DNA of 64,000 nt, from assembly GCF_001921205.1 (NCBI RefSeq), contig NZ_MSIE01000047.1, forward strand, positions 37,503 to 101,502, in the 5' to 3' direction. Under the pieces are notes generated by a model. The model was not told the origin of the DNA. It did no database searches and saw only the letters and a program-made list of their open reading frames with translations. This document shows positions 1 through 64,000 of this stretch, in pieces. The translations under genes were made by a program, and so were the position numbers. The stretch's first letter is position 1. Every line of letters starts with the position of its first letter. Source of the stretch: Actinophytocola xanthii (lineage in GTDB: Bacteria; Actinomycetota; Actinomycetes; Mycobacteriales; Pseudonocardiaceae).

Positions 1-498
1 TTCCTGGTGCTTCCCTCGCTGGTGCTGGCGATCGCGCTGTCCACGGTGCTCGAGCGCGGGGTCGGCACGATCATCCTGGCCATCGGGCTCACCTCGTGGC
101 CGTCGGCGGCCCGGCTGGTCCGCGCGCAGACCCTGACGATCGAGGCCCGGCCCTACATCGAGCGGTCCAAGGCCCTGGGCGGCGGACACCTGCACGTGAT
201 CGGCAAGCACGTGCTGCCGGCTGTGCTGCCGCTGGTGTTCGTGAACACGACGCTCGCGGTCGGCTCGGCCATCGTGGCCGAGTCGACGCTGTCGTTCCTC
301 GGCCTCGGCGACCCGGATCCGATGCGGCCCTCCTGGGGGTCGATGCTGCGCTCGGCCTGGCTGGACAGCGCGGTCATCGCCGGGGCCTGGTGGTACCTGC
401 TGCCGCCGGGCATCGCGATCGGGATCGTGGTGCTGGCGTTCACCATGTGCGGGCGGGCGCTGGAAGCCGTCCTCAACCCACGGCTGCGGGAGGGCTGA
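1..498 (+). CDS. Peptide/nickel-type ABC transporter permease, 5' end outside window
   Basis: This is the C-terminal part of an inner-membrane permease of the DppC/OppC type, which forms half of the channel of an ABC importer for peptides or nickel. The reading frame is already open at base 1, so the N-terminus lies outside. The visible part contains hydrophobic helices and the cytoplasmic EAA loop that contacts the ATPase (around YIERSKALGGG, followed by a conserved VLPAVLPL). The typical family motif STLSFLGLG follows. The stop is 3 nt before the ATPase gene, so the two are in one operon. Substrate cannot be told without the binding protein, which is not in the window. Confidence 0.9.
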   Translation, partial: FLVLPSLVLAIALSTVLERGVGTIILAIGLTSWPSAARLVRAQTLTIEARPYIERSKALGGGHLHVIGKHVLPAVLPLVFVNTTLAVGSAIVAESTLSFLGLGDPDPMRPSWGSMLRSAWLDSAVIAGAWWYLLPPGIAIGIVVLAFTMCGRALEAVLNPRLREG

Positions 499-501
499 GG
501 C

Positions 502-2136
502 GTGGCACTGCTCGACATCAAGGACCTGACCGTCCGCTACACCGGGCGCGGGCGGGAGATCGAGGCCGTGCGCGGGGTGAACCTCTCGCTCGCCCCCGGC
601 GACACGCTCGGGCTAGCGGGCGAGTCCGGGTGCGGCAAGTCGACGCTCGCCATGTCGGTACTGCGGCTGCTGCCGGCCTCCGCCCGGATCGGCGGTGAGA
701 TCCTGCTCGACGGCGAGGACGTCAACACCATGAAGTGGGGCCGGCTGCGGGCCGTGCGATGGACGACCGCGGCGATCGTGTTCCAGGGCGCCATGCACGC
801 GCTGAACCCGGTACGCCGGGTCCGCGACCAGATCGCCGAACCGATCGTGCTGCACGCCGACACCCCGCCCCCACCCGCGGCCCTGCGCCGCCGGGTCGAC
901 GAGCTGCTCGCCCAGGTCGAGCTGCCCGCCGAGAAGGGCGAGTCGTACCCGCACGAGCTCTCCGGCGGCCAGAAGCAACGCGTCATGATCGCCATGGCGC
1001 TGGCCTGCGAGCCGAGGCTGGTGATCGCCGACGAGCCGACGACCGCGCTCGACGTAATCGTCCAGGCCCAGGTGCTCGCGCTGCTGAGCAGGCTGGTCAC
1101 CGAGCAGGACATCGGCCTGATCATGATCAGCCACGACCTGGCCGTGCTCGCCGCGACCTGCCGCCGCCTCGCGGTGATGTACGAGGGCAGGCTCGTGGAG
1201 GAGGGGGAGTCGGCCGCGGTGATCGGCCGGCCCGAGCACCCGCACACCGCCGCGCTGGCCGCGGCGTTCCCCACCGTCGGGGACCCCGAGTACCGGTACG
1301 CGCCGGCCACCTCCAGCGAGCTGGGCCTGCCCGACCCGCCGCCCCCGCCGAGCGGGGAGCCGCTGCTGCGCACCGAGGGCCTGCGGGTCACGTTCACCGG
1401 CCGAGGCCGGTCGGTGACGACGGCGGTGGCGGGGGTGGACCTGGAGGTGCACGCGGGGGAGATCGTCGCCCTGGTCGGCCAGTCCGGGTCCGGCAAGACG
1501 ACCCTCGCCCGGACCGTCCTGGGCCTGCAGCGGCCCACGGCCGGCCGCGTGGTGTTCGACGGCACGCCGCTGCCGACCGGCACGCGGGGCCTGCGGGCGT
1601 ACCGCCGGCAGGTGCAGCTGGTGCTGCAGGACCCGACCAGCGCCCTGAACCCGCGGCACAGCGTCTACGAGTCGGTCGCCGAGGGCCTGCGCATCCACAA
1701 GATGCCGGGCGACGAGCGTGCGCGGGTGGCCGCGGCGCTGGAGGCGGCGGAGCTGCGGCCGGCGGAGGAGTTCATGCCGCTGCTGCCCCACCAGCTCTCC
1801 GGCGGGCAGCGCCAGCGGGTGGTGATCGCCGGGGCGTTGGCCCTGGAACCACGACTGCTGGTGGCCGACGAGCCGGTGGCCTCACTCGACGCGTCGGTCC
1901 GCGGGGAGATCCTGGCGCTGCTGCTGCGGCTGCGTGCCCGCCTGGGGCTCGCCGCGCTGGTGATCACCCACGACCTCGGCCTGGCCTGGAACATCGCCGA
2001 CCGCGTCGCGGTGATGTACCGCGGCGAGCTGGTCGAGGTGGGCCCGGTGGACGAGGTACTCCGCTCGCCCACCCACGACTACACCCGCTCCCTGCTGGCA
2101 GCCCTACCAACCCTGGGAACCCCCGCCGAGCACTAA
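502..2136 (+). CDS. ABC transporter ATP-binding protein, two fused NBDs (DppD-DppF type)
   Basis: This 544-residue protein contains both ATPases of a peptide/nickel importer in one chain. NBD1 (about residues 5-255) has Walker A GESGCGKST, signature LSGGQKQRV and Walker B LVIADEPTTALD. NBD2 (about 290-540) has GQSGSGKTT, LSGGQRQRV and LLVADEPVASLD, so both sites look intact. A proline-rich linker (PDPPPPPSGEP) separates them. In many bacteria these are two genes, DppD and DppF; fusion is common in actinobacteria. Translation starts at GTG 502, three bases after the permease stop, implying coupling. It would energise import through the upstream permeases at the cytoplasmic face of the membrane. 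Confidence 0.93.
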   Translation: MALLDIKDLTVRYTGRGREIEAVRGVNLSLAPGDTLGLAGESGCGKSTLAMSVLRLLPASARIGGEILLDGEDVNTMKWGRLRAVRWTTAAIVFQGAMHALNPVRRVRDQIAEPIVLHADTPPPPAALRRRVDELLAQVELPAEKGESYPHELSGGQKQRVMIAMALACEPRLVIADEPTTALDVIVQAQVLALLSRLVTEQDIGLIMISHDLAVLAATCRRLAVMYEGRLVEEGESAAVIGRPEHPHTAALAAAFPTVGDPEYRYAPATSSELGLPDPPPPPSGEPLLRTEGLRVTFTGRGRSVTTAVAGVDLEVHAGEIVALVGQSGSGKTTLARTVLGLQRPTAGRVVFDGTPLPTGTRGLRAYRRQVQLVLQDPTSALNPRHSVYESVAEGLRIHKMPGDERARVAAALEAAELRPAEEFMPLLPHQLSGGQRQRVVIAGALALEPRLLVADEPVASLDASVRGEILALLLRLRARLGLAALVITHDLGLAWNIADRVAVMYRGELVEVGPVDEVLRSPTHDYTRSLLAALPTLGTPAEH

Positions 2137-2154
2137 GGCACGCCCGTCTCCGGA

Positions 2155-3531
2155 TCAGGACCGCTCCCCGCGGATCCCCCGCAGCGAGCGGTCCAGCGCG
2201 GACGCGGCCAGGAAGAGGATCGCCGCGCCGAGCATGACCAGGGCCAGGTCGTGCAGGCCGGCGGTGTCGGCGCCGTGGCCGAGGAACGCGCCGTTGGCCG
2301 CGGCGGCGAGCATCGCGCCGAGGTAGGAGAAGGTCCGCAGCAACCCGGCCGACGCACCCATTCGCTCCGCCTCGACCTGGTGGTACATGGCGTTCTGGTT
2401 GCCCAGTGCGTTGAGCCCCTGCGGAAGGCCGAGGACCGCGGCGATCAGCACGAGCAGCCACACCGGGCTGGCGCCGTCCACGAACAACAGCAGCGCGCAG
2501 CCGGTGACCTGGGTCAGCCCGCCGACGACCAGCTTGCCGCGGACCTCGACCCGCCGTCCCGTGATGGCGGATACCGTGATCGCGGTGAGGAACAGCGGCA
2601 GCAGCACGAGCCCCGCCACCGTGGGCGAGAGCCCCCGGCCGTGCTCGAGCCACTGGGTGAACCCGTAGAGGAACGAGTAGGAGACGGCGAAGGTCAGCAG
2701 CGTCCGCCCGAACGTCACCAGCAGCGGTCCGTTGCCGCCCAGCACCCGCAGGTCGATGAACGGGTCGTCGACCCGCAGCTCCCGCACGGCGAGCGCGGCG
2801 CCGGCGGCGAGGGTCACCGGGACCAGATACCAGTGCCGCCAGTCCATCAGGAACAGCAGCAGTGCGGTCAGCGCGACGGCGAACAACGCCATCCCGGGCA
2901 GGTCCAGCCGGGCCGGGCGCCGCTCGCGGCGCGGCAGCCGCCACACGCCCAGGGCGAGGCAGGCGAGCGAGAGCGGGACGTTGACGGTGAACGTGGTCCG
3001 CCACCCACCGAGCTCGGTCAGCAACCCGCCGAGGGTCGGCCCGACCACCGACACGACCTGCCCGGCCACCGCCAGCACGGTCAGCGCACCGGTCGGGCTC
3101 CCCGACCCCGCCTCCCCGCGGATCAGCGACATCGCCGCCGGGTAGCCGGCGCAGGTGCCCAGGCCGAGGAGCACCCGCGCGGCGATCAGCACCCCGAGGT
3201 CGGGCGCCACCGCGCCGAGCACCCCGGCCACGCCGACCAGCCCGGCGCCGACCAGGTACACCGGCCGGGGTCCGACCATGTCGACCAGCCGGCCGGCGAC
3301 CGGCTGGCCGACGGCCGTGGCGAGGTACAGGGCGGACACCAACCAGGCGGTCTCGGCCGGCGGGGCGCCGAACGCCACGCCGATCGGGACGAGCGCCACC
3401 GCGATCATCGAGGAGTTGACCGGGTTCAGCACCACGCCGAGCACCATCGGCAGGATCAGCGAGCGGTCGAAACCCGCCGCGGTCACGGCCGGGGACGCCG
3501 GCGGCCGCTGCGTTCCGGTGCCCTCCGCCAT
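2155..3531 (-). CDS. MFS transporter, DHA2-like multidrug efflux
   Basis: A 458-residue polytopic membrane protein of the major facilitator superfamily. The opening helix carries NPVNSSMIAVALVPIG, and helix 2-3 has the motif-A-like loop GRLVDMVGPRPVYL, both typical of drug:H+ antiporters of the DHA2 group. The sequence is almost entirely hydrophobic helices ending in a short Arg-rich tail. It is transcribed away from the mannosyltransferase genes and ends 19 bp from the convergent ABC ATPase stop. A -10-like TACGGT (3543 to 3538 on the minus strand) ends 6 nt before the ATG, so the mRNA may be leaderless. The substrate is unknown. Confidence 0.88.
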   Translation of the reverse strand: MAEGTGTQRPPASPAVTAAGFDRSLILPMVLGVVLNPVNSSMIAVALVPIGVAFGAPPAETAWLVSALYLATAVGQPVAGRLVDMVGPRPVYLVGAGLVGVAGVLGAVAPDLGVLIAARVLLGLGTCAGYPAAMSLIRGEAGSGSPTGALTVLAVAGQVVSVVGPTLGGLLTELGGWRTTFTVNVPLSLACLALGVWRLPRRERRPARLDLPGMALFAVALTALLLFLMDWRHWYLVPVTLAAGAALAVRELRVDDPFIDLRVLGGNGPLLVTFGRTLLTFAVSYSFLYGFTQWLEHGRGLSPTVAGLVLLPLFLTAITVSAITGRRVEVRGKLVVGGLTQVTGCALLLFVDGASPVWLLVLIAAVLGLPQGLNALGNQNAMYHQVEAERMGASAGLLRTFSYLGAMLAAAANGAFLGHGADTAGLHDLALVMLGAAILFLAASALDRSLRGIRGERS

Positions 3532-3537
3532 GGCGGC

Positions 3538-3698
3538 ACCGTATTTTCCCCCGCCCCTGACTGTCCAGCTGGGACCGAGGCGACACGCGCCGGACGAGGC
3601 GCCGCCCGGTGATCGCTACCACCGGTGTCCCGGCAGGTACCGCGGGTCGAGCCGAAACGGGCCGCTCCGGCAAACAGACCAACGCTCCTGTGTAATCT
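3538..3698. promoter_or_regulatory. Divergent promoter region between MFS and mannosyltransferase genes
   Basis: The 176-bp gap holds no gene. On the minus strand TACGGT (3543-3538) lies 6 nt before the MFS start. On the plus strand TAATCT (3693-3698) lies 9 nt before the ATG at 3708. Both are plausible -10 hexamers. I see no convincing -35 hexamer or long palindrome. Confidence 0.4.
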
Positions 3699-3707
3699 CA
3701 AGCCGCC

Positions 3708-5255
3708 ATGTCTACCACCACCGGGGCGCCACCTGTGACCACCGTCGACGACGCGACCTCCGCGGAATCCGGTGTGCGGCGCACGCATCCGCTGCCGGTA
3801 CGCACGATCGCGCTCGGCACGGTCGGGAGCCTGCTGATCCTGGTCAGCGCGCTCGGTGCGGGCGCCATCCTCGCGCAGGACCCGCTGATCGGCCGGGGCG
3901 CGATGTCCTGGATCCGGTACGGCCACGGGCGCATGCTGGCGACCGTCGTGCTCTACACCGGCTTCCTGCTGGTCGTCTGGGCCTGGGTGCGCCTGGGCCG
4001 GCACGTGCTGGCCGGGCGGGTGGGCACCAGGCCGGTCCTGGTGGCGGCGGCCTGCTGGATCGTCCCGATGCTGCTCTCGCCGCCGGTGTTCAGCCGCGAC
4101 GCCTACCTCTACATCGCCTACGGAACCCTGCCGCTGCACGGGTTCGACCCGTTCACCGTCGGGCCGGGCAACCTCGACGTGGACCCGGTGGTGGACAACG
4201 TCGACTCGTTCTGGCAGAGCACGCCCGCGCCCTACGGGCCGCTGTTCATCCTGCTCGCCAAGGGAGTCATCTCGCTCACCGGCACGAACATGATCCTGGG
4301 CGTGCTGCTGATGCGGCTCGGCCTCGTGGTCGGCGTGCTGCTGCTGATGTGGGCTCTGCCGGTGCTGGTCCGTCACCTCGGCGGGCGGCTGCCGGTCGCG
4401 ATGTGGCTGGCGATCGCCGGCCCGATGACCGTGGTGCACCTGATCGGCGGCCCGCACAACGACGTCCTCATGGTCGGTTTCCTGGCCGCGGGAACGGCGC
4501 TCGTGCTCGAGCGGCGCCATGTCGCCGGCATCGCGCTGGTGACGGTCGGCGTCGCGGTGAAGGCCACCGGTGCGGTGGCGCTGCCGTTCCTGGTGTGGGT
4601 CTGGGCCGGGCACCTCCACTCGACCCGCTGGCGGAACTTCGCCCGCGCGTGCGCCTGCTCGGTCGGGATCTTCGTGGCCACGTTCGCCGTCGCCACGCTC
4701 GTCTCCGGGGTCAACCTGGGCTGGATCGCCGCGCTGGACGCGCCGACGGCCATCGTGAACTGGCTGTCGCTGCCCACCGGGGTGGGGGAGATCATCCACT
4801 CGGTGGTCGGGCTGGTCATCGACCTGGACAAGGTCTACTTCGTCAACGCGCTGCGCGTGGTCGGCGGGATCCTGATGATCGTGATCCTGGTCAAGCAGTG
4901 GTGGCGGGCCAGGGACGGCGGACCCGACGCGGTCAAGCGGGCCGCGATCGCCCTGCTGGTGGTGGCGATCCTCTCCCCGGCCACCCTGCCCTGGTACCTC
5001 ACCTGGGGCTTCATGCTCGCCGCCGCCCTGCCCTGGAAGCGCCGACAGCTCGCGGTGCAGGTGAGCCTGGCCGTGTTCCTGGTGCTGACCTACACCCCCG
5101 CCGGCGACGACCTGCTCTACAACTGGCTGTTCATCGCCTGCGCCGCGGGCGTCTCGGTGCTCGCCGGCGTCTCGCTGCTGCGCCACGACCCGCTCAACCT
5201 GTTCGCCGCCGACCGGGAACCACTTCTCGCGGTCGGGCCCGGTGTTACGCGCTGA
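3708..5255 (+). CDS. GT-C alpha-1,6-mannosyltransferase, MptB-like (copy 1)
   Basis: A 515-residue multi-pass membrane glycosyltransferase resembling MptB/MptA, which use polyprenol-phosphomannose to build the alpha-1,6-mannan backbone of lipomannan-type glycolipids outside the membrane. After an about 30-residue cytoplasmic N-terminus come repeated hydrophobic helices. The first extracytoplasmic loop carries the Asp-containing GT-C motif in SRDAYLYIAYG, followed by FWQSTPAPYGPLFILL. The donor would be made by the Ppm1-type synthase at 34655-35416. The gene overlaps its downstream paralogue by 14 nt, so the pair is co-transcribed. Family assignment is confident; the exact acceptor is not visible. 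Confidence 0.85.
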   Translation: MSTTTGAPPVTTVDDATSAESGVRRTHPLPVRTIALGTVGSLLILVSALGAGAILAQDPLIGRGAMSWIRYGHGRMLATVVLYTGFLLVVWAWVRLGRHVLAGRVGTRPVLVAAACWIVPMLLSPPVFSRDAYLYIAYGTLPLHGFDPFTVGPGNLDVDPVVDNVDSFWQSTPAPYGPLFILLAKGVISLTGTNMILGVLLMRLGLVVGVLLLMWALPVLVRHLGGRLPVAMWLAIAGPMTVVHLIGGPHNDVLMVGFLAAGTALVLERRHVAGIALVTVGVAVKATGAVALPFLVWVWAGHLHSTRWRNFARACACSVGIFVATFAVATLVSGVNLGWIAALDAPTAIVNWLSLPTGVGEIIHSVVGLVIDLDKVYFVNALRVVGGILMIVILVKQWWRARDGGPDAVKRAAIALLVVAILSPATLPWYLTWGFMLAAALPWKRRQLAVQVSLAVFLVLTYTPAGDDLLYNWLFIACAAGVSVLAGVSLLRHDPLNLFAADREPLLAVGPGVTR

Positions 5256-6747
5256 CCCCGCCGCCCCTGAGATGGCCCCCGAGATGGCCACCGAGCAGGT
5301 GGGGCGGAGCGGGCAGCGGCCGTGGCGGCGGCCCCTCGTCCTGGGCACGGTCGGCTCGGTCCTGATCCTCGTCGGCGGGCTGGGCGCCGCGGCCGGCGCC
5401 GTGCGCGACCCGCTGATGTCCGAGGGGCCGATCTCGTGGATGCGTTACGGCCACGGGAAGATGCTCGCCGCCCTCGTCGTCTACCTCGGTTACGTGCTGC
5501 TGGTGACGGCCTGGGTGCGGCTGGGCCGCCACGTCCTGGCCGGCCGGGCCGGCACCCGTCCGGTGCTGCTCGCCGCCGCGTGCTGGACGGTACCGCCGCT
5601 GGTCGCGCCGGTCGCGCTGTTCACCCGGGACGTGTACTCCTACCTCGCCCAGGGAGCCATCGCGCTGCAGGGCTTCGACCCGTTCACGGTCGGGCCGACC
5701 GTGCTGCCCGAGCCCGAGTTCATCGAGAACGTGCACCCGTTCTGGCAGAGCACGCCCGCTCCGTACGGACCGCTGTTCATCCTGCTCGTCAAGGGGATCG
5801 TCGCGGTGACCGGGACGAACATCGTCGCCGGGGTGTTGGCGGTCAAGCTGACGAACCTGCTCGGGCTGGCGCTGCTGCTGTGGGCGCTGCCCAGGCTGGT
5901 GCGCCACCTCGGCGGCAGCCTGCCGGTGGCGGCGTGGCTGCTGGTCGCCGGGCCGCTCACTGTGGTGCACCTGCTCGGCGGTCCACACAACGACCTGCTG
6001 ATGGTCGGTTTCCTGGCCGCGGGAACGGCGCTGGTGCTGGACCGCCGGCACGTGGCGGGCATCGCGCTGGTGACGCTCGGCGTGGCGGTGAAGGCCAGCG
6101 CGGCGGTCGCGCTGCCGTTCCTGGTCTGGGTGTGGGCGGGGCACCTGGCCTCCGCCGGGTGGCGGGCCTTCGCGCGGGCGTGCGCCGGCGCGGTCGCGGT
6201 GTTCGCCGTGGTGTTCGGCGCGGTCACCCTGGCCGCCGGGGTGGACCTGGGCTGGGTGACGATGGTGAACGCCTCGTCCCGGCTGGTGAACTGGCTGTCG
6301 CTGCCGACCGCGGCGGGGGAGCTGCTGCACGCGGTCTTCGGCGGTCTGCTCGACCTGTCCCGCGACCCGTTCGTCACCGTCACGCGGGTGCTCGGCACCG
6401 TGCTGTTGGTGGTCGTGCTCGCCCGGCAGTGGTGGGCGGCGCGGGTAGGCGGTGTTGCCGCGGTACGCCGGGCGGGCGTGGCCCTGTTCGCGGTCGCGGT
6501 GCTCTCGCCCACGATGCTGCCCTGGTACCTGACGTGGGCCCTGGCGATCGCGGCGGCGTGGGCGTGGAAGCCCCGGCAGCTCGCGGTGGCAGTGGGGCTC
6601 AGCGCGTTCATGGCCGCGCCGTACTCGCCCGAGGGCGAGACCATGCTCTACGTGTGGGGACTGATGATCGCCGCGATCGCCCTGTCGGTGCTGGCGGCGG
6701 TGTCGCTCGTACGCCCCGACCCGCTCCGCCTGTCCGAGCGCTCCTGA
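5242..6747 (+). CDS. GT-C alpha-1,6-mannosyltransferase, MptB-like (copy 2)
   Basis: A 501-residue paralogue of the preceding gene with the same layout: Asp motif TRDVYSYLAQG, then FWQSTPAPYGPLFILL, then GGPHNDLLMVGFLAAGTALVL. The two proteins align along their whole length, so they arose by tandem duplication. Several blocks are also nearly identical in DNA (for example around 4468 and 6001). The start at GTG 5242 gives a 14-nt overlap with copy 1; in-frame ATGs at 5272 and 5284 are alternatives, since the N-terminal tail is not conserved. Divergence in the external loops may mean different acceptors, but this is inference. Confidence 0.85.
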   Translation: MLRADPAAPEMAPEMATEQVGRSGQRPWRRPLVLGTVGSVLILVGGLGAAAGAVRDPLMSEGPISWMRYGHGKMLAALVVYLGYVLLVTAWVRLGRHVLAGRAGTRPVLLAAACWTVPPLVAPVALFTRDVYSYLAQGAIALQGFDPFTVGPTVLPEPEFIENVHPFWQSTPAPYGPLFILLVKGIVAVTGTNIVAGVLAVKLTNLLGLALLLWALPRLVRHLGGSLPVAAWLLVAGPLTVVHLLGGPHNDLLMVGFLAAGTALVLDRRHVAGIALVTLGVAVKASAAVALPFLVWVWAGHLASAGWRAFARACAGAVAVFAVVFGAVTLAAGVDLGWVTMVNASSRLVNWLSLPTAAGELLHAVFGGLLDLSRDPFVTVTRVLGTVLLVVVLARQWWAARVGGVAAVRRAGVALFAVAVLSPTMLPWYLTWALAIAAAWAWKPRQLAVAVGLSAFMAAPYSPEGETMLYVWGLMIAAIALSVLAAVSLVRPDPLRLSERS

Positions 6748-6755
6748 TCGACATC

Positions 6756-6785
6756 TTGACGTGCAGCCGTTTGGCTGCATAAACT
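6756..6785 (+). promoter_or_regulatory. Promoter of the ArsR-SRPBCC gene
   Basis: TTGACG (6756-6761) and TAAACT (6780-6785) are separated by exactly 18 bp, a good match to a vegetative -35/-10 pair. The 18-bp spacer is itself the first palindromic operator. Transcription should start near 6792, inside the second operator, leaving a leader of about 34 nt with a GAGGGGTGAG ribosome-binding site before ATG 6826. Confidence 0.75.
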
Positions 6786-6809
6786 CCATCATGCAGCCAA
6801 ACGGCTGCA
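6762..6809 (+). promoter_or_regulatory. Double palindromic operator, probable ArsR autoregulatory site
   Basis: Two 18-bp sites, TGCAGCCGTTTGGCTGCA (6762-6779) and TGCAGCCAAACGGCTGCA (6792-6809), are exact reverse complements of each other. Each also has perfect 7-bp inverted arms (TGCAGCC/GGCTGCA). They are 12 bp apart. The first fills the promoter spacer and the second covers the expected transcription start. This placement, directly before an ArsR-type repressor, suggests strong autorepression. Confidence 0.85.
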
Positions 6810-6825
6810 TGTTGAGGGGTGAGAC

Positions 6826-7626
6826 ATGGACGAGGTGTTCCGGGCGCTGGCCGACCCCAGCCGCCGCCAACTGCTCGACAAACTCAACGACCGCAACGGC
6901 CAGAGCCTGCGCGAGCTGTGCGCCGGGCTGGAGATGGCGCGCCAGTCGGTCAGCAAGCACCTCGCCGTCCTCGTCGAGGCCAACCTCGTGACGACCGCAT
7001 GGCAGGGGCGGGAGAAGTTGCACTACCTCAACGCCGAACCCATCAACGGCATCGCCCGACGCTGGATCCACCGGTACGACCGGGACCGGGTCGACGCGCT
7101 GGCCGACCTGAAGGCAGCCCTGGAGGAGCCCGTGGAGACCACGTTCGTCTACACCACCTATATCCGCACCACCCCCGAGCGGCTCTGGCGCGCGCTGACC
7201 GAGCCGGAGTTCACCCGCCGGTACTGGGGCGGGCTGGAGCTCGTCTCCGACTGGCGGGTGGGCTCCCCGGTCCTGCTGCGCGCCGAGCCGGACGGACCGG
7301 CCCAGGACCACGACCAGGTCGTGCTCGAGGCCGACCCGCACCGCAGGCTCGCCTACAGCTGGCACAACTACCAGCCCGAGCACGCCGAACTGTTCGGCTG
7401 GTCTGCCGAACGGCTGGACGAGCTGCGGCGCGAGCCGCGCACGCGGGTCGGTTTCGACCTCGCCGACCTCGGGGACGGGCGGGTCCGGCTCACCGTGACC
7501 CACGCCGGGTTCGCCGGCGAGACCGAGATGTACAAGGCGGTCAGCGGCCGGCTCGAGCACACCGGCGGCTGGCCGGAGCTGCTCGCCGACCTGAAGACGC
7601 TGCTGGAGTCGGCACTGGTCGGGTAG
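6826..7626 (+). CDS. ArsR-family regulator fused to an SRPBCC (AHSA1-like) domain
   Basis: A 266-residue two-domain protein. Residues 1-95 form an ArsR-type winged helix (MDEVFRALADPSRRQLLDKL, recognition helix near RQSVSKHLAVL). Residues about 105-262 form an SRPBCC/AHSA1-type ligand-binding fold (TTFVYTTYIRTTPERLWRAL, later YWGGLELVSDWRVG). No Cys-based metal site is visible, so the sensed signal is probably a small hydrophobic ligand in the SRPBCC cavity rather than a metal. This is inferred from the domain pairing, which is known in actinobacteria. It has its own promoter and a double operator immediately upstream, and appears to be a single-gene unit followed by a hairpin terminator. Confidence 0.9.
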   Translation: MDEVFRALADPSRRQLLDKLNDRNGQSLRELCAGLEMARQSVSKHLAVLVEANLVTTAWQGREKLHYLNAEPINGIARRWIHRYDRDRVDALADLKAALEEPVETTFVYTTYIRTTPERLWRALTEPEFTRRYWGGLELVSDWRVGSPVLLRAEPDGPAQDHDQVVLEADPHRRLAYSWHNYQPEHAELFGWSAERLDELRREPRTRVGFDLADLGDGRVRLTVTHAGFAGETEMYKAVSGRLEHTGGWPELLADLKTLLESALVG

Positions 7627-7636
7627 GCCACCGACC

Positions 7637-7669
7637 ACGGGTCCCACGGCGCCGCGCCACGGGACCCGT
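7637..7669 (+). terminator. Hairpin after the ArsR-SRPBCC gene
   Basis: Arms ACGGGTCCC (7637-7645) and GGGACCCGT (7661-7669) pair perfectly around a 15-nt GC-rich loop, 10 nt after the stop codon. There is no long U-run, as is usual for actinobacterial terminators. Confidence 0.6.
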
Positions 7670-7681
7670 TCCGACCAGCGG

Positions 7682-7911
7682 CTACGAGCCGACGACGTCG
7701 CGGGTCACGGCCGCCTGCTCGGTGAGCACCCCGCTGATCATCGTCTGGGTCTCGTTGATCTTGTCCACGATCACGCTGATCCCCGAGCGAGACCACGACG
7801 CTGCCGGCGTCGCCCTGGATCGCGGTGATCAGCCTGGCCACGTTCTGCCTCGGCGACCACCTCCTCGGCGTGTACGCTGTCCTGCCTGTGTCCCGACCTG
7901 AAGAAAGCCAT
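7682..7911 (-). pseudogene. Remnant of a methyl-accepting chemotaxis protein signalling domain
   Basis: On the minus strand an ATG at 7911 preceded by AGGTGAGGC starts MAFFRSGHRQDSVHAEEV. In a second frame comes NVARLITAIQGDAGSVVVSLG. In a third frame comes ISVIVDKINETQTMISGVLTE, ending shortly after in DVVGS and a TAG at 7682-7684. Together these resemble the C-terminal end of an MCP cytoplasmic coiled coil (pattern I-x-AIQ, later INETQ, then an EQAAVTRDV-like end). One frame change falls in a GGGG run near 7787, as expected for a one-base insertion; a second one-base change lies near 7840. No complete receptor or other chemotaxis gene is nearby, so this looks like a decayed, shortened relic. 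Confidence 0.65.
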
Positions 7912-7969
7912 GCCTCACCTCGCCTTGACTCGGATGGATGTGAGGAATGGCCCAGGATGTGTTCGGGTG

Positions 7970-8881
7970 TCAACTCAGGGCCGCCTGGGCCAGGATGAGC
8001 GTGCCCGCGTCCGCGTCGAGCGTCGCCTCGACGCCCAGGGGCATGGTCAGCTGGGCCGGCACGTGACCGAACCCGAGCTCCCAGACCATGGGTACGCCGA
8101 GGCCGCCGAGCAGGTCGCCCAGCACCGCGTACACCTCCTCGGGGGTACCGCAGCCGGTCCACGACCCGAGCGCGATACCGGCCACGCCGGTGAACCACCC
8201 GGCGCGCAGCAGCTGGGTGACCATCCGGTCGAGCTGGTAGGGCGCCTCGTTGACGTCCTCGAGCAGCACGATCGCCCCCTCCGGGGGTGGCGGCGCGGCG
8301 CCCACGCAGGCGGCCAGCAGGCTGAGGTTGCCGCCGACCACCGTTCCGGTCACGCTGCCGTGGTTCACCGTCGCGACGGTCGGGCCGGTCAGCACGCACA
8401 TGCTCTCCGGCTCGAACAACGTGGCACGCAGGTGCTTCTGCGCCGCCGCGTCGAAGGACGGGCCGGCCAGGATCGGCGAGAACAACGTGACCTGGTTCAG
8501 GTGCTCGCCGATCGCCGCGTGCAGCGCGGTGATGTCGCTCGAGCCGGTGAACACCTTCGGACCCGCGGCCGCCAGCTCCGGCCAGTCGAGCAGGTCGAGG
8601 ACCCGCATCGAGCCGTAGCCGCCACGCGCGCAGACGACCGCGGCGACCTCCGGGTCGCACCACGCGCGCTGCAGGTCACGAGCGCGGTCGGCGTCCGTGC
8701 CGGCGAGGTAGGGCAGCTCCGGGTGCCGGTCGAGGACATGGTCGGCGACGACGGCCCGCAGCCCCCACTCGTGCAGCACCGCCACACTCGTGTCCAGGTA
8801 GTTCCGCGACACCGGCCCGGCGGGCGCGACCACCGCGACGGTGTCACCCGAACGCAACCGCCGCGGCCGCGTGCGGCTCAT
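7970..8881 (-). CDS. LD-carboxypeptidase (peptidase family S66)
   Basis: A 303-residue cytoplasmic serine peptidase of family S66, which removes the terminal D-alanine from muropeptide tetrapeptides during cell-wall recycling. The N-terminal region has the family pattern DTVAVVAPAGPVSR. The nucleophile serine is in FTGSSDITALHAAIG (preceded by ARGGYGSMRVLDLLDW). The C-terminal domain supplies the Glu/His relay (VLLEDVNEAPYQLDRM and WELGFGHVPAQLTMPLG). The ATG at 8881 overlaps the TGA of the upstream S9 peptidase gene by 4 bp (ATGA), so the two are translationally coupled. A role in peptide recycling fits the pairing, though the S9 enzyme may act on unrelated peptides. Confidence 0.92.
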   Translation of the reverse strand: MSRTRPRRLRSGDTVAVVAPAGPVSRNYLDTSVAVLHEWGLRAVVADHVLDRHPELPYLAGTDADRARDLQRAWCDPEVAAVVCARGGYGSMRVLDLLDWPELAAAGPKVFTGSSDITALHAAIGEHLNQVTLFSPILAGPSFDAAAQKHLRATLFEPESMCVLTGPTVATVNHGSVTGTVVGGNLSLLAACVGAAPPPPEGAIVLLEDVNEAPYQLDRMVTQLLRAGWFTGVAGIALGSWTGCGTPEEVYAVLGDLLGGLGVPMVWELGFGHVPAQLTMPLGVEATLDADAGTLILAQAALS

Positions 8882-10812
8882 GAGCGCAGCTCCAGTGGGG
8901 GGATTCCGGGTGGGGTGAAGCCGAACACCTGGCCGTAGAACGACAGCTCGGCCTCCAGCGCAGCCTGGATGGTCTCCGCCTTGCGGAAGCCGTGCTGCTC
9001 GCCCTCGAAGGTCAGGTAGGCGTGGGGGATGCCGGTGCCGTCCAGGGAGGCGACGAACCGGTCGGCCTGCGCCGGCGGGCACACCTCGTCCTCCAGGCCC
9101 TGCAACAGCAGGACCGGGCCGGCCAGGCGGTCGACGCGGTTGATGGGGGAGCGCTCGACGTAGCGCCGCTCGTGCTCGGGCAACGTGCCCACCAGACCGT
9201 CGAGGTAGCGCGACTCGAAGTCGTGGGTCTCGCCGACGAAGGCCAGCATGTCCAGCACCGGGTACATGATCGTCGCGCAGCGGTAGGTGTCCACGCTGGT
9301 GATGGAGGCGGCCGAGGTCCACCCGCCCGCGCTGCCGCCGCGGATGGCGAGCCGGGACCGGTCCGCCGACCCCTCGTCGGCCAGGGCGGTGGCGACCGCG
9401 GCGCAGTCGTGCACGTCGACGACGCCCCACTGCCCGTTCAGCGACTCGCGGAACTCTCGCCCGTACCCGGTCGAGCCGCCGTAGTTGACCGCGACCACGC
9501 CGATGCCGCGGCTGGTGAGGTAGGCGAACTCGAGATCGAGGACAGGCCGCGCGCGTCCGGTCGGCCCGCCGTGGACGTGCACCACGAACGGCGGCGCCTC
9601 GCCCTCCGGCCCGGCGAAGGCGGGGTTGCGCGGCGGGTACACCAGCGCCGGCACCGACCGGCCGTCCGGCCCGGCGAACACCCGCTCGACGGGAACCGGC
9701 AGGTAGGCGGGGTCTGGCGGGTCGGGCCGCGGCGGGGTCAGCTCGGTCGTGGCGCCGGTCGCGGGGTCGAGCCGGACCACCGCGACCTCCCGCGCCGCCG
9801 AACCGGCCGCGCCCACCACCTCGCCGTCCAGCACGCCCACGTCCGCCGACCACCAGGACAGGTCGGTGACCACCTCGGTGACCGTGCCGGCGTGCTCGTC
9901 GAGCACGGCGAGGCGCCCGGAGGCGAGCACGGCGAACCGCCCCTCGCCGAGCGGGGCGAACCAGCGCATGCCCGGCATCCAGAGCGGGCCGCCGAGCTCC
10001 TTCTCGCAGGGTGCGAGGTTGCGGACGGCACCGTCGCGGCCGACGCGGAACAGGTTCCACCAGCCGTCCGGGTCGGTCAGCGCGAGCAGGGTCTCGGGCG
10101 ACTCCCACTCGACCTGGCACACGCTCTCCGCCGGCCCGCCGGCGAGCACCGTGTGGGCGGTCGGATCCGCGAGCGGCGCGACGCACAGCTCGCTGCCGTC
10201 CCAGGGCATGCGGGGGTGGTCCCAGCCGATCCAGGCCAGGTGGGCGCCGTCGGGGGAGAGGCGGGCGCCGGCCATGAAGCGGTGGCTCGCGGCCAGCGCC
10301 CGCACCTCGCCGCCGCCGTCGACCGGCACGGCGACCAGGTCGCGGCGGATGTCGGTCGGCCGGTCCCCGGTGACCGTCTCCCGCACGCACAGCACGGTGC
10401 CCTCCGGGCCGGGGGAGAGGTCGCCGTAGCGGACCCCGTGGTGGCGCTGCGGCTCGGCGGTGATCGGCGTCGGCGCGCCGGAGCCGTCCACCGGGGCAGC
10501 GTAGAGGCGCTGGTCGTCCCAGTGGGTGAACACCAGCAGCTCGCCCGCCGCGCCGGGGACCACCGTCCAGGGCCGGCTGCCGTACTCGTGCATACGGTTG
10601 CGGACGTTCCACGGCGCCGGCAGCACCTCGACCGGCTCGGCGCCGTCCCCCTCGTGGAGCAGGGCGTTGCGGCCGCCCTCGGCAGGCCTGCCCGCCACCC
10701 ACCAGACGCGGCCGGCGTGCGTGCCGACCCACTTCGGCTCTCCGCCCGCGAGACCGACCTCGGCCGCGCTCAGCGGTGACTCCCAGCTCCCGAACGGTGC
10801 GATCTTCACCAC
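8878..10812 (-). CDS. S9-family prolyl-oligopeptidase-like serine peptidase
   Basis: A 644-residue cytoplasmic enzyme with an N-terminal beta-propeller (about 1-385) and a C-terminal alpha/beta-hydrolase domain. The oxyanion region is VVHVHGGPTGRARP, the nucleophile is in AIRGGSAGGWTSA, the acid in LLQGLEDEVCPPAQ and the histidine in FEGEQHGFRKAE, so the triad is complete. Length and architecture match dipeptidyl-/acylaminoacyl-peptidases of family S9. No signal peptide is seen. It forms a two-gene operon with the S66 carboxypeptidase. The start at 10812 follows a short upstream gap shared with the divergent DUF3090 gene. Confidence 0.92.
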   Translation of the reverse strand: MVKIAPFGSWESPLSAAEVGLAGGEPKWVGTHAGRVWWVAGRPAEGGRNALLHEGDGAEPVEVLPAPWNVRNRMHEYGSRPWTVVPGAAGELLVFTHWDDQRLYAAPVDGSGAPTPITAEPQRHHGVRYGDLSPGPEGTVLCVRETVTGDRPTDIRRDLVAVPVDGGGEVRALAASHRFMAGARLSPDGAHLAWIGWDHPRMPWDGSELCVAPLADPTAHTVLAGGPAESVCQVEWESPETLLALTDPDGWWNLFRVGRDGAVRNLAPCEKELGGPLWMPGMRWFAPLGEGRFAVLASGRLAVLDEHAGTVTEVVTDLSWWSADVGVLDGEVVGAAGSAAREVAVVRLDPATGATTELTPPRPDPPDPAYLPVPVERVFAGPDGRSVPALVYPPRNPAFAGPEGEAPPFVVHVHGGPTGRARPVLDLEFAYLTSRGIGVVAVNYGGSTGYGREFRESLNGQWGVVDVHDCAAVATALADEGSADRSRLAIRGGSAGGWTSAASITSVDTYRCATIMYPVLDMLAFVGETHDFESRYLDGLVGTLPEHERRYVERSPINRVDRLAGPVLLLQGLEDEVCPPAQADRFVASLDGTGIPHAYLTFEGEQHGFRKAETIQAALEAELSFYGQVFGFTPPGIPPLELRS

Positions 10813-10916
10813 GGGAGAAACCCTAGTCGCTGTCCAGCGCGGGGTCGCCGCCCACGACCCGCCAGGGACCGGACATCATTGGCGGGAACAGGCCTGCTCG
10901 AGCGGCTTGTTTGCCG

Positions 10917-10922
10917 TAGGGT
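10917..10922 (+). promoter_or_regulatory. -10 hexamer of the DUF3090 gene
   Basis: TAGGGT lies 10 nt before ATG 10933, within the 120-bp divergent gap. GGAGG (10924-10928) between it and the ATG could serve as a ribosome-binding site only if transcription starts very close to it. Confidence 0.4.
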
Positions 10923-10932
10923 CGGAGGTGCC

Positions 10933-11505
10933 ATGGCTCGCGTTATACATGTCTTCCGCCAACCTGATCGGTTCGTCGCCGGCACGGTTGGCCAACCCGG
11001 TGACCGCACGTTCTACCTGCAGGCTTCGGAGAGCGCCAAGACGGTGAGCGTCACGCTCGAGAAGCAACAGGTGGCCGTGCTCGCCGAACGCATCGGATCG
11101 CTGCTGGAGGAGGTCGCGCGCCGGTTCGGCGCCGATCTGCCCGACGAGACACCCGAGGAGCTGGTCGACGCCGACCCGCTGGTCGTGCCGGTCGAGGAGG
11201 AGTTCCGGGTCGGCACGATGGGGCTGGGCTGGGACTCGGAGACCCGCGCGGTGGTGATCGAGCTGCTCGCGGTGACCGAGGGTGACGTCGACGAGTCCGT
11301 CGTGCTCGACGACACCCCGGAGGGCCCGGACGCGGTCCGGGTGTTCCTCACCCCCGCCGAGGCCCGTGCCTTCGCCGAGCGGGCCGACCGGGTGATCAAC
11401 GCTGGTCGCAAGCCGTGCCCACTGTGCGGGGAGCCGCTGGACCCGGCCGGGCACGTGTGCCCCCGGCAGAACGGCTACCGGCGCACCGAGGACGAGACGG
11501 CCTGA
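10933..11505 (+). CDS. DUF3090 family protein
   Basis: A 190-residue cytoplasmic protein of the actinobacterial DUF3090 family, recognised by MARVIHVFRQPDRFVAGTVG and by the C-terminal zinc-ribbon-like RKPCPLCGEPLDPAGHVCPR (Cys pairs CPLC and, after 11 residues, C with P-R). I chose ATG 10933 because it gives the family's usual N-terminus and has GGAGG just upstream; an earlier in-frame start would add 18 unconserved residues. It is followed after 1 nt by the SCO1664-family gene, an order conserved in actinobacteria, often near mshC or a histidine phosphatase, neither of which is here. Function is unknown. Confidence 0.9.
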   Translation: MARVIHVFRQPDRFVAGTVGQPGDRTFYLQASESAKTVSVTLEKQQVAVLAERIGSLLEEVARRFGADLPDETPEELVDADPLVVPVEEEFRVGTMGLGWDSETRAVVIELLAVTEGDVDESVVLDDTPEGPDAVRVFLTPAEARAFAERADRVINAGRKPCPLCGEPLDPAGHVCPRQNGYRRTEDETA

Positions 11506-11506
11506 G

Positions 11507-12301
11507 TTGCTGCCTTCCGATCCGGCCGTCGCCGAGCTCCTCACCCGCGGTCGCATCGAGATCGAGGGCCGCCTCGTCGACGCCTCCAACGCCACCCTGT
11601 TCTGCGAGATCACCGGCGGCGACGCGGTGGCCCACTGCGTGTACAAGCCGATCAGCGGCGAGCGGTCGCTGTGGGACTTCCCGGACGGCACGCTCGCCGG
11701 CCGCGAGATCGGCGCGTACCTGGTGTCGGAGGCGGCCGGTCTGTCGCTGATCCCGCCGACCGTGCTGCGCCCCGGACCGTTCGGCCCCGGCATGGTGCAG
11801 CTGTGGATCGACACCAAGGAGGGCGACGACCTGGTCGACGTCCTCGCCCCCGATCAGGTGCCCGTGGGGTGGAAGCGGGTGTTACGGGCCCACGACCGGT
11901 TCGGCGACCCCGCCGTGCTCGTCCACGCCGACCACCCGAGCGTCCGCATGCTCGCCGCGCTGGACGTCGTGATCAACAACGCCGACCGCAAGGGCGGCCA
12001 CGTCCTGCACGGCACCGACGGCAACGTCTACGGCGTGGACCACGGGATCTGCCTGCACGCCGAGCACAAGCTGCGGACGGTCCTGTGGGGCTGGGTCGGC
12101 GAGCCGCTGCCCGAGGACGTCGTGGCGATGCTCGACACCCTATGGGCCGCGCTGGACAGAAGCCTCGGCGAGCGGTTGGCCGAGCACCTGACCCGTGCCG
12201 AGGTCCGCGCGCTGCGCCGGCGGGTGGAGCAGTTCCAGCGGTCCAACGAGTTCCCCACGCCAGGCGCCGACTACCGCGCCATCCCCTGGCCGGCCTTCTA
12301 G
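11507..12301 (+). CDS. SCO1664 family protein (phosphatidylinositol-kinase-like fold)
   Basis: A 264-residue protein of the SCO1664 family, distantly like HipA/PI3-kinase folds. Visible kinase-like features are CVYKPISGERSLWDFPDG (putative ATP-binding Lys), then an Asp/Asn-rich catalytic stretch VVINNADRKGGHVLHG and the DHG-like VYGVDHGICLH motif. It starts with TTG 11507, one base after the DUF3090 stop, so translation is coupled. The partners are almost always adjacent in actinobacteria, implying a joint but unknown role. Activity cannot be deduced; kinase-like residues are present but the substrate is unknown. Confidence 0.88.
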   Translation: MLPSDPAVAELLTRGRIEIEGRLVDASNATLFCEITGGDAVAHCVYKPISGERSLWDFPDGTLAGREIGAYLVSEAAGLSLIPPTVLRPGPFGPGMVQLWIDTKEGDDLVDVLAPDQVPVGWKRVLRAHDRFGDPAVLVHADHPSVRMLAALDVVINNADRKGGHVLHGTDGNVYGVDHGICLHAEHKLRTVLWGWVGEPLPEDVVAMLDTLWAALDRSLGERLAEHLTRAEVRALRRRVEQFQRSNEFPTPGADYRAIPWPAF

Positions 12302-12313
12302 GCTGGTCCGCTT

Positions 12314-13426
12314 CTAGTCCGGTCCGACCCAGACGACGTCCCGCGAGCCCGCCTCGGGCGCGGCGAACTCGAGCAGCCGGGTGCCTTCGACGACGAGTGC
12401 GGCGCGGTCGTCCTCGCCGACCGGCGCCCAGGAGGTGATCGTGAGCGTCGCGGCCGACCGCTCCCGGCTGATCCGCCACTCGCCACGGACGAAGCCATCC
12501 ACGAGGAACGTGCCGGGGACCACCCCGTTGCGGCTGGCGAACAGCCGCCGCCGGAGGTCCTCGGAGATGATCCGGGTGCGGTCGGCGTGGGAGAGCAGCA
12601 CGTTGTCGAACTCGGGCAGGAACCGGACCGGCACCGGCAGGTCGGGATCGGGGCGGGGCGCTGCCGGCAGGTCGTACAGCGTCCGCCCCCGCTCGTCGCG
12701 CAACGCCAGCAGGTCCATGGCCTCGACCACCTCCCGCAGCCCGGTCAGGCCCGACCAGGTCCGCAGGTCGGCGACCGTGGCCGGGCCGAACGCCGCCAGG
12801 TACCGCGCCACCATCGCCGCCGGGTCCGGTGCGGCGTCCAGCTCCCGGCCCAGCCAGGTGTCGGCCGGCTGGTAGGCGGTGCGCCCGCTGCGGCCCCAGA
12901 CCGCTCGGGGCGGGACCTGCACCAGCGGCAGCGCTCCCCGTGCCGCGTGGGCGAGTGCGCCCGGCGGGCGGTCCGGCCAGCTGCGCGCGAGGGCCGCTCC
13001 CAACTCGGCCGCGGTGAGTGGACCGGCGGCCAGCGCCTCCCTGGCGCAGCCCGCGAGCGCGTCGAGGTCCAGGCCGACGAGCCCGGCCGCGTGCTGGCTG
13101 TTCCTGCGCAGATCCCGGTCCAGCACCGGCTGCACCAGCGGCCGCAGCAGCCCCACGTCGGCGGCGGTCACCAGGTGCACGGTGCCGCGCATCAGCACGA
13201 TCCGCACGGCACGGCGGTCGAGGAGCGCGTCGGCCAGCTCGGTGGGATCGAAGTTCGCGATGCGGGTCCAGAGGCCGTAGTAAGGCGGGAACGGCGCCTG
13301 GGCCTGCATGCCGACCAGGTGCTCGACGACCTCGAGCGCTGGGCGCGTCACCCGCTCGGTCAGCAGCTGGCGGGCCAGCGTCGCGCGGTTGAGCGCGCGA
13401 ACGTCGAGCACGGTGGAACCGGTCAT
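12314..13426 (-). CDS. Winged-helix DNA-binding domain protein (AlkZ/YcaQ-like)
   Basis: A 370-residue protein of the winged-helix family that includes the DNA glycosylase AlkZ/YcaQ. The N-terminus (VLDVRALNRATLARQLL, then VEHLVGMQAQAPFPPYYGLWTRI) and the middle VRIVLMRGTVHLVTAADVGLLRPL match the uncharacterised AlkZ-related group in actinobacteria. The catalytic QxQ/QxD motif of true AlkZ enzymes may correspond to MQAQAP. I chose ATG 13426 because GGGAGGAG precedes it; the longer frame upstream is not conserved. It is convergent with SCO1664 (12-bp gap) and divergent from DUF3097. Its activity on DNA is family-based inference only. Confidence 0.8.
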   Translation of the reverse strand: MTGSTVLDVRALNRATLARQLLTERVTRPALEVVEHLVGMQAQAPFPPYYGLWTRIANFDPTELADALLDRRAVRIVLMRGTVHLVTAADVGLLRPLVQPVLDRDLRRNSQHAAGLVGLDLDALAGCAREALAAGPLTAAELGAALARSWPDRPPGALAHAARGALPLVQVPPRAVWGRSGRTAYQPADTWLGRELDAAPDPAAMVARYLAAFGPATVADLRTWSGLTGLREVVEAMDLLALRDERGRTLYDLPAAPRPDPDLPVPVRFLPEFDNVLLSHADRTRIISEDLRRRLFASRNGVVPGTFLVDGFVRGEWRISRERSAATLTITSWAPVGEDDRAALVVEGTRLLEFAAPEAGSRDVVWVGPD

Positions 13427-13512
13427 GCCGCTCCTCCCTCTCCTCGCCCGGATCGTCGCACCCGGGGGCGACACTCCGGGGCGATGGGTGCCCGCGCTGC
13501 GCGGACGTGCCC

Positions 13513-13518
13513 TAAGGT
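13513..13518 (+). promoter_or_regulatory. -10 hexamer, DUF3097 gene
   Basis: TAAGGT ends 8 nt before the GTG at 13527, with no ribosome-binding site between, which fits a leaderless transcript. Confidence 0.5.
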
Positions 13519-13526
13519 CGCCCGTC

Positions 13527-14348
13527 GTGAGCTCCCAGCACAGCGACCGCTATGGCCGAGACGTCCTGTCCCGCAAGCCGGCCCGGCGGGCGGTGCCGGA
13601 GGTGAGCGCGGAGCCCGGGCTCGTCGTCGAGGACCCGGCGAGCGGGTTCTGCGGCGCGGTGACCCGCTTCGAGCACGGCAACGTCGTGCTCGAGGACCGG
13701 CACGGGCGGCACCGGGTGTTTCCGCTCACCCCCGCCGGCTTCCTGCTCGAGGGGAAGCCGGTGACGCTGGTCCGCCCGGTCGCCCGGCCGGCACCGGCCA
13801 CAACGGTGTCGGCGTCGGGGTCGGTTCGGGTCCAGGGCCACACCGCACGCACCGCCCGGGACAGCCGGCTGTGGGTGGAGGGCATCCACGACGCCGAACT
13901 CGTCGAGCGGGTGTGGGGACACGACCTGCGGGTCGAGGGCGTGGTCGTCGAACCGCTGCACGGGATCGACGACCTGCCCGGGATGGTCGCCGAGTTCGGC
14001 ACCGGCCCCGGGCGCCGTCTCGGCGTGCTGGTCGACCACCTCGTCGCCGGCAGCAAGGAGTCCCGGATCGTCGAGACCCTGCGCGAACCGCACGTCCTGG
14101 TCACCGGGCACCCCTACGTCGACGTGTGGCAGGCGGTCAAACCCGGGTCGGTCGGGATCCGGGAGTGGCCGGTCGTCCCCCGCGGAGTCCCCTGGAAGGA
14201 GGGCGTGTGCCGCGCGCTGCGCTGGGGCGAGCCCGCCGACGGCTGGCGCCGCGTGCTCGCCGGCGTGCGCAACTTCAAGGACCTCGAGACCCCGCTGATC
14301 GGCGCCGTGGAACGGCTTATCGACTTCGTTACCACCGGTGAAGAGTAG
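13527..14348 (+). CDS. DUF3097 family protein
   Basis: A 273-residue protein of the actinobacterial DUF3097 family. The start at GTG 13527 gives the typical opening DRYGRDVLSRKPARRAVPEV. A beta-rich N-terminal region is followed by LWVEGIHDAELVERVWGHDLR, a toprim-like acidic stretch, and by LVDHLVAGSKESRI, with a second acidic patch in TGHPYVDVWQAVKP. These resemble Toprim-fold catalytic acids, so a role in nucleic-acid processing is possible but unproven. The -10 hexamer 8 nt upstream suggests a leaderless mRNA. It is followed by the NfeD gene after a 35-bp gap. Confidence 0.82.
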   Translation: MSSQHSDRYGRDVLSRKPARRAVPEVSAEPGLVVEDPASGFCGAVTRFEHGNVVLEDRHGRHRVFPLTPAGFLLEGKPVTLVRPVARPAPATTVSASGSVRVQGHTARTARDSRLWVEGIHDAELVERVWGHDLRVEGVVVEPLHGIDDLPGMVAEFGTGPGRRLGVLVDHLVAGSKESRIVETLREPHVLVTGHPYVDVWQAVKPGSVGIREWPVVPRGVPWKEGVCRALRWGEPADGWRRVLAGVRNFKDLETPLIGAVERLIDFVTTGEE

Positions 14349-14383
14349 TGACCCAGGCGGCTCGACTCTGAAATCATGACGCC

Positions 14384-14809
14384 ATGGCCGCAGTGTTCTG
14401 GCTCATCGGGGGAATCGCGCTGATCTCGGCCGAGATCCTCTCCGGTGACTTCTTCCTGCTGATGGTGGGCGTCGGCGCCCTGGCCGGCGCGGGTGCCGAG
14501 TGGGCGTCGGGCAACACGCTCATCGCCGCGCTGGTGTTCGCGTTCGTCTCGATCGGGCTGGTGACCTTCGCCCGGCCCTGGCTCAAACGCCGCATGCACG
14601 GGGCGCTGGTGCACACCAACGTCGACGCGCTGATCGGGCGCCGGGCGGTCGTGGTGGAGCCGGTCGACGAGCACGGCGGGCAGGTGCGGCTCGACGGTGA
14701 CGTCTGGACCGCGCGCACGGTCACCAGCGAGACGATCTCGCCGGGCTCCTCGGTCACCGTCGTCGAGATCGCCGGGGCGACCGCGGTCGTGCTGGCGGAC
14801 TCCGACTGA
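14384..14809 (+). CDS. NfeD-like membrane protein
   Basis: A 141-residue protein with two or three N-terminal helices (AVFWLIGGIALISAEIL, FFLLMVGVGALAGAGAEW, LIAALVFAFVSIGLVTFA) and a C-terminal OB-fold domain (about 80-141) beginning VDALIGRRAVVVEPVDEHGG. This is the short NfeD form lacking the ClpP-like protease domain. NfeD proteins are usually encoded next to stomatin/flotillin (SPFH) proteins, as here, and probably organise membrane microdomains with them. The 129-bp gap to the SPFH gene shows nothing else I recognise. Confidence 0.9.
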   Translation: MAAVFWLIGGIALISAEILSGDFFLLMVGVGALAGAGAEWASGNTLIAALVFAFVSIGLVTFARPWLKRRMHGALVHTNVDALIGRRAVVVEPVDEHGGQVRLDGDVWTARTVTSETISPGSSVTVVEIAGATAVVLADSD

Positions 14810-14938
14810 TGCAACCAGGTGAACGCGCCCATCTTCCGGTGGGACGCGATGCCGGCATGAACAGGCCCGGGGTGACCATGTGATCTACTTCCTGCGCGCC
14901 TACCGGGAAGCGCCAACCCCAGCCGGAGTGGAGGCACG

Positions 14939-16324
14939 TTGACCATCCTCATCGTCGTCCTGGTCGTGGTTCTGTTCGTCCTCACGGTCGTGGTCAAGTC
15001 CATCCTGGTGATCCCCCAGGCGCAGTCCGCGGTGATCGAGCGCCTCGGCCGGTTCCGGTCGGTCGCCGAGCCCGGCCTGAACTTCCTCGTGCCGTTCCTC
15101 GACCGGGTGCGCGCCCGCATCGACCGCCGCGAGCAGGTCGTCTCGTTCCCGCCGCAGCCGGTGATCACCCAGGACAACCTGACCGTGTCCATCGACACCG
15201 TCGTCTACTTCCAGGTGACCAACCCCCGGGACGCGGTCTACGAGATCTCCGACTACATCGTCGGCGTCGAGCAGCTCACCACGACCACCCTGCGCAACGT
15301 GGTCGGTGGGATGAGCCTGGAGGAGACCCTGACCTCCCGCGACTCCATCAACGGACAGCTGCGCGGGGTCCTGGACGAGGCCACCGGCCGGTGGGGCATC
15401 CGCGTCGCCCGGGTCGAGCTGAAGGCCATCGACCCCCCGCTGTCCATCCAGGACTCCATGGAGAAGCAGATGCGCGCCGACCGGGAGAAGCGCGCGATGA
15501 TCCTCACCGCGGAGGGCACCCGCGAGGCCGCCATCAAGACCGCGGAGGGCCAGAAGCAGAGCCAGATCCTCTCCGCCGAGGGCGCCAAGCAGGCCGCCAT
15601 CCTCGCCTCCGAGGGTGAGCGCCAGTCGCGCATCCTGCGGGCCCAGGGTGAACGCGCTGCCCGCTACCTCCAGGCTCAGGGCCAGGCCAAGGCCATCGAG
15701 AAGGTCTTCGACGCGATCAAGGCCGGCAAGCCGACGCCGGAGGTGCTGGCCTACCAGTACCTCCAGACGCTGCCGCAGATGGCGCAGGGCGACGCGAACA
15801 AGGTGTGGATGCTGCCCAACGACTTCGGCAAGGCGCTCGAGGGCTTCGCCAAGGCCCTGGGTGCGCCGGGGGAGGACGGCGTCTTCCGCTACGAGCCGCC
15901 CGCCTACGAGCCGCCGAACCGCGCCGACACCGACGACGACGAGATCGCCAGTTGGTTCGACACCTCGACCGACCCGGAGGTGGCCGAGGCCGTCCGGGCC
16001 GCCGAGGCGGTCGCCCGCCAGGAGGTGCCCAGCCCGCTGTCGGTGGGCAAGCCGTCGACGCCCGCTCCGCTGAGCGCCGGGGTGCGGCCGCTGCCGCCCC
16101 AGGCACCCGCCCAGCCGGTTGCGCCGGTTCAGCAGCCGGCTCCGCAGCAGACCCAGGTGATCCAGCAGCCCCCGGCCGACCAGGGTGGCGGCGGGGCACA
16201 GCCCACGCCGGCACCGCGACCGAACCCCCAGCCGGGACCGGGGCCGCAGCAGGGCTACCCGCAGCAGGCCAGGCCGGTCGAGTCGACCGAGCTGTCCGAC
16301 GAGCCGCCGCCGCAGCGGTACTGA
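14939..16324 (+). CDS. SPFH/band-7 (stomatin-like, QmcA type) membrane protein
   Basis: A 461-residue slipin-type protein. One N-terminal helix (LIVVLVVVLFVLTVVVKSIL) anchors it. The SPFH domain follows (IPQAQSAVIERLGRFRSVAEPGLNFLVPFLDRV). Then comes an Ala/Glu-rich coiled coil with tandem EGxKQA-like repeats (TAEGTREAAIKTAEGQKQSQ, then further similar units). A long Pro/Gln-rich disordered tail (about 360-461) is unusual and specific to actinobacteria. TTG 14939 is chosen since a nearby upstream GTG runs into a stop, and GGAG lies 9 nt upstream. With NfeD it likely forms membrane scaffolds. Confidence 0.92.
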   Translation: MTILIVVLVVVLFVLTVVVKSILVIPQAQSAVIERLGRFRSVAEPGLNFLVPFLDRVRARIDRREQVVSFPPQPVITQDNLTVSIDTVVYFQVTNPRDAVYEISDYIVGVEQLTTTTLRNVVGGMSLEETLTSRDSINGQLRGVLDEATGRWGIRVARVELKAIDPPLSIQDSMEKQMRADREKRAMILTAEGTREAAIKTAEGQKQSQILSAEGAKQAAILASEGERQSRILRAQGERAARYLQAQGQAKAIEKVFDAIKAGKPTPEVLAYQYLQTLPQMAQGDANKVWMLPNDFGKALEGFAKALGAPGEDGVFRYEPPAYEPPNRADTDDDEIASWFDTSTDPEVAEAVRAAEAVARQEVPSPLSVGKPSTPAPLSAGVRPLPPQAPAQPVAPVQQPAPQQTQVIQQPPADQGGGGAQPTPAPRPNPQPGPGPQQGYPQQARPVESTELSDEPPPQRY

Positions 16325-16400
16325 TCCCGGCAGGACGGGAGGACCGTCCGCGGGCGATCGTCCTCGGCGGGTCGCGGCCCGGCGGGCCACGGCGTGCGCG

Positions 16401-17225
16401 GTGCTCATCCTGGGTGCCTCGCTGTGCATCCAGCTGTCGGCCGCGCTGGTCAAGGGTCTGTTCGACCCGGTAGGCACCGTCGGGGTGAGCGGGCTGCGGA
16501 TGGCGGTCGCCGCGGTGGTGCTGCTGGCGCTGACCCGGCCGGCACCGCACGGGCGGCCCCGGCGGGAATGGGCCGGCATCCTGCTCTACGGCGTCGCGAT
16601 GGCCGGGATGAACGTGCTGTTCTACAACGCCGTCGCCACCCTGCCGCTCGGGATCGCGGTGACCCTGGAGTTCCTCGGCCCGTTCGCCGTCGCCGTCCTC
16701 GGCACGCGGACCCGGTGGCAGGTGGTGTTCCCGCTGGCGGCCCTGACCGGTGTCGCGCTGATCAGCGACCCCACCGGCGGCCTGACCGGGTCCGGCCTCG
16801 CCTGGGGGCTCGGCGCCGCCGTGGCCTTCGGCGGCTACACCCTGCTCGCCGGTGTCGTCGGCCGTGCCTCGACCGGCTTCTCGGGGCTCGCGCTGTCGGT
16901 CACCGTCGGCGCGCTGCTGCTGGCGCCGTTCTCGGTCACGGGCGCGCCCCGGGTGCCGGGCGCGGAGGGCTGGCTGCTGCTCGCCGCGTCGGGCGTGGTG
17001 GGGGTGGCCCTCGCGTTCAGCCTCACCTACACCGCGACCCGGCTGACCTCTCCGCGGGTAACCGGCACCCTGCTGGCCGTGGACCCGGCCATGGGCGCGC
17101 TGGTCGGCGCGCTGGTGCTCGACGAGCGCCTCACGCCCGCCGTCGCACTGGGCGTCGTGCTCGTCGTCCTGTCCGGCGCGGCCGTCACCTGGTTGGCCGG
17201 GGCACGGGCCGAACGGACTCGGTGA
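16401..17225 (+). CDS. EamA-family (RhtA-like) metabolite exporter
   Basis: A polytopic membrane protein of the EamA/DMT family, similar to RhtA threonine/homoserine exporters (first helix LILGASLCIQLSAALVKGLF, then VGVSGLRMAVAAVVLLAL, later PLGIAVTLEFLGPFAVAVLG). Ten helices fit the 274 residues. The start is uncertain: GTG 16401 is the only usual start codon close to helix 1, but it leaves almost no N-terminal tail, and homologues usually have about 10 residues more. The true start might be a rare codon just upstream, in the gap after the SPFH stop. The exported compound is unknown. Confidence 0.8.
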   Translation: MLILGASLCIQLSAALVKGLFDPVGTVGVSGLRMAVAAVVLLALTRPAPHGRPRREWAGILLYGVAMAGMNVLFYNAVATLPLGIAVTLEFLGPFAVAVLGTRTRWQVVFPLAALTGVALISDPTGGLTGSGLAWGLGAAVAFGGYTLLAGVVGRASTGFSGLALSVTVGALLLAPFSVTGAPRVPGAEGWLLLAASGVVGVALAFSLTYTATRLTSPRVTGTLLAVDPAMGALVGALVLDERLTPAVALGVVLVVLSGAAVTWLAGARAERTR

Positions 17226-17237
17226 CCCCGCGCCCGC

Positions 17238-18146
17238 TCAGGCGGCCACCCGCAGCCGCACCGATGTCGCCGCCAGCCCCACGGCGGGGGTGAGCCCGGC
17301 TGTGCAGCTCGCCGCCCGCGGCGGGGCGATCTCCCGCTCCACCACGTTCACCTGCCAGACCCGGCCGTCGACGTGGCTGACCGTCGTGAGCCACCCCTCG
17401 GCGGGGTTCGCAACGACCTCCACCGCCAGCGCGTCCGGATCGCTCACCCGCTCCTGCTCCCGCACCGCCAGCTCCGCCGCCTGCCCGGGCAGCGGCCAGG
17501 TGGACCGGCCCCGGCAGCCCTCGGTCACCACGCCTGGTCCGCCGTCGAGCAGGCGGGCCGCGGCGGCAACGTCGAGTCGGCCGTAGGCGTAGCCGGTCGG
17601 CAGCAGGACAGCGGTGGGGGAGAAGCGGTGCCCGCCGATGTGGGTGCACTCCCACACCGCCTCGCCGTGCGTGCCCGCCAGCGCCGCCGCGACCGGCCGG
17701 CCCAGCAGCGCACAGCACACGTCACGCCGACCGTTCGTGCACACCAGCAGCAGCCGCTCGGCCGACGGCGTGCCCAGCCCGCCCGGCACCCCGGCGCCGG
17801 CCTGGACGAAGTCGAGGTCGAGCAGTTCCTTGGGGTCCTGAACCGTCGTGCGCTCCAGCCACGTCCGCCCGGGCGCGGTGTGCGCCAGGTAGACGTGGCG
17901 GGGGACTGGGCGGTGGCGGTCGGGATGGCTGCCCGGCCGGCGGATCAGCACGACACGCACCCCGGTACCCGCGGAGAGCCGGGTCAGCTCGCGCGCCACG
18001 CCCTCGTCGAGATGGCTCGCCGCCAGCGCGTCCCGGCCCCACGGGCCGGGCTGCTCGAGACACAGCCAGGTCTGGGCCGTGGCGGCCGTGCCCGCCAGCG
18101 GCTCACCTATCCCCTCGGCCACCGCCGAGCAGCGCATGCCTTCCAT
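17238..18146 (-). CDS. Sucrase/ferredoxin-like (thioredoxin-like 2Fe-2S fold) protein
   Basis: A 302-residue member of the sucrase/ferredoxin-like family. The N-terminal part has GEPLAGTAATAQTWLCLEQPGPWGRDAL, and the C-terminal thioredoxin-like ferredoxin part has LLLVCTNGRRDVCCALLGRPVA and ECTHIGGHRFSPTAVLLPTGY. The Cys in VCTNG, the CC pair and ECTH-GGH could bind a [2Fe-2S] cluster; the precise ligands are inferred. Starts are ambiguous (GTG 18152, ATG 18146, ATG 18137); I took 18146. It converges with the exporter gene (12-bp gap) and is divergent from the ABC transporter pair. Function beyond redox binding is unknown. Confidence 0.85.
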   Translation of the reverse strand: MEGMRCSAVAEGIGEPLAGTAATAQTWLCLEQPGPWGRDALAASHLDEGVARELTRLSAGTGVRVVLIRRPGSHPDRHRPVPRHVYLAHTAPGRTWLERTTVQDPKELLDLDFVQAGAGVPGGLGTPSAERLLLVCTNGRRDVCCALLGRPVAAALAGTHGEAVWECTHIGGHRFSPTAVLLPTGYAYGRLDVAAAARLLDGGPGVVTEGCRGRSTWPLPGQAAELAVREQERVSDPDALAVEVVANPAEGWLTTVSHVDGRVWQVNVVEREIAPPRAASCTAGLTPAVGLAATSVRLRVAA

Positions 18147-18274
18147 CCACACCAGACTCTCACGCCCCGGGGCTGGCCGTGCGCCCGCTCACCGACGGTT
18201 CGAGTGATACCCCAGCCGGTCAAGCCGAACCTCAGCTCCGCTCGATCGGTCGACCCGCGACCACGTCCACCACC

Positions 18275-18280
18275 TAGGGT
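18275..18280 (+). promoter_or_regulatory. -10 hexamer, ABC exporter operon
   Basis: TAGGGT ends 7 nt before the GTG at 18288, with no ribosome-binding site between, predicting a leaderless mRNA for the exporter pair. Confidence 0.55.
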
Positions 18281-18287
18281 GACAGGC

Positions 18288-20024
18288 GTGCGCCTCACGG
18301 TCCCCTACGCCGATCCGGGCACGCCGGACAGCCGGGGACCCGGGCGCTACCTGCTGTGGTTGGTGCGCAGACAACCGGCCCGGGTGCTGCTTGGCTCGCT
18401 GCTCGCCAGCGCCTGGCTCGTGGGCCTGGTCGTCCAGCCGCTGCTGCTCGCCCGCGCCATCGACGACGGGCTGCGCACGCGCGACCTGGCCAGCATCCTG
18501 CTCTGGACCGCGGCCCTGCTGGCCGCGGGCGCGGCCAACGCCGGCCTCGGCGTGCTCCGCCACCGCACGATGACCTTCATCCGGCTCGACGCCGGCTTCC
18601 GCACCGTCCAGGTGGTCGTGCGTCATGCGGCGGCCGTCGGCGCCGAGCTGCCGCGCCGGACCAGCTCGGGGGAGGTGGTCAGCATCGGCGCCGCCGACCT
18701 CGACCGGATCATGCGGACGATGACCAGCACCGGCCCGGGCATCGGCGCCGTCATCACCTACGCCGTGGTCGCGGTCCTGCTGGTCGACATCTCGCCCGTG
18801 CTCGCGCTCGTCGTGCTGCTGGGCGTGCCGGCGCTGATGCTGTCGCTGGCCTCCCTGCTCCGGCGGGTACGGGAGACCGAGACCGCCTACCGGGAGCAGC
18901 AGGGTGCGCTCGCCGCCCGCGCCGGCGACATCGTCGCCGGCCTGCGCGTCCTGTGCGGCATCGGCGGCAAGGACCGCTTCGCCCACCGCTACCGCCGCGA
19001 CTCCGCGGCACTGCGCGAGCAGGGCTACCGGGTCGGTGCCACGGCGAGCTGGGTCGAGGGCATCTCCGTCGGCCTGCCCAGCCTCTTCCTCGCCGCCGTC
19101 ACCTGGCTCGCCGCTCGCATGAGCGCGGCGGGGGAGATCACCGTCGGCGAGATGGTCGCCGTCTACGGCTACGTCGCCGTGCTCGCCACCCCCGTCTTCT
19201 TCATCATCGAGGGAGCACTCGACATCAACCGCGGCCTGGTCGCCGCCCGCCGGGTCGTCCGGGTCCTCGCGCTGCGCCCGGCCGTGACCGACAGAGGCAC
19301 CGACAGAGGTACCGAGAGAGGCACCGTGCCCTGCCCGCAGGGGCCGGCCGAACTGCACGACCCCGTCTCCGGGCTCACCGTCCGACCGGGCGAGCTGCTC
19401 GTGCTCGCCCCCGCCCAACCCGCCGACGCACTCGCCGTGGTCGACCGCCTCGGCCGCTTCGTCGACTCCGACGCCACCTGGGACGGGGCGCCGCTGGCCG
19501 CCATGCCGCTCGCCGAGGTACGCCGACGCATCCTCGTCGCCGACAACGACGCCCACCTGTTCGCCGGGCCGCTGCGCGAGGTCGTCGCGAGCGAGCACGA
19601 CCACACCGACGAGGCCATCGCCCACGCCATCCGCAGCGCGGCCGCCGAGGACGTCCTCACCGGCCTCCCGGCCGGGCTCGGCTCACCCGTCGAGGCCCAG
19701 GGCCGCAACCTCTCCGGCGGACAGCGCCAGCGCGTCCGGCTGGTCCGCGCCCTGCTCGCCGACCCCGAGGTGCTCATCCTCGTCGAGCCGACCTCCGCTG
19801 TGGACGCCCACACCGAGGCGGCCGCAGCCGCGGGCCTGCGCACCCACCGACGCGACCGGACCACCGTCGTCGTCGCCACCTCGCCGTTGCTGCTCGCCCG
19901 CGCCGACCGGGTCGCCTACCTCCTCGACGGCCGGGTCGCGGCCACCGGCACCCACGCCGAGCTGCTCGCCACCGAGCCGGGCTACCGCGCCCTGGCCCAC
20001 CGCGGCGAGGAACTCGTCCCGTGA
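18288..20024 (+). CDS. ABC exporter subunit with degenerate ATPase domain (subunit 1)
   Basis: A 578-residue TMD-NBD half-transporter. Six helices span about residues 20-320 and an NBD follows at about 360-575. The NBD keeps the signature LSGGQRQR (about 475) but lacks key catalytic parts. The Walker A region reads LVLAPAQPADALAVV, with no P-loop Lys. Walker B is LILVEPTSAVD, with the Asp changed to Val and the Glu kept. The H-loop His is absent (VVVATSPLLLA). It must work as a heterodimer with the next gene, whose GTG overlaps its TGA. Three 12-bp tandem repeats encode TDRG-type units in the TMD-NBD linker. Substrate is unknown. Confidence 0.9.
   Translation: MRLTVPYADPGTPDSRGPGRYLLWLVRRQPARVLLGSLLASAWLVGLVVQPLLLARAIDDGLRTRDLASILLWTAALLAAGAANAGLGVLRHRTMTFIRLDAGFRTVQVVVRHAAAVGAELPRRTSSGEVVSIGAADLDRIMRTMTSTGPGIGAVITYAVVAVLLVDISPVLALVVLLGVPALMLSLASLLRRVRETETAYREQQGALAARAGDIVAGLRVLCGIGGKDRFAHRYRRDSAALREQGYRVGATASWVEGISVGLPSLFLAAVTWLAARMSAAGEITVGEMVAVYGYVAVLATPVFFIIEGALDINRGLVAARRVVRVLALRPAVTDRGTDRGTERGTVPCPQGPAELHDPVSGLTVRPGELLVLAPAQPADALAVVDRLGRFVDSDATWDGAPLAAMPLAEVRRRILVADNDAHLFAGPLREVVASEHDHTDEAIAHAIRSAAAEDVLTGLPAGLGSPVEAQGRNLSGGQRQRVRLVRALLADPEVLILVEPTSAVDAHTEAAAAAGLRTHRRDRTTVVVATSPLLLARADRVAYLLDGRVAATGTHAELLATEPGYRALAHRGEELVP
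19287..19322 (+). repeat. Three tandem 12-bp units inside ABC subunit 1
   Basis: Units accgacagaggc, accgacagaggt and accgagagaggc encode TDRG, TDRG and TERG in the linker between the membrane and ATPase domains. They are in frame, so unit number could change without breaking the gene. Confidence 0.85.
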
Positions 20025-21781
20025 CCGCCGCCCGGCTGCCGGTCGCCGACCGCGCCGCGGTCCGCCGCGCCTACCTCGACCTCGCCCGCACCGACCGCCG
20101 CGGCACCGCCCTGGTCCTGCTGACCACCTGTCTCGCCGCCACCGCGGCCCTCGTCCCGCCCTGGCTGATCGGGCGCATCGTCAACCTCGTCGAGTCCGGG
20201 ACGGCGAGCACCGGCAGCGTCGACCTGCTCGCCGTCGGGATCCTCACCTCCGCCGCGGCCGGCGTCCTGCTCACCCGCCAGTCCCGCTATCTCGCCCACC
20301 GCTTCGCCGAACGGGCCCTGGCCGAGCTGCGCGAGGAGTTCGTCGACCGCACCCTCGCCCTGCCCACGACCGTCGTCGAGCGGGCCGGCAGCGGTGACCT
20401 CATGGCCAGGACCACCGCCGACATCGCCACGATCGGCGGCGCCCTGCGCGACGCCGCACCCGAGGTGTTCGTCGGCGTGCTGCAGACCCTGCTCATCCTC
20501 GTCGCGATCACCCTGCTCGACCCGCTGCTCGGGCTGTGCGCGCTCGCGGGGATCGCCAGCCTCTGGTGGGCGGCGCGCTGGTACCTGCGCCGAGCCCGGA
20601 CGGCCTACCTGGCCGAGGGCGCCGCCACCTCCGAGATGTCCGAGAGCCTCGCCGCCACCGTCGAGGGGGCGCGCACGGTCGAGGCGTTCGCCCTGGGCGA
20701 GCGCCGGGTCCGCGACGGCGACCTGCGGGTGCGCGAGGCGCACCGCACCCGGGTACACACCCTGTTCCTGCGCAACGTGCTGTTCCCGCAGATGGACTTC
20801 TCCTACGTCCTCGCTCTCGGGCTCGTGCTGATGGTCGGCGGGCTGCTGCACGTCAACGGCTCGGTCACGCTCGGCGTCGTGGTGTCGGCGAGCCTCTACA
20901 CCCTGCAGGTCGTCGAGCCGCTCGCCCGGCTGCTCATGTGGATGGAGAGCATCCAGCGCAGCACCGCCTCGATGGCGCGGGTCAAGGGCGTCGGCAACGC
21001 CGGCGGCGACCCTCCGCCCGGCGGCACGCCCGGCGACGACCGCATCGAGGTCCGCAGCGTGCGCTACGCCTACCCCGGCCGCGAGGGGAGCGACGCCGTC
21101 CGCGACGTGCTCGAGGACGTCGACCTGGCCGTGCGGCCAGGGGAGCGGCTGGCGATCGTCGGTCCCTCCGGTGCCGGCAAGTCGACCCTCGGCCGGCTGC
21201 TCGCCGGCGTCGACGCACCCCGCGTGGGCTCGGTCACCGTCGGCGGGGTGCCGGTCGCCGACCTCGCGCCCGACGAGCTGCGCCGGCGGATCGTCCTGGT
21301 CACCCAGGAGCACCACGTGTTCATCGGGACCCTCCGCGACAACCTCGCGATCGCCGCGCCCGACGCGCCCGACGCACGGATCCTCGATGCCCTCGACGCG
21401 GTCGACGCCGCCTGGGCACGGGCCCTGCCCGAGGGCCTGGACACGCCGCTCGGCGCGGGCAACGCCGAGCTCGACGCGGCCCAGGCCCAGCAGCTCGCAC
21501 TCGCCAGGGTGCTGCTGGCCGACCCGCACACGGTCGTGCTCGACGAGGCCACGGCCCTGCTCGACCCCACCACCGCCCGGCACGCCGAGCGCGCGATGGC
21601 GGCCGTGCTCGCCGGACGCACGGTGATCGCGATCGCCCACCGCCTGCACACCGCCCACTACGCCGACCGGGTCGCGGTGATGGCCGCCGGAAGGATCACC
21701 GAGCTGGGCAGCCACGACGAGCTCGTGGCCGCCGACGGCGCCTACGCCGCCCTCTGGCGCTCCTGGCACGGAGCGGGGTGA
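20021..21781 (+). CDS. ABC exporter subunit with catalytic ATPase domain (subunit 2)
   Basis: A 586-residue TMD-NBD half-transporter and partner of the preceding subunit (GTGA overlap, 20021-20024). Membrane helices occupy about 25-325. The NBD (about 345-580) has an intact Walker A GPSGAGKST (about 381-389), Walker B with catalytic Glu VVLDEATALLD, and H-loop IAIAHRLHTAHYADR. The ABC signature is decayed (ELDAAQAQQ in place of LSGGQ). In a head-to-tail dimer its Walker motifs pair with the intact signature of subunit 1, giving one canonical site. The other site is degenerate on both sides. Type IV exporter fold; probable drug or lipid efflux. Confidence 0.92.
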   Translation: MTAARLPVADRAAVRRAYLDLARTDRRGTALVLLTTCLAATAALVPPWLIGRIVNLVESGTASTGSVDLLAVGILTSAAAGVLLTRQSRYLAHRFAERALAELREEFVDRTLALPTTVVERAGSGDLMARTTADIATIGGALRDAAPEVFVGVLQTLLILVAITLLDPLLGLCALAGIASLWWAARWYLRRARTAYLAEGAATSEMSESLAATVEGARTVEAFALGERRVRDGDLRVREAHRTRVHTLFLRNVLFPQMDFSYVLALGLVLMVGGLLHVNGSVTLGVVVSASLYTLQVVEPLARLLMWMESIQRSTASMARVKGVGNAGGDPPPGGTPGDDRIEVRSVRYAYPGREGSDAVRDVLEDVDLAVRPGERLAIVGPSGAGKSTLGRLLAGVDAPRVGSVTVGGVPVADLAPDELRRRIVLVTQEHHVFIGTLRDNLAIAAPDAPDARILDALDAVDAAWARALPEGLDTPLGAGNAELDAAQAQQLALARVLLADPHTVVLDEATALLDPTTARHAERAMAAVLAGRTVIAIAHRLHTAHYADRVAVMAAGRITELGSHDELVAADGAYAALWRSWHGAG

Positions 21782-21793
21782 GCCGGGTGTCGC

Positions 21794-22795
21794 CTACGGC
21801 CGCCGAGCCGCGATGAGCTCGTCGCCGAGGGAGGTGCGGTGGTAGAGCACGGAGTGTCCGTCGCGGTGGGAGGCCACGATGCCGGCTCGGCGGAGCGCCT
21901 TGAGGTGCGCGCTGACCGTGGGGGCGGCCAGGCCGAGCCGGCTGGCCAGGAGACTGGTGGACATCGGCAGGTCGAGTTGGGCGAGGATCGCGGCACGGCT
22001 GACGCCCAGCACACCGGCCAGCGCCGAGTCGGGTGGGGCGGGACGGGCTTCCTGGAGCCGGCCGAGTCCACGCGGTGAGTAGTTCACCGCCGGTTGCGGG
22101 TCGGCGGTGCGGACGATGACGTCGGGCCAGGCGAAGACGCAGGGAACCAGCAGAAGGCCGTGTTGACGCAGGTCGGCCGTTCCGTCGTAGTACTTGACGA
22201 CGCTGAGGGTGTCGCGGTCGAAGCTGACCGCCGGGTGCAGGGTCCGGAACAGCTGGCGTACGCCGCCGGCGGCGAGTTCCCGCAAGCGGTGGGCGAGATC
22301 GGCTTGCAGCAGCGCCAGCATGCGCGGCCAGTCGGGCGCGATGCTCACCCGCCAGTAGCGCTCGAGGGCGGCGACGATTCGGGCGAGTCCGGACCGGGGG
22401 TCGGCGATCAGATCCTCCAGCACCGAGCGGCGGTGGATAACCCCCGGTCCGCGCATGGCGATCGGATGCTGGGCGAGGTGTGCCAGCTCGGTGGCGACCA
22501 GACGGGGATCGGTGGCGGCCAGCGACTCCAGACCGGTGTCGAAGGTGGGTGCCCGGCGCGTCGGGATCGGGAGCAGGAAGTCCGGGAGGTAGCCGGTGGG
22601 ACGTACCACCGCGGTGAGCAGGCTCAGGTCGTCGTGGTCACTACGGCGGCACCGAACCTGCGCGAGCCAGGGCGCGTGTGGGCCGGTAGGTGAACCGGTG
22701 GTCAGTGTCCGCAGGCTGGCCACGGCCTCCCAGAGCGGGGAGACGGCGAACCGAACCTGGCTGAGGTCCTCGACGCCGAACCGCAGTCGAATCAC
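21794..22795 (-). CDS. DUF5937 family ArsR-like transcriptional regulator
   Basis: A 333-residue protein with a DUF5937-type N-terminal sensor region (VIRLRFGVEDLSQVRFAVSPLWEAVASLRTL) and a C-terminal ArsR-like winged helix (about 255-330: SALAGVLGVSRAAILAQLDLPMSTSLLASRLGLAAPTVSAHLKALRRAGI). This is the reverse of the usual ArsR layout but standard for this actinobacterial family. GTG 22795 is chosen because it begins the conserved IRLRFG. A perfect 7-bp-arm palindrome lies 20-40 bp upstream, between it and the divergent oxidase-like gene, and is the likely operator for both. The ligand is unknown. Confidence 0.85.
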   Translation of the reverse strand: MIRLRFGVEDLSQVRFAVSPLWEAVASLRTLTTGSPTGPHAPWLAQVRCRRSDHDDLSLLTAVVRPTGYLPDFLLPIPTRRAPTFDTGLESLAATDPRLVATELAHLAQHPIAMRGPGVIHRRSVLEDLIADPRSGLARIVAALERYWRVSIAPDWPRMLALLQADLAHRLRELAAGGVRQLFRTLHPAVSFDRDTLSVVKYYDGTADLRQHGLLLVPCVFAWPDVIVRTADPQPAVNYSPRGLGRLQEARPAPPDSALAGVLGVSRAAILAQLDLPMSTSLLASRLGLAAPTVSAHLKALRRAGIVASHRDGHSVLYHRTSLGDELIAARRP

Positions 22796-22815
22796 CCTGG
22801 GAAGGTTAGCGAGGA

Positions 22816-22835
22816 GATTAGGCCCCACCCTAATC
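22816..22835 (+). promoter_or_regulatory. Palindrome between regulator and questin-oxidase genes
   Basis: GATTAGG (22816-22822) and CCTAATC (22829-22835) are perfect inverted arms with a 6-bp spacer, in the 107-bp gap between two divergent genes. It is the only clear inverted repeat there and is AT-rich relative to its surroundings, as expected of an operator for the DUF5937 regulator. Confidence 0.65.
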
Positions 22836-22902
22836 CTGGACCGCCTGGTCGTCCTCCGCGCATGCTCGTGCCACGGCGACGAGCAGTCCGGTGAGGCGAG
22901 TG

Positions 22903-23964
22903 ATGACATTCAACGCGGTTCTCGACGAGGCGTATCAGCGGCTGCACGGCAAGGGGCCGGAGTTCGGCGGGGACGAGGAAGGCAACCACGGCCTGACCAA
23001 CCATGGCCCGATGGCGGTCGAGGTGATGGTGCGCCGCGGCCTTGATCTGGACGTGCACCGCTGGCTGGACCGCTACCTCGACCGCCTGACCGAGCTGCCC
23101 GACGGGGTCCAGCGGATCACCGCGGACACCTGGCGCGCCGCTCTCGGCGATCCCCGGCGCATCGGTGACTGGACGGCCTACTTCCTCCAGCAGGTCGCGG
23201 AGCGACCATGGCGGCAGGTGCTCACCACATGGTGGCCCCGGCTGCTGGCCGGCATCGTCGCCGGCTCGACCCACGGGGTGATCCGGGTCGGGCACGCGGT
23301 TCGTGCCCTGCGCGCTGTGGATCAGGACCACGTCGCGGCCGCCGAGCTGGCCCACGGTCTTGCCTTCTGGGCGGCCCGATGGCGTGCCCTGCCCGGCATC
23401 GCCGCGCCGGCCGGCGTCCTACCCGCGCGAGCCGCGCTGGCCGGCGTGCCCCGGTTGGCCGAGCAGAGCGGTGTCATCGCGCACCGCCTGAACCGACTCG
23501 CCGAGCTGCCCGGATGGCCGGCGGCGCTGGCCGCCCTGCGGCCGGTGGCCAGAGCCGCCGACGTACCGGACCGCCTGGCCGACCTGGTCCGGGCCGCCGT
23601 GCTCGGGTATCTCCGCCACGGTCGGGCGAGCCCGGTGCTGCTGGTGCACACCGCGACCGCCCCCAACGCCGTGCGACACATCCTGCCCGTGCTGCCCGTC
23701 CCGATGTGGACGCCCAGCTTCGCCGCGGTCTGGCACGCCAGCGCGGCCATCACCGCCGCCTACGCCCCTACGCGAGCGGAACCGCTGTCGGCACCGACGA
23801 TCGGGGGCGATCCGGCGGTCACGGTGCTCGACCAGGCAGCCCGGCACGGCGACGAGCACGTCATCAAGTTCGCCGACACCGTGCTCGACGTCTTCGAGCA
23901 CAACGGTGACCCCGACGTCCTCGCCGCCGCTCTGCTCGCCTCCCGACTCATCCCGTCGCCGTGA
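22903..23964 (+). CDS. Questin oxidase family protein
   Basis: A 353-residue protein of the questin-oxidase-like family (DUF4243). Recognisable parts are VLDEAYQRLHGKGPEFGG, GLTNHGPMAVEVMVRRGLD with a conserved NHGPM, VHRWLDRYLDRL, and LAGIVAGSTHGVIRVGHAVRAL with GxTHGxIRxGHA. In fungi, questin oxidase cleaves an anthraquinone in a Baeyer-Villiger-type reaction; bacterial members are mostly uncharacterised. ATG 22903 is preferred over GTG 22891, being the first Met with a GGTGAGGCG purine stretch upstream. The divergent DUF5937 regulator probably controls it through the shared palindrome. The substrate is unknown. Confidence 0.85.
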   Translation: MTFNAVLDEAYQRLHGKGPEFGGDEEGNHGLTNHGPMAVEVMVRRGLDLDVHRWLDRYLDRLTELPDGVQRITADTWRAALGDPRRIGDWTAYFLQQVAERPWRQVLTTWWPRLLAGIVAGSTHGVIRVGHAVRALRAVDQDHVAAAELAHGLAFWAARWRALPGIAAPAGVLPARAALAGVPRLAEQSGVIAHRLNRLAELPGWPAALAALRPVARAADVPDRLADLVRAAVLGYLRHGRASPVLLVHTATAPNAVRHILPVLPVPMWTPSFAAVWHASAAITAAYAPTRAEPLSAPTIGGDPAVTVLDQAARHGDEHVIKFADTVLDVFEHNGDPDVLAAALLASRLIPSP

Positions 23965-23990
23965 GCGATCCACGAGCGGACGACAAAGCG

Positions 23991-24947
23991 CTATGTCGAC
24001 TCAATGTCGTCACAGTAGTGGCCGACCAGCTCACGTCCGATGCGCGCCAGCTCCGCCCGCACCGCCGTCGACTCCACAACGCTCAGCCCCGCACCCCAGC
24101 CGGCCAGGTGCTGGGCGATCATCAGCGGGGTAGGGGCAGCGACCTGCACGCGGGCCTGTCCGTCCCGCTCGGCGAGCACCACGCAGTGCCGGCCGAACTG
24201 GCCGCGCAGCACCCGCACGAGCCGAGCGTCCACCAGGACCACCGCGCTGACCAGCGACCGGCGCCGCTCGACCTCCTCGACGACCTCGTCCCACTCGGCT
24301 GACAGGTCCAGCTCCGCCGGCCGGGCCGCCTCCTCGTCGGTGACCTCGGCGGAGGCGATCCGGTCCACCCGGAAGGTCCGCCGGCCCTCGGCGGTGCCGG
24401 CCACGAGGTACCAGATGCCGTCCTTGTCCACCAGGCCCCACGGGTCGATCAGCCGGCTCGTCCGCTCCCGCGTCCGCCCGGCGTAGTCCAGGCGCACACG
24501 CCGCCCGCGCACGACCGCGTCCCGCAGCGCCGCCACCAGCTCCGGCCGCTCGGGCAGCGGATCGCCCCAGCCGGCGGGATCGACGACGACGGCGCCCGCC
24601 GCGGCCCTGGCCTCGGCCCGGAAGGGGCGGGGGAGTGCCGCCAGCAGCTTGCGCAGCGCCGCCTGAGCCTCGGGCGTGTCCGCACCGGCCGGGCCGAGCA
24701 GCAGGAACAGCGCCTGCGCCTCGGTGGCGGTCATGCCGCTGAGGTCGGTCCGGGCACCGCCGACCAGCGACCAGCCACCGCCGCGGCCGGGCTGGGGATA
24801 CACGGGGACGCCCGCGGCGGAGAGCGCCTCGAGGTCGCGGCGCGCGGTGGCCACCGAGACCTCCAGTTCCCGCGCCACCTCGGCCGCCGTCACCCGACCC
24901 CGGTCCTGCATGAGCAGGAGGGTCGCCACCAACCGGTCCGCACGCAT
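23991..24947 (-). CDS. WYL-domain HTH transcriptional regulator (YafY-like)
   Basis: A 318-residue regulator with an N-terminal DeoR-like HTH (MRADRLVATLLLMQDRGRVTAAEVARELEVSVATARRDLEAL), then a WYL domain (about 140-235: RRVRLDYAGRTRERTSRLIDPWGLVDKDGIWYLVAG) and the C-terminal WCX extension. Such proteins often control a divergent gene, here the VOC protein. ATG 24947 is chosen because it begins the HTH and because CAGACT (24959-24954) is 6 nt upstream, making a leaderless start. A nearly perfect 25-bp inverted repeat lies just behind this promoter. The WYL domain may bind nucleic acid or a small ligand; which is unknown here. Confidence 0.9.
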   Translation of the reverse strand: MRADRLVATLLLMQDRGRVTAAEVARELEVSVATARRDLEALSAAGVPVYPQPGRGGGWSLVGGARTDLSGMTATEAQALFLLLGPAGADTPEAQAALRKLLAALPRPFRAEARAAAGAVVVDPAGWGDPLPERPELVAALRDAVVRGRRVRLDYAGRTRERTSRLIDPWGLVDKDGIWYLVAGTAEGRRTFRVDRIASAEVTDEEAARPAELDLSAEWDEVVEEVERRRSLVSAVVLVDARLVRVLRGQFGRHCVVLAERDGQARVQVAAPTPLMIAQHLAGWGAGLSVVESTAVRAELARIGRELVGHYCDDIEST

Positions 24948-24965
24948 GGCCGAAGTCTGCCGCAA

Positions 24966-24990
24966 AAAGTGGTCATGAGATGAGCACTTT
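24966..24990 (+). promoter_or_regulatory. 25-bp inverted repeat, probable WYL-regulator operator
   Basis: Arms AAAGTGGTCAT (24966-24976) and ATGAGCACTTT (24980-24990) are inverted with one mismatch and a GAG spacer. The site covers the -35 region of the WYL gene and lies 31 bp before the VOC start, so one dimer could repress both. Confidence 0.8.
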
Positions 24991-25021
24991 GACGGCGAGA
25001 CTCGGTTCCATGTTGAAGGGA

Positions 25022-25420
25022 ATGGCAACGATCAGCTACTTCGCCGACGATCTCGCCGCGGCGACCGCCTGGTACACGACGCTGCTGGGCGTCGAGCCGT
25101 ACTTCGTGCGACCGCTCGAGGGGCCGCCGGCCTACGTCGAGTTCCGCATCGGGGACTACCAGCACGAGCTCGGCATCATCGACCGCGACTGGGCACCGCA
25201 CCGCGACACCCAGCCCGGCGGCGTCGTCTGCTTCTGGCACGTCGAGGACCTCGACGCGGCGCTGGCGACCCTGCACGAGATGGGCGCGAGGACACACGAG
25301 CCGAGGACGCCGCGAGGTGACGGGTTCGTGACGGCCTCGGTCATCGACCCGTTCGGCAACATCCTGGGGGTGATGTCCAACCCGCACTACGTCGCCGTCC
25401 GGGACGACAAGTTGACATAA
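25022..25420 (+). CDS. VOC-family (glyoxalase/bleomycin-resistance-like) protein
   Basis: A 132-residue protein with a paired beta-alpha-beta-beta-beta vicinal-oxygen-chelate fold: MATISYFADDLAAATAWYTTLLGVEP, then GDYQHELGIIDRDWAP, GVVCFWHVEDLDAAL and VIDPFGNILGVMSNPHY. Possible metal ligands are His in QHELG, His in WHVED and the Glu/Gly region of the last strand, though the set is not fully conserved. ATG 25022 opens the fold; ATG 25010 is equally possible, while an ATG at 24980 is inside the operator and so unlikely. It is divergent from, and probably controlled by, the WYL regulator. The substrate is not known. Confidence 0.85.
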   Translation: MATISYFADDLAAATAWYTTLLGVEPYFVRPLEGPPAYVEFRIGDYQHELGIIDRDWAPHRDTQPGGVVCFWHVEDLDAALATLHEMGARTHEPRTPRGDGFVTASVIDPFGNILGVMSNPHYVAVRDDKLT

Positions 25421-25426
25421 TGTAGA

Positions 25427-25801
25427 TTATCGAACTTCGCGAACGAGGTGGGTCGCACGGTCCAGGGCGGCCCGGGCGCGGCGCAGCTGCCAGTGGCAGG
25501 TCGGTGAGACGGTGCCGCCGCCGCGGTGGTTGACCGCGCGCCGCAGCTGCCGGAGAGCCGCGTCGACCGGCCCGCCGGGCTCGGCCGCCGCCAGCGCGGC
25601 CAGCTCGTCCAGGACCGGCGAGACAGACCGCGCGAAGACGCTCAGGACGTCGTGGACGCTGGTGTCGGCCCTGGTGTCGGCCCTGGTGTCGGCCCTGTCC
25701 TGCGCGTCGTCGAGGAGCTGGAGCGGCGGCAACGCGGCGTCGAGCGCCTCGCGCAGCACGCCGACCGGGTCGGCCACCACGGCGCGCGTTGGCTCGTTCA
25801 C
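25427..25801 (-). CDS. Hypothetical helical protein with ADTR repeats
   Basis: A 124-residue protein, not recognised. It is predicted helical and begins MNEPTRAVVADPVGVLREALDAALPPLQLL. It carries a short in-frame repeat (RADTRADTRADTS) and ends with HWQLRRARAALDRATHLVREVR. GTG 25801 is chosen because GGAGGT lies 12 nt upstream and the frame further upstream crosses the palindrome. It converges with the VOC gene with 6 bp between stops. The 48-bp palindrome lies 40 bp upstream. Codon use is like its neighbours, so it is probably a real gene, but no function can be proposed. Confidence 0.65.
   Translation of the reverse strand: MNEPTRAVVADPVGVLREALDAALPPLQLLDDAQDRADTRADTRADTSVHDVLSVFARSVSPVLDELAALAAAEPGGPVDAALRQLRRAVNHRGGGTVSPTCHWQLRRARAALDRATHLVREVR
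25659..25694 (-). repeat. Three identical tandem 12-bp units
   Basis: ctggtgtcggcc is repeated three times without change (25659, 25671, 25683). It encodes the ADTR tetrapeptide repeat on the minus strand. Perfect identity suggests recent expansion by slippage. Confidence 0.9.
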
Positions 25802-25840
25802 CGGTCCGAGCCTACCTCCGACACCACTCCCCGAGGGCCA

Positions 25841-25888
25841 GGAACACCTCTCCTTTTTCGTCACGTGACGAAAAAGGAGAGGTGTTCC
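25841..25888. repeat. 48-bp perfect palindrome
   Basis: Two 24-bp arms (25841-25864 and 25865-25888) are exact inverted copies with no spacer, centred on CACGTG. The arms hold a T5 run (left) and A5 run (right). It lies 8 bp beyond the stop of the small minus-strand gene at 25897 and 40 bp upstream of the GTG of the next minus-strand gene, so as RNA it would make a very stable hairpin. It may be a terminator for the small gene or a protein-binding site. Confidence 0.95.
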
Positions 25889-25896
25889 CGTACCGC

Positions 25897-26094
25897 TCAG
25901 GCCGCGGTCGCCGCCTCGACGAGGACGCGTTCCACGCGCGCGATCAGCGAGGCCCGCCGCAGACACCAGACCCGGAACGCGCGACGGTCGTCCGCATCGA
26001 GCGCGGCGTCGATCTGCGCGGTCGTGTTCATGATGCAGACCTGTAGTCCGCTGATCTCGGCGCTGCTGTCGGACCTGGACATCGCTCGGCTCAT
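25897..26094 (-). CDS. Small hypothetical protein
   Basis: An open frame of up to 65 residues on the minus strand. It has three possible ATGs (26094, 26082 and 26031). The last 44 residues, MNTTAQIDAALDADDRRAFR followed by VWCLRRASLIARVERVLVEA, look like a compact two-helix protein with strong G/C third positions. None of the starts has a strong ribosome-binding site. It follows the GGDEF-EAL gene by 71 bp on the same strand and is directly followed by the 48-bp palindrome, which fits a small independent or trailing gene. I do not recognise a family. Confidence 0.45.
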   Translation of the reverse strand: MSRAMSRSDSSAEISGLQVCIMNTTAQIDAALDADDRRAFRVWCLRRASLIARVERVLVEAATAA

Positions 26095-26165
26095 CGCGAC
26101 CACCGCCACTGGCTGGGTGTCGGGCAACGGGTGCGGCGGATTCGGGACCCGCCGCCCTTCCATCG

Positions 26166-27842
26166 TCACCCAGGCGTCTCGAGCGACGCTGGAACGTCGC
26201 TGAGGGCGCGCGGCCGGCGCATCCAGGCCCCGTGCGGGCGGGCCAGCAGCTCCCGCAGCGGTTCCGGCCTGCCGAGGTGGAATCCCTGGGCGACCCGCAC
26301 CCCCAACCGGGACAGCGCCTCCACCTGGGTCGCGCGCTCCACCCACTCGGCCACGACCGAGATGCCCAGGCCACGGGCGATGTCGACGATGCCGTGCACC
26401 AGCACGGTGTCCCTGCTGCCGTAGTCGATCCCGCGGACGAACTCACCGTCGATCTTGATTCCGGTGATCGGCAGCTGTTTGAGGTGGACGAAGGAGCCGA
26501 AGCCGGCGCCGAAGTCGTCCAGCGAGATGCGGCAGCCGCGAGTGCGCAGGTGCTGGGCCAGGTTGCGGGCGGCGGTGAGGTTGGTCACGGCCGCGGTCTC
26601 GGTGATCTCGAAGCCGAGCCGGCCCGGGGCGACACCGGCCGCGGCCAGTCGGCGGACCACGAAGTCGCCGAAGTCCTCGTCCTCCAGCGTCCGCCCGGAG
26701 ACGTTGACGTTGAACCGCAGGCCCGGGTACGGGTGCGCGACCAGCGCGTCGATCGCGGTGCCGATCACCCAGCGGTCGATCTCGAGCACGAGGTCGCTGC
26801 GCTCGGCTGTCGGCAGGAACTCCCCCGGGCTCAGTGCCGGCTCCCGGCCGTCCTCCAGGCGCAGCAGCAGCTCGTGCCCGACGACGCGGTTCGTGCCCAG
26901 CTTGACCATGGGCATCGCGTGCAGGGCGAGCCCGCCGTTGGCCAGGGCGTCGCGGATGCGGTCGAGCACGGAGACCCGCAGCGCGGTGTCGGTGTAGTGG
27001 CCGGGCTCGTAGACCGTCGCCCGGTTGCGGCCGGCGGCCTTGGACGCGTAGAGCGCCAGGTCGGCGTTGGCCAGCACGGCCTGCCAGCTGTCGCCGGAAC
27101 CGAAGCCGGCGACGCCGGCGCTGACCGTGATCCGCGTGGTGCCGACACTGCCAGGTACCGGCAGTGCCGCGACGGCGCCGCGCAGCCGGTCGGCGACCTC
27201 GACCGCGGCCCCCTCCCCCATGCCGTCCAGCACGACGGCGAACTCGTCGCCGCCGAGCCGGCCGAGGGCGTGCCCCTCCCCCAGCCGGGCGCGCAGCACG
27301 TTCGCCAGCTCACGCATCACGCGGTCACCGGTGGGGTGCCCACGCAGGTCGTTGATGTCCTTGAAGTTGTCCAGGTCGAGCAGCAGCAACGCACCAGGCC
27401 CGCCCTGGGCCAGCCGCCGCTCGAGTTCGCGGGTCAGCGCCCGCCGGTTGAGCAGCCCGGTCAGCGGGTCCTCGTCGGCGAGGCGGACGAGCTCGGCCTC
27501 CCATTCGGTGCGCTGGACGGAGTCCACGCCGTCGGCGCGCCAGCGGCTCACGTCCGCCGCCCGGTACAACAGCCGGCCCTCGGGAAGTGCGGTGCAGCTC
27601 ACCTCCAGCCAGCGGTGCCCGTTCCCGCCGGCATCGGAGATCACCACGCCCTGGTGGGGCCCCTCCGGCGCGCCCGACAGCAGCGCCGGCAGCGAGCGCC
27701 CGACGCACTGGTCGGGGGTGAGGTCGAGCAGCACGGCCATGAGCCGGTTGGCCCAGGCGATGCGCCCTCGCTGGTCGGTGACGGCGAGCGCCACGTCGGC
27801 TGCGTCGAGCACCTCCTCGGAGGAGATACCGTCGGTGCTCAT
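26166..27842 (-). CDS. PAS-GGDEF-EAL cyclic-di-GMP enzyme
   Basis: A 558-residue soluble protein with three domains. A PAS sensor is at about 8-115 (VLDAADVALAVTDQRGRIAWANRL). The GGDEF domain is at about 120-285 with the intact motif GGDEF at 197-201. The EAL domain is at about 295-550, with ELLLR (324-328) in place of EALLR, NVNVSGRTLE, EITE, DDFGAGFGS (442-450) and GIKIDGEF. The catalytic residues of both domains look present, so it could make and break c-di-GMP. The RxxD inhibitory site usually 5 residues before GGDEF is absent. No membrane segment is seen, so the PAS likely senses a cytoplasmic cue. Confidence 0.93.
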   Translation of the reverse strand: MSTDGISSEEVLDAADVALAVTDQRGRIAWANRLMAVLLDLTPDQCVGRSLPALLSGAPEGPHQGVVISDAGGNGHRWLEVSCTALPEGRLLYRAADVSRWRADGVDSVQRTEWEAELVRLADEDPLTGLLNRRALTRELERRLAQGGPGALLLLDLDNFKDINDLRGHPTGDRVMRELANVLRARLGEGHALGRLGGDEFAVVLDGMGEGAAVEVADRLRGAVAALPVPGSVGTTRITVSAGVAGFGSGDSWQAVLANADLALYASKAAGRNRATVYEPGHYTDTALRVSVLDRIRDALANGGLALHAMPMVKLGTNRVVGHELLLRLEDGREPALSPGEFLPTAERSDLVLEIDRWVIGTAIDALVAHPYPGLRFNVNVSGRTLEDEDFGDFVVRRLAAAGVAPGRLGFEITETAAVTNLTAARNLAQHLRTRGCRISLDDFGAGFGSFVHLKQLPITGIKIDGEFVRGIDYGSRDTVLVHGIVDIARGLGISVVAEWVERATQVEALSRLGVRVAQGFHLGRPEPLRELLARPHGAWMRRPRALSDVPASLETPG

Positions 27843-27904
27843 CGCGAAACGCCCCGTTGTTGGTTGAGGTGAACTGAGCTGGAAGGCTAGCCCACCCGCT
27901 CACG

Positions 27905-28258
27905 TCAGCGCAGCCGCTCCAGCCCATGGGCGTTCCGGACGACCTGGGCGGCGAGGTCCTTCAGCTCGGTCGGTGCGGCGCCGTCGTCTGCGGCGGTCAC
28001 TACGTCCTCGGCCGCGCAGCGCAGCTGGAACAGGCGATCTTGCAGGTCAGCGAGCTCGGCGGCGGAGAGTACGACGGCGTCCTCGGGCAGGCCGCCGCGT
28101 TGGACGGCCGAGCGCCGCTCGTAGGCGCGCTGGCGGCAGGACTGGCTGCAGTACCGCCGGGGCCGGCCCACCTTGGTGCTGTCCTCGGGCAGGCGCAGGC
28201 CGCACCAGCCGCAGTGCCGTGGTTCGGTGCGCGGCCGGAGTCGTTCGGGTGCGGTCAT
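27905..28258 (-). CDS. Small zinc-ribbon-like protein
   Basis: A 117-residue protein with an N-terminal Cys4 motif: HCGWCGLRLPEDSTKVGRPR, then RYCSQSCRQRAYERR. This resembles treble-clef/zinc-ribbon (DNA- or RNA-binding) modules in many actinobacterial proteins. The C-terminal half is helical (LSAAELADLQDRLFQLRCAAEDVV). It lies 62 bp upstream of the GGDEF-EAL gene on the same strand and may be co-transcribed. The Arg-rich segment after the last Cys suggests nucleic-acid contact. Function is not known. Confidence 0.75.
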   Translation of the reverse strand: MTAPERLRPRTEPRHCGWCGLRLPEDSTKVGRPRRYCSQSCRQRAYERRSAVQRGGLPEDAVVLSAAELADLQDRLFQLRCAAEDVVTAADDGAAPTELKDLAAQVVRNAHGLERLR

Positions 28259-28350
28259 CGTGCCGTCGCGGGCAGGAGGGGGCGGGGCGATGCCATGTTC
28301 CCGACGCTATCTCGCCACGGTGAGTGCACTCGTCCGCCACGCCGCTGAGG

Positions 28351-28356
28351 CAGACT
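28351..28356 (+). promoter_or_regulatory. -10-like hexamer, phosphodiesterase gene
   Basis: CAGACT ends 6 nt before GTG 28363, suggesting a leaderless transcript. I see no clear -35 element. Confidence 0.4.
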
Positions 28357-28362
28357 GGCCAC

Positions 28363-29139
28363 GTGCAGGATCATGCCTTCTTCGCCGGTCCCTACCCGCG
28401 GGCGTTCGTCCACCGCGGCTGGCACTACGGGGACCTGACCGGGATGGAGAACTCGCTCTCGGCGTTCCGGCGTGCGGTCCAGGAGGGCTACCACTACCTG
28501 GAGACCGACGTCCGTACGACCAGCGACGGGGTGGTCGTGGTGCACCACGACGCGCTGCTGGACCGCACGACCGACGCCAGCGGTCCGGTGGCCCGGCTGC
28601 CCTGGTCGGTGGTCCGGCAGGCCAGGATCGGCGGCCGGGAGCCGGTGGCACGCCTGGAGGAGCTGCTGGAGGAGGTGCCGAAGGCGCTGCTGAACATCGA
28701 CGTGAAGGTCGAGTCGGCGATCGAGCCGCTGGTGGCGACGCTGCGGCGGACGAACAGCCTGCGCCGGGTGTGCCTGGCGTCGTTCTCCGAGGCGCGGCTG
28801 GCCCGGGTGCGGCGCAGCGCCGGGGAGGGCGTGCTGACGTCGATGGGGGTGCGGGCGGTGGCCAGGCTGTGGGCCTCGGGACGGCTTCCGCAGTGGGTGC
28901 TGCGTCGCGGCGTCTTCGCGAAGGTGGCGCAGGTGCCGTTGCGGCAGGGCCGGCTCGCGGTGACCGACGAGCGCCTGGTGGCGGCGGCGCGCCGGCGCGG
29001 GATCGAGGTCCACGTGTGGACGGTGGACGAGGCCGACCAGATGAACCGGCTGATCGACCTGGGCGTGGACGGGCTGATGACCGACCGGCCCGGGGTGCTG
29101 CGCGACGTGCTGCGGGCGCGGGGGCTGTGGGCGGCCTGA
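28363..29139 (+). CDS. Glycerophosphodiester phosphodiesterase
   Basis: A 258-residue TIM-barrel enzyme of the GDPD family that hydrolyses glycerophosphodiesters to glycerol-3-phosphate and an alcohol. Motifs are AFVHRGWHYGDLTGMENSL (HR and EN), YHYLETDVRTTSDGVVVVHHD (E-D and H), and, at the C-terminus, VHVWTVDEADQMNRLIDLGVDGLMTDRP. It has no signal peptide, so it should act in the cytoplasm. GTG 28363 is chosen as the last start before the conserved HR block, and a -10-like hexamer sits 6 nt upstream. It converges with the putative anti-sigma gene across a strong hairpin. Confidence 0.93.
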   Translation: MQDHAFFAGPYPRAFVHRGWHYGDLTGMENSLSAFRRAVQEGYHYLETDVRTTSDGVVVVHHDALLDRTTDASGPVARLPWSVVRQARIGGREPVARLEELLEEVPKALLNIDVKVESAIEPLVATLRRTNSLRRVCLASFSEARLARVRRSAGEGVLTSMGVRAVARLWASGRLPQWVLRRGVFAKVAQVPLRQGRLAVTDERLVAAARRRGIEVHVWTVDEADQMNRLIDLGVDGLMTDRPGVLRDVLRARGLWAA

Positions 29140-29148
29140 GGCGTCGCC

Positions 29149-29196
29149 AGGGCGCGTCCGCACAGTCCCGGTCGATGGGCTGTGCGGACGTGCCCT
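29149..29196. terminator. Bidirectional hairpin between convergent genes
   Basis: Arms AGGGCGCGTCCGCACAG (29149-29165) and CTGTGCGGACGTGCCCT (29180-29196) form a 17-bp stem with one G-T pair. It separates the phosphodiesterase from the convergent putative anti-sigma gene, whose stop codon overlaps the right arm. Confidence 0.8.
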
Positions 29197-29935
29197 AGCG
29201 CAGCGACTCGGCGATCTCGAGGGCCTGCTCGTGGCTGAGCGGGCCCTCGATCCGGTAGGTGACGCCGTCGGCCTCCCAGATGAGCGTGGTGCCGGCGAGG
29301 CGGGCGGCCTCCTCGACCAGTCGTCCGTCGCGGTCGAGGTAGAGGACCAGGTGCGGCCGGGGCACCCAGATGCCGCGATGCCCGTCGACGACGCTGGGCA
29401 CGGCGTCGGGGGCGCCGGCGAACTTCTGGAACACGGGGCCGAGGACGCCGTCGAACTGGTCGATCCTGGTCTCCCCCGCGCCGGTGTAGCGCAGCGAGAC
29501 GACGCGGGGCGGGTCACCTCCGGCCAGCAGGACGCTGTCGGGGTCGCCGAGCGAGCGCGGCACGGCGACGGGGAACGCGGCCGCGGCGCGGGCCTGGTCG
29601 AGGGCCACCGGGCGCTCGCCGGGGAGGGCGGCGTCGGGGGCGGTGGTGCGCAGCGGGGGCGGCGGGCCCTGGTTGAGCTCGACGCCGCCGACCCGGAGGA
29701 GGTCGAACACGGCGGCGCGGACCTGGGGCGAGACGGCCATCGCGACGCCGAGCGCGGCGAGCAGGGCGACGGCGGCGGCGACCAGTCGGACCGCGAGGGC
29801 GGGGCGGGTGCGCCGGGGGCGGTCGTCGAGGCGGGACAGCACGGCGGTGGTCAGGGCGGGGCCGCTCGGCGGTGTCGGCACGTGCAGGTGCTCGCCCAGC
29901 TCGCGCAGGGCGTCCTCGGGGCGGGGGTCGGTCAT
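29195..29935 (-). CDS. Putative anti-sigma factor / sigma-regulon membrane protein
   Basis: A 246-residue protein with a short cytoplasmic N-terminus (about 1-48), one membrane helix (about 49-72: AVRLVAAAVALLAALGVAMA) and an extracytoplasmic C-terminal region of about 170 residues. It has no HxxxCxxC zinc motif. Its ATG overlaps the TGA of the upstream ECF sigma gene by 4 bp (29932-29935), so the two are made together. This position and topology match one-helix anti-sigma factors, although the sequence does not clearly belong to the RskA/RsrA groups. Role inferred from context. Confidence 0.65.
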   Translation of the reverse strand: MTDPRPEDALRELGEHLHVPTPPSGPALTTAVLSRLDDRPRRTRPALAVRLVAAAVALLAALGVAMAVSPQVRAAVFDLLRVGGVELNQGPPPPLRTTAPDAALPGERPVALDQARAAAAFPVAVPRSLGDPDSVLLAGGDPPRVVSLRYTGAGETRIDQFDGVLGPVFQKFAGAPDAVPSVVDGHRGIWVPRPHLVLYLDRDGRLVEEAARLAGTTLIWEADGVTYRIEGPLSHEQALEIAESLR

Positions 29936-30528
29936 GGCAGCACCTCCCCGGCGAGTCCGGCCGGCAGCTCCCGGCGCAGCTTGGCGATGGCCCGGGACAG
30001 GCGGGACTTGACCGAGCCGCGGGGCCAGGCGAGCACCTCCGCGGTCTCCGCCTCGGACAGGTCGAGGAAGTAGCGGCAGGTCAGCACCTGGCGGTCGCGG
30101 TGCGGCATGGCGTTGACCGCGGCGAGGAGCGTGGTGCGGGCGGCGGCGGTGAGTACGGCGTGCTCGGGCTCGACCGGGTCGACGTCGGGTTCGGCCAGGC
30201 GCAGCTCGAGCGTGCGGCGACGGCGGGAGGTCCGGTGCAGGTTGCTGGTCTCGTTGGCGACGATCCGCAGCAGCCAGGGCCGGAACGCCGCCCCCTCGCG
30301 GAACGAGCCGAGCGCCCGGTAGGCCTTCACGAACGCCTCCTGAACCACGTCCTCGGCCTCGTCGCCGGCGCCGAGCAGGTAGGCGGTGCGGTGGGCGAGC
30401 GCGCCGTACCGGGCGACCAGGCGCGCGTAGGCGTCCCGGTCACCTGCGCGGGCCCGGGCCACCTCCTCGTGGTCCCGGGCGCGGGTGTCCTCCGCGGTCT
30501 GGTCGTCCGTGCTGTCCTCCTCGGCCAC
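29932..30528 (-). CDS. ECF-type RNA polymerase sigma factor
   Basis: A 198-residue ECF sigma factor. Region 2 (DRDAYARLVARYGALAHRTAYLLGAGDEAEDVVQEAFVKAYRAL) binds the -10 and core polymerase. Region 4 (LLAAVNAMPHRDRQVLTCRYFLDLSEAETAEVLAWPRGSVKSRLSRAIAKL) has the -35-binding HTH. I prefer GTG 30528 over GTG 30540. A -10 element (GGTGTA) covers the earlier codon and would start transcription at or beside 30528, giving a leaderless mRNA. It is coupled to a putative anti-sigma gene and faces a divergent membrane-protein gene with the same promoter type, so it is probably autoregulated. Confidence 0.9.
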   Translation of the reverse strand: MAEEDSTDDQTAEDTRARDHEEVARARAGDRDAYARLVARYGALAHRTAYLLGAGDEAEDVVQEAFVKAYRALGSFREGAAFRPWLLRIVANETSNLHRTSRRRRTLELRLAEPDVDPVEPEHAVLTAAARTTLLAAVNAMPHRDRQVLTCRYFLDLSEAETAEVLAWPRGSVKSRLSRAIAKLRRELPAGLAGEVLP

Positions 30529-30535
30529 CCGTTCA

Positions 30536-30561
30536 TACACCGCGGGGGCCCGATGGGTTCC
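30536..30561 (-). promoter_or_regulatory. ECF-type promoter of the sigma factor gene
   Basis: On the minus strand, GGAACC (30561-30556), a 14-bp spacer and GGTGTA (30541-30536) precede the proposed GTG by 7 nt. The identical arrangement faces the other way at 30575-30600. GGAAC-type -35 elements are typical of ECF sigma factors. Confidence 0.75.
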
Positions 30562-30574
30562 ACCTCGGTTGGCG

Positions 30575-30600
30575 GGAACCTCCGGCGGGCTTGCGGTGTA
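30575..30600 (+). promoter_or_regulatory. ECF-type promoter of the divergent membrane-protein gene
   Basis: GGAACC (30575-30580), 14-bp spacer and GGTGTA (30595-30600), ending 8 nt before ATG 30609. It has the same hexamers and spacing as the promoter of the sigma gene. Confidence 0.75.
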
Positions 30601-30608
30601 CCGGTGGC

Positions 30609-31289
30609 ATGAGACGTGTGCTGACCGCGGTGGCTACCGCCCTGCTCCCCTGCCTGCTCCTCTCGCCCGCCGCCGAGGCCGGCGGGTGGGCGGAGACCGT
30701 GCTCGACCCGACGCCGGCGCGGGTCCAGGCGCGGGTGACCTACACCCTGGGGTTCTGGGTGCTCCAGCACGGCTCGTACCCGTACCAGGGCGACCTGGGC
30801 CCGGTCGTGCTGACCGCGCGGACCGAGGGCGAGTTCCTGGAGTTCCCGGCGACGCGGGCGGCGACGCCGGGCCACTACTCGGCGGAGGTGGTGTTCCCGC
30901 GGGACGGGGTCTGGCTGTTCGGGACGCGCCACGGGGAGCTGGCCTTCGACGAGGACGTGGCGATCGTGACCGTGCCGGGTGCGTTCGAGATCTCCCCCAG
31001 CGAACTCGCGACCCGCGCTGAGCACGCCTGGGGTGCGGTGCGGCCGAGCTTCCCGCCGAGCCGCCCCGGCGCGCAGGTGGCCGCCCCGTCGGGTGAGCCG
31101 GTGGAGACCGTCGGTGCGCTGGTCGAGCCGCGGCGCGAGGAGCCGGCCGAGCAGACGGCCGAGCAGGCGGCCGAGCGCGAGGACCCCGCGGCGCTGCCGG
31201 TGGCGCTGGTGGTCGGGGCGGGGCTGGCGACGCTGGCCCTGGCCGGTTGGCTCGTCCGGCGCCACCGGCGCGCCAACCGCGCCGGGTAG
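30609..31289 (+). CDS. Secreted/membrane-anchored protein, likely ECF target
   Basis: A 226-residue protein with a signal peptide (MRRVLTAVATALLPCLLLSP, cleavage after AEA), an extracytoplasmic beta-rich domain (about 23-130; PTPARVQARVTYTLGFWVLQHG) and a Glu/Ala-rich linker. A C-terminal helix (about 200-220: LPVALVVGAGLATLALAGW) is followed by RRHRR, so the domain is anchored outside. It may resemble CopC/YtkA-like Ig folds, but no metal-binding His or Met cluster is seen. It has its own ECF-type promoter facing that of the sigma factor, suggesting it belongs to the same envelope-stress response. Confidence 0.75.
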   Translation: MRRVLTAVATALLPCLLLSPAAEAGGWAETVLDPTPARVQARVTYTLGFWVLQHGSYPYQGDLGPVVLTARTEGEFLEFPATRAATPGHYSAEVVFPRDGVWLFGTRHGELAFDEDVAIVTVPGAFEISPSELATRAEHAWGAVRPSFPPSRPGAQVAAPSGEPVETVGALVEPRREEPAEQTAEQAAEREDPAALPVALVVGAGLATLALAGWLVRRHRRANRAG

Positions 31290-31428
31290 CGCCCGCGCAC
31301 CGCAGCTGTCACCGACCGCCACATCACCGACCGCGACATTCATCGAGCGTTTCCTCACCCGTCGGGTGGACAGGGCACTGTTCGGCATCACCGCGGTGCG
31401 TGCCGATCACGCACCCGTGCCCGCCAGA

Positions 31429-31434
31429 TAGGGT
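31429..31434 (+). promoter_or_regulatory. -10 hexamer of the UMF1-type MFS gene
   Basis: TAGGGT lies 27 nt upstream of ATG 31462, which has its own ribosome-binding site GGAGG. This is a normal leadered promoter, unlike many neighbours. Confidence 0.4.
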
Positions 31435-31461
31435 CCGGCTGCCACCCCGGTTGGAGGATCG

Positions 31462-32889
31462 ATGAGTGTCGTTGACGAAGGCGCCGATACGGCGGGCCGT
31501 GCCCCGGACCGACGCCGTGAGCAGCGCGGTTGGGTCTTCTACGACTGGGCCAACTCGGTCTTCCCTACCTCGGTCATCACCGTGTTCGGCGCGCTTTACC
31601 TCACGGCGGTCGCCGGGGAGGCGGCGCGGCTGGACACCGCGACCAACGGGCCGCGGCCGTGCCCGGAGAAGGCCGACGGGAGCACCAACAAGCTCGTCGA
31701 CTGCCAGATCGACGTGCTGGGCTGGCACATCCAGGCCGGGTCGCTGTGGGGGTACCTGCTGGCCGCCGCGACGGTGGTCCAGGTGCTGATCGTGCCGCTG
31801 CTGAGCGCGATCGCCGACCGGACACAGAACAAGCGCCGCGTGCTGGCGTTCTCGGCGTTCGGCGGGGCGATCGCGACGACGTTGATGGCGCTGGTCAGCG
31901 GCACGAACTGGCAGCTGGGCGTGGTGCTGTTCATCCTCGGCAACATCGGCTACGGCACCTCGGTCGCGGTGTACTACGCGTTCATCCCGGAGATCGCGAC
32001 GGCCGACGAGCGTGACGGGCTGTCCACGCGCGGCTGGGCGTTCGGGTACCTGGGCGGTGGGGTGGCGCTCGCGTTGCAGCTCGCGGTGTACCTGGCCCAC
32101 GAGCCGCTCGGGCTGACCGAGGGCAACGCCGCGCAGATCGCCTTCCTGATGTCGGGCCTGTGGTGGGCGGGGTTCACGCTGATCCCGTTGCGGCGGCTGC
32201 GCGACCACCAGCGCCCGCACGGGGCCGAGCACGGGGCCGGGGTGCTGCGCGGCGGCCTGCGGGAGCTGCGCGACACGCTCCGGTTGGCCAGGTCCTACCC
32301 GTTGACGTTGGCGTTCCTCGGCACCTACCTGATCTACACCGACGGCATCGCGACGGTGGCTAACGTGTCGGCCCAGTACGGCAGCGAGGAGCTGGGGCTG
32401 GAGCAGACCACGCTGATCACGACGATCCTCATCGTGCAGTTCGTCGCGTTCCTCGGCGGGGTCCTGCACGGCCGGGTCGCCCGCCGCCTCGGCGCCAAGC
32501 GGACGATCATGGTGAGCCTCGGGGTGTGGCTGGCCGTGATCAGCGCGGCGTACTTCGTCCAGGCCGGGCAGGCCGTGCAGTTCTACCTGCTCGCGGCCGG
32601 TATCGGCCTGGTGCTGGGCGGGACGAACGCGCTGTCCCGGTCGCTGTTCAGCCAGATGGTGCCGGCCGGCAAGGAGGCGCAGTACTTCTCGATCTACGAG
32701 ATCGGTGAGCGGGCCACGTCGTGGATGGGCCCGCTGCTGTTCGCGGCGGTCGCGGGGGCCACCGGCTCCTACCGGCCGGCGATCATCTCGCTGGTGGTGT
32801 TCTTCGCCGTCGGCCTGGTGCTGATGTTCTTCGTGCCGGTCCGCCGGGCCATCCGTGCGGTGGGGAACCCGGAGCCGGCGGTCCTGTAG
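31462..32889 (+). CDS. MFS transporter, UMF1/Atg22-like family
   Basis: A 475-residue twelve-helix transporter of the UMF1 (Atg22-like) branch of the MFS. Typical features are the opening QRGWVFYDWANSVFPTSVIT, the long first loop (about 50-90), and LGGTNALSRSLFSQMVPAGKEAQYFSIYEIGERATSWMGPL, which is close to diagnostic for this family. Yeast Atg22 exports amino acids from the vacuole; bacterial members are uncharacterised. ATG 31462 has GGAGG 5 nt upstream. It is followed by thymidine kinase, which has its own promoter at the end of this gene. Confidence 0.9.
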   Translation: MSVVDEGADTAGRAPDRRREQRGWVFYDWANSVFPTSVITVFGALYLTAVAGEAARLDTATNGPRPCPEKADGSTNKLVDCQIDVLGWHIQAGSLWGYLLAAATVVQVLIVPLLSAIADRTQNKRRVLAFSAFGGAIATTLMALVSGTNWQLGVVLFILGNIGYGTSVAVYYAFIPEIATADERDGLSTRGWAFGYLGGGVALALQLAVYLAHEPLGLTEGNAAQIAFLMSGLWWAGFTLIPLRRLRDHQRPHGAEHGAGVLRGGLRELRDTLRLARSYPLTLAFLGTYLIYTDGIATVANVSAQYGSEELGLEQTTLITTILIVQFVAFLGGVLHGRVARRLGAKRTIMVSLGVWLAVISAAYFVQAGQAVQFYLLAAGIGLVLGGTNALSRSLFSQMVPAGKEAQYFSIYEIGERATSWMGPLLFAAVAGATGSYRPAIISLVVFFAVGLVLMFFVPVRRAIRAVGNPEPAVL

Positions 32890-32890
32890 A

Positions 32891-32896
32891 TAGGGT
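32891..32896 (+). promoter_or_regulatory. -10 hexamer of the thymidine kinase gene
   Basis: TAGGGT ends 8 nt before GTG 32905, with no ribosome-binding site, fitting a leaderless transcript starting just after the MFS stop codon. Confidence 0.5.
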
Positions 32897-32904
32897 GCCT
32901 GCTC

Positions 32905-33648
32905 GTGGAGCCCATGCCGAACGCCGCCGACCCGACCGACGCGCTGTCCTCGGTGCCCGCCGCCGGGTCGCGGCGGGCCGTGCCGGTGGTCGGGCACCTG
33001 CGCTTCTACTACGGCCCCATGGACTGCGGGAAGTCCACGCTCGCGCTGCAGGTCGACCACAACCAGGCCAGGCAGGGGCGTCGGGGGCTGCTGCTGGTGC
33101 ACCTGGACCGCTCCGGCAAGCCGCAGATCACCAGCCGGATCGGCATCACCCGGACCGCGATCGAGGTGCACGCCGGGGTCGACCTGCGTGACCTCGTGCG
33201 GCAGCGCTGGGCCTGCGGCACCCGCGTCGACTACGTGATCGTCGACGAGGCGCAGTTCCTCACCCCCGAGCAGGTGGACCAGCTGGCCGAGCTGGCCGAC
33301 GACGTCCAGGTGGACGTGTACTGCTTTGGGATCGCCACGGACTTCCGCAGCCGGCTGTTCCCGGGGTCGCGGCGGCTGTTCGAGCTGGCCGACGAGCTGG
33401 AGCCGGTCCAGGTGGACGTGTTGTGCTGGTGCGGCCTGCCGGCGCGGTTCAACGCCCGGGTGCGTGACGGCGAGGTGGTCCGGGCCGGGGACACCGTGCT
33501 CGTCGCCGACACCTCGGACACGGAACGTGATCTGTCCTCAGCGCTCGGTTCTACTACTGTGCGTTACCAAGTGCTGTGTCGCCGGCACTTCCGCCTCGGC
33601 GACCTGGGCCCTTCGGTGGCCTCGCACGGGCAGCTGCAACTGACCTGA
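32905..33648 (+). CDS. tdk: Thymidine kinase (TK1 type)
   Basis: A 247-residue cytosolic enzyme that phosphorylates thymidine to dTMP with ATP in nucleotide salvage. The P-loop is GPMDCGKSTLALQ, Walker B and active-site acid are in YVIVDEAQFLTPEQ, and the lasso region is VYCFGIATDFRSRLFPGSRRLFELAD. The zinc-binding part is LCWCG plus LCRRHF. About 30 extra residues before the P-loop are typical of actinobacterial forms. GTG 32905 gives a leaderless start from the -10 hexamer at 32891. An alternative ATG lies four codons later. Not all actinobacteria have this gene. Confidence 0.95.
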   Translation: MEPMPNAADPTDALSSVPAAGSRRAVPVVGHLRFYYGPMDCGKSTLALQVDHNQARQGRRGLLLVHLDRSGKPQITSRIGITRTAIEVHAGVDLRDLVRQRWACGTRVDYVIVDEAQFLTPEQVDQLAELADDVQVDVYCFGIATDFRSRLFPGSRRLFELADELEPVQVDVLCWCGLPARFNARVRDGEVVRAGDTVLVADTSDTERDLSSALGSTTVRYQVLCRRHFRLGDLGPSVASHGQLQLT

Positions 33649-33801
33649 GGCCATCTCGCTCAACGCGATGGGCCAAGTGGGCGACGTCACCAGGCAATTC
33701 TCGGCGGTTGCCGTCACAAAACGGTTTAAGACGCGTCTATACGGTCGAAACTGTGTTCGAGGGATTCTGTCGTTCACCCAGAGCAACCCGTCGCGGCGGG
33801 T

Positions 33802-33828
33802 GGGAACGTTTCGACGCGCTCAGGCGTT
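33802..33828 (+). promoter_or_regulatory. SigR/SigH-type (oxidative stress) promoter upstream of rbpA
   Basis: GGGAAC (33802-33807), an 18-bp spacer and GTT (33826-33828) match the SigR/SigH consensus GGAAT-N18/19-GTT. It lies about 60 bp before the rbpA ATG. In Streptomyces coelicolor rbpA is a known SigR target, which supports this reading. The rest of the 242-bp gap holds no gene; a weak imperfect hairpin follows tdk near 33649-33672. Confidence 0.8.
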
Positions 33829-33890
33829 GCTCTTGGTGAGCACCACCCTGGCTCCAGCTGGGAGCGGGAGCCGAACGAAAGGACGTCGCG

Positions 33891-34235
33891 ATGGCCGACC
33901 GTGTACTTCGTGGGAGCCGACTCGGCGCGGTCAGCTACGAGACCGACCGCAACCACGACCTCGCCCCCCGGCGCACCATCCGGTACGCCTGCCCGAAGGA
34001 CCACGAGTTCGAGGTCCCGTTCTCCGACGACGCCGAGGTCCCGCCGATGTGGGAGTGCCGACTGCACGGCACGGTGTCCAAGCTGATCGACGGCAACGAG
34101 CCGGAGGCCAAGAAGGTCAAGCCGCCGCGCACGCACTGGGACATGCTGCTCGAGCGCCGGACCATTCCGGAGCTGGAGGATCTCCTGGACGAGCGGCTGC
34201 AGGAGCTGAAGGTTCGCCGGAGCCGCAGCGCCTGA
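33891..34235 (+). CDS. rbpA: RNA polymerase-binding protein RbpA
   Basis: A 114-residue actinobacterial transcription factor that binds the principal sigma factor and RNA polymerase and stabilises open promoters. The order is an N-terminal tail (MADRVLRGSRLGAVSYETDRN), a core domain with RYACPKDHEFEVPFSDDAEV and PPMWECRLHG, and a C-terminal sigma-interaction domain (THWDMLLERRTIPELEDLLDERL). The core keeps Cys in YACP and ECRLHG, and these may bind zinc as in some family members. ATG 33891 has GAAAGGA upstream. It has a SigR-type promoter and is followed by a perfect hairpin terminator. Confidence 0.97.
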   Translation: MADRVLRGSRLGAVSYETDRNHDLAPRRTIRYACPKDHEFEVPFSDDAEVPPMWECRLHGTVSKLIDGNEPEAKKVKPPRTHWDMLLERRTIPELEDLLDERLQELKVRRSRSA

Positions 34236-34254
34236 CCGGTCCCGACCGCTGATA

Positions 34255-34291
34255 CCGAGTGCCACGTCCCTGCTGGGGACGTGGCACTCGG
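34255..34291. terminator. Perfect 16-bp-stem terminator
   Basis: CCGAGTGCCACGTCCC (34255-34270), loop TGCTG, and GGGACGTGGCACTCGG (34276-34291). The stem is perfect and sits between the convergent stops of rbpA and the cupin gene, so it can serve both directions. Confidence 0.9.
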
Positions 34292-34295
34292 CGTC

Positions 34296-34658
34296 TCAGA
34301 CGTTCTTGAGCTCCACCCGGATGGCGTGCAGCGGCACGGTGTCGATGTTCTCGACCGAGTGCGGTCCCTCCGGCTTGTTCCAGTCGCCGGTCAGCTCGCC
34401 GCGCGCCGGCATCGGGTCGGCCGACTCGAAGGTGACCTCGTCGCCGATGCGGTAGCGGATGCGGGCCGGTTGGTCCGCCCACATCACGCTCGGCCAGCGG
34501 TGGGTGTGCTCCGGCTCGTGCGCGCCCGGCTCGAGGGTGACCTCGAGCACGCGGACGTGCTCGTTCTCGAAGATCACGCGGTGGGAGTTCGGCGCGGCCG
34601 CCACCGCGTCCAGCTCATCGCCCCAGCGCCAGTCGGACGCGTCGACCGAGTGGGTCAC
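34296..34658 (-). CDS. Cupin-domain protein
   Basis: A 120-residue single-domain cupin ([20 protein letters not shown], then [30 protein letters not shown]). The metal motif would be EPEHTH followed by the Glu/His of the second cupin box, where [10 protein letters not shown] supplies one His; the set suggests a metal cupin. GTG 34658 overlaps the ppm1 stop by 4 bp (GTGA), which chooses the start and shows the genes are co-transcribed. Family members are often annotated as cytoplasmic proteins of unknown role; nothing links it biochemically to mannosyl donor synthesis. Confidence 0.82.
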
Positions 34659-35416
34659 TGCTGCCTTCCCACGAACAGCGAGCGGACCTGGTTGCCGCGC
34701 CGGCGCAGGCCCCACTTGGTGACCCGGACGAGGGCCTCCCGGATGACGTCGCCGGTCATCTTGGACTGGCCGCGCTCCCGCTCGGTGAACGTGATCGGCA
34801 CCTCGACGACGGTGAAGCCGGCCTCGATCGTGCGCCAGGCCAGGTCGATCTGGAAGCAGTAGCCCTGGGAGGCGACGTTGTCGATGCGGATCTTCTCCAG
34901 GGCGGCGCGGCGGTAGGCCCGGAAGCCCGCGGTGATGTCCTTGACCTTCGCCCCCAGCGCCAGCCGCGAGTAGAGGTTGGCGCCCCGGGAGAAGAACTCG
35001 CGCCGCGCCGGCCAGTTGACCACGCGGCCGCCCGGCACGTACCGGGAGCCGATGACCAGGTCGGCGTCGGTGAGCGCGTCGAGCATCCGGGGCAGGTCCT
35101 CGGGGGCGTGCGAGCCGTCGGCGTCCATCTCGACGAGCACCGCGTAGTCCCGCTCCAGGCCCCAGTGGAACCCGGCGACGTAGGCCGCGCCGAGCCCGTT
35201 CTTCTCGGTGCGGTGCAGGACGTGCACCCGCCCCTCGCCGTCCGCCGCGGCCAACTCGTCGGCGAGGTCACCGGTGCCGTCCGGGCTGCCGTCGTCGACG
35301 ACCAGGACATGCGCCTTCGGCAGTGCCGCCTGCAGCCGGGTGACGATCGGTTCCAGGTTGTCCCGTTCGTTGTAGGTCGGGATCACCACCAGCACCGGCT
35401 CGAGCTGGTCTGCCAT
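34655..35416 (-). CDS. ppm1: Polyprenol-phosphomannose synthase (DPM1-like GT2)
   Basis: A 253-residue GT2-fold glycosyltransferase without membrane helices. It transfers mannose from GDP-mannose to polyprenol phosphate at the inner membrane face. Motifs are [57 protein letters not shown] (the metal-binding DAD), and the C-terminal [16 protein letters not shown]. It supplies the donor used by GT-C enzymes such as the MptB-like pair at 3708-6747. In mycobacteria this catalytic domain is fused to an Lnt domain (Ppm1 D1/D2). Here lnt is the separate upstream gene, 49 bp away. Confidence 0.95.
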
Positions 35417-35465
35417 GCGTCGTTCTCCTCCTCGGCGGCGCCCTGTGCGCCGCGGTGTGGTCGGG

Positions 35466-37058
35466 CTAGCTCGGACGGGCGCGGCGACGCACGAGTATCG
35501 CGGTGGCCAGTGCCGCGAGCCCCGCGAGCGTCATGCCCCACTCCGGGCTCGAGCCGAGTCGATCGGACAGCGTAGTCGTCGACCGGAGAGCCACCCGCTC
35601 GACCAGGGCCGCATCGGTGAACAGGCCGGTCTGCTGGCTGACCGAGCCGTCCGGGCGGACGAACGCGCTCACCCCGCTCGTGGCCGACACCACGACGCCA
35701 CGGCCGTGCTCGACGGCTCGGACCCGGTCCATCGCGAGCTGCTGGTAGGTCATCTCGGAGTGGCCGAACGTGGCGTTGTTGGTCGGCACCGCGAGCAGGT
35801 TGGAGCCGGCCACCGACTCCCGCACCACCCCGTCGAAGGCGACCTCGTAGCAGGTCGCGATGCCCACGCGCGCGTTGGCCATCTCGAACACGACCGGCTC
35901 GTCGCCCGGCACGAAGTTGTTGGCGCGGTCGACGGCCGAGGTGAACAGCCGGAAGAACGAGCGCCACGGCATGGTCTCGCCGAAGGGCTGGAGCTGGCGC
36001 TTGGTGTACTGGTCGATCGGGCCGCGGTCGGGGTCCCAGAGCAGCACGGTGTTGCGCGGCTGGTCGTCGTCGCCGACCAGCACCGACCCGATGGCGATCG
36101 GCGCGTCGATGTCCCGAGCGGCCGCCTCGATGCGGGCCCAGGCGTCGGGGTTGCGGTAGGGGTCGATGTCGGAGGCGTTCTCCGGCCAGATCACCAGGTC
36201 GGGTTGCTCGGCGCGGCCGGCGGCGACGTCGGCGGCGAGCTGCTGGGTGCGTTCGACGTGGTTGTCCAGGACGGCGCGGCGCTGGGCGTTGAAGTCCAGG
36301 CCGGCCCGGGGGACGTTGCCCTGCACGATCGCGACCACCGCCGTGCCGTCGTTCGCGTCGGTGCCGACCAGGGGGACCGCCGCGAACGCCGCGGCGATCG
36401 GCAGCACGGCCGCCAGGGCCGGCGCGAGCAGGGCACGCGGCGAGCGGCGGCGCTCGAGCACCAGCCGACGGCCCGCCTCGGCGGCGCCGAAGCCGGTCAG
36501 CGCGACGGCCAGCGCGATCAGCGGCGTACCGGCGACCGCGGCGAGCGGCAGGTAGATCCCCTCGGGCTGGGTGAACGCGATGTTGCCCCAGGGGAACCCG
36601 CCGAACGGGAAGACCGAGCGCAGCGCCTCCCCCGCCACCCAGAGCAGCGCGGCCCAGACCGGCCAGGCGGGCAGCGTCGAGACCACCGCGATCGCGGCCC
36701 CGGACAGCGCGACGAGCAGCGCCTCGGCCGCGCTCAGCGGGAGCCAGGCGACCGGGCCGACGAACACGCCGGTCCAGGCCAGCAGCGGCACGAGGTACCC
36801 GAGCCCGAAGCACAGCGAGTAGCCGAACCCGGCACGTGCGCGCCGGCCGTACACAACCGAGCCGAGCGCGGCGAACGCGATCGGGGCGAGCCACCAGAGC
36901 GTGCGCGGGGGTGCCGAGAGGTACAGCAGCCCGCCGGCGGCGGTGGAGACCAGCACCCGGGCCAGCACGGGGACCAGGACGTGCCGGTGCACGCGCGGCC
37001 CACCCGTGTCGTCGGGCAGCTGCGGCGGTGTCGGCGAGACGGCGGGTGCGACCACCAC
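35466..37058 (-). CDS. lnt: Apolipoprotein N-acyltransferase
   Basis: A 530-residue enzyme that N-acylates the terminal Cys of lipoproteins outside the membrane. Multiple N-terminal helices (about 25-215) precede a nitrilase-like domain (about 220-490) with the triad Glu in [11 protein letters not shown], Lys in [12 protein letters not shown] and Cys in [13 protein letters not shown] final helix ends in [11 protein letters not shown] 37058 (or 37055) begins the only plausible N-terminus. It is upstream of ppm1 in the same direction, as separate versions of the mycobacterial fusion. Lipoprotein substrates here include the double-Rieske lipoprotein at 58838. Confidence 0.93.
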
Positions 37059-37078
37059 GTCAGGGTACGGCCTGGCCT

Positions 37079-37131
37079 GTTCACCCCATGTCACGAGTGG
37101 AAGGTGGACGGGAGGTGTCGACTCGGTGAAC
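37079..37131. promoter_or_regulatory. Possible Pho-box units upstream of the phosphate transport genes
   Basis: GTTCACC (37079-37085) and GGTGAAC (37125-37131, i.e. GTTCACC on the minus strand) lie in the 115-bp gap between lnt and the DUF47-pit pair. GTTCACC is the core unit of Streptomyces PhoP boxes, which normally are direct 11-bp repeats. The neighbouring unit here is weak in both orientations, so the call is tentative. Confidence 0.4.
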
Positions 37132-37173
37132 CGTCGGCCATACTCCACGGCACGTTCGGCGGAGAGAGGCCTC

Positions 37174-37794
37174 ATGCGACTGCGACTCAAGCCACGGGAC
37201 ACCCGGTTCTTCGAGCTGTTCGCCGTGGCCGGCACCAACATCGTCTCGGCGGTGACGGTGCTGCGGGAGTTCGTCTCGGCGCCCGCGCAGGCGCGGGAGG
37301 AGCTGGCGCGGCGGATGCACGAGGCGGAGCACGCCGGCGACGAGGCGACGCACGCGATCGTCGAGCAGCTGGACCGCTCGTTCATCACGCCGTTCGACCG
37401 CGAGGACATCTACCGGCTCGCGGTCCGGCTCGACGACGTGATCGACTTCATGGACGCCGCGGTCGACTTGGCCGCTCTGTACAACGTCGACGCGCTGCCC
37501 GAGGGCGTGGGCGCGCAGGTGGACCTGCTCGACCGGATGGCGAAGTTGACCGCCGAGGCCATGCCGCGGCTGGCGACGCTGCGCGAGCTGACCGAGTACT
37601 GGATCACTATCAACGAGCTGGAGAACGAGGCGGACACGGTGTACCGGCGCCTGCTGTCCTACCTGTTCGGCGGTGAGCTGGACCCGCTGACGGTGATGAA
37701 GCTCAAGGAGATCATCGACCAGCTCGAGTCGGCGGCCGACGCCTTCGAGCACGTGGCCGACGTGGTGCACAGCATCGCGGTGAAAGAGTCCTGA
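37174..37794 (+). CDS. DUF47 family (PhoU-like) Pit accessory protein
   Basis: A 206-residue all-helical protein related to PhoU, of the DUF47 family (MRLRLKPRDTRFFELFAVAG, then AREELARRMHEAEHAGDEATHAIVEQL and LDDVIDFMDAAVDLAALYNV). Acidic E/D clusters such as EAEHAGDEA and DDVIDF could bind metal, as in PhoU. It is 3 bp upstream of the Pit gene, the usual arrangement for pit regulators or accessory proteins. ATG 37174 follows a GAGAGAGG stretch. It probably modulates Pit activity at the membrane. Confidence 0.9.
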   Translation: MRLRLKPRDTRFFELFAVAGTNIVSAVTVLREFVSAPAQAREELARRMHEAEHAGDEATHAIVEQLDRSFITPFDREDIYRLAVRLDDVIDFMDAAVDLAALYNVDALPEGVGAQVDLLDRMAKLTAEAMPRLATLRELTEYWITINELENEADTVYRRLLSYLFGGELDPLTVMKLKEIIDQLESAADAFEHVADVVHSIAVKES

Positions 37795-37797
37795 GCG

Positions 37798-38787
37798 GTG
37801 GAGCTCCTCGCGCTCGTGCTCGTGGTTGTGCTGGTTACCGGCTTCGACTACACCAACGGTTTCCACGACGCCGCCAACGCGATCGCCAGCGCGGTGTCGA
37901 CCAGGGCCCTGTCGCTGCGCGGCGCGCTTGGCCTCGCGGCGGTGATGAACCTGGTCGGCGCGCTCGCCGGCACCGGGGTCGCGGTCACCGTGGCCAGCGG
38001 CGTGATCGCCACCCCGCAGGGCGGCGGCGGCCTGACCGTCGTCGGCGCGGCGCTGGTCGGGGCGATCCTGTGGAACATCACGACCTGGTACTTCGGGTTG
38101 CCCTCGTCCTCGTCGCATGCGCTGATCGGCGGGCTCGTCGGCGCCGCCCTGGCGTCGGCGACCCAGGTCCACTGGTCCGGGGTGCTGACCAAGGTCGCCA
38201 TCCCGATGGTGGTCTCACCACTGGTGGGACTGACCCTGGGGTACCTGGTGATGATCGGGCTCATGTGGCTGCTGCGCCGGGCGAACGCGCACCAGGCGCA
38301 CCGATGGTTGCGGCGGGCGCAGATCGTGTCCGCGTCCAGCCTGGCGTTGGGCCACGGTCTGCAGGACGCGCAGAAGAGCATGGGCGTGATAGTGCTGGCC
38401 CTGGTGATCACCGGGCACCAGGAGGACTACACGGTGCCGTTCTGGGTGATCCTGCTGTGCGCGACCGCGCTGGCGGCAGGGACCTGGTCGGGCGGCCTGC
38501 GGATCATGCGCACGCTGGGCCGGCGCATCTTCAACCTCACCCCGGCGCACGGTTTCGCCGCGGAGATCTCGGCCGCGTCGGTGCTGTACATGACCGCGTT
38601 CGTGTTCGCCGCGCCGGTGTCGACGACGCACGTGATGACCTCGGCGGTGATGGGCGTCGGGGCGACCCGGCGGCGTTCGGCCGTGCGGTGGTCGGTGGCC
38701 GGTGACATCGCGGTCGGCTGGGTCCTGACCGCACCGGCCGCGGCGACCGTCGCCGCCCTGGCCTACGGGGTGATCTCCCTGTTCTGA
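37798..38787 (+). CDS. Inorganic phosphate transporter, Pit family
   Basis: A 329-residue polytopic transporter of the PiT family that takes up phosphate, usually as a metal-phosphate complex with H+. The two inverted signature repeats are present: GFDYTNGFHDAANAIASAVS near the start and, in the C-terminal half, EISAASVLYMTAFVFAAPVSTTHV (related to the ISTTH motif). GTG 37798 starts 3 bp after the DUF47 stop, so both are translated together. Weak Pho-box units are seen upstream. It is the short bacterial form without a large central loop. Confidence 0.94.
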   Translation: MELLALVLVVVLVTGFDYTNGFHDAANAIASAVSTRALSLRGALGLAAVMNLVGALAGTGVAVTVASGVIATPQGGGGLTVVGAALVGAILWNITTWYFGLPSSSSHALIGGLVGAALASATQVHWSGVLTKVAIPMVVSPLVGLTLGYLVMIGLMWLLRRANAHQAHRWLRRAQIVSASSLALGHGLQDAQKSMGVIVLALVITGHQEDYTVPFWVILLCATALAAGTWSGGLRIMRTLGRRIFNLTPAHGFAAEISAASVLYMTAFVFAAPVSTTHVMTSAVMGVGATRRRSAVRWSVAGDIAVGWVLTAPAAATVAALAYGVISLF

Positions 38788-38828
38788 CCGGTCCCCTAGC
38801 GTGGTCGCGGACACGAAGGAGAACGGAA

Positions 38829-39557
38829 CTGAGCCGGACGCGCATCGGGGTGGGTCTCGCGGCTGTCGCCGCCGGTACGGCGTGGGCCGTGGGCGGGTTG
38901 GCAGCCGTCGGCGCGGCCGGCGCCGCGGCGCTGCGGGTCGCCCCGGTACTCCTGGCGGCGGTCGGGCTCCTCCTGCTGGTACGGGCGCTGACGCCGAGCC
39001 GGCCCGTGCTCGGGCCGCTGATCCTGGTCGGTGCGGGCCTGCTCTGGCTGTCGGTCCAGCTCGACCTGTTCCCGCTCGGTAGGGCGGTGGAGATCGCGCC
39101 GCTGGCGCTGGTCGCGGGCGGCATACTCGTGGCCATGACCGAGCGGCGGCGCGAGGACCCGTTGGCGTCGATCGTCCGCCGCCGGACCTCGTTGTTCCTG
39201 CCGCGCCGGCTCGTCGTGACGGGGCCGGCACCGCAGAAGCTGATCGCGCGGTGCCTGTTCGGCGATCTGGTCCTCGACCTGGAGAAGGCGACGTTCCCGA
39301 AAGAACCGAGCGGTGTTCTCGCCGACCGGCTCACGATCGACCTCACCGTCCTCGGCGGATGGACCGAGGTCCGCCTCCCGGCCGAGTGGCCGGTCCGCGC
39401 CGGACGGCTGGTGCTGGGCCACCCGATGGCCCTTGTCGGCGAGCTGTCGTCGCGCGTTCCCGCGATCGACGAGGTGGTCAGTAGCGACGAACCGAACCTG
39501 GTCGTGCTGAACATCCAGGGTTGGCTGGGGCGGGTGGTCCTCACGAGGGCGCGCTAG
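38829..39557 (+). CDS. Membrane protein with cytoplasmic LiaF-like domain
   Basis: A 242-residue protein with about four N-terminal helices (within about 5-95) and a soluble C-terminal domain (about 115-240: FLPRRLVVTGPAPQKLIARC, then FGDLVLDLEKATF) that resembles the LiaF/cell-wall-active-antibiotic-response domain. The start is unusual. AAGGAG lies 8 nt before CTG 38829, while a GTG at 38850 has no ribosome-binding site. A -10-like TAGCGT is at 38797-38802. It overlaps the convergent gene by 17 bp. Function unknown; LiaF-like domains often sense cell-wall stress. Confidence 0.72.
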   Translation: MSRTRIGVGLAAVAAGTAWAVGGLAAVGAAGAAALRVAPVLLAAVGLLLLVRALTPSRPVLGPLILVGAGLLWLSVQLDLFPLGRAVEIAPLALVAGGILVAMTERRREDPLASIVRRRTSLFLPRRLVVTGPAPQKLIARCLFGDLVLDLEKATFPKEPSGVLADRLTIDLTVLGGWTEVRLPAEWPVRAGRLVLGHPMALVGELSSRVPAIDEVVSSDEPNLVVLNIQGWLGRVVLTRAR

Positions 39558-40626
39558 ACGCCTGCTCGTCCGCCGCGCCATCCTCGGCGCGCGGTTCGAC
39601 GTCGGTGGGGTGCACGTAGGGATCACCGCGCATCATCCGACTGGCGGTGTTTCGTCCGTTCAGGAACTCGGACAGCCGCACGTTGAACGATCGCTCCCGC
39701 TCCGGGTCGGCGGGCAGCTCGTAGTGCAGTGCCGCGATCATGTCGAAACGGTGCAGGTCCACCGCGGCGGCCAGGTACCGGCCGTGGGAGGTCGCGACCC
39801 TGATCGCGCCCCGGTACGCGAACACCGACAGCAGCGCGAGAACCAGCGGCACGAGGCTCCACACGTCCCACCGGCCCACCAGCGGAAGTGAGATCGCCGC
39901 ACCCACCGCGAACGAGACGCACATGGCCGCCATCACGTCCAGGAGATCCAGGCTCTGCCTGATCACGGCGTCGAACTTCGGCGACAGAGCCGCGTAGAGA
40001 CGCGGAGCGATCGCGGTGAAGTCGAGTCCGTACCGGCCGCCTGCCCGGTCCTCGCCGTCTCGGAGGATGTTCCCCAGCAGGGTCGGCATCAGGCGGTTGT
40101 CGTACTCGTCGGGGCCGAAGTCCTCCCTGTCGGGGAACACGGAAGCCGGATAGCGCTCGACCCGCCCCACCGCCCGGTCGTTGATCACCCGGATCTCCCG
40201 CTCGGCCCGCCGGTGCGCCGCCGCCGCCCGCAGTGACGTGTCCGGAGGATCCTCGGCCCGGAGCTCGGCGCCGCGGATGACGGTCGCCGTGTGCAGGATG
40301 CGGCGATGCCGTTCGGTCGCCGCCCCGGCCAGCAACCTCGTCGGCCATGCCACCCAGTAGCCCTCGAGCAGATGCACCAGGGCCGCCTGGAACGGACGGA
40401 GCAGGATTGCCAGCACGAACACCCCGAACACGGCCAGCACCGCGAAGCCGGCGTTGCGGAAGACGGAGATGGCCTCGCCGGGTCTGGGCGCGGCGTCGGT
40501 GTAGACACCCGAGGCGAACAGGAAGATGACGAAGGCCGCCACCAACGCCGCCGGCAGGAAGTTGACGAGGCTGAACCGCGCGCCGCCCAGGGCCTTCGCG
40601 CCGGCGCTGGCTATCCCGTCCAGCAT
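39541..40626 (-). CDS. Four-helix membrane protein of unknown function
   Basis: A 361-residue protein with two helices near the N-terminus (about 18-40: FSLVNFLPAALVAAFVIFLF; about 58-80: AGFAVLAVFGVFVLAILL) and two at about 240-285 (VMAAMCVSFAVGAAISLPLV; VWSLVPLVLALLSVFAYRG). A cytoplasmic loop of about 150 residues between the pairs contains YPASVFPDREDFGPDEYDNR. I do not recognise the family with certainty. It is 22 bp downstream of a small zinc-ribbon gene on the same strand, suggesting a two-gene operon. ATG 40626 is the only good start near helix 1. Confidence 0.75.
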   Translation of the reverse strand: MLDGIASAGAKALGGARFSLVNFLPAALVAAFVIFLFASGVYTDAAPRPGEAISVFRNAGFAVLAVFGVFVLAILLRPFQAALVHLLEGYWVAWPTRLLAGAATERHRRILHTATVIRGAELRAEDPPDTSLRAAAAHRRAEREIRVINDRAVGRVERYPASVFPDREDFGPDEYDNRLMPTLLGNILRDGEDRAGGRYGLDFTAIAPRLYAALSPKFDAVIRQSLDLLDVMAAMCVSFAVGAAISLPLVGRWDVWSLVPLVLALLSVFAYRGAIRVATSHGRYLAAAVDLHRFDMIAALHYELPADPERERSFNVRLSEFLNGRNTASRMMRGDPYVHPTDVEPRAEDGAADEQASSAPS

Positions 40627-40648
40627 GTCGCCCCCATCCGCCGCCGCC

Positions 40649-40882
40649 CTACTCTTCGAGCCGCATTCGCTTGTCCTGGTGTATCGGGCACCGTGGCCCC
40701 GCCGGCCGTCTTCGCGGGAGGCTCTTCCGTTCTGGGCAGCCGACGACCGGGCACGTGTAGACGAACGTCCCTGATCGATTCGGCTGAGGCCGGTGTCTCC
40801 CCATGTCGGGGTCGCCGGTCGGCTTCGCGAGGAGGAGTGCGACGAGCACGGCGGTGCGGCGCAGTCCCACCTCGAACGCCAT
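40649..40882 (-). CDS. Small protein with C-terminal zinc-ribbon-like motif
   Basis: A 77-residue protein. A hydrophobic N-terminal stretch (VGLRRTAVLVALLLA) precedes a Cys/His module: YTCPVVGCPERK, then PRCPIHQDKRMRLEE. The C-x4-C plus C-x2-H spacing could hold one zinc ion. ATG 40882 has GGGAG 3 nt upstream. It runs into the unknown membrane-protein gene 22 bp downstream and is likely co-transcribed with it. The coding call rests on the Cys pattern and spacing, because no family is recognised. Confidence 0.55.
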   Translation of the reverse strand: MAFEVGLRRTAVLVALLLAKPTGDPDMGRHRPQPNRSGTFVYTCPVVGCPERKSLPRRRPAGPRCPIHQDKRMRLEE

Positions 40883-40961
40883 GTCTCCCACCCCCTCGTC
40901 GAGACGCTCCAGTATGGCCCTTTCGCCCTGCAACCGGGAGTGGTGACCGACGCGAGGGTGA

Positions 40962-41363
40962 CTAGTTCTCGTCGGCGGAGTTGCGGTAGGTGGTCTCGTA
41001 GCGGGCGCGGGTGGCGGCGCGGGTGTGCTCGGTGCGAGCCTCGCGGATGGCCTTGGCGGTGCCGGGGGCGTGGCCGTGGCGGACGGCACGCATGTCCGAG
41101 CCCTCCTCGACGTAGGACAGCGAGAAGTACGTGCCGACGATGACCAGCAGGCCCGCCATCGCGAGCCGGAGGCCCAGCGGGCCGGGGACCAGCAGGCAGA
41201 GCGCGGCCAGCGGCACCACGATCACGGCCATCCGGGCCACGTGGCGCCACACCCAGCTGCGTGCCGTCACGTCGGCCAGGACCCAGTCGCGCAGGGCCTC
41301 GGGGAGGCGGCCGCCGACGGCGTACCAGAGCCACTGGAACGGGTTGGGTCGCGTCGCGCTCAT
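40962..41363 (-). CDS. DUF5313 family membrane protein
   Basis: A 133-residue actinobacterial protein of the DUF5313 family. The N-terminus RPNPFQWLWYAVGGRLPEALRDWVLADVTARSWVWRHVAR is conserved, followed by two helices (about 45-62 and 66-84) and a charged tail rich in Arg/Ala (HAPGTAKAIREARTEHTRAA). It is divergent from the MarR/OhrR-like gene. A -10-like TAGTGT (41375-41370) ends 6 nt before the ATG, and the palindrome at 41380-41391 lies just upstream, so it may be a target of that regulator. Function unknown. Confidence 0.85.
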   Translation of the reverse strand: MSATRPNPFQWLWYAVGGRLPEALRDWVLADVTARSWVWRHVARMAVIVVPLAALCLLVPGPLGLRLAMAGLLVIVGTYFSLSYVEEGSDMRAVRHGHAPGTAKAIREARTEHTRAATRARYETTYRNSADEN

Positions 41364-41369
41364 GTATGC

Positions 41370-41401
41370 ACACTAACACTTAGCACGCTAACTGATAGGG
41401 T
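41370..41401. promoter_or_regulatory. Divergent leaderless promoters flanking a TTAGC/GCTAA palindrome
   Basis: TTAGCACGCTAA (41380-41391) is a palindrome with 5-bp arms. It lies between a minus-strand -10 (TAGTGT, 41375-41370, 6 nt before the DUF5313 ATG) and a plus-strand -10 (TAGGGT, 41396-41401, 7 nt before the MarR GTG). A MarR dimer bound here would block both promoters. Confidence 0.7.
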
Positions 41402-41408
41402 GAGCCCC

Positions 41409-41870
41409 GTGACACAGGAGACCGCCCGGCCGCCGATCGACCTCGGCAAGGATCCGCTGGCGCTGGACCGGCAGGTCTGCTTCGCGCTGTCGGTCGCCTC
41501 GCGCAGCGTCATCGCGATCTACCGGCCGCTGCTCGAGCCGCACGGGCTGACCCACCCGCAGTACCTCGTGCTGCTGGCCCTCTGGCAGTCCTCCCCCCGC
41601 TCGGTGCGCGACCTCGCGGAGACGCTGCGGCACGAACCGGCGACCCTCTCCCCCATGCTCAAGCGGCTCGAGGCGCTCGGCTACCTCACCCGGCGCCGGG
41701 ACGCGACCGACGAACGGCAGCTCGCGGTGGAGCTCACCGAGGCCGGCCGGGCGCTGCGGGCGGAGGCGGAGAAGATCCCCTACCGCGTCGTGGAGCGGCT
41801 CGGGATGGAGCTCGGCGAGCTGGAGGCGCTGCATGCCGCACTCACCCGCGTGCTGGAGGCCACCCGCTGA
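41409..41870 (+). CDS. MarR-family regulator, OhrR-like
   Basis: A 153-residue winged-helix regulator. It has the N-terminal pattern of OhrR redox sensors (LDRQVCFALSVASRSVIAIYRPLL), in which the Cys in VCFAL is the likely peroxide-reactive residue. The HTH is in SVRDLAETLRHEPATLSPMLKRLEALGYLTRRRDATDERQL, with the usual wing DxRD/ER pattern. GTG 41409 lies 7 nt after a -10 hexamer, and a palindromic site precedes it, suggesting autoregulation and control of the divergent DUF5313 gene. No ohr gene is in the window, so the target is unclear. Confidence 0.9.
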   Translation: MTQETARPPIDLGKDPLALDRQVCFALSVASRSVIAIYRPLLEPHGLTHPQYLVLLALWQSSPRSVRDLAETLRHEPATLSPMLKRLEALGYLTRRRDATDERQLAVELTEAGRALRAEAEKIPYRVVERLGMELGELEALHAALTRVLEATR

Positions 41871-41871
41871 G

Positions 41872-42255
41872 TCAGCCGGGCACGACGATCGTCGCCGTGG
41901 CGCGGGTGGCGACGATGGGCGGGTCGAGCACGTCCGCGGCGGACGGACCGCGCTCGGGAGCGGCCCGGCACAGGACCCGCGCCTCGAACGAGACGTCCCG
42001 GGAGCGGGTGCCGACGCGGGTCAGGGTGGCGGTGACCTCGAGGACGTCCCCGGCCTGCACCGGGGCGAGGAACTCGACCGAGGAGTAGCCCGCCAGCAGG
42101 CTCTCGTCGCCGTCGGTGTGGATGGCGAGGTCGGTCGCGACGTCGCCGAACAGCGCCAGGCTGTAGGCGCCGTCGACGAGGTTGCCGCCGTAGTGGGCGT
42201 GCGCGTACGGCACGTAGCGGCGGTGGGTCACCGAGAACCCCACGGTCGGACTCAT
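41872..42255 (-). CDS. kal: 3-aminobutyryl-CoA ammonia-lyase
   Basis: A 127-residue hotdog-fold enzyme. Its best explanation, given its place at the end of the lysine operon, is Kal, which removes ammonia from 3-aminobutyryl-CoA to give crotonyl-CoA in lysine fermentation-type catabolism. The hotdog signature is HYGGNLVDGAYSLALFGDVATDLAIHTDGDESLLAGYSSVEFLAPVQAGDVLEV (helix then beta sheet). Its ATG overlaps the kamE stop by 4 bp (42252-42255). The alternative is a generic thioesterase, but the operon and size favour Kal. Confidence 0.85.
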   Translation of the reverse strand: MSPTVGFSVTHRRYVPYAHAHYGGNLVDGAYSLALFGDVATDLAIHTDGDESLLAGYSSVEFLAPVQAGDVLEVTATLTRVGTRSRDVSFEARVLCRAAPERGPSAADVLDPPIVATRATATIVVPG

Positions 42256-42986
42256 GCGGCCCTGCCTTCCCTGATCGCGTGCACGAGGTAGCTGGCGACC
42301 TCCCCGGGCGTGGTGCCCCGGCCGAACACCCGGTCCACCCCCAACTCGGCCGCCATCAGCGGGTCGAACCGGGGCCCGCCGGCCACCAGCACCGGGCGGC
42401 GCTCGCCCATGGCCTCCCGGAACGCCGCCGACATCTCCTGGGTGTTGAGGATGTGCGCGTCGCGCTGGGTGACCACCTGGGAGACCAGCACCGCGTCGGC
42501 CTTCTCCGCGCGGGCCCGCTTGACCAGCTCCGGCACCGTCACCTGCGCGCCGAGGTTGAGCACCCGCAGCTCCCGGTAGTACTCCAGGCCCTTCTCGCCG
42601 GCGAAGCCCTTGATGTTGAGGATCGCGTCGATGCCCACCGTGTGCGCGTCGGTGCCGATGCAGCCGCCGACCACCACGAGCTTGCGCCGCAGCAGCTTGC
42701 GCACCGCGCCGTTGACCTCGGCCGGGGACAGCAGCGGGTACTCCCGCTCGACCACCGTGACCTCGTCCAGGTCGACGATGTGCCGAGCCGAGCCGTAGAC
42801 GACGAAGAACGTGAACTCGGTGCCGATCCCGTGGGAGTGCACGACCATCGCCGGCTCCAGGCCCATCTTCGCGGCCAGCTGCATGGCCGCGCCGTCGGCG
42901 CGCGGCCCGGGCGGCACCGGCAGCGTGAACGACACCTGCACCATCCCGTCACCGGTGGTGTCGCCGTACGGACGGACATTGGTCAC
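42252..42986 (-). CDS. kamE: Lysine 5,6-aminomutase beta subunit (B12-binding)
   Basis: A 244-residue subunit of the adenosylcobalamin/PLP enzyme that moves an amino group of beta-lysine from C6 to C5. The Rossmann B12 domain has DAHTVG at 113-118 (His115 is the cobalt ligand), then LVSQVV and VAGGPRF. Lys126 in NIKGFAG is a candidate for the PLP Schiff-base lysine of the family, by offset from the longer clostridial protein. GTG 42986 overlaps the kamD stop (GTGA) and begins the conserved part. It works only as a heterotetramer with KamD. Confidence 0.94.
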   Translation of the reverse strand: MTNVRPYGDTTGDGMVQVSFTLPVPPGPRADGAAMQLAAKMGLEPAMVVHSHGIGTEFTFFVVYGSARHIVDLDEVTVVEREYPLLSPAEVNGAVRKLLRRKLVVVGGCIGTDAHTVGIDAILNIKGFAGEKGLEYYRELRVLNLGAQVTVPELVKRARAEKADAVLVSQVVTQRDAHILNTQEMSAAFREAMGERRPVLVAGGPRFDPLMAAELGVDRVFGRGTTPGEVASYLVHAIREGRAA

Positions 42987-44560
42987 CGGGTCGCTCCCTC
43001 GTCGAGGAGGTCGGCGGCGGGGTTGACGTAGCCGGGAGCCTTCTCGACCACGCCGTCGGCCCCCTTGCCGCCGTCGGGCGGACGTTTCATCAGGCCGAAG
43101 GTGCCGTCCGCGATCGCGTCGAGCAGGCCGTCGCGGACGATCCGGCCGAGCAGGTCGACGGCCTCGCCGAGGACCTGGTGGGCGCGCTTGACGATGAACC
43201 CGTCCGGGGCCGGGCGGAAGTCCTCGCGCAGCCCGGCCGCCGCGTCCAGCACGTAGCGCACGTTGCGCAGGGCGAGGTCCCGGTCGGACAGGAACGGGGT
43301 CACCACCGCCTCGGTCATCATCCCGACCAGCAGGATCGACTGGCCGGTCAGGACACCGGCCAGGTTGAAGAACCCGTCGAGCAGGTAGCCGTCGAACACG
43401 TTGCCGGTCATGTGCTTGGTCGGCGGCATCCACTTCAGCGGCGCGTCCGGGAACAGCTCACGAGCCAGCAGGGCGTGCGCGAGCTCCAGGCGGAACGACT
43501 CGGGCAGCGACGGGTTGATCTCGAAGGCGTGGCCGAGGCCGAGCAGCTCGTCGGGCAGGCCCGCCTCGTGCGCGAAGTGCTCGTTGAGCAGCTGGGAGAC
43601 CGTCACGGTGTGCGCGGCCTCGACGGCGTCGGCGGTGGTGAGGTAGTTGTCCTCACCGGTGTTGATGATGATCCCCGCCCGCGCGTGCACCTGGCGGGAG
43701 AACCGCTGGTCGACGAAGGTGCGGATCGGGTTGATGTCGCGGAACAGGATTCCGTACATCGAGTCGTTGAGCATCATGTCCAGCCGCTGGAGCCCGCCGA
43801 GCACGGCGATCTCCGGCATGCACAGGCCCGAGGCGTAGTTGGTGACCCGCACATAGCGGCCGACCTCCCTGGACACCTCGTCCATGGCCGCCCGCATGAT
43901 CCGGAAGTTCTCCTGGGTGGCGTAGGTGCCGGCGAAGCCGTGGTGGGTGGCGCCCTCGGGCACGTAGTCCAGCAGGGACTGTCCCGTCGAGCGGATCACC
44001 GCGATCACGTCGGCACCGGCCCGGGCCGCGTTGGCGGCCTGCACGACGTCCTCGTCGATGTCACCGGTCGCGACGATCAGGTAGATCCACGGCCGGCGCG
44101 GCGGGTCGCCGAGGCGGGCGACCAGCTTCTCGCGCTGGGCCCGGTTGCGGTCGATCGTGCGCAGTCCCTTCGCCACGGCGACCCGGCCGGCGCGTGCGGC
44201 CCGCTGGGCGTCGCGCCCGGTCGGCACCGTGTACCGGACCTGTCCGGCGGCGGTGGCCTCGGCCAGCTCGGTGAGCGTGGCGAGGTCGTGCTCACGCAGG
44301 GCGTGGAAGGCGGGCAGCACCACGCCGTGCTCCAGGCCGCAGTGCTCGCGGACCGTGTCGACGACGCGGTTCACCCAGGGAACGTCGCCGGCGCGGTGAC
44401 CGGTGTCGGCCCCGGTGATGCCGGCCAGTCGCAGCGTGGCGCGCTCCACCGCGACCGTCGTGTGCGCCCTGGCGATCTCCACCACGGGCTCGGCGGCGCG
44501 GGCGGCCAGCGCCCGCGCCGCCGCGACGACCTCGGGGTCCAGGCCGAGCAACGCCATCAC
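42983..44560 (-). CDS. kamD: Lysine 5,6-aminomutase alpha subunit
   Basis: A 525-residue TIM-barrel subunit that binds PLP and substrate for the B12-dependent beta-lysine 5,6-aminomutase. Recognisable parts are VPWVNRVVDTVREHCGLEHG, VRVTNYASGLCMPEIAVLGGL, QVHARAGIIINTGEDNYLTTAD and LKWMPPTKHMTGNVFDGYLLDG. Length fits the family. Its ATG overlaps the stop of the amidohydrolase gene (44557-44560) and its stop overlaps kamE, so synthesis of both mutase subunits is coupled. Together with KamA, Kdd and Kal it defines lysine or beta-lysine degradation. Confidence 0.96.
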   Translation of the reverse strand: MMALLGLDPEVVAAARALAARAAEPVVEIARAHTTVAVERATLRLAGITGADTGHRAGDVPWVNRVVDTVREHCGLEHGVVLPAFHALREHDLATLTELAEATAAGQVRYTVPTGRDAQRAARAGRVAVAKGLRTIDRNRAQREKLVARLGDPPRRPWIYLIVATGDIDEDVVQAANAARAGADVIAVIRSTGQSLLDYVPEGATHHGFAGTYATQENFRIMRAAMDEVSREVGRYVRVTNYASGLCMPEIAVLGGLQRLDMMLNDSMYGILFRDINPIRTFVDQRFSRQVHARAGIIINTGEDNYLTTADAVEAAHTVTVSQLLNEHFAHEAGLPDELLGLGHAFEINPSLPESFRLELAHALLARELFPDAPLKWMPPTKHMTGNVFDGYLLDGFFNLAGVLTGQSILLVGMMTEAVVTPFLSDRDLALRNVRYVLDAAAGLREDFRPAPDGFIVKRAHQVLGEAVDLLGRIVRDGLLDAIADGTFGLMKRPPDGGKGADGVVEKAPGYVNPAADLLDEGATR

Positions 44561-46005
44561 GCTACCTCCGCGGATCGCTCGTGAATCGTGGTTCCGTCAA
44601 GGACGGTGCGCAGACAGGTCTCCCCGTCCCACACCGCGAACGTGGCCGGCGCCCCCACCTCGAGCAGCCCGCCGGTCTCGCCGGCCGCCGCCCAACCGCC
44701 GACGGTGTGCGCGGCGAAGGCCGCGGCCTCGTCCAGCCCGGAACCCGGCGTCCGGTGGTGCACCGCCGCCCGCACGGTCGCCCACGGGTCGACCGGGGTG
44801 ACCGGGGCGTCGGACCCGAACGCGAGCGTCAGCCCCGCGCGGGCGAGCATCGCGAACGGGTTCAGCGCCGCGGCGCGCTCCCCGAGCCGCTGGGCGTACA
44901 TGCCGTCCCGGCCACCCCAGGTCGCGTCGAACAGCGGCTGCACCGAGGCGACGACGCCGAACCGGGCGAGCTCGTCGGCCTGCTCCGGGGTGACCATCTC
45001 CAGGTGCTCCAGGCGGTGCGCCGCCGCGGCGAGGGCCCGCTCCCCCACGGCGCGCTCGGCGAGCCGGAAGCCGGCGACGACCTCGGCCACCGCGGCGTCG
45101 CCGATCACGTGGAACCCCGCCTGCACGCCCCGCTCGGTGCAGGCCACGACGTGGGCGGCGATGCGGTCGGCGTCCAGGTAGCGGGCGCCGCTGGTGTCGG
45201 GGGCGTCGGTGTAGGGACTGGCGAGCGCCGCGGTCCGCGAACCGAGCGCGCCGTCGACGAACAGGTCGCCGGCCCGCCCGTGCGCACCGGGTGGGGCGCT
45301 GTCGGTGGCGCCCCAGTAGCCGACCACCCGCGGCAGCGGACCAGGGAGCGCGAGCAGGTCGGCGAAGTCGTCCTCGTCGGAGATGTCCGGCCCGGCGCAC
45401 TCGTGCACGCACGCCACGCCCATCGCGGCGGCGTGGGCCAGGAACGCCAGCTGCGCCGCGCGCCGCTGGTCGGGGGTGATCGCGTCCAGGGCCGCGCGGC
45501 GGACGTGGTGGTGGGCGTCGCGGGCGAGCGGACCCCCCGCCGACCAGCCGGACGCGGCGCGTGCCGCCGGCGCGCGGTCGACCAGGGCGGTGGTCGCGAG
45601 CGCGGAGTGCACGTCGATCCGGGACAGGTAGACCGGGGTCTGTCCGGCCGCGGCGTCGAGCTCGGCGCGGGTGGGCGGCCGCGGGTCCGGCCAGCGGGTC
45701 TCGTCCCAGCCGTGACCCCACAGCGGTGTGTCGGGGTGCGCGCGCACCCGGTCCCGCACGGCGTCCAGCAGCTCGCCGCGGCAGTCGACGCGGGTGAGGT
45801 CCAGGCCGGTCCGCAGCAGGCCGGCGGCCGTGGCGTGGACGTGGGCGTCCACGAACGCCGGGGCGACCAGCGCGCCGGCCAGGTCCACGGTCTCGGTGGC
45901 CGCGCCGGGGAACTCCACGCCGACCCAGGTGATCACGCCGTCGTCCACGGCCAGGGCGGTCGCCGGCGAGCCGTGCACGCGGCCGCCGGTGAACAGGGTG
46001 GTCAT
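44557..46005 (-). CDS. Amidohydrolase (YtcJ/COG1574-like) inside the lysine operon
   Basis: A 482-residue metal-dependent amidohydrolase. Metal ligands: HVH in PAFVDAHVHATAAGLL, His in GFHVIGDAAV, His in AHRLEHLEMV, and Asp in LAFGSDAPVTPVDPW. An N-terminal beta-sandwich part (TTLFTGGRVHG) pairs with the C-terminal end. Its ends overlap kdd and kamD by 4 bp each, so it is embedded in the operon rather than merely adjacent. It is not part of the textbook pathway. Possible roles are release of free beta-lysine or another pathway amine from an amide or N-acyl form; this is inference. Confidence 0.88.
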   Translation of the reverse strand: MTTLFTGGRVHGSPATALAVDDGVITWVGVEFPGAATETVDLAGALVAPAFVDAHVHATAAGLLRTGLDLTRVDCRGELLDAVRDRVRAHPDTPLWGHGWDETRWPDPRPPTRAELDAAAGQTPVYLSRIDVHSALATTALVDRAPAARAASGWSAGGPLARDAHHHVRRAALDAITPDQRRAAQLAFLAHAAAMGVACVHECAGPDISDEDDFADLLALPGPLPRVVGYWGATDSAPPGAHGRAGDLFVDGALGSRTAALASPYTDAPDTSGARYLDADRIAAHVVACTERGVQAGFHVIGDAAVAEVVAGFRLAERAVGERALAAAAHRLEHLEMVTPEQADELARFGVVASVQPLFDATWGGRDGMYAQRLGERAAALNPFAMLARAGLTLAFGSDAPVTPVDPWATVRAAVHHRTPGSGLDEAAAFAAHTVGGWAAAGETGGLLEVGAPATFAVWDGETCLRTVLDGTTIHERSAEVA

Positions 46006-47030
46006 GTCGGGGAAGTGTGCCGCTCGCGGCGCTCGAACAGGGCACGCACACCCGGTTCGGTGCGCACGAGGTCAAGGGCGAACTCGGCATGACCGGGGAC
46101 GTAGCCGTTCCCGATCAGCATCCGCACATCGGCGGCGAGCCCCTCCGCGCCCAGCGCCGCCGCGGCGAACGAGGTCGCCATGGAGAAGAACACGATCGTG
46201 CCGCCGTCGGCGGTCGCCAGCACCGCGCCGTGCTCGCAGCCCGGCACGTCCACGCAGACGACGGTCACGGCGACCGGCGTGCCCACGGCGTCCAGCACGC
46301 CGACCGGGTCCCGCGCGTCGGCGACCACGACCTCGTCGGCCAGGCCGGCCGCGCGGACGCTCGCCGCCTCCTCCTCGGTGGGGACGAGGGCCACCAGCCG
46401 GCCGGCGCCGGCGCGGCGCGCGGCGACCAGCGAGAGGCTGCCCGACTTGCCGCCGCCGCCCAGGACCAGCACCGACGCGCCCGGGCCCGCCTCGCGCACC
46501 ACGCGGTCGGTCAGCGCCGGTGCGCCGCACACGTCCAGCACCGACAGCGCGAGCTCGTCGGGCAGGTCGTCGGGCAACCGCGCCGCGATCGACCGGCCGA
46601 ACAGGACCGCGGTGCCGCGGCAGGGCACCTGCTCGGTCTCACCGGTCCAGTCGGCGAGCCCGTCCTCGATCCGCAGCGGGGTCAGCGTCAGCGACACCAG
46701 CGTCGCCACCCGGTCCCCGACGCGCAGTCCCAGCGGGGACTCCGGCCCGACCTCGCGCACGGTGCCGAGCAGCATGCCGCCCGAGCCGGTGACCGGGTTG
46801 TGCATTTTGCCGCGCGTCTCGATGATCTCGAGCACCGCTTCGCGGACCGCCTCCGGGGAGCCGTGTTGTTCGCGGAGCTGGCGGTAGGACGCCGCGTCGA
46901 GGTTCAGCCGGGCGACGTCGAGCACGACCTCGTCGGGCCACGCGCGGGGGTCCGTGCGGAGCCGCCAGGCCTGCTGCGGGAGCACCCCGACCGGTTCCAG
47001 CACCCGGTGCAACCCGTACGACGAAGACAC
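46002..47030 (-). CDS. kdd: L-erythro-3,5-diaminohexanoate dehydrogenase
   Basis: A 342-residue NAD(P)-dependent enzyme that oxidises 3,5-diaminohexanoate to 3-keto-5-aminohexanoate. The N-terminal half has KMHNPVTGSGGMLLGTVREVG and the conserved CGAPALTDRVVRE, and the Rossmann motif is VLVLGGGGKSGSLSL. It starts at GTG 47030 with GGAGGG 7 nt upstream and is the first gene of the kdd-amidohydrolase-kamD-kamE-kal chain. It is divergent from kamA across an 86-bp gap. The next enzyme of the pathway, the cleavage enzyme Kce, is not found here. Confidence 0.94.
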   Translation of the reverse strand: MSSSYGLHRVLEPVGVLPQQAWRLRTDPRAWPDEVVLDVARLNLDAASYRQLREQHGSPEAVREAVLEIIETRGKMHNPVTGSGGMLLGTVREVGPESPLGLRVGDRVATLVSLTLTPLRIEDGLADWTGETEQVPCRGTAVLFGRSIAARLPDDLPDELALSVLDVCGAPALTDRVVREAGPGASVLVLGGGGKSGSLSLVAARRAGAGRLVALVPTEEEAASVRAAGLADEVVVADARDPVGVLDAVGTPVAVTVVCVDVPGCEHGAVLATADGGTIVFFSMATSFAAAALGAEGLAADVRMLIGNGYVPGHAEFALDLVRTEPGVRALFERRERHTSPT

Positions 47031-47116
47031 CCTGAGCCCTCCAGTTCCGCAGGATTTACGTTTCGATCAGGTTCTGGCAGCATATCTTTAGGTCACCCTA
47101 GCGGCGAGGAGAAGTT
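47031..47116. promoter_or_regulatory. Divergent promoter region kdd/kamA
   Basis: 86 bp between the two starts. On the plus strand TATCTT (47083-47088) or TTTAGGT nearby could be the kamA -10, and GAGGAGAAG is the ribosome-binding site before ATG 47117. On the minus strand GGAGGG is the kdd ribosome-binding site. The gap is richer in A/T than its surroundings; no strong palindrome is seen. Confidence 0.5.
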
Positions 47117-48523
47117 ATGACGGCGTTGCACGATGTGGCCACTGCCGCCACGACGGTCTCCGCTGCGGTCGAGGAGACCTCCCGGCAACCGTACGAGTAC
47201 GTCCGCCGAGAGTTGGTCGAGCCCGACTGGCGGCGCTTCCCCGGCTGGCGGGAGGTCACCGAGGCGCAGTGGCGCGACGCCCAGTGGCAGCGGGTGCACT
47301 GCGTGCGCAACGTCCGCCAGCTCCGCGCGCTGATGGGCGACCTGCTGGCGGAGTCGTTCTACGACGACCTGGCCGAGGACCAGCGTCGCCTGGCGACCAT
47401 GTCGATGCTGATCCCGCCGCAGATGCTCAACACGATGGCCGCCACGGCGGCGCCCGCCGAGTTCACCGAGGCCTTCCTGGCCGATCCGGTCCGGCGCTAC
47501 ATGCTGCCGGTGGCCGGCGACCGCGACCCGGTCTGGCCGAACCACCCCCACTCGTCGCGGGACTCGCTGCACGAGGCCGAGATGTGGGTCGTCGAGGGGC
47601 TCACCCACCGCTATCCGACCAAGGTGCTCGCCGAGCTGCTGGCCACCTGCCCGCAGTACTGCGGGCACTGCACCCGGATGGACCTGGTCGGCAACTCGAC
47701 GCCGCAGGTCGACAAGCACAAGCTCGCGCTCAAGCCGGTCGACCGCCAGGACCAGATGATCGACTACCTGAAGCGGACCCCGGGTGTGCGGGACGTGGTG
47801 GTCTCCGGCGGCGACGTGGCGAACGTGCCGTGGCACCAGCTCGAGTCGTTCCTCATGCGGCTGCTGGACATCGAGACGGTCCGCGACGTGCGGCTGGCCA
47901 CCAAGGCGCTGGCCGGACTGCCGCAGCACTGGCTGCAGCCCAAGGTCGTGGAGGGCCTGGAGCGGGTCGCGCGGACCGCCGCGCGGCGCGGGGTCAACCT
48001 CGCCATCCACACCCACGTCAACCACGCCAACTCGGTGACCCCGCTGGTCGCCGAGGCCGCGCGGACCGCGCTCGAGGTCGGTGTGCGCGACGTCCGCAAC
48101 CAGGGCGTGCTGATGCGGGGCGTCAACGCCACCCCGGACGACCTGCTGGACCTGTGCTTCGCGCTGCAGGGCGAGGCGAACATCCTGCCGTACTACTTCT
48201 ACCTGTGCGACATGATCCCCAACGCCGAGCACTGGCGGGTGGCGGTCTGGGAGGCCCAGCAGCTCCAGCACGCGATCATGGGTTACCTGCCCGGCTACGC
48301 CACCCCCAGGATCATCTGCGACGTCCCCTACGTGGGGAAGCGCTGGGTCCACCAGCTCGCCGAGTACGACCGGGAACGCGGCATCTCCTACTGGACCAAG
48401 AACTACCGCACGGGCATCGAGCGCGACGACCCCGACGCGCTGGAACGCCGCTACCCGTACTACGACCCGATCTCCACGCTGCCCGAGGCCGGACAGCGCT
48501 GGTGGGCCGACCACCGGGCCTGA
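47117..48523 (+). CDS. kamA: Lysine 2,3-aminomutase (radical SAM)
   Basis: A 468-residue radical-SAM and PLP enzyme converting L-lysine to L-beta-lysine, the substrate of KamDE. The [4Fe-4S]-binding motif is C178-PQY-C182-GH-C185 (CPQYCGHC). The PLP lysine is probably in the C-terminal barrel, near RIICDVPYVGKRWVHQ. The N-terminal region is helical and about 50 residues longer than some clostridial forms. It has its own promoter opposite the operon. It could instead act on glutamate or arginine, since aminomutase relatives do, but the kamDE-kdd-kal context favours lysine. Confidence 0.95.
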   Translation: MTALHDVATAATTVSAAVEETSRQPYEYVRRELVEPDWRRFPGWREVTEAQWRDAQWQRVHCVRNVRQLRALMGDLLAESFYDDLAEDQRRLATMSMLIPPQMLNTMAATAAPAEFTEAFLADPVRRYMLPVAGDRDPVWPNHPHSSRDSLHEAEMWVVEGLTHRYPTKVLAELLATCPQYCGHCTRMDLVGNSTPQVDKHKLALKPVDRQDQMIDYLKRTPGVRDVVVSGGDVANVPWHQLESFLMRLLDIETVRDVRLATKALAGLPQHWLQPKVVEGLERVARTAARRGVNLAIHTHVNHANSVTPLVAEAARTALEVGVRDVRNQGVLMRGVNATPDDLLDLCFALQGEANILPYYFYLCDMIPNAEHWRVAVWEAQQLQHAIMGYLPGYATPRIICDVPYVGKRWVHQLAEYDRERGISYWTKNYRTGIERDDPDALERRYPYYDPISTLPEAGQRWWADHRA

Positions 48524-48531
48524 GCGGCGCC

Positions 48532-49287
48532 TCAGCCCTCGAGCTGGGAGAGGCCGAAGGCCACCAGGAACCCCGCCACCGTGATCAGCCCGATCAGCAG
48601 GTGGGCGTCCTCGAACGCCTCCGGGATCATCGTGTCGGTGACCATCGCGAGGATCGCGCCGGCGGCGAGCGCGGTGATCCCGGCGATCAGCCCGGCCGGG
48701 GCGCCGCCGAGCACCCCGTACCCGAACATCGCCGCCAGCGCACTGACCACCGCGATCCCACCCCAGAGCCCGAACACGTACCGGGCGCCGCGCCCGGCCT
48801 GCCGCATCCCCGCCGCACTGGACAACCCCTCTGGGACGTTGCTGATGAACACCGCGGCCACCGTCACCACGCTGACCGCGCCCCCGCCGAGCAGGCTGGT
48901 CCCGATCACCATCGACTCCGGCACCCCGTCGAGCAGCGCGCCGAGGGCGATCGCCGTGCCGGACCCGGCCTGCTCCGACTCCGAGGGCTGGTGGTCCCCG
49001 GACCGCTTCCGGTGCCGGGCACCCCGGCGGGCGAGCAGCACGTTCGCCCCCGTGTACACCGCCGCCCCGCACGCGGCGCCGAGCGCGGTGGGCAACAGCC
49101 CGCCCTGCGCGTGCGCCTCGGCGATCAGCTCGAAGGACACCGCGGAGAGCAGCACACCGCTGCCGAACGCCATCACGCTCGCGACGACCCGGCGCGGCAC
49201 CCGCAGCAGGTAGCCCACCAGCGCCCCCGCCACGAGCGCGGCGCCGGCGACCAGCCCCCAGAAGCCGGCGACCAGTACCTGCGGCAT
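48532..49287 (-). CDS. ZIP-family metal transporter
   Basis: A 251-residue membrane protein with about eight helices. The ZIP signature lies in LGALLDGVPESMVIGTSLLGGGAVSV (helix 4, DGVPES) and in VAAVFISNVPEGLSSAAGMRQAG (helix 5, SNVPEG), which form the binuclear metal site; a final acidic patch is in MVTDTMIPEAFEDAHLL. A His/Arg loop (RRGARHRKRSGDHQPSESEQ) sits between helices 3 and 4. The ATG 49287 follows a weak purine tract. It is convergent with kamA with 8 bp between stops. Metal is probably zinc or iron, but not visible from sequence. Confidence 0.9.
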   Translation of the reverse strand: MPQVLVAGFWGLVAGAALVAGALVGYLLRVPRRVVASVMAFGSGVLLSAVSFELIAEAHAQGGLLPTALGAACGAAVYTGANVLLARRGARHRKRSGDHQPSESEQAGSGTAIALGALLDGVPESMVIGTSLLGGGAVSVVTVAAVFISNVPEGLSSAAGMRQAGRGARYVFGLWGGIAVVSALAAMFGYGVLGGAPAGLIAGITALAAGAILAMVTDTMIPEAFEDAHLLIGLITVAGFLVAFGLSQLEG

Positions 49288-49363
49288 CACGCCACCCCGC
49301 ACGGGCAGGTGATCTTCGAGTGCGTCACGGCCCTGCACGTACCCCCGCCCGGCTCGCCCGAAC

Positions 49364-49930
49364 CTACCCCCGCAGCTCGGCGCGGATGAGCCGCGCGGCG
49401 CGGTCGGGATCGTCCGCCCAGAAGTCCACCGCCCTGGCGAGCAGCCCCGGACCGACCTCGTGATCGCCCCGCAGCGTGACCGCGACGTTGGTCGAGCTCA
49501 TCACGTCGAGGACCAGGGTGCCCTCGACCACCCTGCCCGAGCTCGTCGCGTCGTGGTCGCGCCGGATCGTCCGGACGCCGTCGATCTCGGCGACCGGCAC
49601 CCGCAGGTCGGTGAACGAGCAGTAGCGCAGGCGCAGCACCCGGGGGTCGACCGAGTGCGGGTAGGTGGACATCGTCGCGATCAGCGCGAGGAACCAGAGG
49701 GTGCTCAGCACCCCGAGCGCGGTGAGCACCACACGCACCGGCGGCCACGGCACGGCCAGCTCGACGAGAACGACCTCCAGCGGGGTGAGCGCGGTGAACA
49801 CCCACATCATCGGCCGCAGCGGACCGCCGTAGGGGATGGCCGCGCCGTCCTCGGGCACCTCCCGCCGACGCCGCACGGCCAGCCCCAGTGCCCGAACCAT
49901 CAGCCGGACGTGCCGGACCAACCCCGCCAC
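49364..49930 (-). CDS. PH-like-domain membrane protein, unknown function
   Basis: A 188-residue protein. It has two membrane helices (PMMWVFTALTPLEVVLVELA and VRVVLTALGVLSTLWFLALIA, about 45-90), followed by a bacterial PH-like domain (VDPRVLRLRYCSFTDLRVPVAEIDGVRTIRRDHDAT and later VTLRGDHEVG). GTG 49930 follows GGGGGAG; GTG 49942 is an alternative 12 bp earlier. It is 17 bp downstream of the SnoaL-like gene. No partner or function can be assigned. Confidence 0.75.
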   Translation of the reverse strand: MAGLVRHVRLMVRALGLAVRRRREVPEDGAAIPYGGPLRPMMWVFTALTPLEVVLVELAVPWPPVRVVLTALGVLSTLWFLALIATMSTYPHSVDPRVLRLRYCSFTDLRVPVAEIDGVRTIRRDHDATSSGRVVEGTLVLDVMSSTNVAVTLRGDHEVGPGLLARAVDFWADDPDRAARLIRAELRG

Positions 49931-49947
49931 CCGCTCCCCCACCCGGG

Positions 49948-50424
49948 TCAGCCGGTGAAGATGGCGCGGGGGTCGCCGGTGAACCAGACGTTCTCGATGC
50001 GCATGCGGTGGACCAGCCAGTGGCTCTCCTCGCGGACCAGGGCTACCTGGTAGTGGTTCTTCAACAGGGCGAACGTAGCGTGGTCGGCGCTCAACAGGTG
50101 TTGGGCCTCCACCAGGGCCGTCATCCGGGCGGTGTCGCCGTCGACGCTCACCCGGGGATTGGTGACCTGGTGGGTCGTGTCGACCCGGCCGGTGAACGAG
50201 CCCAGGATCGTGTCGACGATCGTGTCGCGGCCGGACATCAGCGGCACCTCCCCACCCCACCGGGCCGCAGCCGGCCGGAAGTCGAGCTCGGCCTCGGCGG
50301 CGAAGGCGGACGCGAACAGCTCCCGGTCCTTGAGGTCCTGGCCGAGCGCGAAGCGGTACAGCGCGTCGGCGATCTCGGAACGGTCGCGCAGCTCGCGCAG
50401 CGTCGGGTCGTCGGTGAGGTGCAT
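49948..50424 (-). CDS. SnoaL-like / NTF2-fold protein
   Basis: A 158-residue NTF2-fold (SnoaL-like) protein: DRSEIADALYRFALGQDLKDRELFASAFAAEAELDF, then GRDTIVDTILGSFTGRVDTTHQVTNPRVSVDGDTAR and the final WLVHRMRIENVWFTGDPR. The RELFASAF, THQVTNP and HRMRIEN elements are typical of aldol/dehydratase-like SnoaL proteins of the polyketide and steroid-isomerase type. ATG 50424 has AAAGGGAG upstream. A divergent LysR regulator starts 115 bp away, and it is a likely controller. The substrate is unknown. Confidence 0.85.
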   Translation of the reverse strand: MHLTDDPTLRELRDRSEIADALYRFALGQDLKDRELFASAFAAEAELDFRPAAARWGGEVPLMSGRDTIVDTILGSFTGRVDTTHQVTNPRVSVDGDTARMTALVEAQHLLSADHATFALLKNHYQVALVREESHWLVHRMRIENVWFTGDPRAIFTG

Positions 50425-50538
50425 CGGGGCTCCCTTTACGTCGTCGTCGCCCTCGAATCTGCGCGTCCGGGCCACCGCGATCAACGGCCATCTGTGCCAC
50501 GATCGTGAAGCCACACTTAACGCCGCGGGGAGGTGCGC

Positions 50539-51450
50539 ATGCTTGAGCGGCACGAGGCGGAAACGTTCCTCGCGCTCGCCGAGGAGCTGCACTTCGGCCG
50601 CACCGCCGAGCGGCTGCGGGTCTCCACGGCCAGGGTCAGCCAGACCGTGCGCGCCCTCGAACGGCGGGTCGGCGCCCCGCTGTTCCACCGCACCAGCCGC
50701 CGGGTGGAGCTCTCCGCGCTGGGCCGCCAGCTCCTCGACGACCTCCGCCCGGCCTGGGCCCAGGTCGACGCGGCGCTGGCCAGGGCCGTCGAGACCGGCA
50801 GGGGGTTCACCGGCACGCTGCGGGTCGGCTTCACCGGCGCCGCCGGCGGCCAGCTGCTGGTCGGCGTGGCCGAGCTGTTCCACACCCGCCACCCCGACTG
50901 CGACGTGCGGATCCGCGAGGTCCAGTTCGCCGACCTGATGCCGTGGCTGCGCTCCGGCGAGGTCGACCTCGCCCTGACCACGTTCCCGGTCGACGAACCC
51001 GACGTCGCGACCGGACCGGTCCTGGTGTCCGAGGCCCGCTTCCTGGCCGTGCCGGCGGCGCACGACCTCGCCGCCCGCTCGGCGCTGTCGGTGGAGGACC
51101 TCGCCGCGGTGACCGTCCTGCGGCTGCCGGACACGCTGCCGGAGTCCCTACGCGCCGACCACGCTCCGGCCACCACCCCGTCCGGGCGTCCCGTCCGCAC
51201 CGGCCGTTGCGCCTCGACCCTGCAGGAGCTGCTCACGCTCGTCGGCGCCGGACACGGTGTCCTGCCGGTCGGCGCCAGCACCCGCCGCTACTACGCCAGG
51301 CCCGACGTCGCCTACGTCCACCTCCCCGACGCCCCGCCCGTGCGCTGGGGCCTGGCCTGGCTCGCCGCCGATGCCACCGCTTCGGTGCATGCCTTCGGCG
51401 CGGCCGCCGGCGACCTCGCCCGTGCTCAGGTCCCGCAGAAGGTCCGGTAG
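50539..51450 (+). CDS. LysR-family transcriptional regulator
   Basis: A 303-residue LTTR. The HTH is at 1-60 ([52 protein letters not shown]). The effector-binding domain occupies about 90-300 ([20 protein letters not shown] and [33 protein letters not shown]). ATG 50539 is 6 nt after GGGGAGG. It is divergent from the SnoaL-like gene, so likely regulates that gene and itself. Its 3' end overlaps that of the convergent selO gene by 25 bp. Inducer unknown. Confidence 0.93.
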
Positions 51451-52892
51451 GTCCGGCCGAAGTCCGCCGGGGCCGGTTCGGCGTAGCGCTCCAGACCGGG
51501 GCGCTCGTCGAACGGGGCGGACACCGCGACCAGGAGCTGCTCCAGCGGCCCCAGGTCGCCGTCGGTCGCGGCGGCGAGGGCCTCCTCGACGAGGTGGTTG
51601 CGCGGGACGTAGACGGGGTTCGCCCGGTCCATCGCCGCGGCGTCCGGGTTGAGCGTGCGCCAACGCGCCAGCCACCCGTCGATCGCGGCCAGGTCAAGCA
51701 CCATCTCCCGCGCCGGCTCGGTGTTGCCGCGCGCGGCCGCGCCGAGCCGGCGGAAGAACGAGGTGTGGTCGACGTGGTTGTCCCTCAGGATGCGGAGCAG
51801 CTCCTCGATCAGCGGCGCCGTCGCGACGTCCGCGACGTCCTCGGGCAGGCCGAGCTTGGCCCGCATCCCCGCGGCGAAGGCATGGTCGTAGTGCCCGCGG
51901 AAGGTGTCCAGCGCCTCGCCGGCCAGCGCGATCGCGCGCTCCTGGTCGTCGGCGAACAGCGGCAGGAGAGCCTCGGCGAACCGCGCGAGGTTCCACTCGG
52001 CCACCACCGGTTGGTTGCCGTAGGCGTAGCGCCCGCCGTGGTCGATCGAGCTGAACACCGTACGCGGGTCGACCGCGTCCATGAACGCGCAGGGCCCGTA
52101 GTCGATGGTCTCCCCCGAGATCGTCATGTTGTCGGTGTTCATCACGCCGTGGATGAAGCCGACCAGCATCCACCGGGCCACCAGCGACGCCTGGGCGGCG
52201 ACCACCGCCTCGAACAGCGCGAGGTGGGGGTGCTCGGCCTCGACGGCCTGGGGGTGGTGGCGGGCTGTCGCGTGGTCGGCGAGCCGGCGCAGCAGGTCGA
52301 GGTCGCCGGTGGCGCGGGTGTACTGGAAGGTGCCGACCCGCAGGTGGCTGCGCGCGACCCGGGCGAGGACCGCTCCGGGTAGCGGGGTGTCGCGGTGCAC
52401 GGTGCGCCCCGTGGCCACCACCGCGAGCGAGCGGGTCGTGGGGATGCCCAGGGCGTGCATCGCCTCGCTCACCACGTACTCGCGCAGCATCGGGCCGACC
52501 GCGGCCAGCCCGTCGCCGCCGCGGGCGAACGGGGTGCGGCCCGAGCCCTTGAGGTGGAGGTCGCGGGGGTGGCCGTCGGGGTGGTCGAGCTCGCCGAGCA
52601 GCAGCGCGCGGCCGTCGCCCAGGCGCGGGGAGTAGTACCCGAACTGGTGGCCGGCATAGGCCTGCGCGACCGGGGCCGCCCCCTCGGGGAGGTGCGTCCC
52701 GACGAGCAGGCCCAGCCCCTCGGGCCCGCGGAGCCAGGCGGCGTCCAGGCCGAGGTCCGCTGCCAGCGGCTCGTTGAGCACGAGCAGGCGCGGCTCGGGC
52801 GGCTCCTCGGCCTGCCAGGGCCGGGCCAACTCTGGCAGCGTGCTGGCGAAGTCGTGACTCAGCGTGACGGTAGGTGGCGGTGCGATGCTCAC
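51426..52892 (-). CDS. selO: Protein adenylyltransferase SelO
   Basis: A 488-residue pseudokinase that AMPylates proteins in the redox stress response. Visible features are [24 protein letters not shown] (flipped nucleotide site), [18 protein letters not shown] with the active Lys, [23 protein letters not shown], and [29 protein letters not shown] (catalytic-loop Asn and DFG-like region). The end, YRTFCGT, keeps the conserved C-terminal Cys where eukaryotic SelO has selenocysteine. Length matches. It overlaps the convergent LysR gene by 25 bp and is 26 bp from the divergent glycosylase gene. Confidence 0.95.
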
Positions 52893-52918
52893 GCATCAAC
52901 GGTACGTGATGTGCTGGA

Positions 52919-53593
52919 GTGGTCCCCGTGACCGGAATCGAGGCGGTCGGCCGGGCCGTCACCGAGTGCTCACGGTGTCCCCGGTTGGTGGCCTGGCGAG
53001 CCGAGGCCGCGCGCACCCCGCCCGCCCGTTTCGCCGGCGAGCCGTACTGGGCCCGACCCGTGCCGGGGTTCGGCGACCCGGCGGCGCGCATCTACGTGCT
53101 CGGGCTGGCCACCGCCGCCCACGGCGGCAACCGCACCGGCCGGGCGTTCACCGGCAACCCGACCGCCGCTTGGCTGGTGCGCTCGATGCACCGGGCGGGC
53201 CTGGCCAGCCAGCCGACCTCCGAGCGGCGCGGTGACGGCCTGCGGCTGCTCGGCGCGTGGATGGGCTCCGCCGTCCGCTGCGCCCCGCCCGGCAACCGCC
53301 CGACCCCGGCCGAGCGCGACACCTGCCTGCCGTTCCTGACCGCGGAGGTCGCCGCGCTGCCGCGGCTGCGCGTGCTGGTCTGCCTCGGGGCGTTCGCCTG
53401 GACGACCGCGCTGCACTGGGCCGGGGCACGGCCGAGACCGCGCTTCGCCCATGGAGCCGAGCACCGGCTGGAGAGCGGCCTGGTGCTGCTGGCGAGCTAC
53501 CACCCCAGCCAGCAGAACACCAACACGGGCCTGCTCACCGAGCCCATGCTCGACGCCGTGCTCCACCGGGCCCGCACCCTCGCCGAGCCCTGA
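52919..53593 (+). CDS. Uracil-DNA glycosylase, family 5 (UdgB-like)
   Basis: A 224-residue [4Fe-4S] DNA glycosylase that excises uracil and other deaminated bases. Cluster Cys are in CSRCPRLVAWR (residues about 17-20) and in VRCAPPGNRPTPAERDTC. The motif-A region is IYVLGLATAAHGGNRTGRAFTGN, with the Asn of AFTGN, and motif B is ASYHPSQQNT. A family-4 enzyme has GEAP at motif A; here GLATAAHGGNRTG fits family 5. GTG 52919 or GTG 52928 are both possible starts. It is divergent from selO and convergent with the monooxygenase gene (4-bp gap). Confidence 0.92.
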   Translation: MVPVTGIEAVGRAVTECSRCPRLVAWRAEAARTPPARFAGEPYWARPVPGFGDPAARIYVLGLATAAHGGNRTGRAFTGNPTAAWLVRSMHRAGLASQPTSERRGDGLRLLGAWMGSAVRCAPPGNRPTPAERDTCLPFLTAEVAALPRLRVLVCLGAFAWTTALHWAGARPRPRFAHGAEHRLESGLVLLASYHPSQQNTNTGLLTEPMLDAVLHRARTLAEP

Positions 53594-53597
53594 CGGC

Positions 53598-54578
53598 TCA
53601 CCGCAGCGCCGGCACCACCTCCTCGGCCACCAGCCGCAGCGACTCGACGGCCCGCGCGTGGGACAGGCCCGGCAACCGCGCCCAGTGCGCGAAGTGGGAG
53701 AACCCGACGTCACGGTGCAGGGCGACCAGTCGGTCGGCCACCTCCTCGGGCGTCCCCACCAGGTAGTCCGCCCGGTTCGGCGCCGGCCCGCTCGAACGGT
53801 CGCGGTAGCCGGCCAGCTCGCCCTCGAGGTAGGCGATCCCCCGCGCCGCCTCCGCCCACGCGAGGTCCGGATCCCGCGCGACGTGCAGGACGCTCGTGCA
53901 GACCAGCGGCACGGGTGGGAGCGCGGAGTCGGCGAGAACCGAGTCGAGCAGCGCACGGCGCGCCCGCAGGTCCGCCGGGGTCGCGCAGTAGACGATCACC
54001 GCGTCGCCGAGGCGCGCCGCCCGGCGCAGACCGGCCTCGGTGACCTCACCCACATAGATCGGCACCGCTCGGAGCGGGCTCGGGGTCACCGGCACGTCGT
54101 CGAAGGACCAGTGCCTTCCGGCGGCGGTGACGCGACCGGTGCCCAGCGCCTGGCTCAGGATCGGCACCGCCTCCTCCAGCAGCGACGCCCGCCGCCGCCG
54201 GTCCACACCGAACGCGGCGAACTCGTGCTCGGCGTAGCCCTGACCCACCCCGAGCAGCAGCCGGCCGTTGGAGAGCAGGTCGGCCACCGCGGCGTCCTCG
54301 GCGACCCGCAGCGGATGGTGCAGCGGCAGCACCAGCACGCTGGTGCCGATGCCGATCCGGCTGGTGCGGGTCGCGACCCCGGCCGCGAGCACCAGCGGCG
54401 AGGGCGTCATCCCGTCGCGGGTGAGGTGGTGCTCGGACAGCCAGACGGCGGTGAACCCCAGCCGCTCGGCGACCACGACCTCCTCGAGGCACTCGGCGTA
54501 GTAGTCCGCGTAGGACGAGCCGGGACCGCCCTCGGGCCGGCGGAAGTCGTGCAGCAGACCGAAGGTGGGAGCGGGCAT
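53598..54578 (-). CDS. LLM-class flavin-dependent oxidoreductase
   Basis: A 326-residue luciferase-like monooxygenase (TIM barrel). Conserved parts are EEVVVAERLGFTAVWLSEHHLTRDGMTPSPLVLAAGVATRTSRIGIGTSVLVLPLHHPLRVAED, the nonprolyl-cis flavin region, VGQGYAEHEFAAFG, and IYVGEVTEAGLRRAARLGDAV. It uses reduced FMN or F420, which cannot be told here; actinobacterial LLM proteins often use F420. It lies 63 bp upstream of nothing in the same direction and is probably a single gene. Substrate not known. Confidence 0.9.
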   Translation of the reverse strand: MPAPTFGLLHDFRRPEGGPGSSYADYYAECLEEVVVAERLGFTAVWLSEHHLTRDGMTPSPLVLAAGVATRTSRIGIGTSVLVLPLHHPLRVAEDAAVADLLSNGRLLLGVGQGYAEHEFAAFGVDRRRRASLLEEAVPILSQALGTGRVTAAGRHWSFDDVPVTPSPLRAVPIYVGEVTEAGLRRAARLGDAVIVYCATPADLRARRALLDSVLADSALPPVPLVCTSVLHVARDPDLAWAEAARGIAYLEGELAGYRDRSSGPAPNRADYLVGTPEEVADRLVALHRDVGFSHFAHWARLPGLSHARAVESLRLVAEEVVPALR

Positions 54579-54641
54579 GGGCTCACCCTGGCAGGGCCGG
54601 CGGCGGCCGGTCCACCACCGCCGGCCGCACCGGGCGCGGGG

Positions 54642-55466
54642 TCAGCCGAAGCGGTCGGGGTCCGGACCGGTGCGGTGACCGCGCTCGAGCGTGCCCAGCG
54701 CCGCCAGGTCCTGGGCGGTCAGTTCGAAGTCGAACAGGTCGAGGTTCTCCCGGATCCGGTCCGGGGTCACCGACTTCGGGATCACCACGTTGCCCAGCTG
54801 CAGGTGCCAGCGCAGCACGACCTGCGCCGGCGTGCGGCCGTGCTGTTCGGCCAGCGCCGTCACGACCGGGTCGGCCAGCAGGTCCCCGCCCTTGGCCAGC
54901 GGGCTCCACGCCTCGGTGGCGATGCCGCGCTCGGCGTGCAGTGCCCGCAGTTCGGCCTGCTGCAGGTACGGGTGCAGCTCGATCTGGTTGACCGCGGGGA
55001 CCGTGCCGGTCTCCTCGAACAGGTGCCGCAGGTGCGCCGGCTGGAAGTTCGACACGCCGATCGACCGGACCCGGCCGTCGGCTAGCAGCTTCTCCAGCGC
55101 CTTCCACGTCTCCACGTACCGCCCGGCCGACGGCGCCGGCCAGTGGATCAGGTACAGGTCGAGGTAGTCCAGGCCCAGCCTGCCGACGCTCGCGTCGAAC
55201 GCCCGCAGCGCCTCGTCGTAGCCCTGGTCGTCGTTCCAGACCTTGGTCGTGACGAACAGCTCCTCGCGCGGGATGCCGGACTCCCGCAGGGCCTGCGCCA
55301 CGCCGCCTTCGTTGCCGTAGATCTTGGCCGTGTCGATGCTGCGGTACCCGGCCCGCAGCGCCTCCGACACCGCCGCCGCTGTCTCCTCGTCCGGCACCTG
55401 GAACACGCCGAAGCCCAGCTGGGGCATGCTCACGCCGTTGTTGAGGGTGACGTTCGGGATCGTCAT
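54642..55466 (-). CDS. Aldo/keto reductase (AKR family)
   Basis: A 274-residue NADPH-dependent aldo/keto reductase TIM-barrel. The catalytic tetrad is visible: Asp and Tyr in YRSIDTAKIYGNEGGV (D, Y), Lys in FVTTKVWNDDQG and His in LYLIHWPAP. The cofactor region is VVIPKSVTPDRIREN. The closest group is the 2,5-diketo-D-gluconate reductase-type AKR5 family. ATG 55466 has GAGAGGA 6 nt upstream. It is divergent from the secreted peptidase gene by 231 bp. Natural substrate unknown. Confidence 0.93.
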   Translation of the reverse strand: MTIPNVTLNNGVSMPQLGFGVFQVPDEETAAAVSEALRAGYRSIDTAKIYGNEGGVAQALRESGIPREELFVTTKVWNDDQGYDEALRAFDASVGRLGLDYLDLYLIHWPAPSAGRYVETWKALEKLLADGRVRSIGVSNFQPAHLRHLFEETGTVPAVNQIELHPYLQQAELRALHAERGIATEAWSPLAKGGDLLADPVVTALAEQHGRTPAQVVLRWHLQLGNVVIPKSVTPDRIRENLDLFDFELTAQDLAALGTLERGHRTGPDPDRFG

Positions 55467-55697
55467 GCTGTCCTCTCCGTGGGAGTGCCGCGCGTACCGA
55501 ACCGCAGTACCCCCGGCTCCGCCCGTCATGCGCGGGCGCCCCAAGGTGAGGGCGACGCCACCCTTTCGCTGGGTGACCGGTCGGACGCGCACCGAAGTGC
55601 CCTTGTTCGGGTCTACCCCCGGCGGTTCCCGTGGGGAACACTCGCGCCAGGTCGCCCGGACACCCTGAGCGACCAACCAAGACCAAGGAGTTGTGGC
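55467..55697. promoter_or_regulatory. 231-bp divergent gap with a GTTCCC/GGGAAC palindrome
   Basis: GTTCCC (55625-55630) and GGGAAC (55634-55639) form a perfect inverted repeat with a GTG spacer, about 60 bp before the peptidase start. A TTGTTC-like -35 is nearby at 55603, but no clear -10 stands out. AAGGAG before 55698 is the ribosome-binding site. Confidence 0.35.
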
Positions 55698-57101
55698 GTG
55701 TCCATCCGAAGAAGGGCGGTCGCCGCCGCGGTCGTGCCGGTGCTCGCGGCCGGCATGGTCGGGCTCGGCGCGGCCGGCCCCGCGAACGCCGCCCCGGCCG
55801 ATCTCGCCGACCGCCTCGAGGCGCTTCCCGGCGTGACCGTCGTGTCCGAGGAGTCGGCCCCCGCCCCCGGGTACCGGTTCTTCTTCCTCACCTACCGCCA
55901 GCCGGTCGACCACACCAACCCGGCCGGGCCCACCTTCGAGCAACGGTTCCAGCTGCTGCACCGGGCCGAGGACCGGCCGATGGTCCTGCACACCACCGGC
56001 TACGGCATGCCCGGCTACGCCTTCCGCTCCGAGCCGACGGCCCTCCTCGACGCCAACCAGATCTCGGTCGAGCAGCGCTTCTTCACCCCGTCCCGGCCCC
56101 AGCCGGCCAACTGGGGCAAGCTCACGATCTGGCAGGCCGCGACCGACCACCACCGGATCGTCGGCGCCCTGGAGCGGGTCTACGCCGGCAAGTGGGTCTC
56201 CACCGGCGCCAGCAAGGGCGGCATGACCTCGGTCTACCACCGCCGCTACTACCCCCGCGACGTCGACGGCGTGGTCGCCTACGTCGCCCCCAACGACGCG
56301 GACAACAAGGACGACCGGGCCTACGACGAGTTCTTCGACAGCGTCGGGTCCACCCCGGCGTGCCGCACCGCGCTCAAGACCCTGCAGGCGGAGGCGCTGC
56401 GCCGGCGCACCGAGCTGGTGAACATGTACGACGAGTACGCCGCCGCCAACGGGCTCACCTTCGACAGCGTCTTCGGCTCCACCGACAAGGCGTTCGAGAT
56501 GACCGTGCTCGACACCGAGTGGGCCTTCTGGCAGTACTCGGGCGAGGGCGCCTGCGGCGCCGTGCCCGGCGTAGACGCCACCACCGAGGAGATCTTCGAG
56601 TTCATCGACGGGGTGGCGAGCTTCGCCTTCTACGCCGACGAGGGCATCACGCCCTACGCGCCGTACTACTACCAGGCGGCCACCCAGCTCGGCTGGCCGC
56701 AGCCACGGTTCCGGTACCTCCAGGGCCTGCTGCGCTACCCGAACCTGTACGTGGCCAACTCGAGCCTGCCCCCGGAGCTGCGCTCCCGGCACGACCCGGC
56801 GCCGATGGCCGACGTGGACCGGTGGGTCAGCCGCGAGGCGAGCCAGATGCTGTTCGTCTACGGCTCCAACGACCCGTGGGGTGCCGAGCCGTTCCACCCG
56901 AGCGAGAAGGACTCCTACACCTTCACCGCGCCGGGCGCGAACCACGGCGCGGACATCGAGCTGCTCAACCCGGCCGACCGGGCCAGGGCGACGGCCACCC
57001 TGCGCCGCTGGGCCGGTGTCGAGACGGGCTCGACGGCCCGCTCCGCGGCGCTCGCCGAGCTCGACGCACGCGACCCGCGGGACATCCGCCGGCCGCTGTG
57101 A
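55698..57101 (+). CDS. Secreted S28/S37-type serine peptidase (tripeptidyl aminopeptidase-like)
   Basis: A 467-residue secreted alpha/beta-hydrolase. A signal peptide (MSIRRRAVAAAVVPVLAAGM to ANAAPA) ends near residue 34. The mature part has the core FLTYRQPVDHTNPAGPTFEQRF of Streptomyces PS-10-like peptidases. The nucleophile is in VSTGASKGGMTSVYHRRYYP, the Asp in FVYGSNDPWGAEPF and the His in TAPGANHGADIELL. This matches secreted tripeptidyl aminopeptidases that clip N-terminal tripeptides. GTG 55698 follows AAGGAG. It ends with a strong hairpin shared with the next convergent gene. Confidence 0.92.
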   Translation: MSIRRRAVAAAVVPVLAAGMVGLGAAGPANAAPADLADRLEALPGVTVVSEESAPAPGYRFFFLTYRQPVDHTNPAGPTFEQRFQLLHRAEDRPMVLHTTGYGMPGYAFRSEPTALLDANQISVEQRFFTPSRPQPANWGKLTIWQAATDHHRIVGALERVYAGKWVSTGASKGGMTSVYHRRYYPRDVDGVVAYVAPNDADNKDDRAYDEFFDSVGSTPACRTALKTLQAEALRRRTELVNMYDEYAAANGLTFDSVFGSTDKAFEMTVLDTEWAFWQYSGEGACGAVPGVDATTEEIFEFIDGVASFAFYADEGITPYAPYYYQAATQLGWPQPRFRYLQGLLRYPNLYVANSSLPPELRSRHDPAPMADVDRWVSREASQMLFVYGSNDPWGAEPFHPSEKDSYTFTAPGANHGADIELLNPADRARATATLRRWAGVETGSTARSAALAELDARDPRDIRRPL

Positions 57102-57107
57102 CGCGGT

Positions 57108-57141
57108 GAGGGGCGCCCTCGCCACGACGAGGGCGCCCCTC
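57108..57141. terminator. Bidirectional hairpin terminator
   Basis: GAGGGGCGCCCTCG (57108-57121), loop CCACGA, CGAGGGCGCCCCTC (57128-57141). The 14-bp stem is perfect and lies 7 bp after the peptidase stop, overlapping the end of the convergent membrane-protein gene. Confidence 0.9.
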
Positions 57142-57547
57142 AGCCGCGCCGGGCGCGCCCTAGCACCAGCAGCACCGACGCGACGACCAGCACCGGGAAC
57201 CCCGAGGGCAGCAGCACCAGGGCACACACCAGCGTCCAGCCCGCCACGGTCCAGGTGACGAACGGCGGCAGCGCCCGGCCCGCCCGCGCGAACCGGACCA
57301 GCAGCAGCCCCACCAGCAGCAGCGGTACGGCGAAGCTGCCGAGCAGCTGCCAGAAGTACGCCTGCGCCTGCGGCATGGGATCGCCGTCCGGTACGACGCG
57401 CCACAGCTCGCCGCCCACCCAGTCCGGGACGAAATCCAGCGAGCGGACGAGGAAGAAGGCCAGGTGCATGGCCGACACGACCGCGATCAACCCGCCGGCC
57501 CAGATCGTCAGGGTGCGGGACCGGCCACTGAGAGTATCCGTGCTCAC
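57140..57547 (-). CDS. Four-helix membrane protein (DUF6463-like)
   Basis: A 135-residue integral membrane protein with four hydrophobic helices (LTIWAGGLIAVVSAMHLAFF; YFWQLLGSFAVPLLLVGLLL; FVTWTVAGWTLVCALVLLPS; PVLVVASVLLVL). Its layout, with a His in helix 1 (MHLAFF) and WQLLGSFAVPLL, recalls DUF6463-type proteins, but I am not certain. GTG 57547 or GTG 57562 may start it. It is divergent from the SGNH hydrolase gene by 61 bp. Function unknown. Confidence 0.7.
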   Translation of the reverse strand: MSTDTLSGRSRTLTIWAGGLIAVVSAMHLAFFLVRSLDFVPDWVGGELWRVVPDGDPMPQAQAYFWQLLGSFAVPLLLVGLLLVRFARAGRALPPFVTWTVAGWTLVCALVLLPSGFPVLVVASVLLVLGRARRG

Positions 57548-57594
57548 CAGCCAATGATCCACCGCTCGTGGCGGTGGGGTACCGCCGCACTCTC

Positions 57595-57600
57595 TAGACT
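57595..57600 (+). promoter_or_regulatory. -10 hexamer of the SGNH hydrolase gene
   Basis: TAGACT ends 8 nt before ATG 57609, with no ribosome-binding site between, so a leaderless transcript is likely. Confidence 0.5.
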
Positions 57601-57608
57601 TGAGCGCG

Positions 57609-58676
57609 ATGCGACGGTCAGGATGGCGCGGCTGGTTCGCGCTCGCGCTGGTGGTCCTGCTCTGCGCCGGGTTCGTCCTGGTGGCGTCCGATCCCGCCGA
57701 GGAGCCGACGCCGCAACCGGGACCACCGCAGGACGCGCCGCGGGTGATCGTGGCCCTGGGCGACAGCACGATCTCCGGTGAGGGCGCCGGCGACTACGAG
57801 CCAGGCACCGACGGCGAGAACGGCAACTGGTGCCACCGCTCGCCGCACGCCTCGATCCACCACACCGAGCTGCTGGGCATCGACAGGGCCTACAACCTCG
57901 CCTGCTCGGGTGCGCCGTCCGGCCAGGTGGGGCTGGGCGAGGTCGAGCAGTACACCGAGCCGTCCCAGGCCGCTCGGCTGGCCCGCATCGCCGCCCGGGA
58001 ACGCGTGGTCGCGGTCGTGGTCGCCTCCGGCGCCAACGACGACCCCAGCTTCTCCCACGTGCTCAACGACTGTGTCGAGGCCTGGACCGGGCACGGGCGC
58101 CCGTGCCGGGACCAGGTCGGCGGGCAGTGGCAGGACCGGGTCGAGAACATGGTGCCCAAGCTGGTCGACGCCCTGCACGACGTGCGCGAGGTGATGCGCG
58201 ACGCCGGCTACGGCCGCCGGGACTACCAGCTCGTCGTCCAGTCCTATGCCGCCCCGGTCGGCCAGCGGGTGGCCCGCGGCCTGCAGGACCTGTCCGGCTG
58301 CCCGTTCCTGTCCGAGGACCTGCGGTGGGTGGAGAAGACCGCGGTGCCGGCGCTCACCGCCGGGGTGCGGCAGGCCGCCGACGAGGTCGGCGCCCGGTTC
58401 CTCGACCTGTCCCGCGCCGGCACCGGCCGCGAGGCCTGCTCGCAGGGGAGCGACCCGGACCGGGAGTGGTTCCGGCGGCTCGCCGTGCGCTGGGACGACC
58501 TGCGGCACCAGGACCGCGCGACCCACGCCCTGCAGGAGTCCTTCCACCCCAACGCCCGCGGCCACGCCCAGTTCGGCCGCTGCCTCGGGGAGTTCCTGGC
58601 CACCGACGACCGCGCCGCCGCCTGCCTGGCCGGCGAGGACGGCAACCTGCACGCGGCCACCAGCGTCGGCCCCTGA
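57609..58676 (+). CDS. Secreted or membrane-anchored SGNH/GDSL hydrolase
   Basis: A 355-residue GDSL-type esterase. An N-terminal helix (WFALALVVLLCAGFVLVAS) acts as signal or anchor, followed by a Pro/Glu-rich linker. SGNH blocks: Ser in VIVALGDSTISGEG, Gly in LACSGAPSGQV, Asn in VVASGANDDPSF, and the Asp/His pair in ESFHPNARGHAQ. Cys pairs (e.g. NWCHRS and NLACSG) suggest disulphides, in line with export. It could hydrolyse lipids or acyl esters in the envelope; substrate unknown. ATG 57609 is chosen from the -10 position. Confidence 0.92.
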   Translation: MRRSGWRGWFALALVVLLCAGFVLVASDPAEEPTPQPGPPQDAPRVIVALGDSTISGEGAGDYEPGTDGENGNWCHRSPHASIHHTELLGIDRAYNLACSGAPSGQVGLGEVEQYTEPSQAARLARIAARERVVAVVVASGANDDPSFSHVLNDCVEAWTGHGRPCRDQVGGQWQDRVENMVPKLVDALHDVREVMRDAGYGRRDYQLVVQSYAAPVGQRVARGLQDLSGCPFLSEDLRWVEKTAVPALTAGVRQAADEVGARFLDLSRAGTGREACSQGSDPDREWFRRLAVRWDDLRHQDRATHALQESFHPNARGHAQFGRCLGEFLATDDRAAACLAGEDGNLHAATSVGP

Positions 58677-58696
58677 GCCCGTCGCCGTCGGGCGCA

Positions 58697-58732
58697 CCGG
58701 GCCGGCCGCGGGAGGCGGGGCGGCCGGCCCGG
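58697..58732 (+). terminator. Hairpin after the SGNH hydrolase gene
   Basis: CCGGGCCGGCCGC (58697-58709) and GCGGCCGGCCCGG (58720-58732) form a perfect 13-bp stem around a 10-nt G-rich loop, 21 nt after the stop. Confidence 0.8.
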
Positions 58733-58807
58733 AGCACCCCGGTCAGGACGAGCCGCGCCCTCGCCGTGCCGCGCTGGCTGCGCGGTCCGGCCGTGGCGGG
58801 CGCACCC

Positions 58808-58832
58808 GTCCTCGCCTGGTCGGGGCGAGGAC
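58808..58832 (-). terminator. Hairpin at the end of the Rieske operon
   Basis: GTCCTCGCC (58808-58816) and GGCGAGGAC (58824-58832) form a 9-bp stem with a 7-nt loop, 6 bp beyond the stop of the double-Rieske gene on the minus strand. It faces the other hairpin in the same 161-bp gap. Confidence 0.75.
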
Positions 58833-58837
58833 GCGTC

Positions 58838-59650
58838 CTAAGTCAGCGAGATCTGGTCGCCGGTGACCCGGACGGTCCGCTCGGGCAGTGGCTTGGAGGC
58901 GGGACCGGCGGTCACCCCGCCGTCGGCCACGGCGAACTTGCTGCCGTGGCACTCGCAGTTGATCGTGCCGCCGGTGATCTTGGTGACCATGCAGCCCTGG
59001 TGGGTGCACACGGCGGAGAACGCCCGGAACTCGCCGGCGGTCGGCTGCGTGATCACGACCTCCTCGTCGGCGAAGATCTTGCCGCCGCCCACCGGGATGT
59101 CGCCGGTCGAGGCCAGCCCCGGCGGCGGTGCCTCGGTGGTCTCCTCCTGCGCCGGCGCTTCGGTTGTCTCGGCGGGCGGGGCCTCGCCGAGGACGATCTG
59201 TCCGTCGGGGGTGACGCTGACCTGCTGCTCCCCCAACGGCTCCGGGGCCGGACCAGCCGTCACGGCGCCGTCGGCGACGGCGAACTTGCTGCCGTGGCAG
59301 TCGCAGTTGATCGTGCCGTCGGCGACCGCGTTGACCAGGCAGCCCTGGTGGGTGCAGACCGCGGAGAAGCCCTTGAACTCGCCCTCGACGGGCTGGACCA
59401 CGACGATCTCCTGGTCCTTGAAGACCTTCCCGCCGCCGACCGGGATGTCCGCCGCGGCCCCGAGGACCTCGCCGGAGGGGGCCTGCGCCGACCCGGTCCC
59501 GGTTTCGCCGCCACCGCCGCCGTCACCCGCGTCGGGTGGCGGCGGGGCGGTCGGGCCGCCGTAGCGGGCGCACCCCGCGGCCAGGCCGCAGACCGCGACG
59601 GTGCCGGCCACCGCGCTGCGCCGGGGCAGCACCGGAGTGTTCTCGTTCAT
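58838..59650 (-). CDS. Lipoprotein with two tandem Rieske [2Fe-2S] domains
   Basis: A 270-residue exported protein. A Tat-like signal with lipobox (RRSAVAGTVAVCGLAAGC, Cys27) predicts a membrane-anchored lipoprotein. Two complete Rieske domains follow. The first has C99/H101 and C116/H119 as ligands (CTHQGC and CDCHGS; C104-C118 disulphide); the second has C215/H217 and C232/H235 (CTHQGC and CECHGS). They are joined by a Pro/Thr/Glu-rich linker (about 157-180) and are similar in sequence, so probably an internal duplication. It would carry two high-potential electron centres outside the membrane. Actinobacterial single-Rieske lipoproteins are common; two in one chain is unusual. Confidence 0.92.
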   Translation of the reverse strand: MNENTPVLPRRSAVAGTVAVCGLAAGCARYGGPTAPPPPDAGDGGGGGETGTGSAQAPSGEVLGAAADIPVGGGKVFKDQEIVVVQPVEGEFKGFSAVCTHQGCLVNAVADGTINCDCHGSKFAVADGAVTAGPAPEPLGEQQVSVTPDGQIVLGEAPPAETTEAPAQEETTEAPPPGLASTGDIPVGGGKIFADEEVVITQPTAGEFRAFSAVCTHQGCMVTKITGGTINCECHGSKFAVADGGVTAGPASKPLPERTVRVTGDQISLT

Positions 59651-59662
59651 CGATCCCTGCTC

Positions 59663-60373
59663 TCAGAAAGTCACGCCGAACTTGGTGAAGAACCAGACCG
59701 ACGAGGTCAGCCACAGTCCGGTCAGCGCGGTGAACACGGCGCCGCCGACGACCGGGAGCACCCAGCCGGGCTTCTCGTCCTTCGTGAGCACGATCATCTT
59801 GCAGACGAAGATCCCGTAGAAGAAGCAGCCGAGCAGCGAGTGCAGCAGCACCCGGGTGTCGAAACCCTGGAACCCGAGCGCGTACAGGCAGTGCGCGGCG
59901 ACCGGCAGCGAGACCAGCACCGCGATCCGGCCCGACCAGCGGTGCAGCACGCCCACGCCCCGTCCGTCGCCGCGCACGCCGGGCAGCCTGCCCCACATGG
60001 CGAGCGCGGAGAGCAGCTGCACGACGGCGAGCAGGAACGCGATCGAGCCCAGCCAGGCCTTCGCGTGCAGGCCGCTGGAGAACCCGGCCAGGCTGAACGC
60101 CAGGTCGGCCGGGTCGTGCAGCTTGCCGTAGACCCCGATCGCCACCGCGACCAGCGAACCGACCGCCAACGCGAAGATGACCGCGCGGAAGTTCCCGCGC
60201 TCGGGTGGGTCCCGTTCGATGTCCAGGGCCCCCCACTCGCCGGTGCTCCAGGTCGGCGGCGGGCTGACCGGAGGTCTGGCCCAGTGCTGCGGGACCGGCT
60301 GGGTCGCGTCCGCGTCCGGGATCGGCCCGGCCGGGCCGAACTCCGGTGGTGGTCCTGACGGCGTGCTCATCAC
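59663..60373 (-). CDS. DUF6529-type five-helix membrane protein, possible b-haem carrier
   Basis: A 236-residue protein with a Pro-rich cytoplasmic tail (about 1-60) and five membrane helices (about 63-85, 108-130, 148-170, 178-200, 206-230). It has His at 86, 103, 144, 161 and 178, located near helix ends (GKLHDPAD, SGLHAKAW, GVLHRWSGR, PVAAHCLYALG, RVLLHSLLG). This pattern resembles cytochrome b561/ferric-reductase-like folds that bind haem b with paired His; haem is inferred, not shown. It is 12 bp upstream of the double-Rieske gene in the operon, so it is a likely membrane electron partner. Confidence 0.8.
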   Translation of the reverse strand: MMSTPSGPPPEFGPAGPIPDADATQPVPQHWARPPVSPPPTWSTGEWGALDIERDPPERGNFRAVIFALAVGSLVAVAIGVYGKLHDPADLAFSLAGFSSGLHAKAWLGSIAFLLAVVQLLSALAMWGRLPGVRGDGRGVGVLHRWSGRIAVLVSLPVAAHCLYALGFQGFDTRVLLHSLLGCFFYGIFVCKMIVLTKDEKPGWVLPVVGGAVFTALTGLWLTSSVWFFTKFGVTF

Positions 60374-60402
60374 ACGTCTCCTGTCTCCCGCTCGTGTCGC
60401 TC

Positions 60403-61155
60403 TCAGAACGTGGTGTCCCCGGCGACCTTGTCCGCCTCGATCCGCTGGCCGTCCAGCGTGACAGCACCTTTGGCCGGGTCCAGCCGCGGCGCGGGCTCCG
60501 ACCCGCCACGGCTCTTCGCGATCCCGACCTGGCTGCCGTCCGGCAGGATGATCCAGCCGATGGTGGCCTCGGCGCCCTCGCCGCGGTACACGCCGGCCGG
60601 GGCCGTGGCGACCGGCGCGGTGAACGGGAGCTCCCGGCCCCCCACCGTGACCTTTCCGGTGAGGTTCCTGCCCTGAAGCGAGCCGACCACCCGGTTCTTG
60701 CCGTCCTTGGACTTCAGGTCCAGGCGGCCGTCGACCGCGCTGCCCTGCAGCCAGGACTCCACGGTCGCGCCGTCGCAGAGGTAGGCCGCGGCCTCCTCGC
60801 CCTTGACCGCGACGGCGATCGTCATCGGCCCCTTGTCGACCTCGCCCGCGTACACGGCCTCGGCCGGGAACGGGGGCGCGGCCGGAGGTTCCTCCTCGAC
60901 GGGTCCGTCGGTGTCCTCGGGGGACTCCGTCGGCTGCGACTCGGTCGTGTCCGAGGCGGGCGGTTCCGACGTCGGTGGTTCGGTGGTCTCGGGGTCGGTC
61001 GTCTCGATCTCACCCGAGCTGGCGACCTCGCTGGCGGGCGGGACGTCGGTGTTGTCACCGGCCACGACCAGCCCGCCGACCGAGTTGATCGTCATGAACC
61101 CGACCAGACCAGCGACGACGACCGCCGCGGTGACCAGCGGCCCTCGAACTGACAT
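60403..61155 (-). CDS. Membrane-anchored acidic/Thr-rich extracytoplasmic protein
   Basis: A 250-residue protein with one N-terminal helix (MSVRGPLVTAAVVVAGLVGF), a disordered acidic TTEPPTSEPP-type linker (about 38-95) and a globular beta-rich domain (about 100-250: YAGEVDKGPMTIAVAVKGEE, later VTVGGRELPFTAPVATAPAG). It has one Cys in AAAYLCDGATV. It is first of three genes co-transcribed with the DUF6529 and double-Rieske genes (29-bp and 12-bp gaps). ATG 61155 has GGAGAGG 4 nt upstream. It may be a structural or substrate-binding partner of the Rieske module; function unknown. Confidence 0.8.
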   Translation of the reverse strand: MSVRGPLVTAAVVVAGLVGFMTINSVGGLVVAGDNTDVPPASEVASSGEIETTDPETTEPPTSEPPASDTTESQPTESPEDTDGPVEEEPPAAPPFPAEAVYAGEVDKGPMTIAVAVKGEEAAAYLCDGATVESWLQGSAVDGRLDLKSKDGKNRVVGSLQGRNLTGKVTVGGRELPFTAPVATAPAGVYRGEGAEATIGWIILPDGSQVGIAKSRGGSEPAPRLDPAKGAVTLDGQRIEADKVAGDTTF

Positions 61156-61389
61156 GACACCTCTCCTGTCCGTGTCCCCGCATGTGCGACCAGATAGATG
61201 AGCCGATCTCCTGCTCGGCAGATACACGGGTGGGGAACGAGATCGGTTCAACCACATTTCCGAGCGATCCGGCCCGACCCGAGGTCCGACACGCCGGTAC
61301 AAATCAAGCACTGCCGCGAGATCGGGTGCAAGAATCAAGTAGATAGCCGTTGTCCAGGGCAGTCGTGCAGGGCATTCAGGGAGGCGTCG
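61156..61389. promoter_or_regulatory. 234-bp divergent gap: Rieske operon versus gene 61390
   Basis: No gene is seen. GAAC-N7-GTTC (in gaacgagatcggttc, 61237-61251) is an imperfect palindrome. TAGATA (61340-61345) could be a -10 for the plus-strand gene, and GGGAGGCG before GTG 61390 is its ribosome-binding site. The upstream edge has GGAGAGGTGTC before the 61155 start. Confidence 0.35.
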
Positions 61390-62076
61390 GTGGCGGAGAA
61401 CAGCTCGGTCCACCTCGAGCGCCTCACCGAGCTCATCCGGCCCGTTCCGCTCGCCGGCTTCGCGAGCTCGCTGTGCCGGTGGCTGCAGGACGCGCACGAG
61501 GCCGCGGCCGAGGTGCAGCTCCAGCGGCGCGGCAACCACCGGGGCGGGTGGAGCAACAACACGAGCTTCGGCACCGACCGCTACCAGTACCTGCTCGGCA
61601 CGGCCGGCTCGCTGGACAACGAGCTCCCCGGGCTGGTCGTGGACTCCGCGTTCCAGTCGGTGCTGCTGAAGTTCGAGCGGTTCGGCGTCTACCAGATGCA
61701 GTTCCCCACCGGCCCACACGGCTCGATCGGCGACGCCAGCGACCTGCGCCGGGATCTGCTGACGACCAACGGCGACCCCGGGCTGCTCAGCCGCCGCGAC
61801 ATCTGGCTCGCCGACCGGCAGCTGCTGTTCCTGGGCTGGGCCGGCAACGAGGAGGCCGGTCTCACCGGCGCCTGGGTCGGACAGGGTGAGCTCTACGACA
61901 ACAGGCTCGACTGGGACTGGCTGGTCAACCTGCTCGAGGTGGCCGAGAGCGGCCGCTTCGGCCCGGTGGCGGTGCCCGAGCCGGCCCGGCCACTGGACCC
62001 GACGATCTTCGACGTTCCCGAGCCCGTGCTGCCGCTGCGGCCGCGGCGGGAACGACCATCCGGGTCAGCGGACTGA
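61390..62076 (+). CDS. Unrecognised protein paired with XRE-ImmA/IrrE gene
   Basis: A 228-residue soluble protein. Its N-terminus is helical (VAENSSVHLERLTELIRPVPLAGFASSLCRWL). A middle region contains RGGWSNNTSFGTDRYQYLLGTAGSLDN and SAFQSVLLKFERFGVYQMQFPTG, and the C-terminus has GWAGNEEAGLTGAWVGQGELYDNRLDWDWLVNLLEVAE. I know no named family. GTG 61390 has GGGAGG 5 nt upstream. The start of the next gene is 85 bp from its stop. The pairing, in which an ImmA/IrrE-type gene follows an uncharacterised partner, is consistent with a regulator-peptidase module. Confidence 0.7.
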   Translation: MAENSSVHLERLTELIRPVPLAGFASSLCRWLQDAHEAAAEVQLQRRGNHRGGWSNNTSFGTDRYQYLLGTAGSLDNELPGLVVDSAFQSVLLKFERFGVYQMQFPTGPHGSIGDASDLRRDLLTTNGDPGLLSRRDIWLADRQLLFLGWAGNEEAGLTGAWVGQGELYDNRLDWDWLVNLLEVAESGRFGPVAVPEPARPLDPTIFDVPEPVLPLRPRRERPSGSAD

Positions 62077-62107
62077 CCCCCGCACCCGCCGGGTGCCACT
62101 CTCCGTA

Positions 62108-62153
62108 CTGGACCACCATGGAGTGTCCAGCCGTTCCGCCGTACCTGTAGGGA
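62108..62153 (+). promoter_or_regulatory. Palindrome plus leaderless promoter of the XRE-ImmA/IrrE gene
   Basis: CTGGAC (62108-62113) and GTCCAG (62125-62130) are inverted arms with an 11-bp spacer. They overlap the expected -35 region of a -10 at TAGGGA (62148-62153), which ends 8 nt before GTG 62162. This fits autoregulation by the XRE domain and a leaderless mRNA. Confidence 0.55.
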
Positions 62154-62161
62154 GCCTGTTC

Positions 62162-63277
62162 GTGAGCACGGATGCCTTCGCCGTCGCGCGGGCATTCGAC
62201 CCTGCCCGGCTGACCATGGCCCGCGAGCTGGCGGGCCTGCGCAAGCGCGAGCTCGCCGACCGGATCGACCGCACCGCGGCGGCGGTGTCGCAGTACGAGC
62301 TCGGCCAGTCGCGGCCGAGCGCGGAGACCCTGGGCCGGTGTGCGCGCGCCCTGGACCTGCCGGTCGGGTTCTTCACCTCGGGGCGTCCGCACCTGCGGCT
62401 GGACACCGCGCATGCCCACTTCCGGTCACTGCGCGCGACGACGGCGGTCCAGCGTCAGCAGGCACTCGCGCACGTGGAGCTGCTCTGGGAGGTCACCGAC
62501 CAGCTCGAGCGGGTGATCGAGCTGCCCGCGGTCGACGTCGGTCTGCCGCTGGGCATGCCGCACGGCGACCCGGCCGCCGCGGCCCGCACGACCCGCAAGG
62601 CCTGGCACCAGCCGACCGGCCCGGTGGTGCACCTGGTGCGCAACCTCGAGGCACGCGGGATCGTCGTCACCAGGATCCCCGCGGTGGACGCCGAGACCAT
62701 CGACGCGTTCTCCGCCGCGCCGCACGGCCGTCCGGTCATCGCCCTGTCCGGCAAGGGAAACCCGATGCGCCAGCGGTTCTCGGTCGCTCACGAGCTCGGC
62801 CACCTGCTGCTGCACCCCGACCCCGCGCCGGGCTCCGGCCACCACGAGCGCGAGGCCAACGCGTTCGCCGCCGAGCTGCTGATGCCGGCCGCCGAGATCG
62901 GGGACCGGCTGCCGGCGCGGGCGGAGGTGCCCGCGCTCAAGGAGGTCGCCGACGGCTACGGCGTGTCGGTCGCCGCGCTCGTGTACCGCGGCAAGGACCT
63001 GGGCGTGTACAACGACACGGCGGTCCGGCGAATGATGGCCACCCTCGGCCGGCTGGGCTGGACCACCCGCGAGCCCGTCCGCGCGGACTACCGGGGTGAG
63101 GAGCCCGAGCTGCTGGTACGCGCCGTCGAACTCGCCGCGGCGCACGGCCTGCCGCTCCCCCGCCTCGCCGCGACCCTGCACATCGGTCTGCCGAGGCTGC
63201 GCGGCCTGCTCGGAATGCACGACAGCCGCCCGCGCCTGCGACTGATCCACGGCAGCGGCGGCGGGCTCGACGAGTAG
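62162..63277 (+). CDS. XRE-family regulator with ImmA/IrrE metallopeptidase domain
   Basis: A 371-residue protein. An XRE helix-turn-helix lies at about 16-68 (RLTMARELAGLRKRELADRIDRTAAAVSQYELGQSRPSAETL). The middle region is followed by an ImmA/IrrE-type zinc peptidase domain with HEXXH at 210-214 (SVAHELGHLLLH) and the downstream Glu in HHEREANAFAAELLMP. A C-terminal helical domain ends the protein. This family cleaves repressors to switch on stress or phage/ICE genes, or acts as an antitoxin-like regulator. Here it is a likely chromosomal stress switch. It starts at GTG 62162, 8 nt from the -10. Confidence 0.9.
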   Translation: MSTDAFAVARAFDPARLTMARELAGLRKRELADRIDRTAAAVSQYELGQSRPSAETLGRCARALDLPVGFFTSGRPHLRLDTAHAHFRSLRATTAVQRQQALAHVELLWEVTDQLERVIELPAVDVGLPLGMPHGDPAAAARTTRKAWHQPTGPVVHLVRNLEARGIVVTRIPAVDAETIDAFSAAPHGRPVIALSGKGNPMRQRFSVAHELGHLLLHPDPAPGSGHHEREANAFAAELLMPAAEIGDRLPARAEVPALKEVADGYGVSVAALVYRGKDLGVYNDTAVRRMMATLGRLGWTTREPVRADYRGEEPELLVRAVELAAAHGLPLPRLAATLHIGLPRLRGLLGMHDSRPRLRLIHGSGGGLDE

Positions 63278-63371
63278 CCGGCGATCCGTGACCGCACGAG
63301 CGTAGGTGACCTCGATGCGCTCGGCCGACGGTCCGGATGTCCGTGGTCGCGACCCCTCCCGGCCAGTTCCG

Positions 63372-64000
63372 CTACGTCGGCTCGGCGCGTGGCGGGAGAA
63401 GTGCGGCGCTCAGGTCGGCGAGACCGCGGCTGAGCTGGGCGATCTCGGCCGCCTGCCGGTCGGCTCGCCGGCCTGTCTCGGCGAGGTCCTCGGCCAGGGC
63501 TGAGCCCTTGTCCCGAGCGGCGTCGCGTTCGGCGGTGCGGGTGGCGAGGGTCGTGGTCAGCTCGGCGATCGCGGCAGCGGCTTCGTCGGCACGGCGCCGC
63601 TCCTCGTCGGCTCGGGTGCGGGAGTCGGCTGCCTGACGGAGGGCGTCCTCGGCCCGGTCGTGCTCGCTCGCCACCTCGGCCCGGGCCGCCTCGGCCTGGG
63701 CACGCAGCTCCGCGACCTGACGGGAAGCCTCCTCGGCTCGGTCCTGGGCCGCGGCCGCCCTGGCCTGTTCGGTCGCCACCTGGGCGCGGGCCTCGTCGGC
63801 GCGTTGGTGTTCGCGCAGGGCCTCTGCGCGGGCCGCCTCGACCCTGGCGTGCTCGGCGGCCGCCTGGGCGCGGGCCTCAGCGGCCTGCCGCAGCGCGTCC
63901 TCGGCGCGTTCGCGTTCGGCCGCGGCGACGCCCTCGGCCCGAGCTCTGGCCAGGTCGGAACGACCCGCGGCCTCGCGGGCCGCCGTCGCGGCGGCGACGG
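63372..64000 (-). CDS. Long coiled-coil protein, 5' end outside window
   Basis: The minus-strand frame is open from 64000 down to a stop at 63372, so the N-terminus is outside. At least 209 residues are almost all Ala, Glu, Arg, Gln and Asp, in heptad-like patterns with recurring units such as AEDALRQAAEARAQAAAEH, AEEASRQVAELRAQAEAAR and AEDALRQAADSRTRADEER. It should be an extended coiled coil. Proteins of this type include KfrA-like DNA-binding proteins and scaffold proteins; without the N-terminus no function can be assigned. The 94-bp gap to the XRE gene shows nothing else. Confidence 0.75.
   Translation of the reverse strand, partial: VAAATAAREAAGRSDLARARAEGVAAAERERAEDALRQAAEARAQAAAEHARVEAARAEALREHQRADEARAQVATEQARAAAAQDRAEEASRQVAELRAQAEAARAEVASEHDRAEDALRQAADSRTRADEERRRADEAAAAIAELTTTLATRTAERDAARDKGSALAEDLAETGRRADRQAAEIAQLSRGLADLSAALLPPRAEPT

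What the first reader, a model, noticed from the sequence alone, without database searches (positions are those of the whole stretch)
58838..61155. Three-gene extracytoplasmic redox module: double-Rieske lipoprotein, His-rich five-helix membrane protein, anchored partner
One lipoprotein holds two complete Rieske clusters from an internal duplication. It is co-transcribed with a membrane protein having His at helix ends (possible haem b) and with a secreted beta-rich protein. This could be a small cytochrome-b/Rieske-like electron path, distinct from the bc1 complex. I know no characterised system with this set.
Basis: partly seen in the sequence, partly recalled or inferred. Interest (0 to 1): 0.8.

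Follow-up and report, generated by a model that had tools for sequence, protein, structure and literature searches.

The report
Membrane hub with tandem Rieske lipoprotein
Three neighbouring genes, found side by side in dozens of actinobacterial genomes, encode a predicted lipoprotein with two complete Rieske iron-sulphur motifs, a predicted five-helix membrane protein of unknown function and a predicted anchored barrel protein, which likely work together to pass electrons between the cell membrane and the outside of the cell.

Summary
In detail: three minus-strand genes, 29 and 12 bp apart, encode an anchored beta-barrel protein, a DUF6529 membrane protein and a predicted lipoprotein with two complete Rieske motifs. 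The set is conserved: 26 of 29 other same-family loci examined hold all three genes. Cellulomonas and Nakamurella keep DUF6529 plus a single Rieske. (1) DUF6529 looks like a redox hub with exchangeable carriers: besides Rieske, the neighbour can be a cupredoxin or a cytochrome c, and one DUF6529 is fused to cytochrome c. (2) All six genus genomes with a match have tandem Rieske domains; a domain tree favours at least two separate duplications, and an Aldersonia protein has three. (3) Conserved His lie mainly on the predicted outer face; the cytochrome c fusion keeps these and loses the inner ones. Haem b is unproved: similarity to b561, DUF2306 and ferric-reductase families is weak and the ligand set odd. 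The barrel protein (one Cys, mostly no His) is unlikely to carry electrons. The genome has a separate bc1 Rieske subunit. Likely role: a small non-bc1 electron-transfer module; direction and acceptor unknown.

The parts
58838..59650 (-). Predicted lipoprotein (RR near the N-terminus, LAAGC lipobox-like) with two Rieske [2Fe-2S] domains; motifs start at residues 99 and 215
   Evidence: PF00355, two stretches; motifs and 66% D1-D2 identity
59663..60373 (-). DUF6529 membrane protein, five predicted helices; conserved H86, K105, Q119, H144, H161, C162, H178, C183, K192
   Evidence: PF20139 1.5e-73; model; conservation
60403..61155 (-). N-terminally anchored protein: predicted eight-stranded barrel (residues about 92-184) plus C-terminal beta part; one invariant Cys (C127), no His in the window protein
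   Evidence: Sequence, model, fold comparison, alignment
60374..60402 (-). 29-bp gap between barrel gene and DUF6529 gene
59651..59662 (-). 12-bp gap between DUF6529 gene and Rieske gene

Best explanation
This is a co-conserved three-gene unit that likely forms a small electron-transfer complex on the outer face of the cytoplasmic membrane, in which the DUF6529 protein would be the membrane hub, probably holding haem b, and would trade electrons with a predicted lipoprotein that carries two complete Rieske motifs. Shown: gene order, spacing, conservation of the set, both complete cluster motifs, and exchange of the neighbouring gene between Rieske, cupredoxin and cytochrome c. Predicted: five helices with the N-terminus inside and the C-terminus outside, which puts H86, K105, H161 and H178 on the outer side where the lipoprotein would sit, and H144 and K192 on the inner side. 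Inferred: electrons enter from the quinol pool through DUF6529, pass to the first Rieske cluster and through the second to a not yet identified acceptor outside the membrane; carriers of the plastocyanin and cytochrome c kinds as alternative partners favour this direction. The tandem Rieske protein would act as a short wire or a two-electron store. The anchored barrel, which lacks cofactor ligands apart from one Cys, would be a docking, assembly or ligand-binding subunit.
For: All three genes within 1.5-kb flanks in 26 of 29 same-family loci (L054-L082; no Rieske found in L057, L058, L064; barrel gene in 29 of 29; L081 and L082 look identical). Rieske beside DUF6529 in 20 of 20 named loci, barrel gene in 5 of 20. 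All six strong (E<1e-30) barrel-gene matches in 396 phylum genomes lie beside DUF6529. Of 30 DUF6529 loci in the phylum sample, 10 have a Rieske, 5 a cupredoxin and 2 a cytochrome c beside or fused to DUF6529; the fusion is L184 5200-6015. Over 77 DUF6529 loci (L004-L082 without L030 and L031, which were not matched), K105, Q119, C162 and H178 are in 77, H144 and K192 in 76, H86 in 63 and H161 in 60. The one locus without H144 and K192 is the cytochrome c fusion, which keeps H86, K105, H161, C162, H178 and C183. Its C-terminal cytochrome c domain must lie outside (general knowledge), in line with the predicted topology. K+R per loop, mean of 54 long rows: 1.1 N-terminal, 1.9 TM2-3, 3.1 TM4-5 (K192 included) against 0.1 TM1-2, 1.1 TM3-4, 0.2 C-terminal. 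Weak profile links to haem-type membrane families: Ferric_reduct in 21 of 63 rows (best 0.0013), DUF4079 6, DUF2306 2, Cytochrom_B561 1; hhalign probability DUF2306 25% and Ferric_reduct 7.5% against 0.7% and 1.1% for two control families.
Confidence: 0.5

Rival explanations
1. DUF6529 is a membrane metal reductase or metal-site protein: electrons are passed to or from Fe or Cu at the cell surface, with Rieske, cupredoxin or cytochrome c as helpers.
For: The commonest weak Pfam cross-hit is Ferric_reduct (21 of 63); a VIT1/CCC1-like gene (named by eye from its translation) follows DUF6529 at L013; a related single Rieske protein sits with a multicopper oxidase and a ZIP-like transporter on pREL1.
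Against: No flavin/NADPH domain was seen fused to DUF6529; metal genes were not seen as a constant neighbour of the trio in the loci listed.
Confidence: 0.2
2. DUF6529 is a membrane oxidase or oxygenase and the Rieske lipoprotein is its electron donor.
For: The better of two haem-type profiles in hhalign is DUF2306 (25%), a family with one fungal member required for an epoxidation (PMC12895699, passages read); Rieske proteins commonly feed oxygenases (general knowledge).
Against: The DUF2306 link is weak; partners also include cytochrome c and cupredoxins; no substrate-tailoring genes were seen as constant neighbours.
Confidence: 0.1
3. DUF6529 binds no cofactor and only anchors or assembles the carrier; the Rieske lipoprotein is a general extracytoplasmic carrier serving bcc-aa3 or another enzyme.
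For: Rieske relatives live without DUF6529; no bis-His site is common to all DUF6529; QcrA and COX3 genes exist elsewhere in the genome.
Against: K105, Q119, C162 and H178 in 77 of 77 loci are more than an anchor needs; the carrier type changes while DUF6529 stays.
Confidence: 0.2

Closest known systems
Rieske subunit of bc1/b6f complexes (PetC/QcrA)
   Same: Two Cys and two His ligands, both disulfide cysteines and the HGS motif, in both domains; RR near the N-terminus
   Different: Two domains in one predicted lipoprotein; Phe instead of Tyr after CHGSK; the neighbour is DUF6529, not cytochrome b; below the NCBIfam cut-offs of every family listed
Cytochrome b561 / DUF2306 / Ferric_reduct membrane families
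   Same: Predicted helical bundle; HRxxG motif; weak profile similarity, with Q119 and HRxxGR aligned to DUF2306
   Different: An invariant Lys (K105) stands where the DUF2306 consensus has His; no His in the last helix; haem not demonstrated
Anammox Rieske/cytochrome b complexes (PMC12954380, abstract and passages read)
   Same: Non-standard Rieske membrane complex; one of its two Rieske proteins described also has Phe in place of the tuning Tyr
   Different: Those are parts of cytochrome b complexes; tandem Rieske domains were not mentioned in the passages read
Neisserial NHBA/fHbp/TbpB barrels
   Different: 20% identity; a shared barrel shows no shared function; here anchored by an N-terminal helix in an actinobacterium

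Membership tests
Rieske [2Fe-2S] domain (PF00355) | CxH...CxxH cluster ligands, in each of two domains | tested here: met
bc1/b6f-type Rieske protein | Two additional cysteines for the disulfide | tested here: met
   CTHQGC and CxCH in both domains; roles recalled
bc1/b6f-type Rieske protein | Gene next to cytochrome b; NCBIfam cut-off reached | tested here: not met
   Neighbour is DUF6529; bc1_QcrA_actin 64.4 bits against a cut-off of 275; the full-scoring QcrA is elsewhere
DUF6529 (PF20139) | Score over Pfam gathering cut-off | tested here: met
   246.5 bits against 23.3
Cytochrome b561-type two-haem family | Four-helix core | tested here: inconclusive
Cytochrome b561-type two-haem family | Two bis-His haem sites across the membrane | tested here: inconclusive
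   Outer H86/H161/H178 in the long form, one inner H144, no His in helix 5 of the window protein; coordinates not available to measure
Cytochrome b561-type two-haem family | Bound haem b | not testable with these tools
   Needs a spectrum
Cytochrome bc1/b6f complex | Cytochrome b subunit | tested here: not met
   The Pfam families for the window protein at E<=10 are DUF6529 and DUF6264 only
Predicted lipoprotein | Lipobox with Cys; RR signal | tested here: met
   RR in 93 of 99 and lipobox-like in 93 of 99 strict two-motif homologues; lipidation untested
NHBA/fHbp/TbpB-like barrel | Sequence homology | tested here: inconclusive
   Structural match only; no sequence hit in PDB at E<=1

The most novel reading that the evidence does not exclude
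DUF6529 is a new, minimal class of membrane b-type cytochrome, a plug-in hub with a conserved Lys-His (K105/H178) outer site, which oxidises quinol and hands electrons to an exchangeable carrier: Rieske, plastocyanin-like or cytochrome c. Repeated multiplication of the Rieske domain (two, then three in a row) builds a Rieske wire, a single-chain string of clusters that conducts or stores electrons outside the membrane.
Probability: 0.25. Interest if true: 0.85.

Novelty: new variant of a known kind. Interest (0 to 1): 0.6.

Why it matters
Known membrane proteins that hand electrons to carriers outside the membrane are mostly parts of large complexes (general knowledge). A single small membrane protein that keeps its place while its carrier is swapped between iron-sulphur, copper and haem c proteins would be a compact test bed for how such exchange works, and would give a function to an unstudied family with 3,055 relatives. 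Multi-Rieske chains make it testable whether several clusters in one chain act as a wire or a store.

Tried and rejected
Membership in bc1/b6f: rejected (no cytochrome b, separate QcrA). The third protein as an electron carrier: unlikely (one Cys in 38 of 38 rows, no His in 32 of 38). Sequence search of PDB for DUF6529 and for the barrel protein: nothing useful. Foldseek of both models: no match below 0.001. Search for a fourth conserved gene around the trio in L034-L040: none seen by eye; flanks differ between closer and more distant relatives while the trio stays. Plasmid search for the tandem protein: 91 records, all under 60% identity; the five rows listed span 285-408 bases, i.e. one domain. 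Order search with the triple-Rieske protein: the ten loci other than the window's own, out of 328 genomes, each show one motif; the Aldersonia neighbourhood itself was not reached. Promoter/terminator scan: nothing informative. Papers: DUF6529 is in none of the library (one search showed only ten of 3,449 listings); 'tandem Rieske', 'double Rieske' and 'Rieske lipoprotein' in none, 'two Rieske domains' only in PMC9812224, a cryo-EM paper on complex III, seen as a listing. The genome-contig scan used words of the query, so its 20 loci are biased to close relatives. Of 49 DUF6529 matches in the family sample only 30 were given a locus; the rest were not examined.

Full report
What is there. The three minus-strand genes exist as described. 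The first encodes a 250-aa protein with an N-terminal hydrophobic stretch, a Pro/Thr-rich linker and an all-beta part. The second encodes a 236-aa DUF6529 protein (PF20139, 1.5e-73). The third encodes a 270-aa predicted lipoprotein with two Rieske domains. Gaps are 29 and 12 bp, so one transcript is likely but untested. The two Rieske domains share 62 of 94 aligned residues, and each has the full ligand set and both disulfide cysteines. Both have Ser but Phe at the Tyr tuning position; in yeast, loss of that Tyr lowered the potential by 65 mV, yet an anammox protein with Phe still reached +335 mV (PMC12954380, passages read), so no potential can be read off.

Conservation. In a sample of 396 genomes of the phylum, 28 have DUF6529; in 297 genomes of the family, 43 do, so it is an accessory trait. 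Of the 30 family loci returned (of 49 matches), one is the window's own. Among the other 29, the barrel gene was found in 29 and the Rieske gene in 26, all within the 1.5-kb flanks. In the named set, 20 of 20 loci from Actinophytocola (4), Streptomyces (1), Nakamurella (1) and Cellulomonas (14) have the Rieske gene; 5 of 20 (Actinophytocola, Streptomyces) have the barrel gene. Four of those named loci look like the same genomes as four of the unnamed ones (identical scores) and should not be counted twice. The six strong barrel matches in the phylum sample all lie beside DUF6529; eight weaker ones do not. Of these eight, five were read: the barrel domain stands as a lone lipoprotein-like gene or is not clearly placed (L169-L172, L176).

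Partner exchange. In the 30 DUF6529 loci of the phylum sample (28 genomes), I found a Rieske gene beside it in 10 (L004-L010, L024, L029, L031, the last a DUF6529 fragment), a cupredoxin in 5 (L011, L021, L022, L032, L033), cytochrome c in 2 (L014 as next gene, L018/L184 fused), and none recognised within about 1.5 kb in 13. Pfam confirmed examples: cupredoxin 3.5e-09 (L177, same gene as in L011) and 2.2e-27 (L033), cytochrome c 5.4e-16 (L180, as in L014), the fusion with DUF6529 5.3e-24 plus cytochrome c 1.7e-12, and Rieske 6.2e-08 (L189, as in L024). L021, L022 and L032 were classed by eye from translations. Near several short forms lie genes for FixC/FixX-like electron-transfer flavoprotein:quinone reductases (one pair checked by Pfam). 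A changing set of one-electron carriers next to the same membrane family is the strongest sign that DUF6529 handles electrons.

DUF6529 anatomy. The model has mean pLDDT 78.7 and pTM 0.67. In the 63 rows of A1, K105, Q119, H144, G148, C162, H178, G182, K192, P207, G210 and S224 are invariant. On 77 loci, some of which A1 left out, K105, Q119, C162 and H178 hold in 77; H144 and K192 in 76; H86 in 63 and H161 in 60, the rows without H86 being short forms. The exception for H144 and K192 is the cytochrome c fusion, where the outer H86, K105, H161 and H178 remain. Loop charges put the N-terminus inside and the C-terminus outside, and the fused cytochrome c at the C-terminus, which must be outside to be matured (general knowledge), agrees. 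So H86, K105, H161 and H178 face the outside, where a lipoprotein would sit; H144 and K192 face the inside. This favours one working site near the outer face over a two-haem transmembrane wire. Weak cross-hits to Ferric_reduct, DUF4079, DUF2306 and Cytochrom_B561 and the hhalign ranking point to haem-type families, but DUF6264 hits are as good, and fold matches do not stand out from other bundles. In the DUF2306 alignment K105 falls on the consensus His of DUF2306, the basis for the Lys-His idea; the probability there is only 25%.

Tandem Rieske. In the genus, all six genomes with a DUF6529 match (window, L066, L070, L072, L075, L076) have two motifs; outside it, 21 of 21 Rieske genes in the family sample have one. 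In the protein search, 109 of the 111 rows P0241-P0351 have two motifs with a relaxed pattern, one has three (P0345, Aldersonia sp. NBC_00410) and one has a broken first motif (P0328); the nine short rows after them were left out of that count. With the strict pattern the figures for all 120 rows are 99 with two, 20 with one, 1 with three. These rows are mostly close relatives, not independent. A tree of 91 domains (22 of the tandem proteins, 44 single, 3 from the triple) needs at least two changes for each of D1 and D2 on starred branches; P0344/P0350 pair their own two domains (99/86) apart from the main group, and the three Aldersonia domains form one group (99/88). Only 94 columns were used, 21 forks are open, one single-Rieske locus (L068) groups with D1 without strong support, and gene conversion could mimic separate duplication.

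Distinct from bc1. The genome holds a full-scoring QcrA (400.7 bits, cut-off 275) about 1 kb from COX3 on contig C121. Two other weaker Rieske matches lie elsewhere in the genome; by eye one is a lipoprotein-like single Rieske protein and the other part of an FAD oxidoreductase.

Verdict. The unit is real, conserved and probably an electron-transfer module. The haem, the direction of flow and the acceptor are open. It would work like a small quinol-to-carrier oxidoreductase; it is not filed as a member of bc1/b6f or of cytochrome b561.

Noticed in passing
L184:5200-6015 (same gene as L018:1120-1935): DUF6529 fused to a cytochrome c domain in one reading frame; it lacks H144 and K192 but keeps the outer conserved residues.
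   Followed up: yes
P0345 (Aldersonia sp. NBC_00410): 346-aa protein with three complete Rieske motifs and no visible leader; its neighbourhood was not reached.
   Followed up: partly
L213:2579-5315: Rhodococcus erythropolis plasmid pREL1: multicopper oxidase, ZIP-like transporter and a related single Rieske protein in a row, with no DUF6529 among the annotated genes of the stretch.
   Followed up: partly
L212:2631-4285: Nonomuraea gerenzanensis: two consecutive separate Rieske genes, and the search match itself (4001-4285) just downstream, probably a third.
   Followed up: no
L189 and L194: Short DUF6529 with a Rieske gene near a divergent FixC/FixX-like pair (electron-transfer flavoprotein:quinone reductase type; Pfam-checked in L189 only).
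   Followed up: partly
window 61198-63277: Divergent to the trio: an uncharacterised gene with no Pfam hit, then an open frame with a helix-turn-helix and an M78/IrrE-like peptidase domain; a similar pair is beside the trio in L035 (by eye).
   Followed up: no
L037:10363-11208: In A. oryzae a second predicted multi-helix membrane protein of ferric-reductase look lies a few genes downstream of the trio (judged by eye).
   Followed up: no
L177:7096-8097 and L178:6914-7477: PF03640 secreted-repeat lipoproteins near DUF6529 (confirmed by Pfam only in L177).
   Followed up: partly
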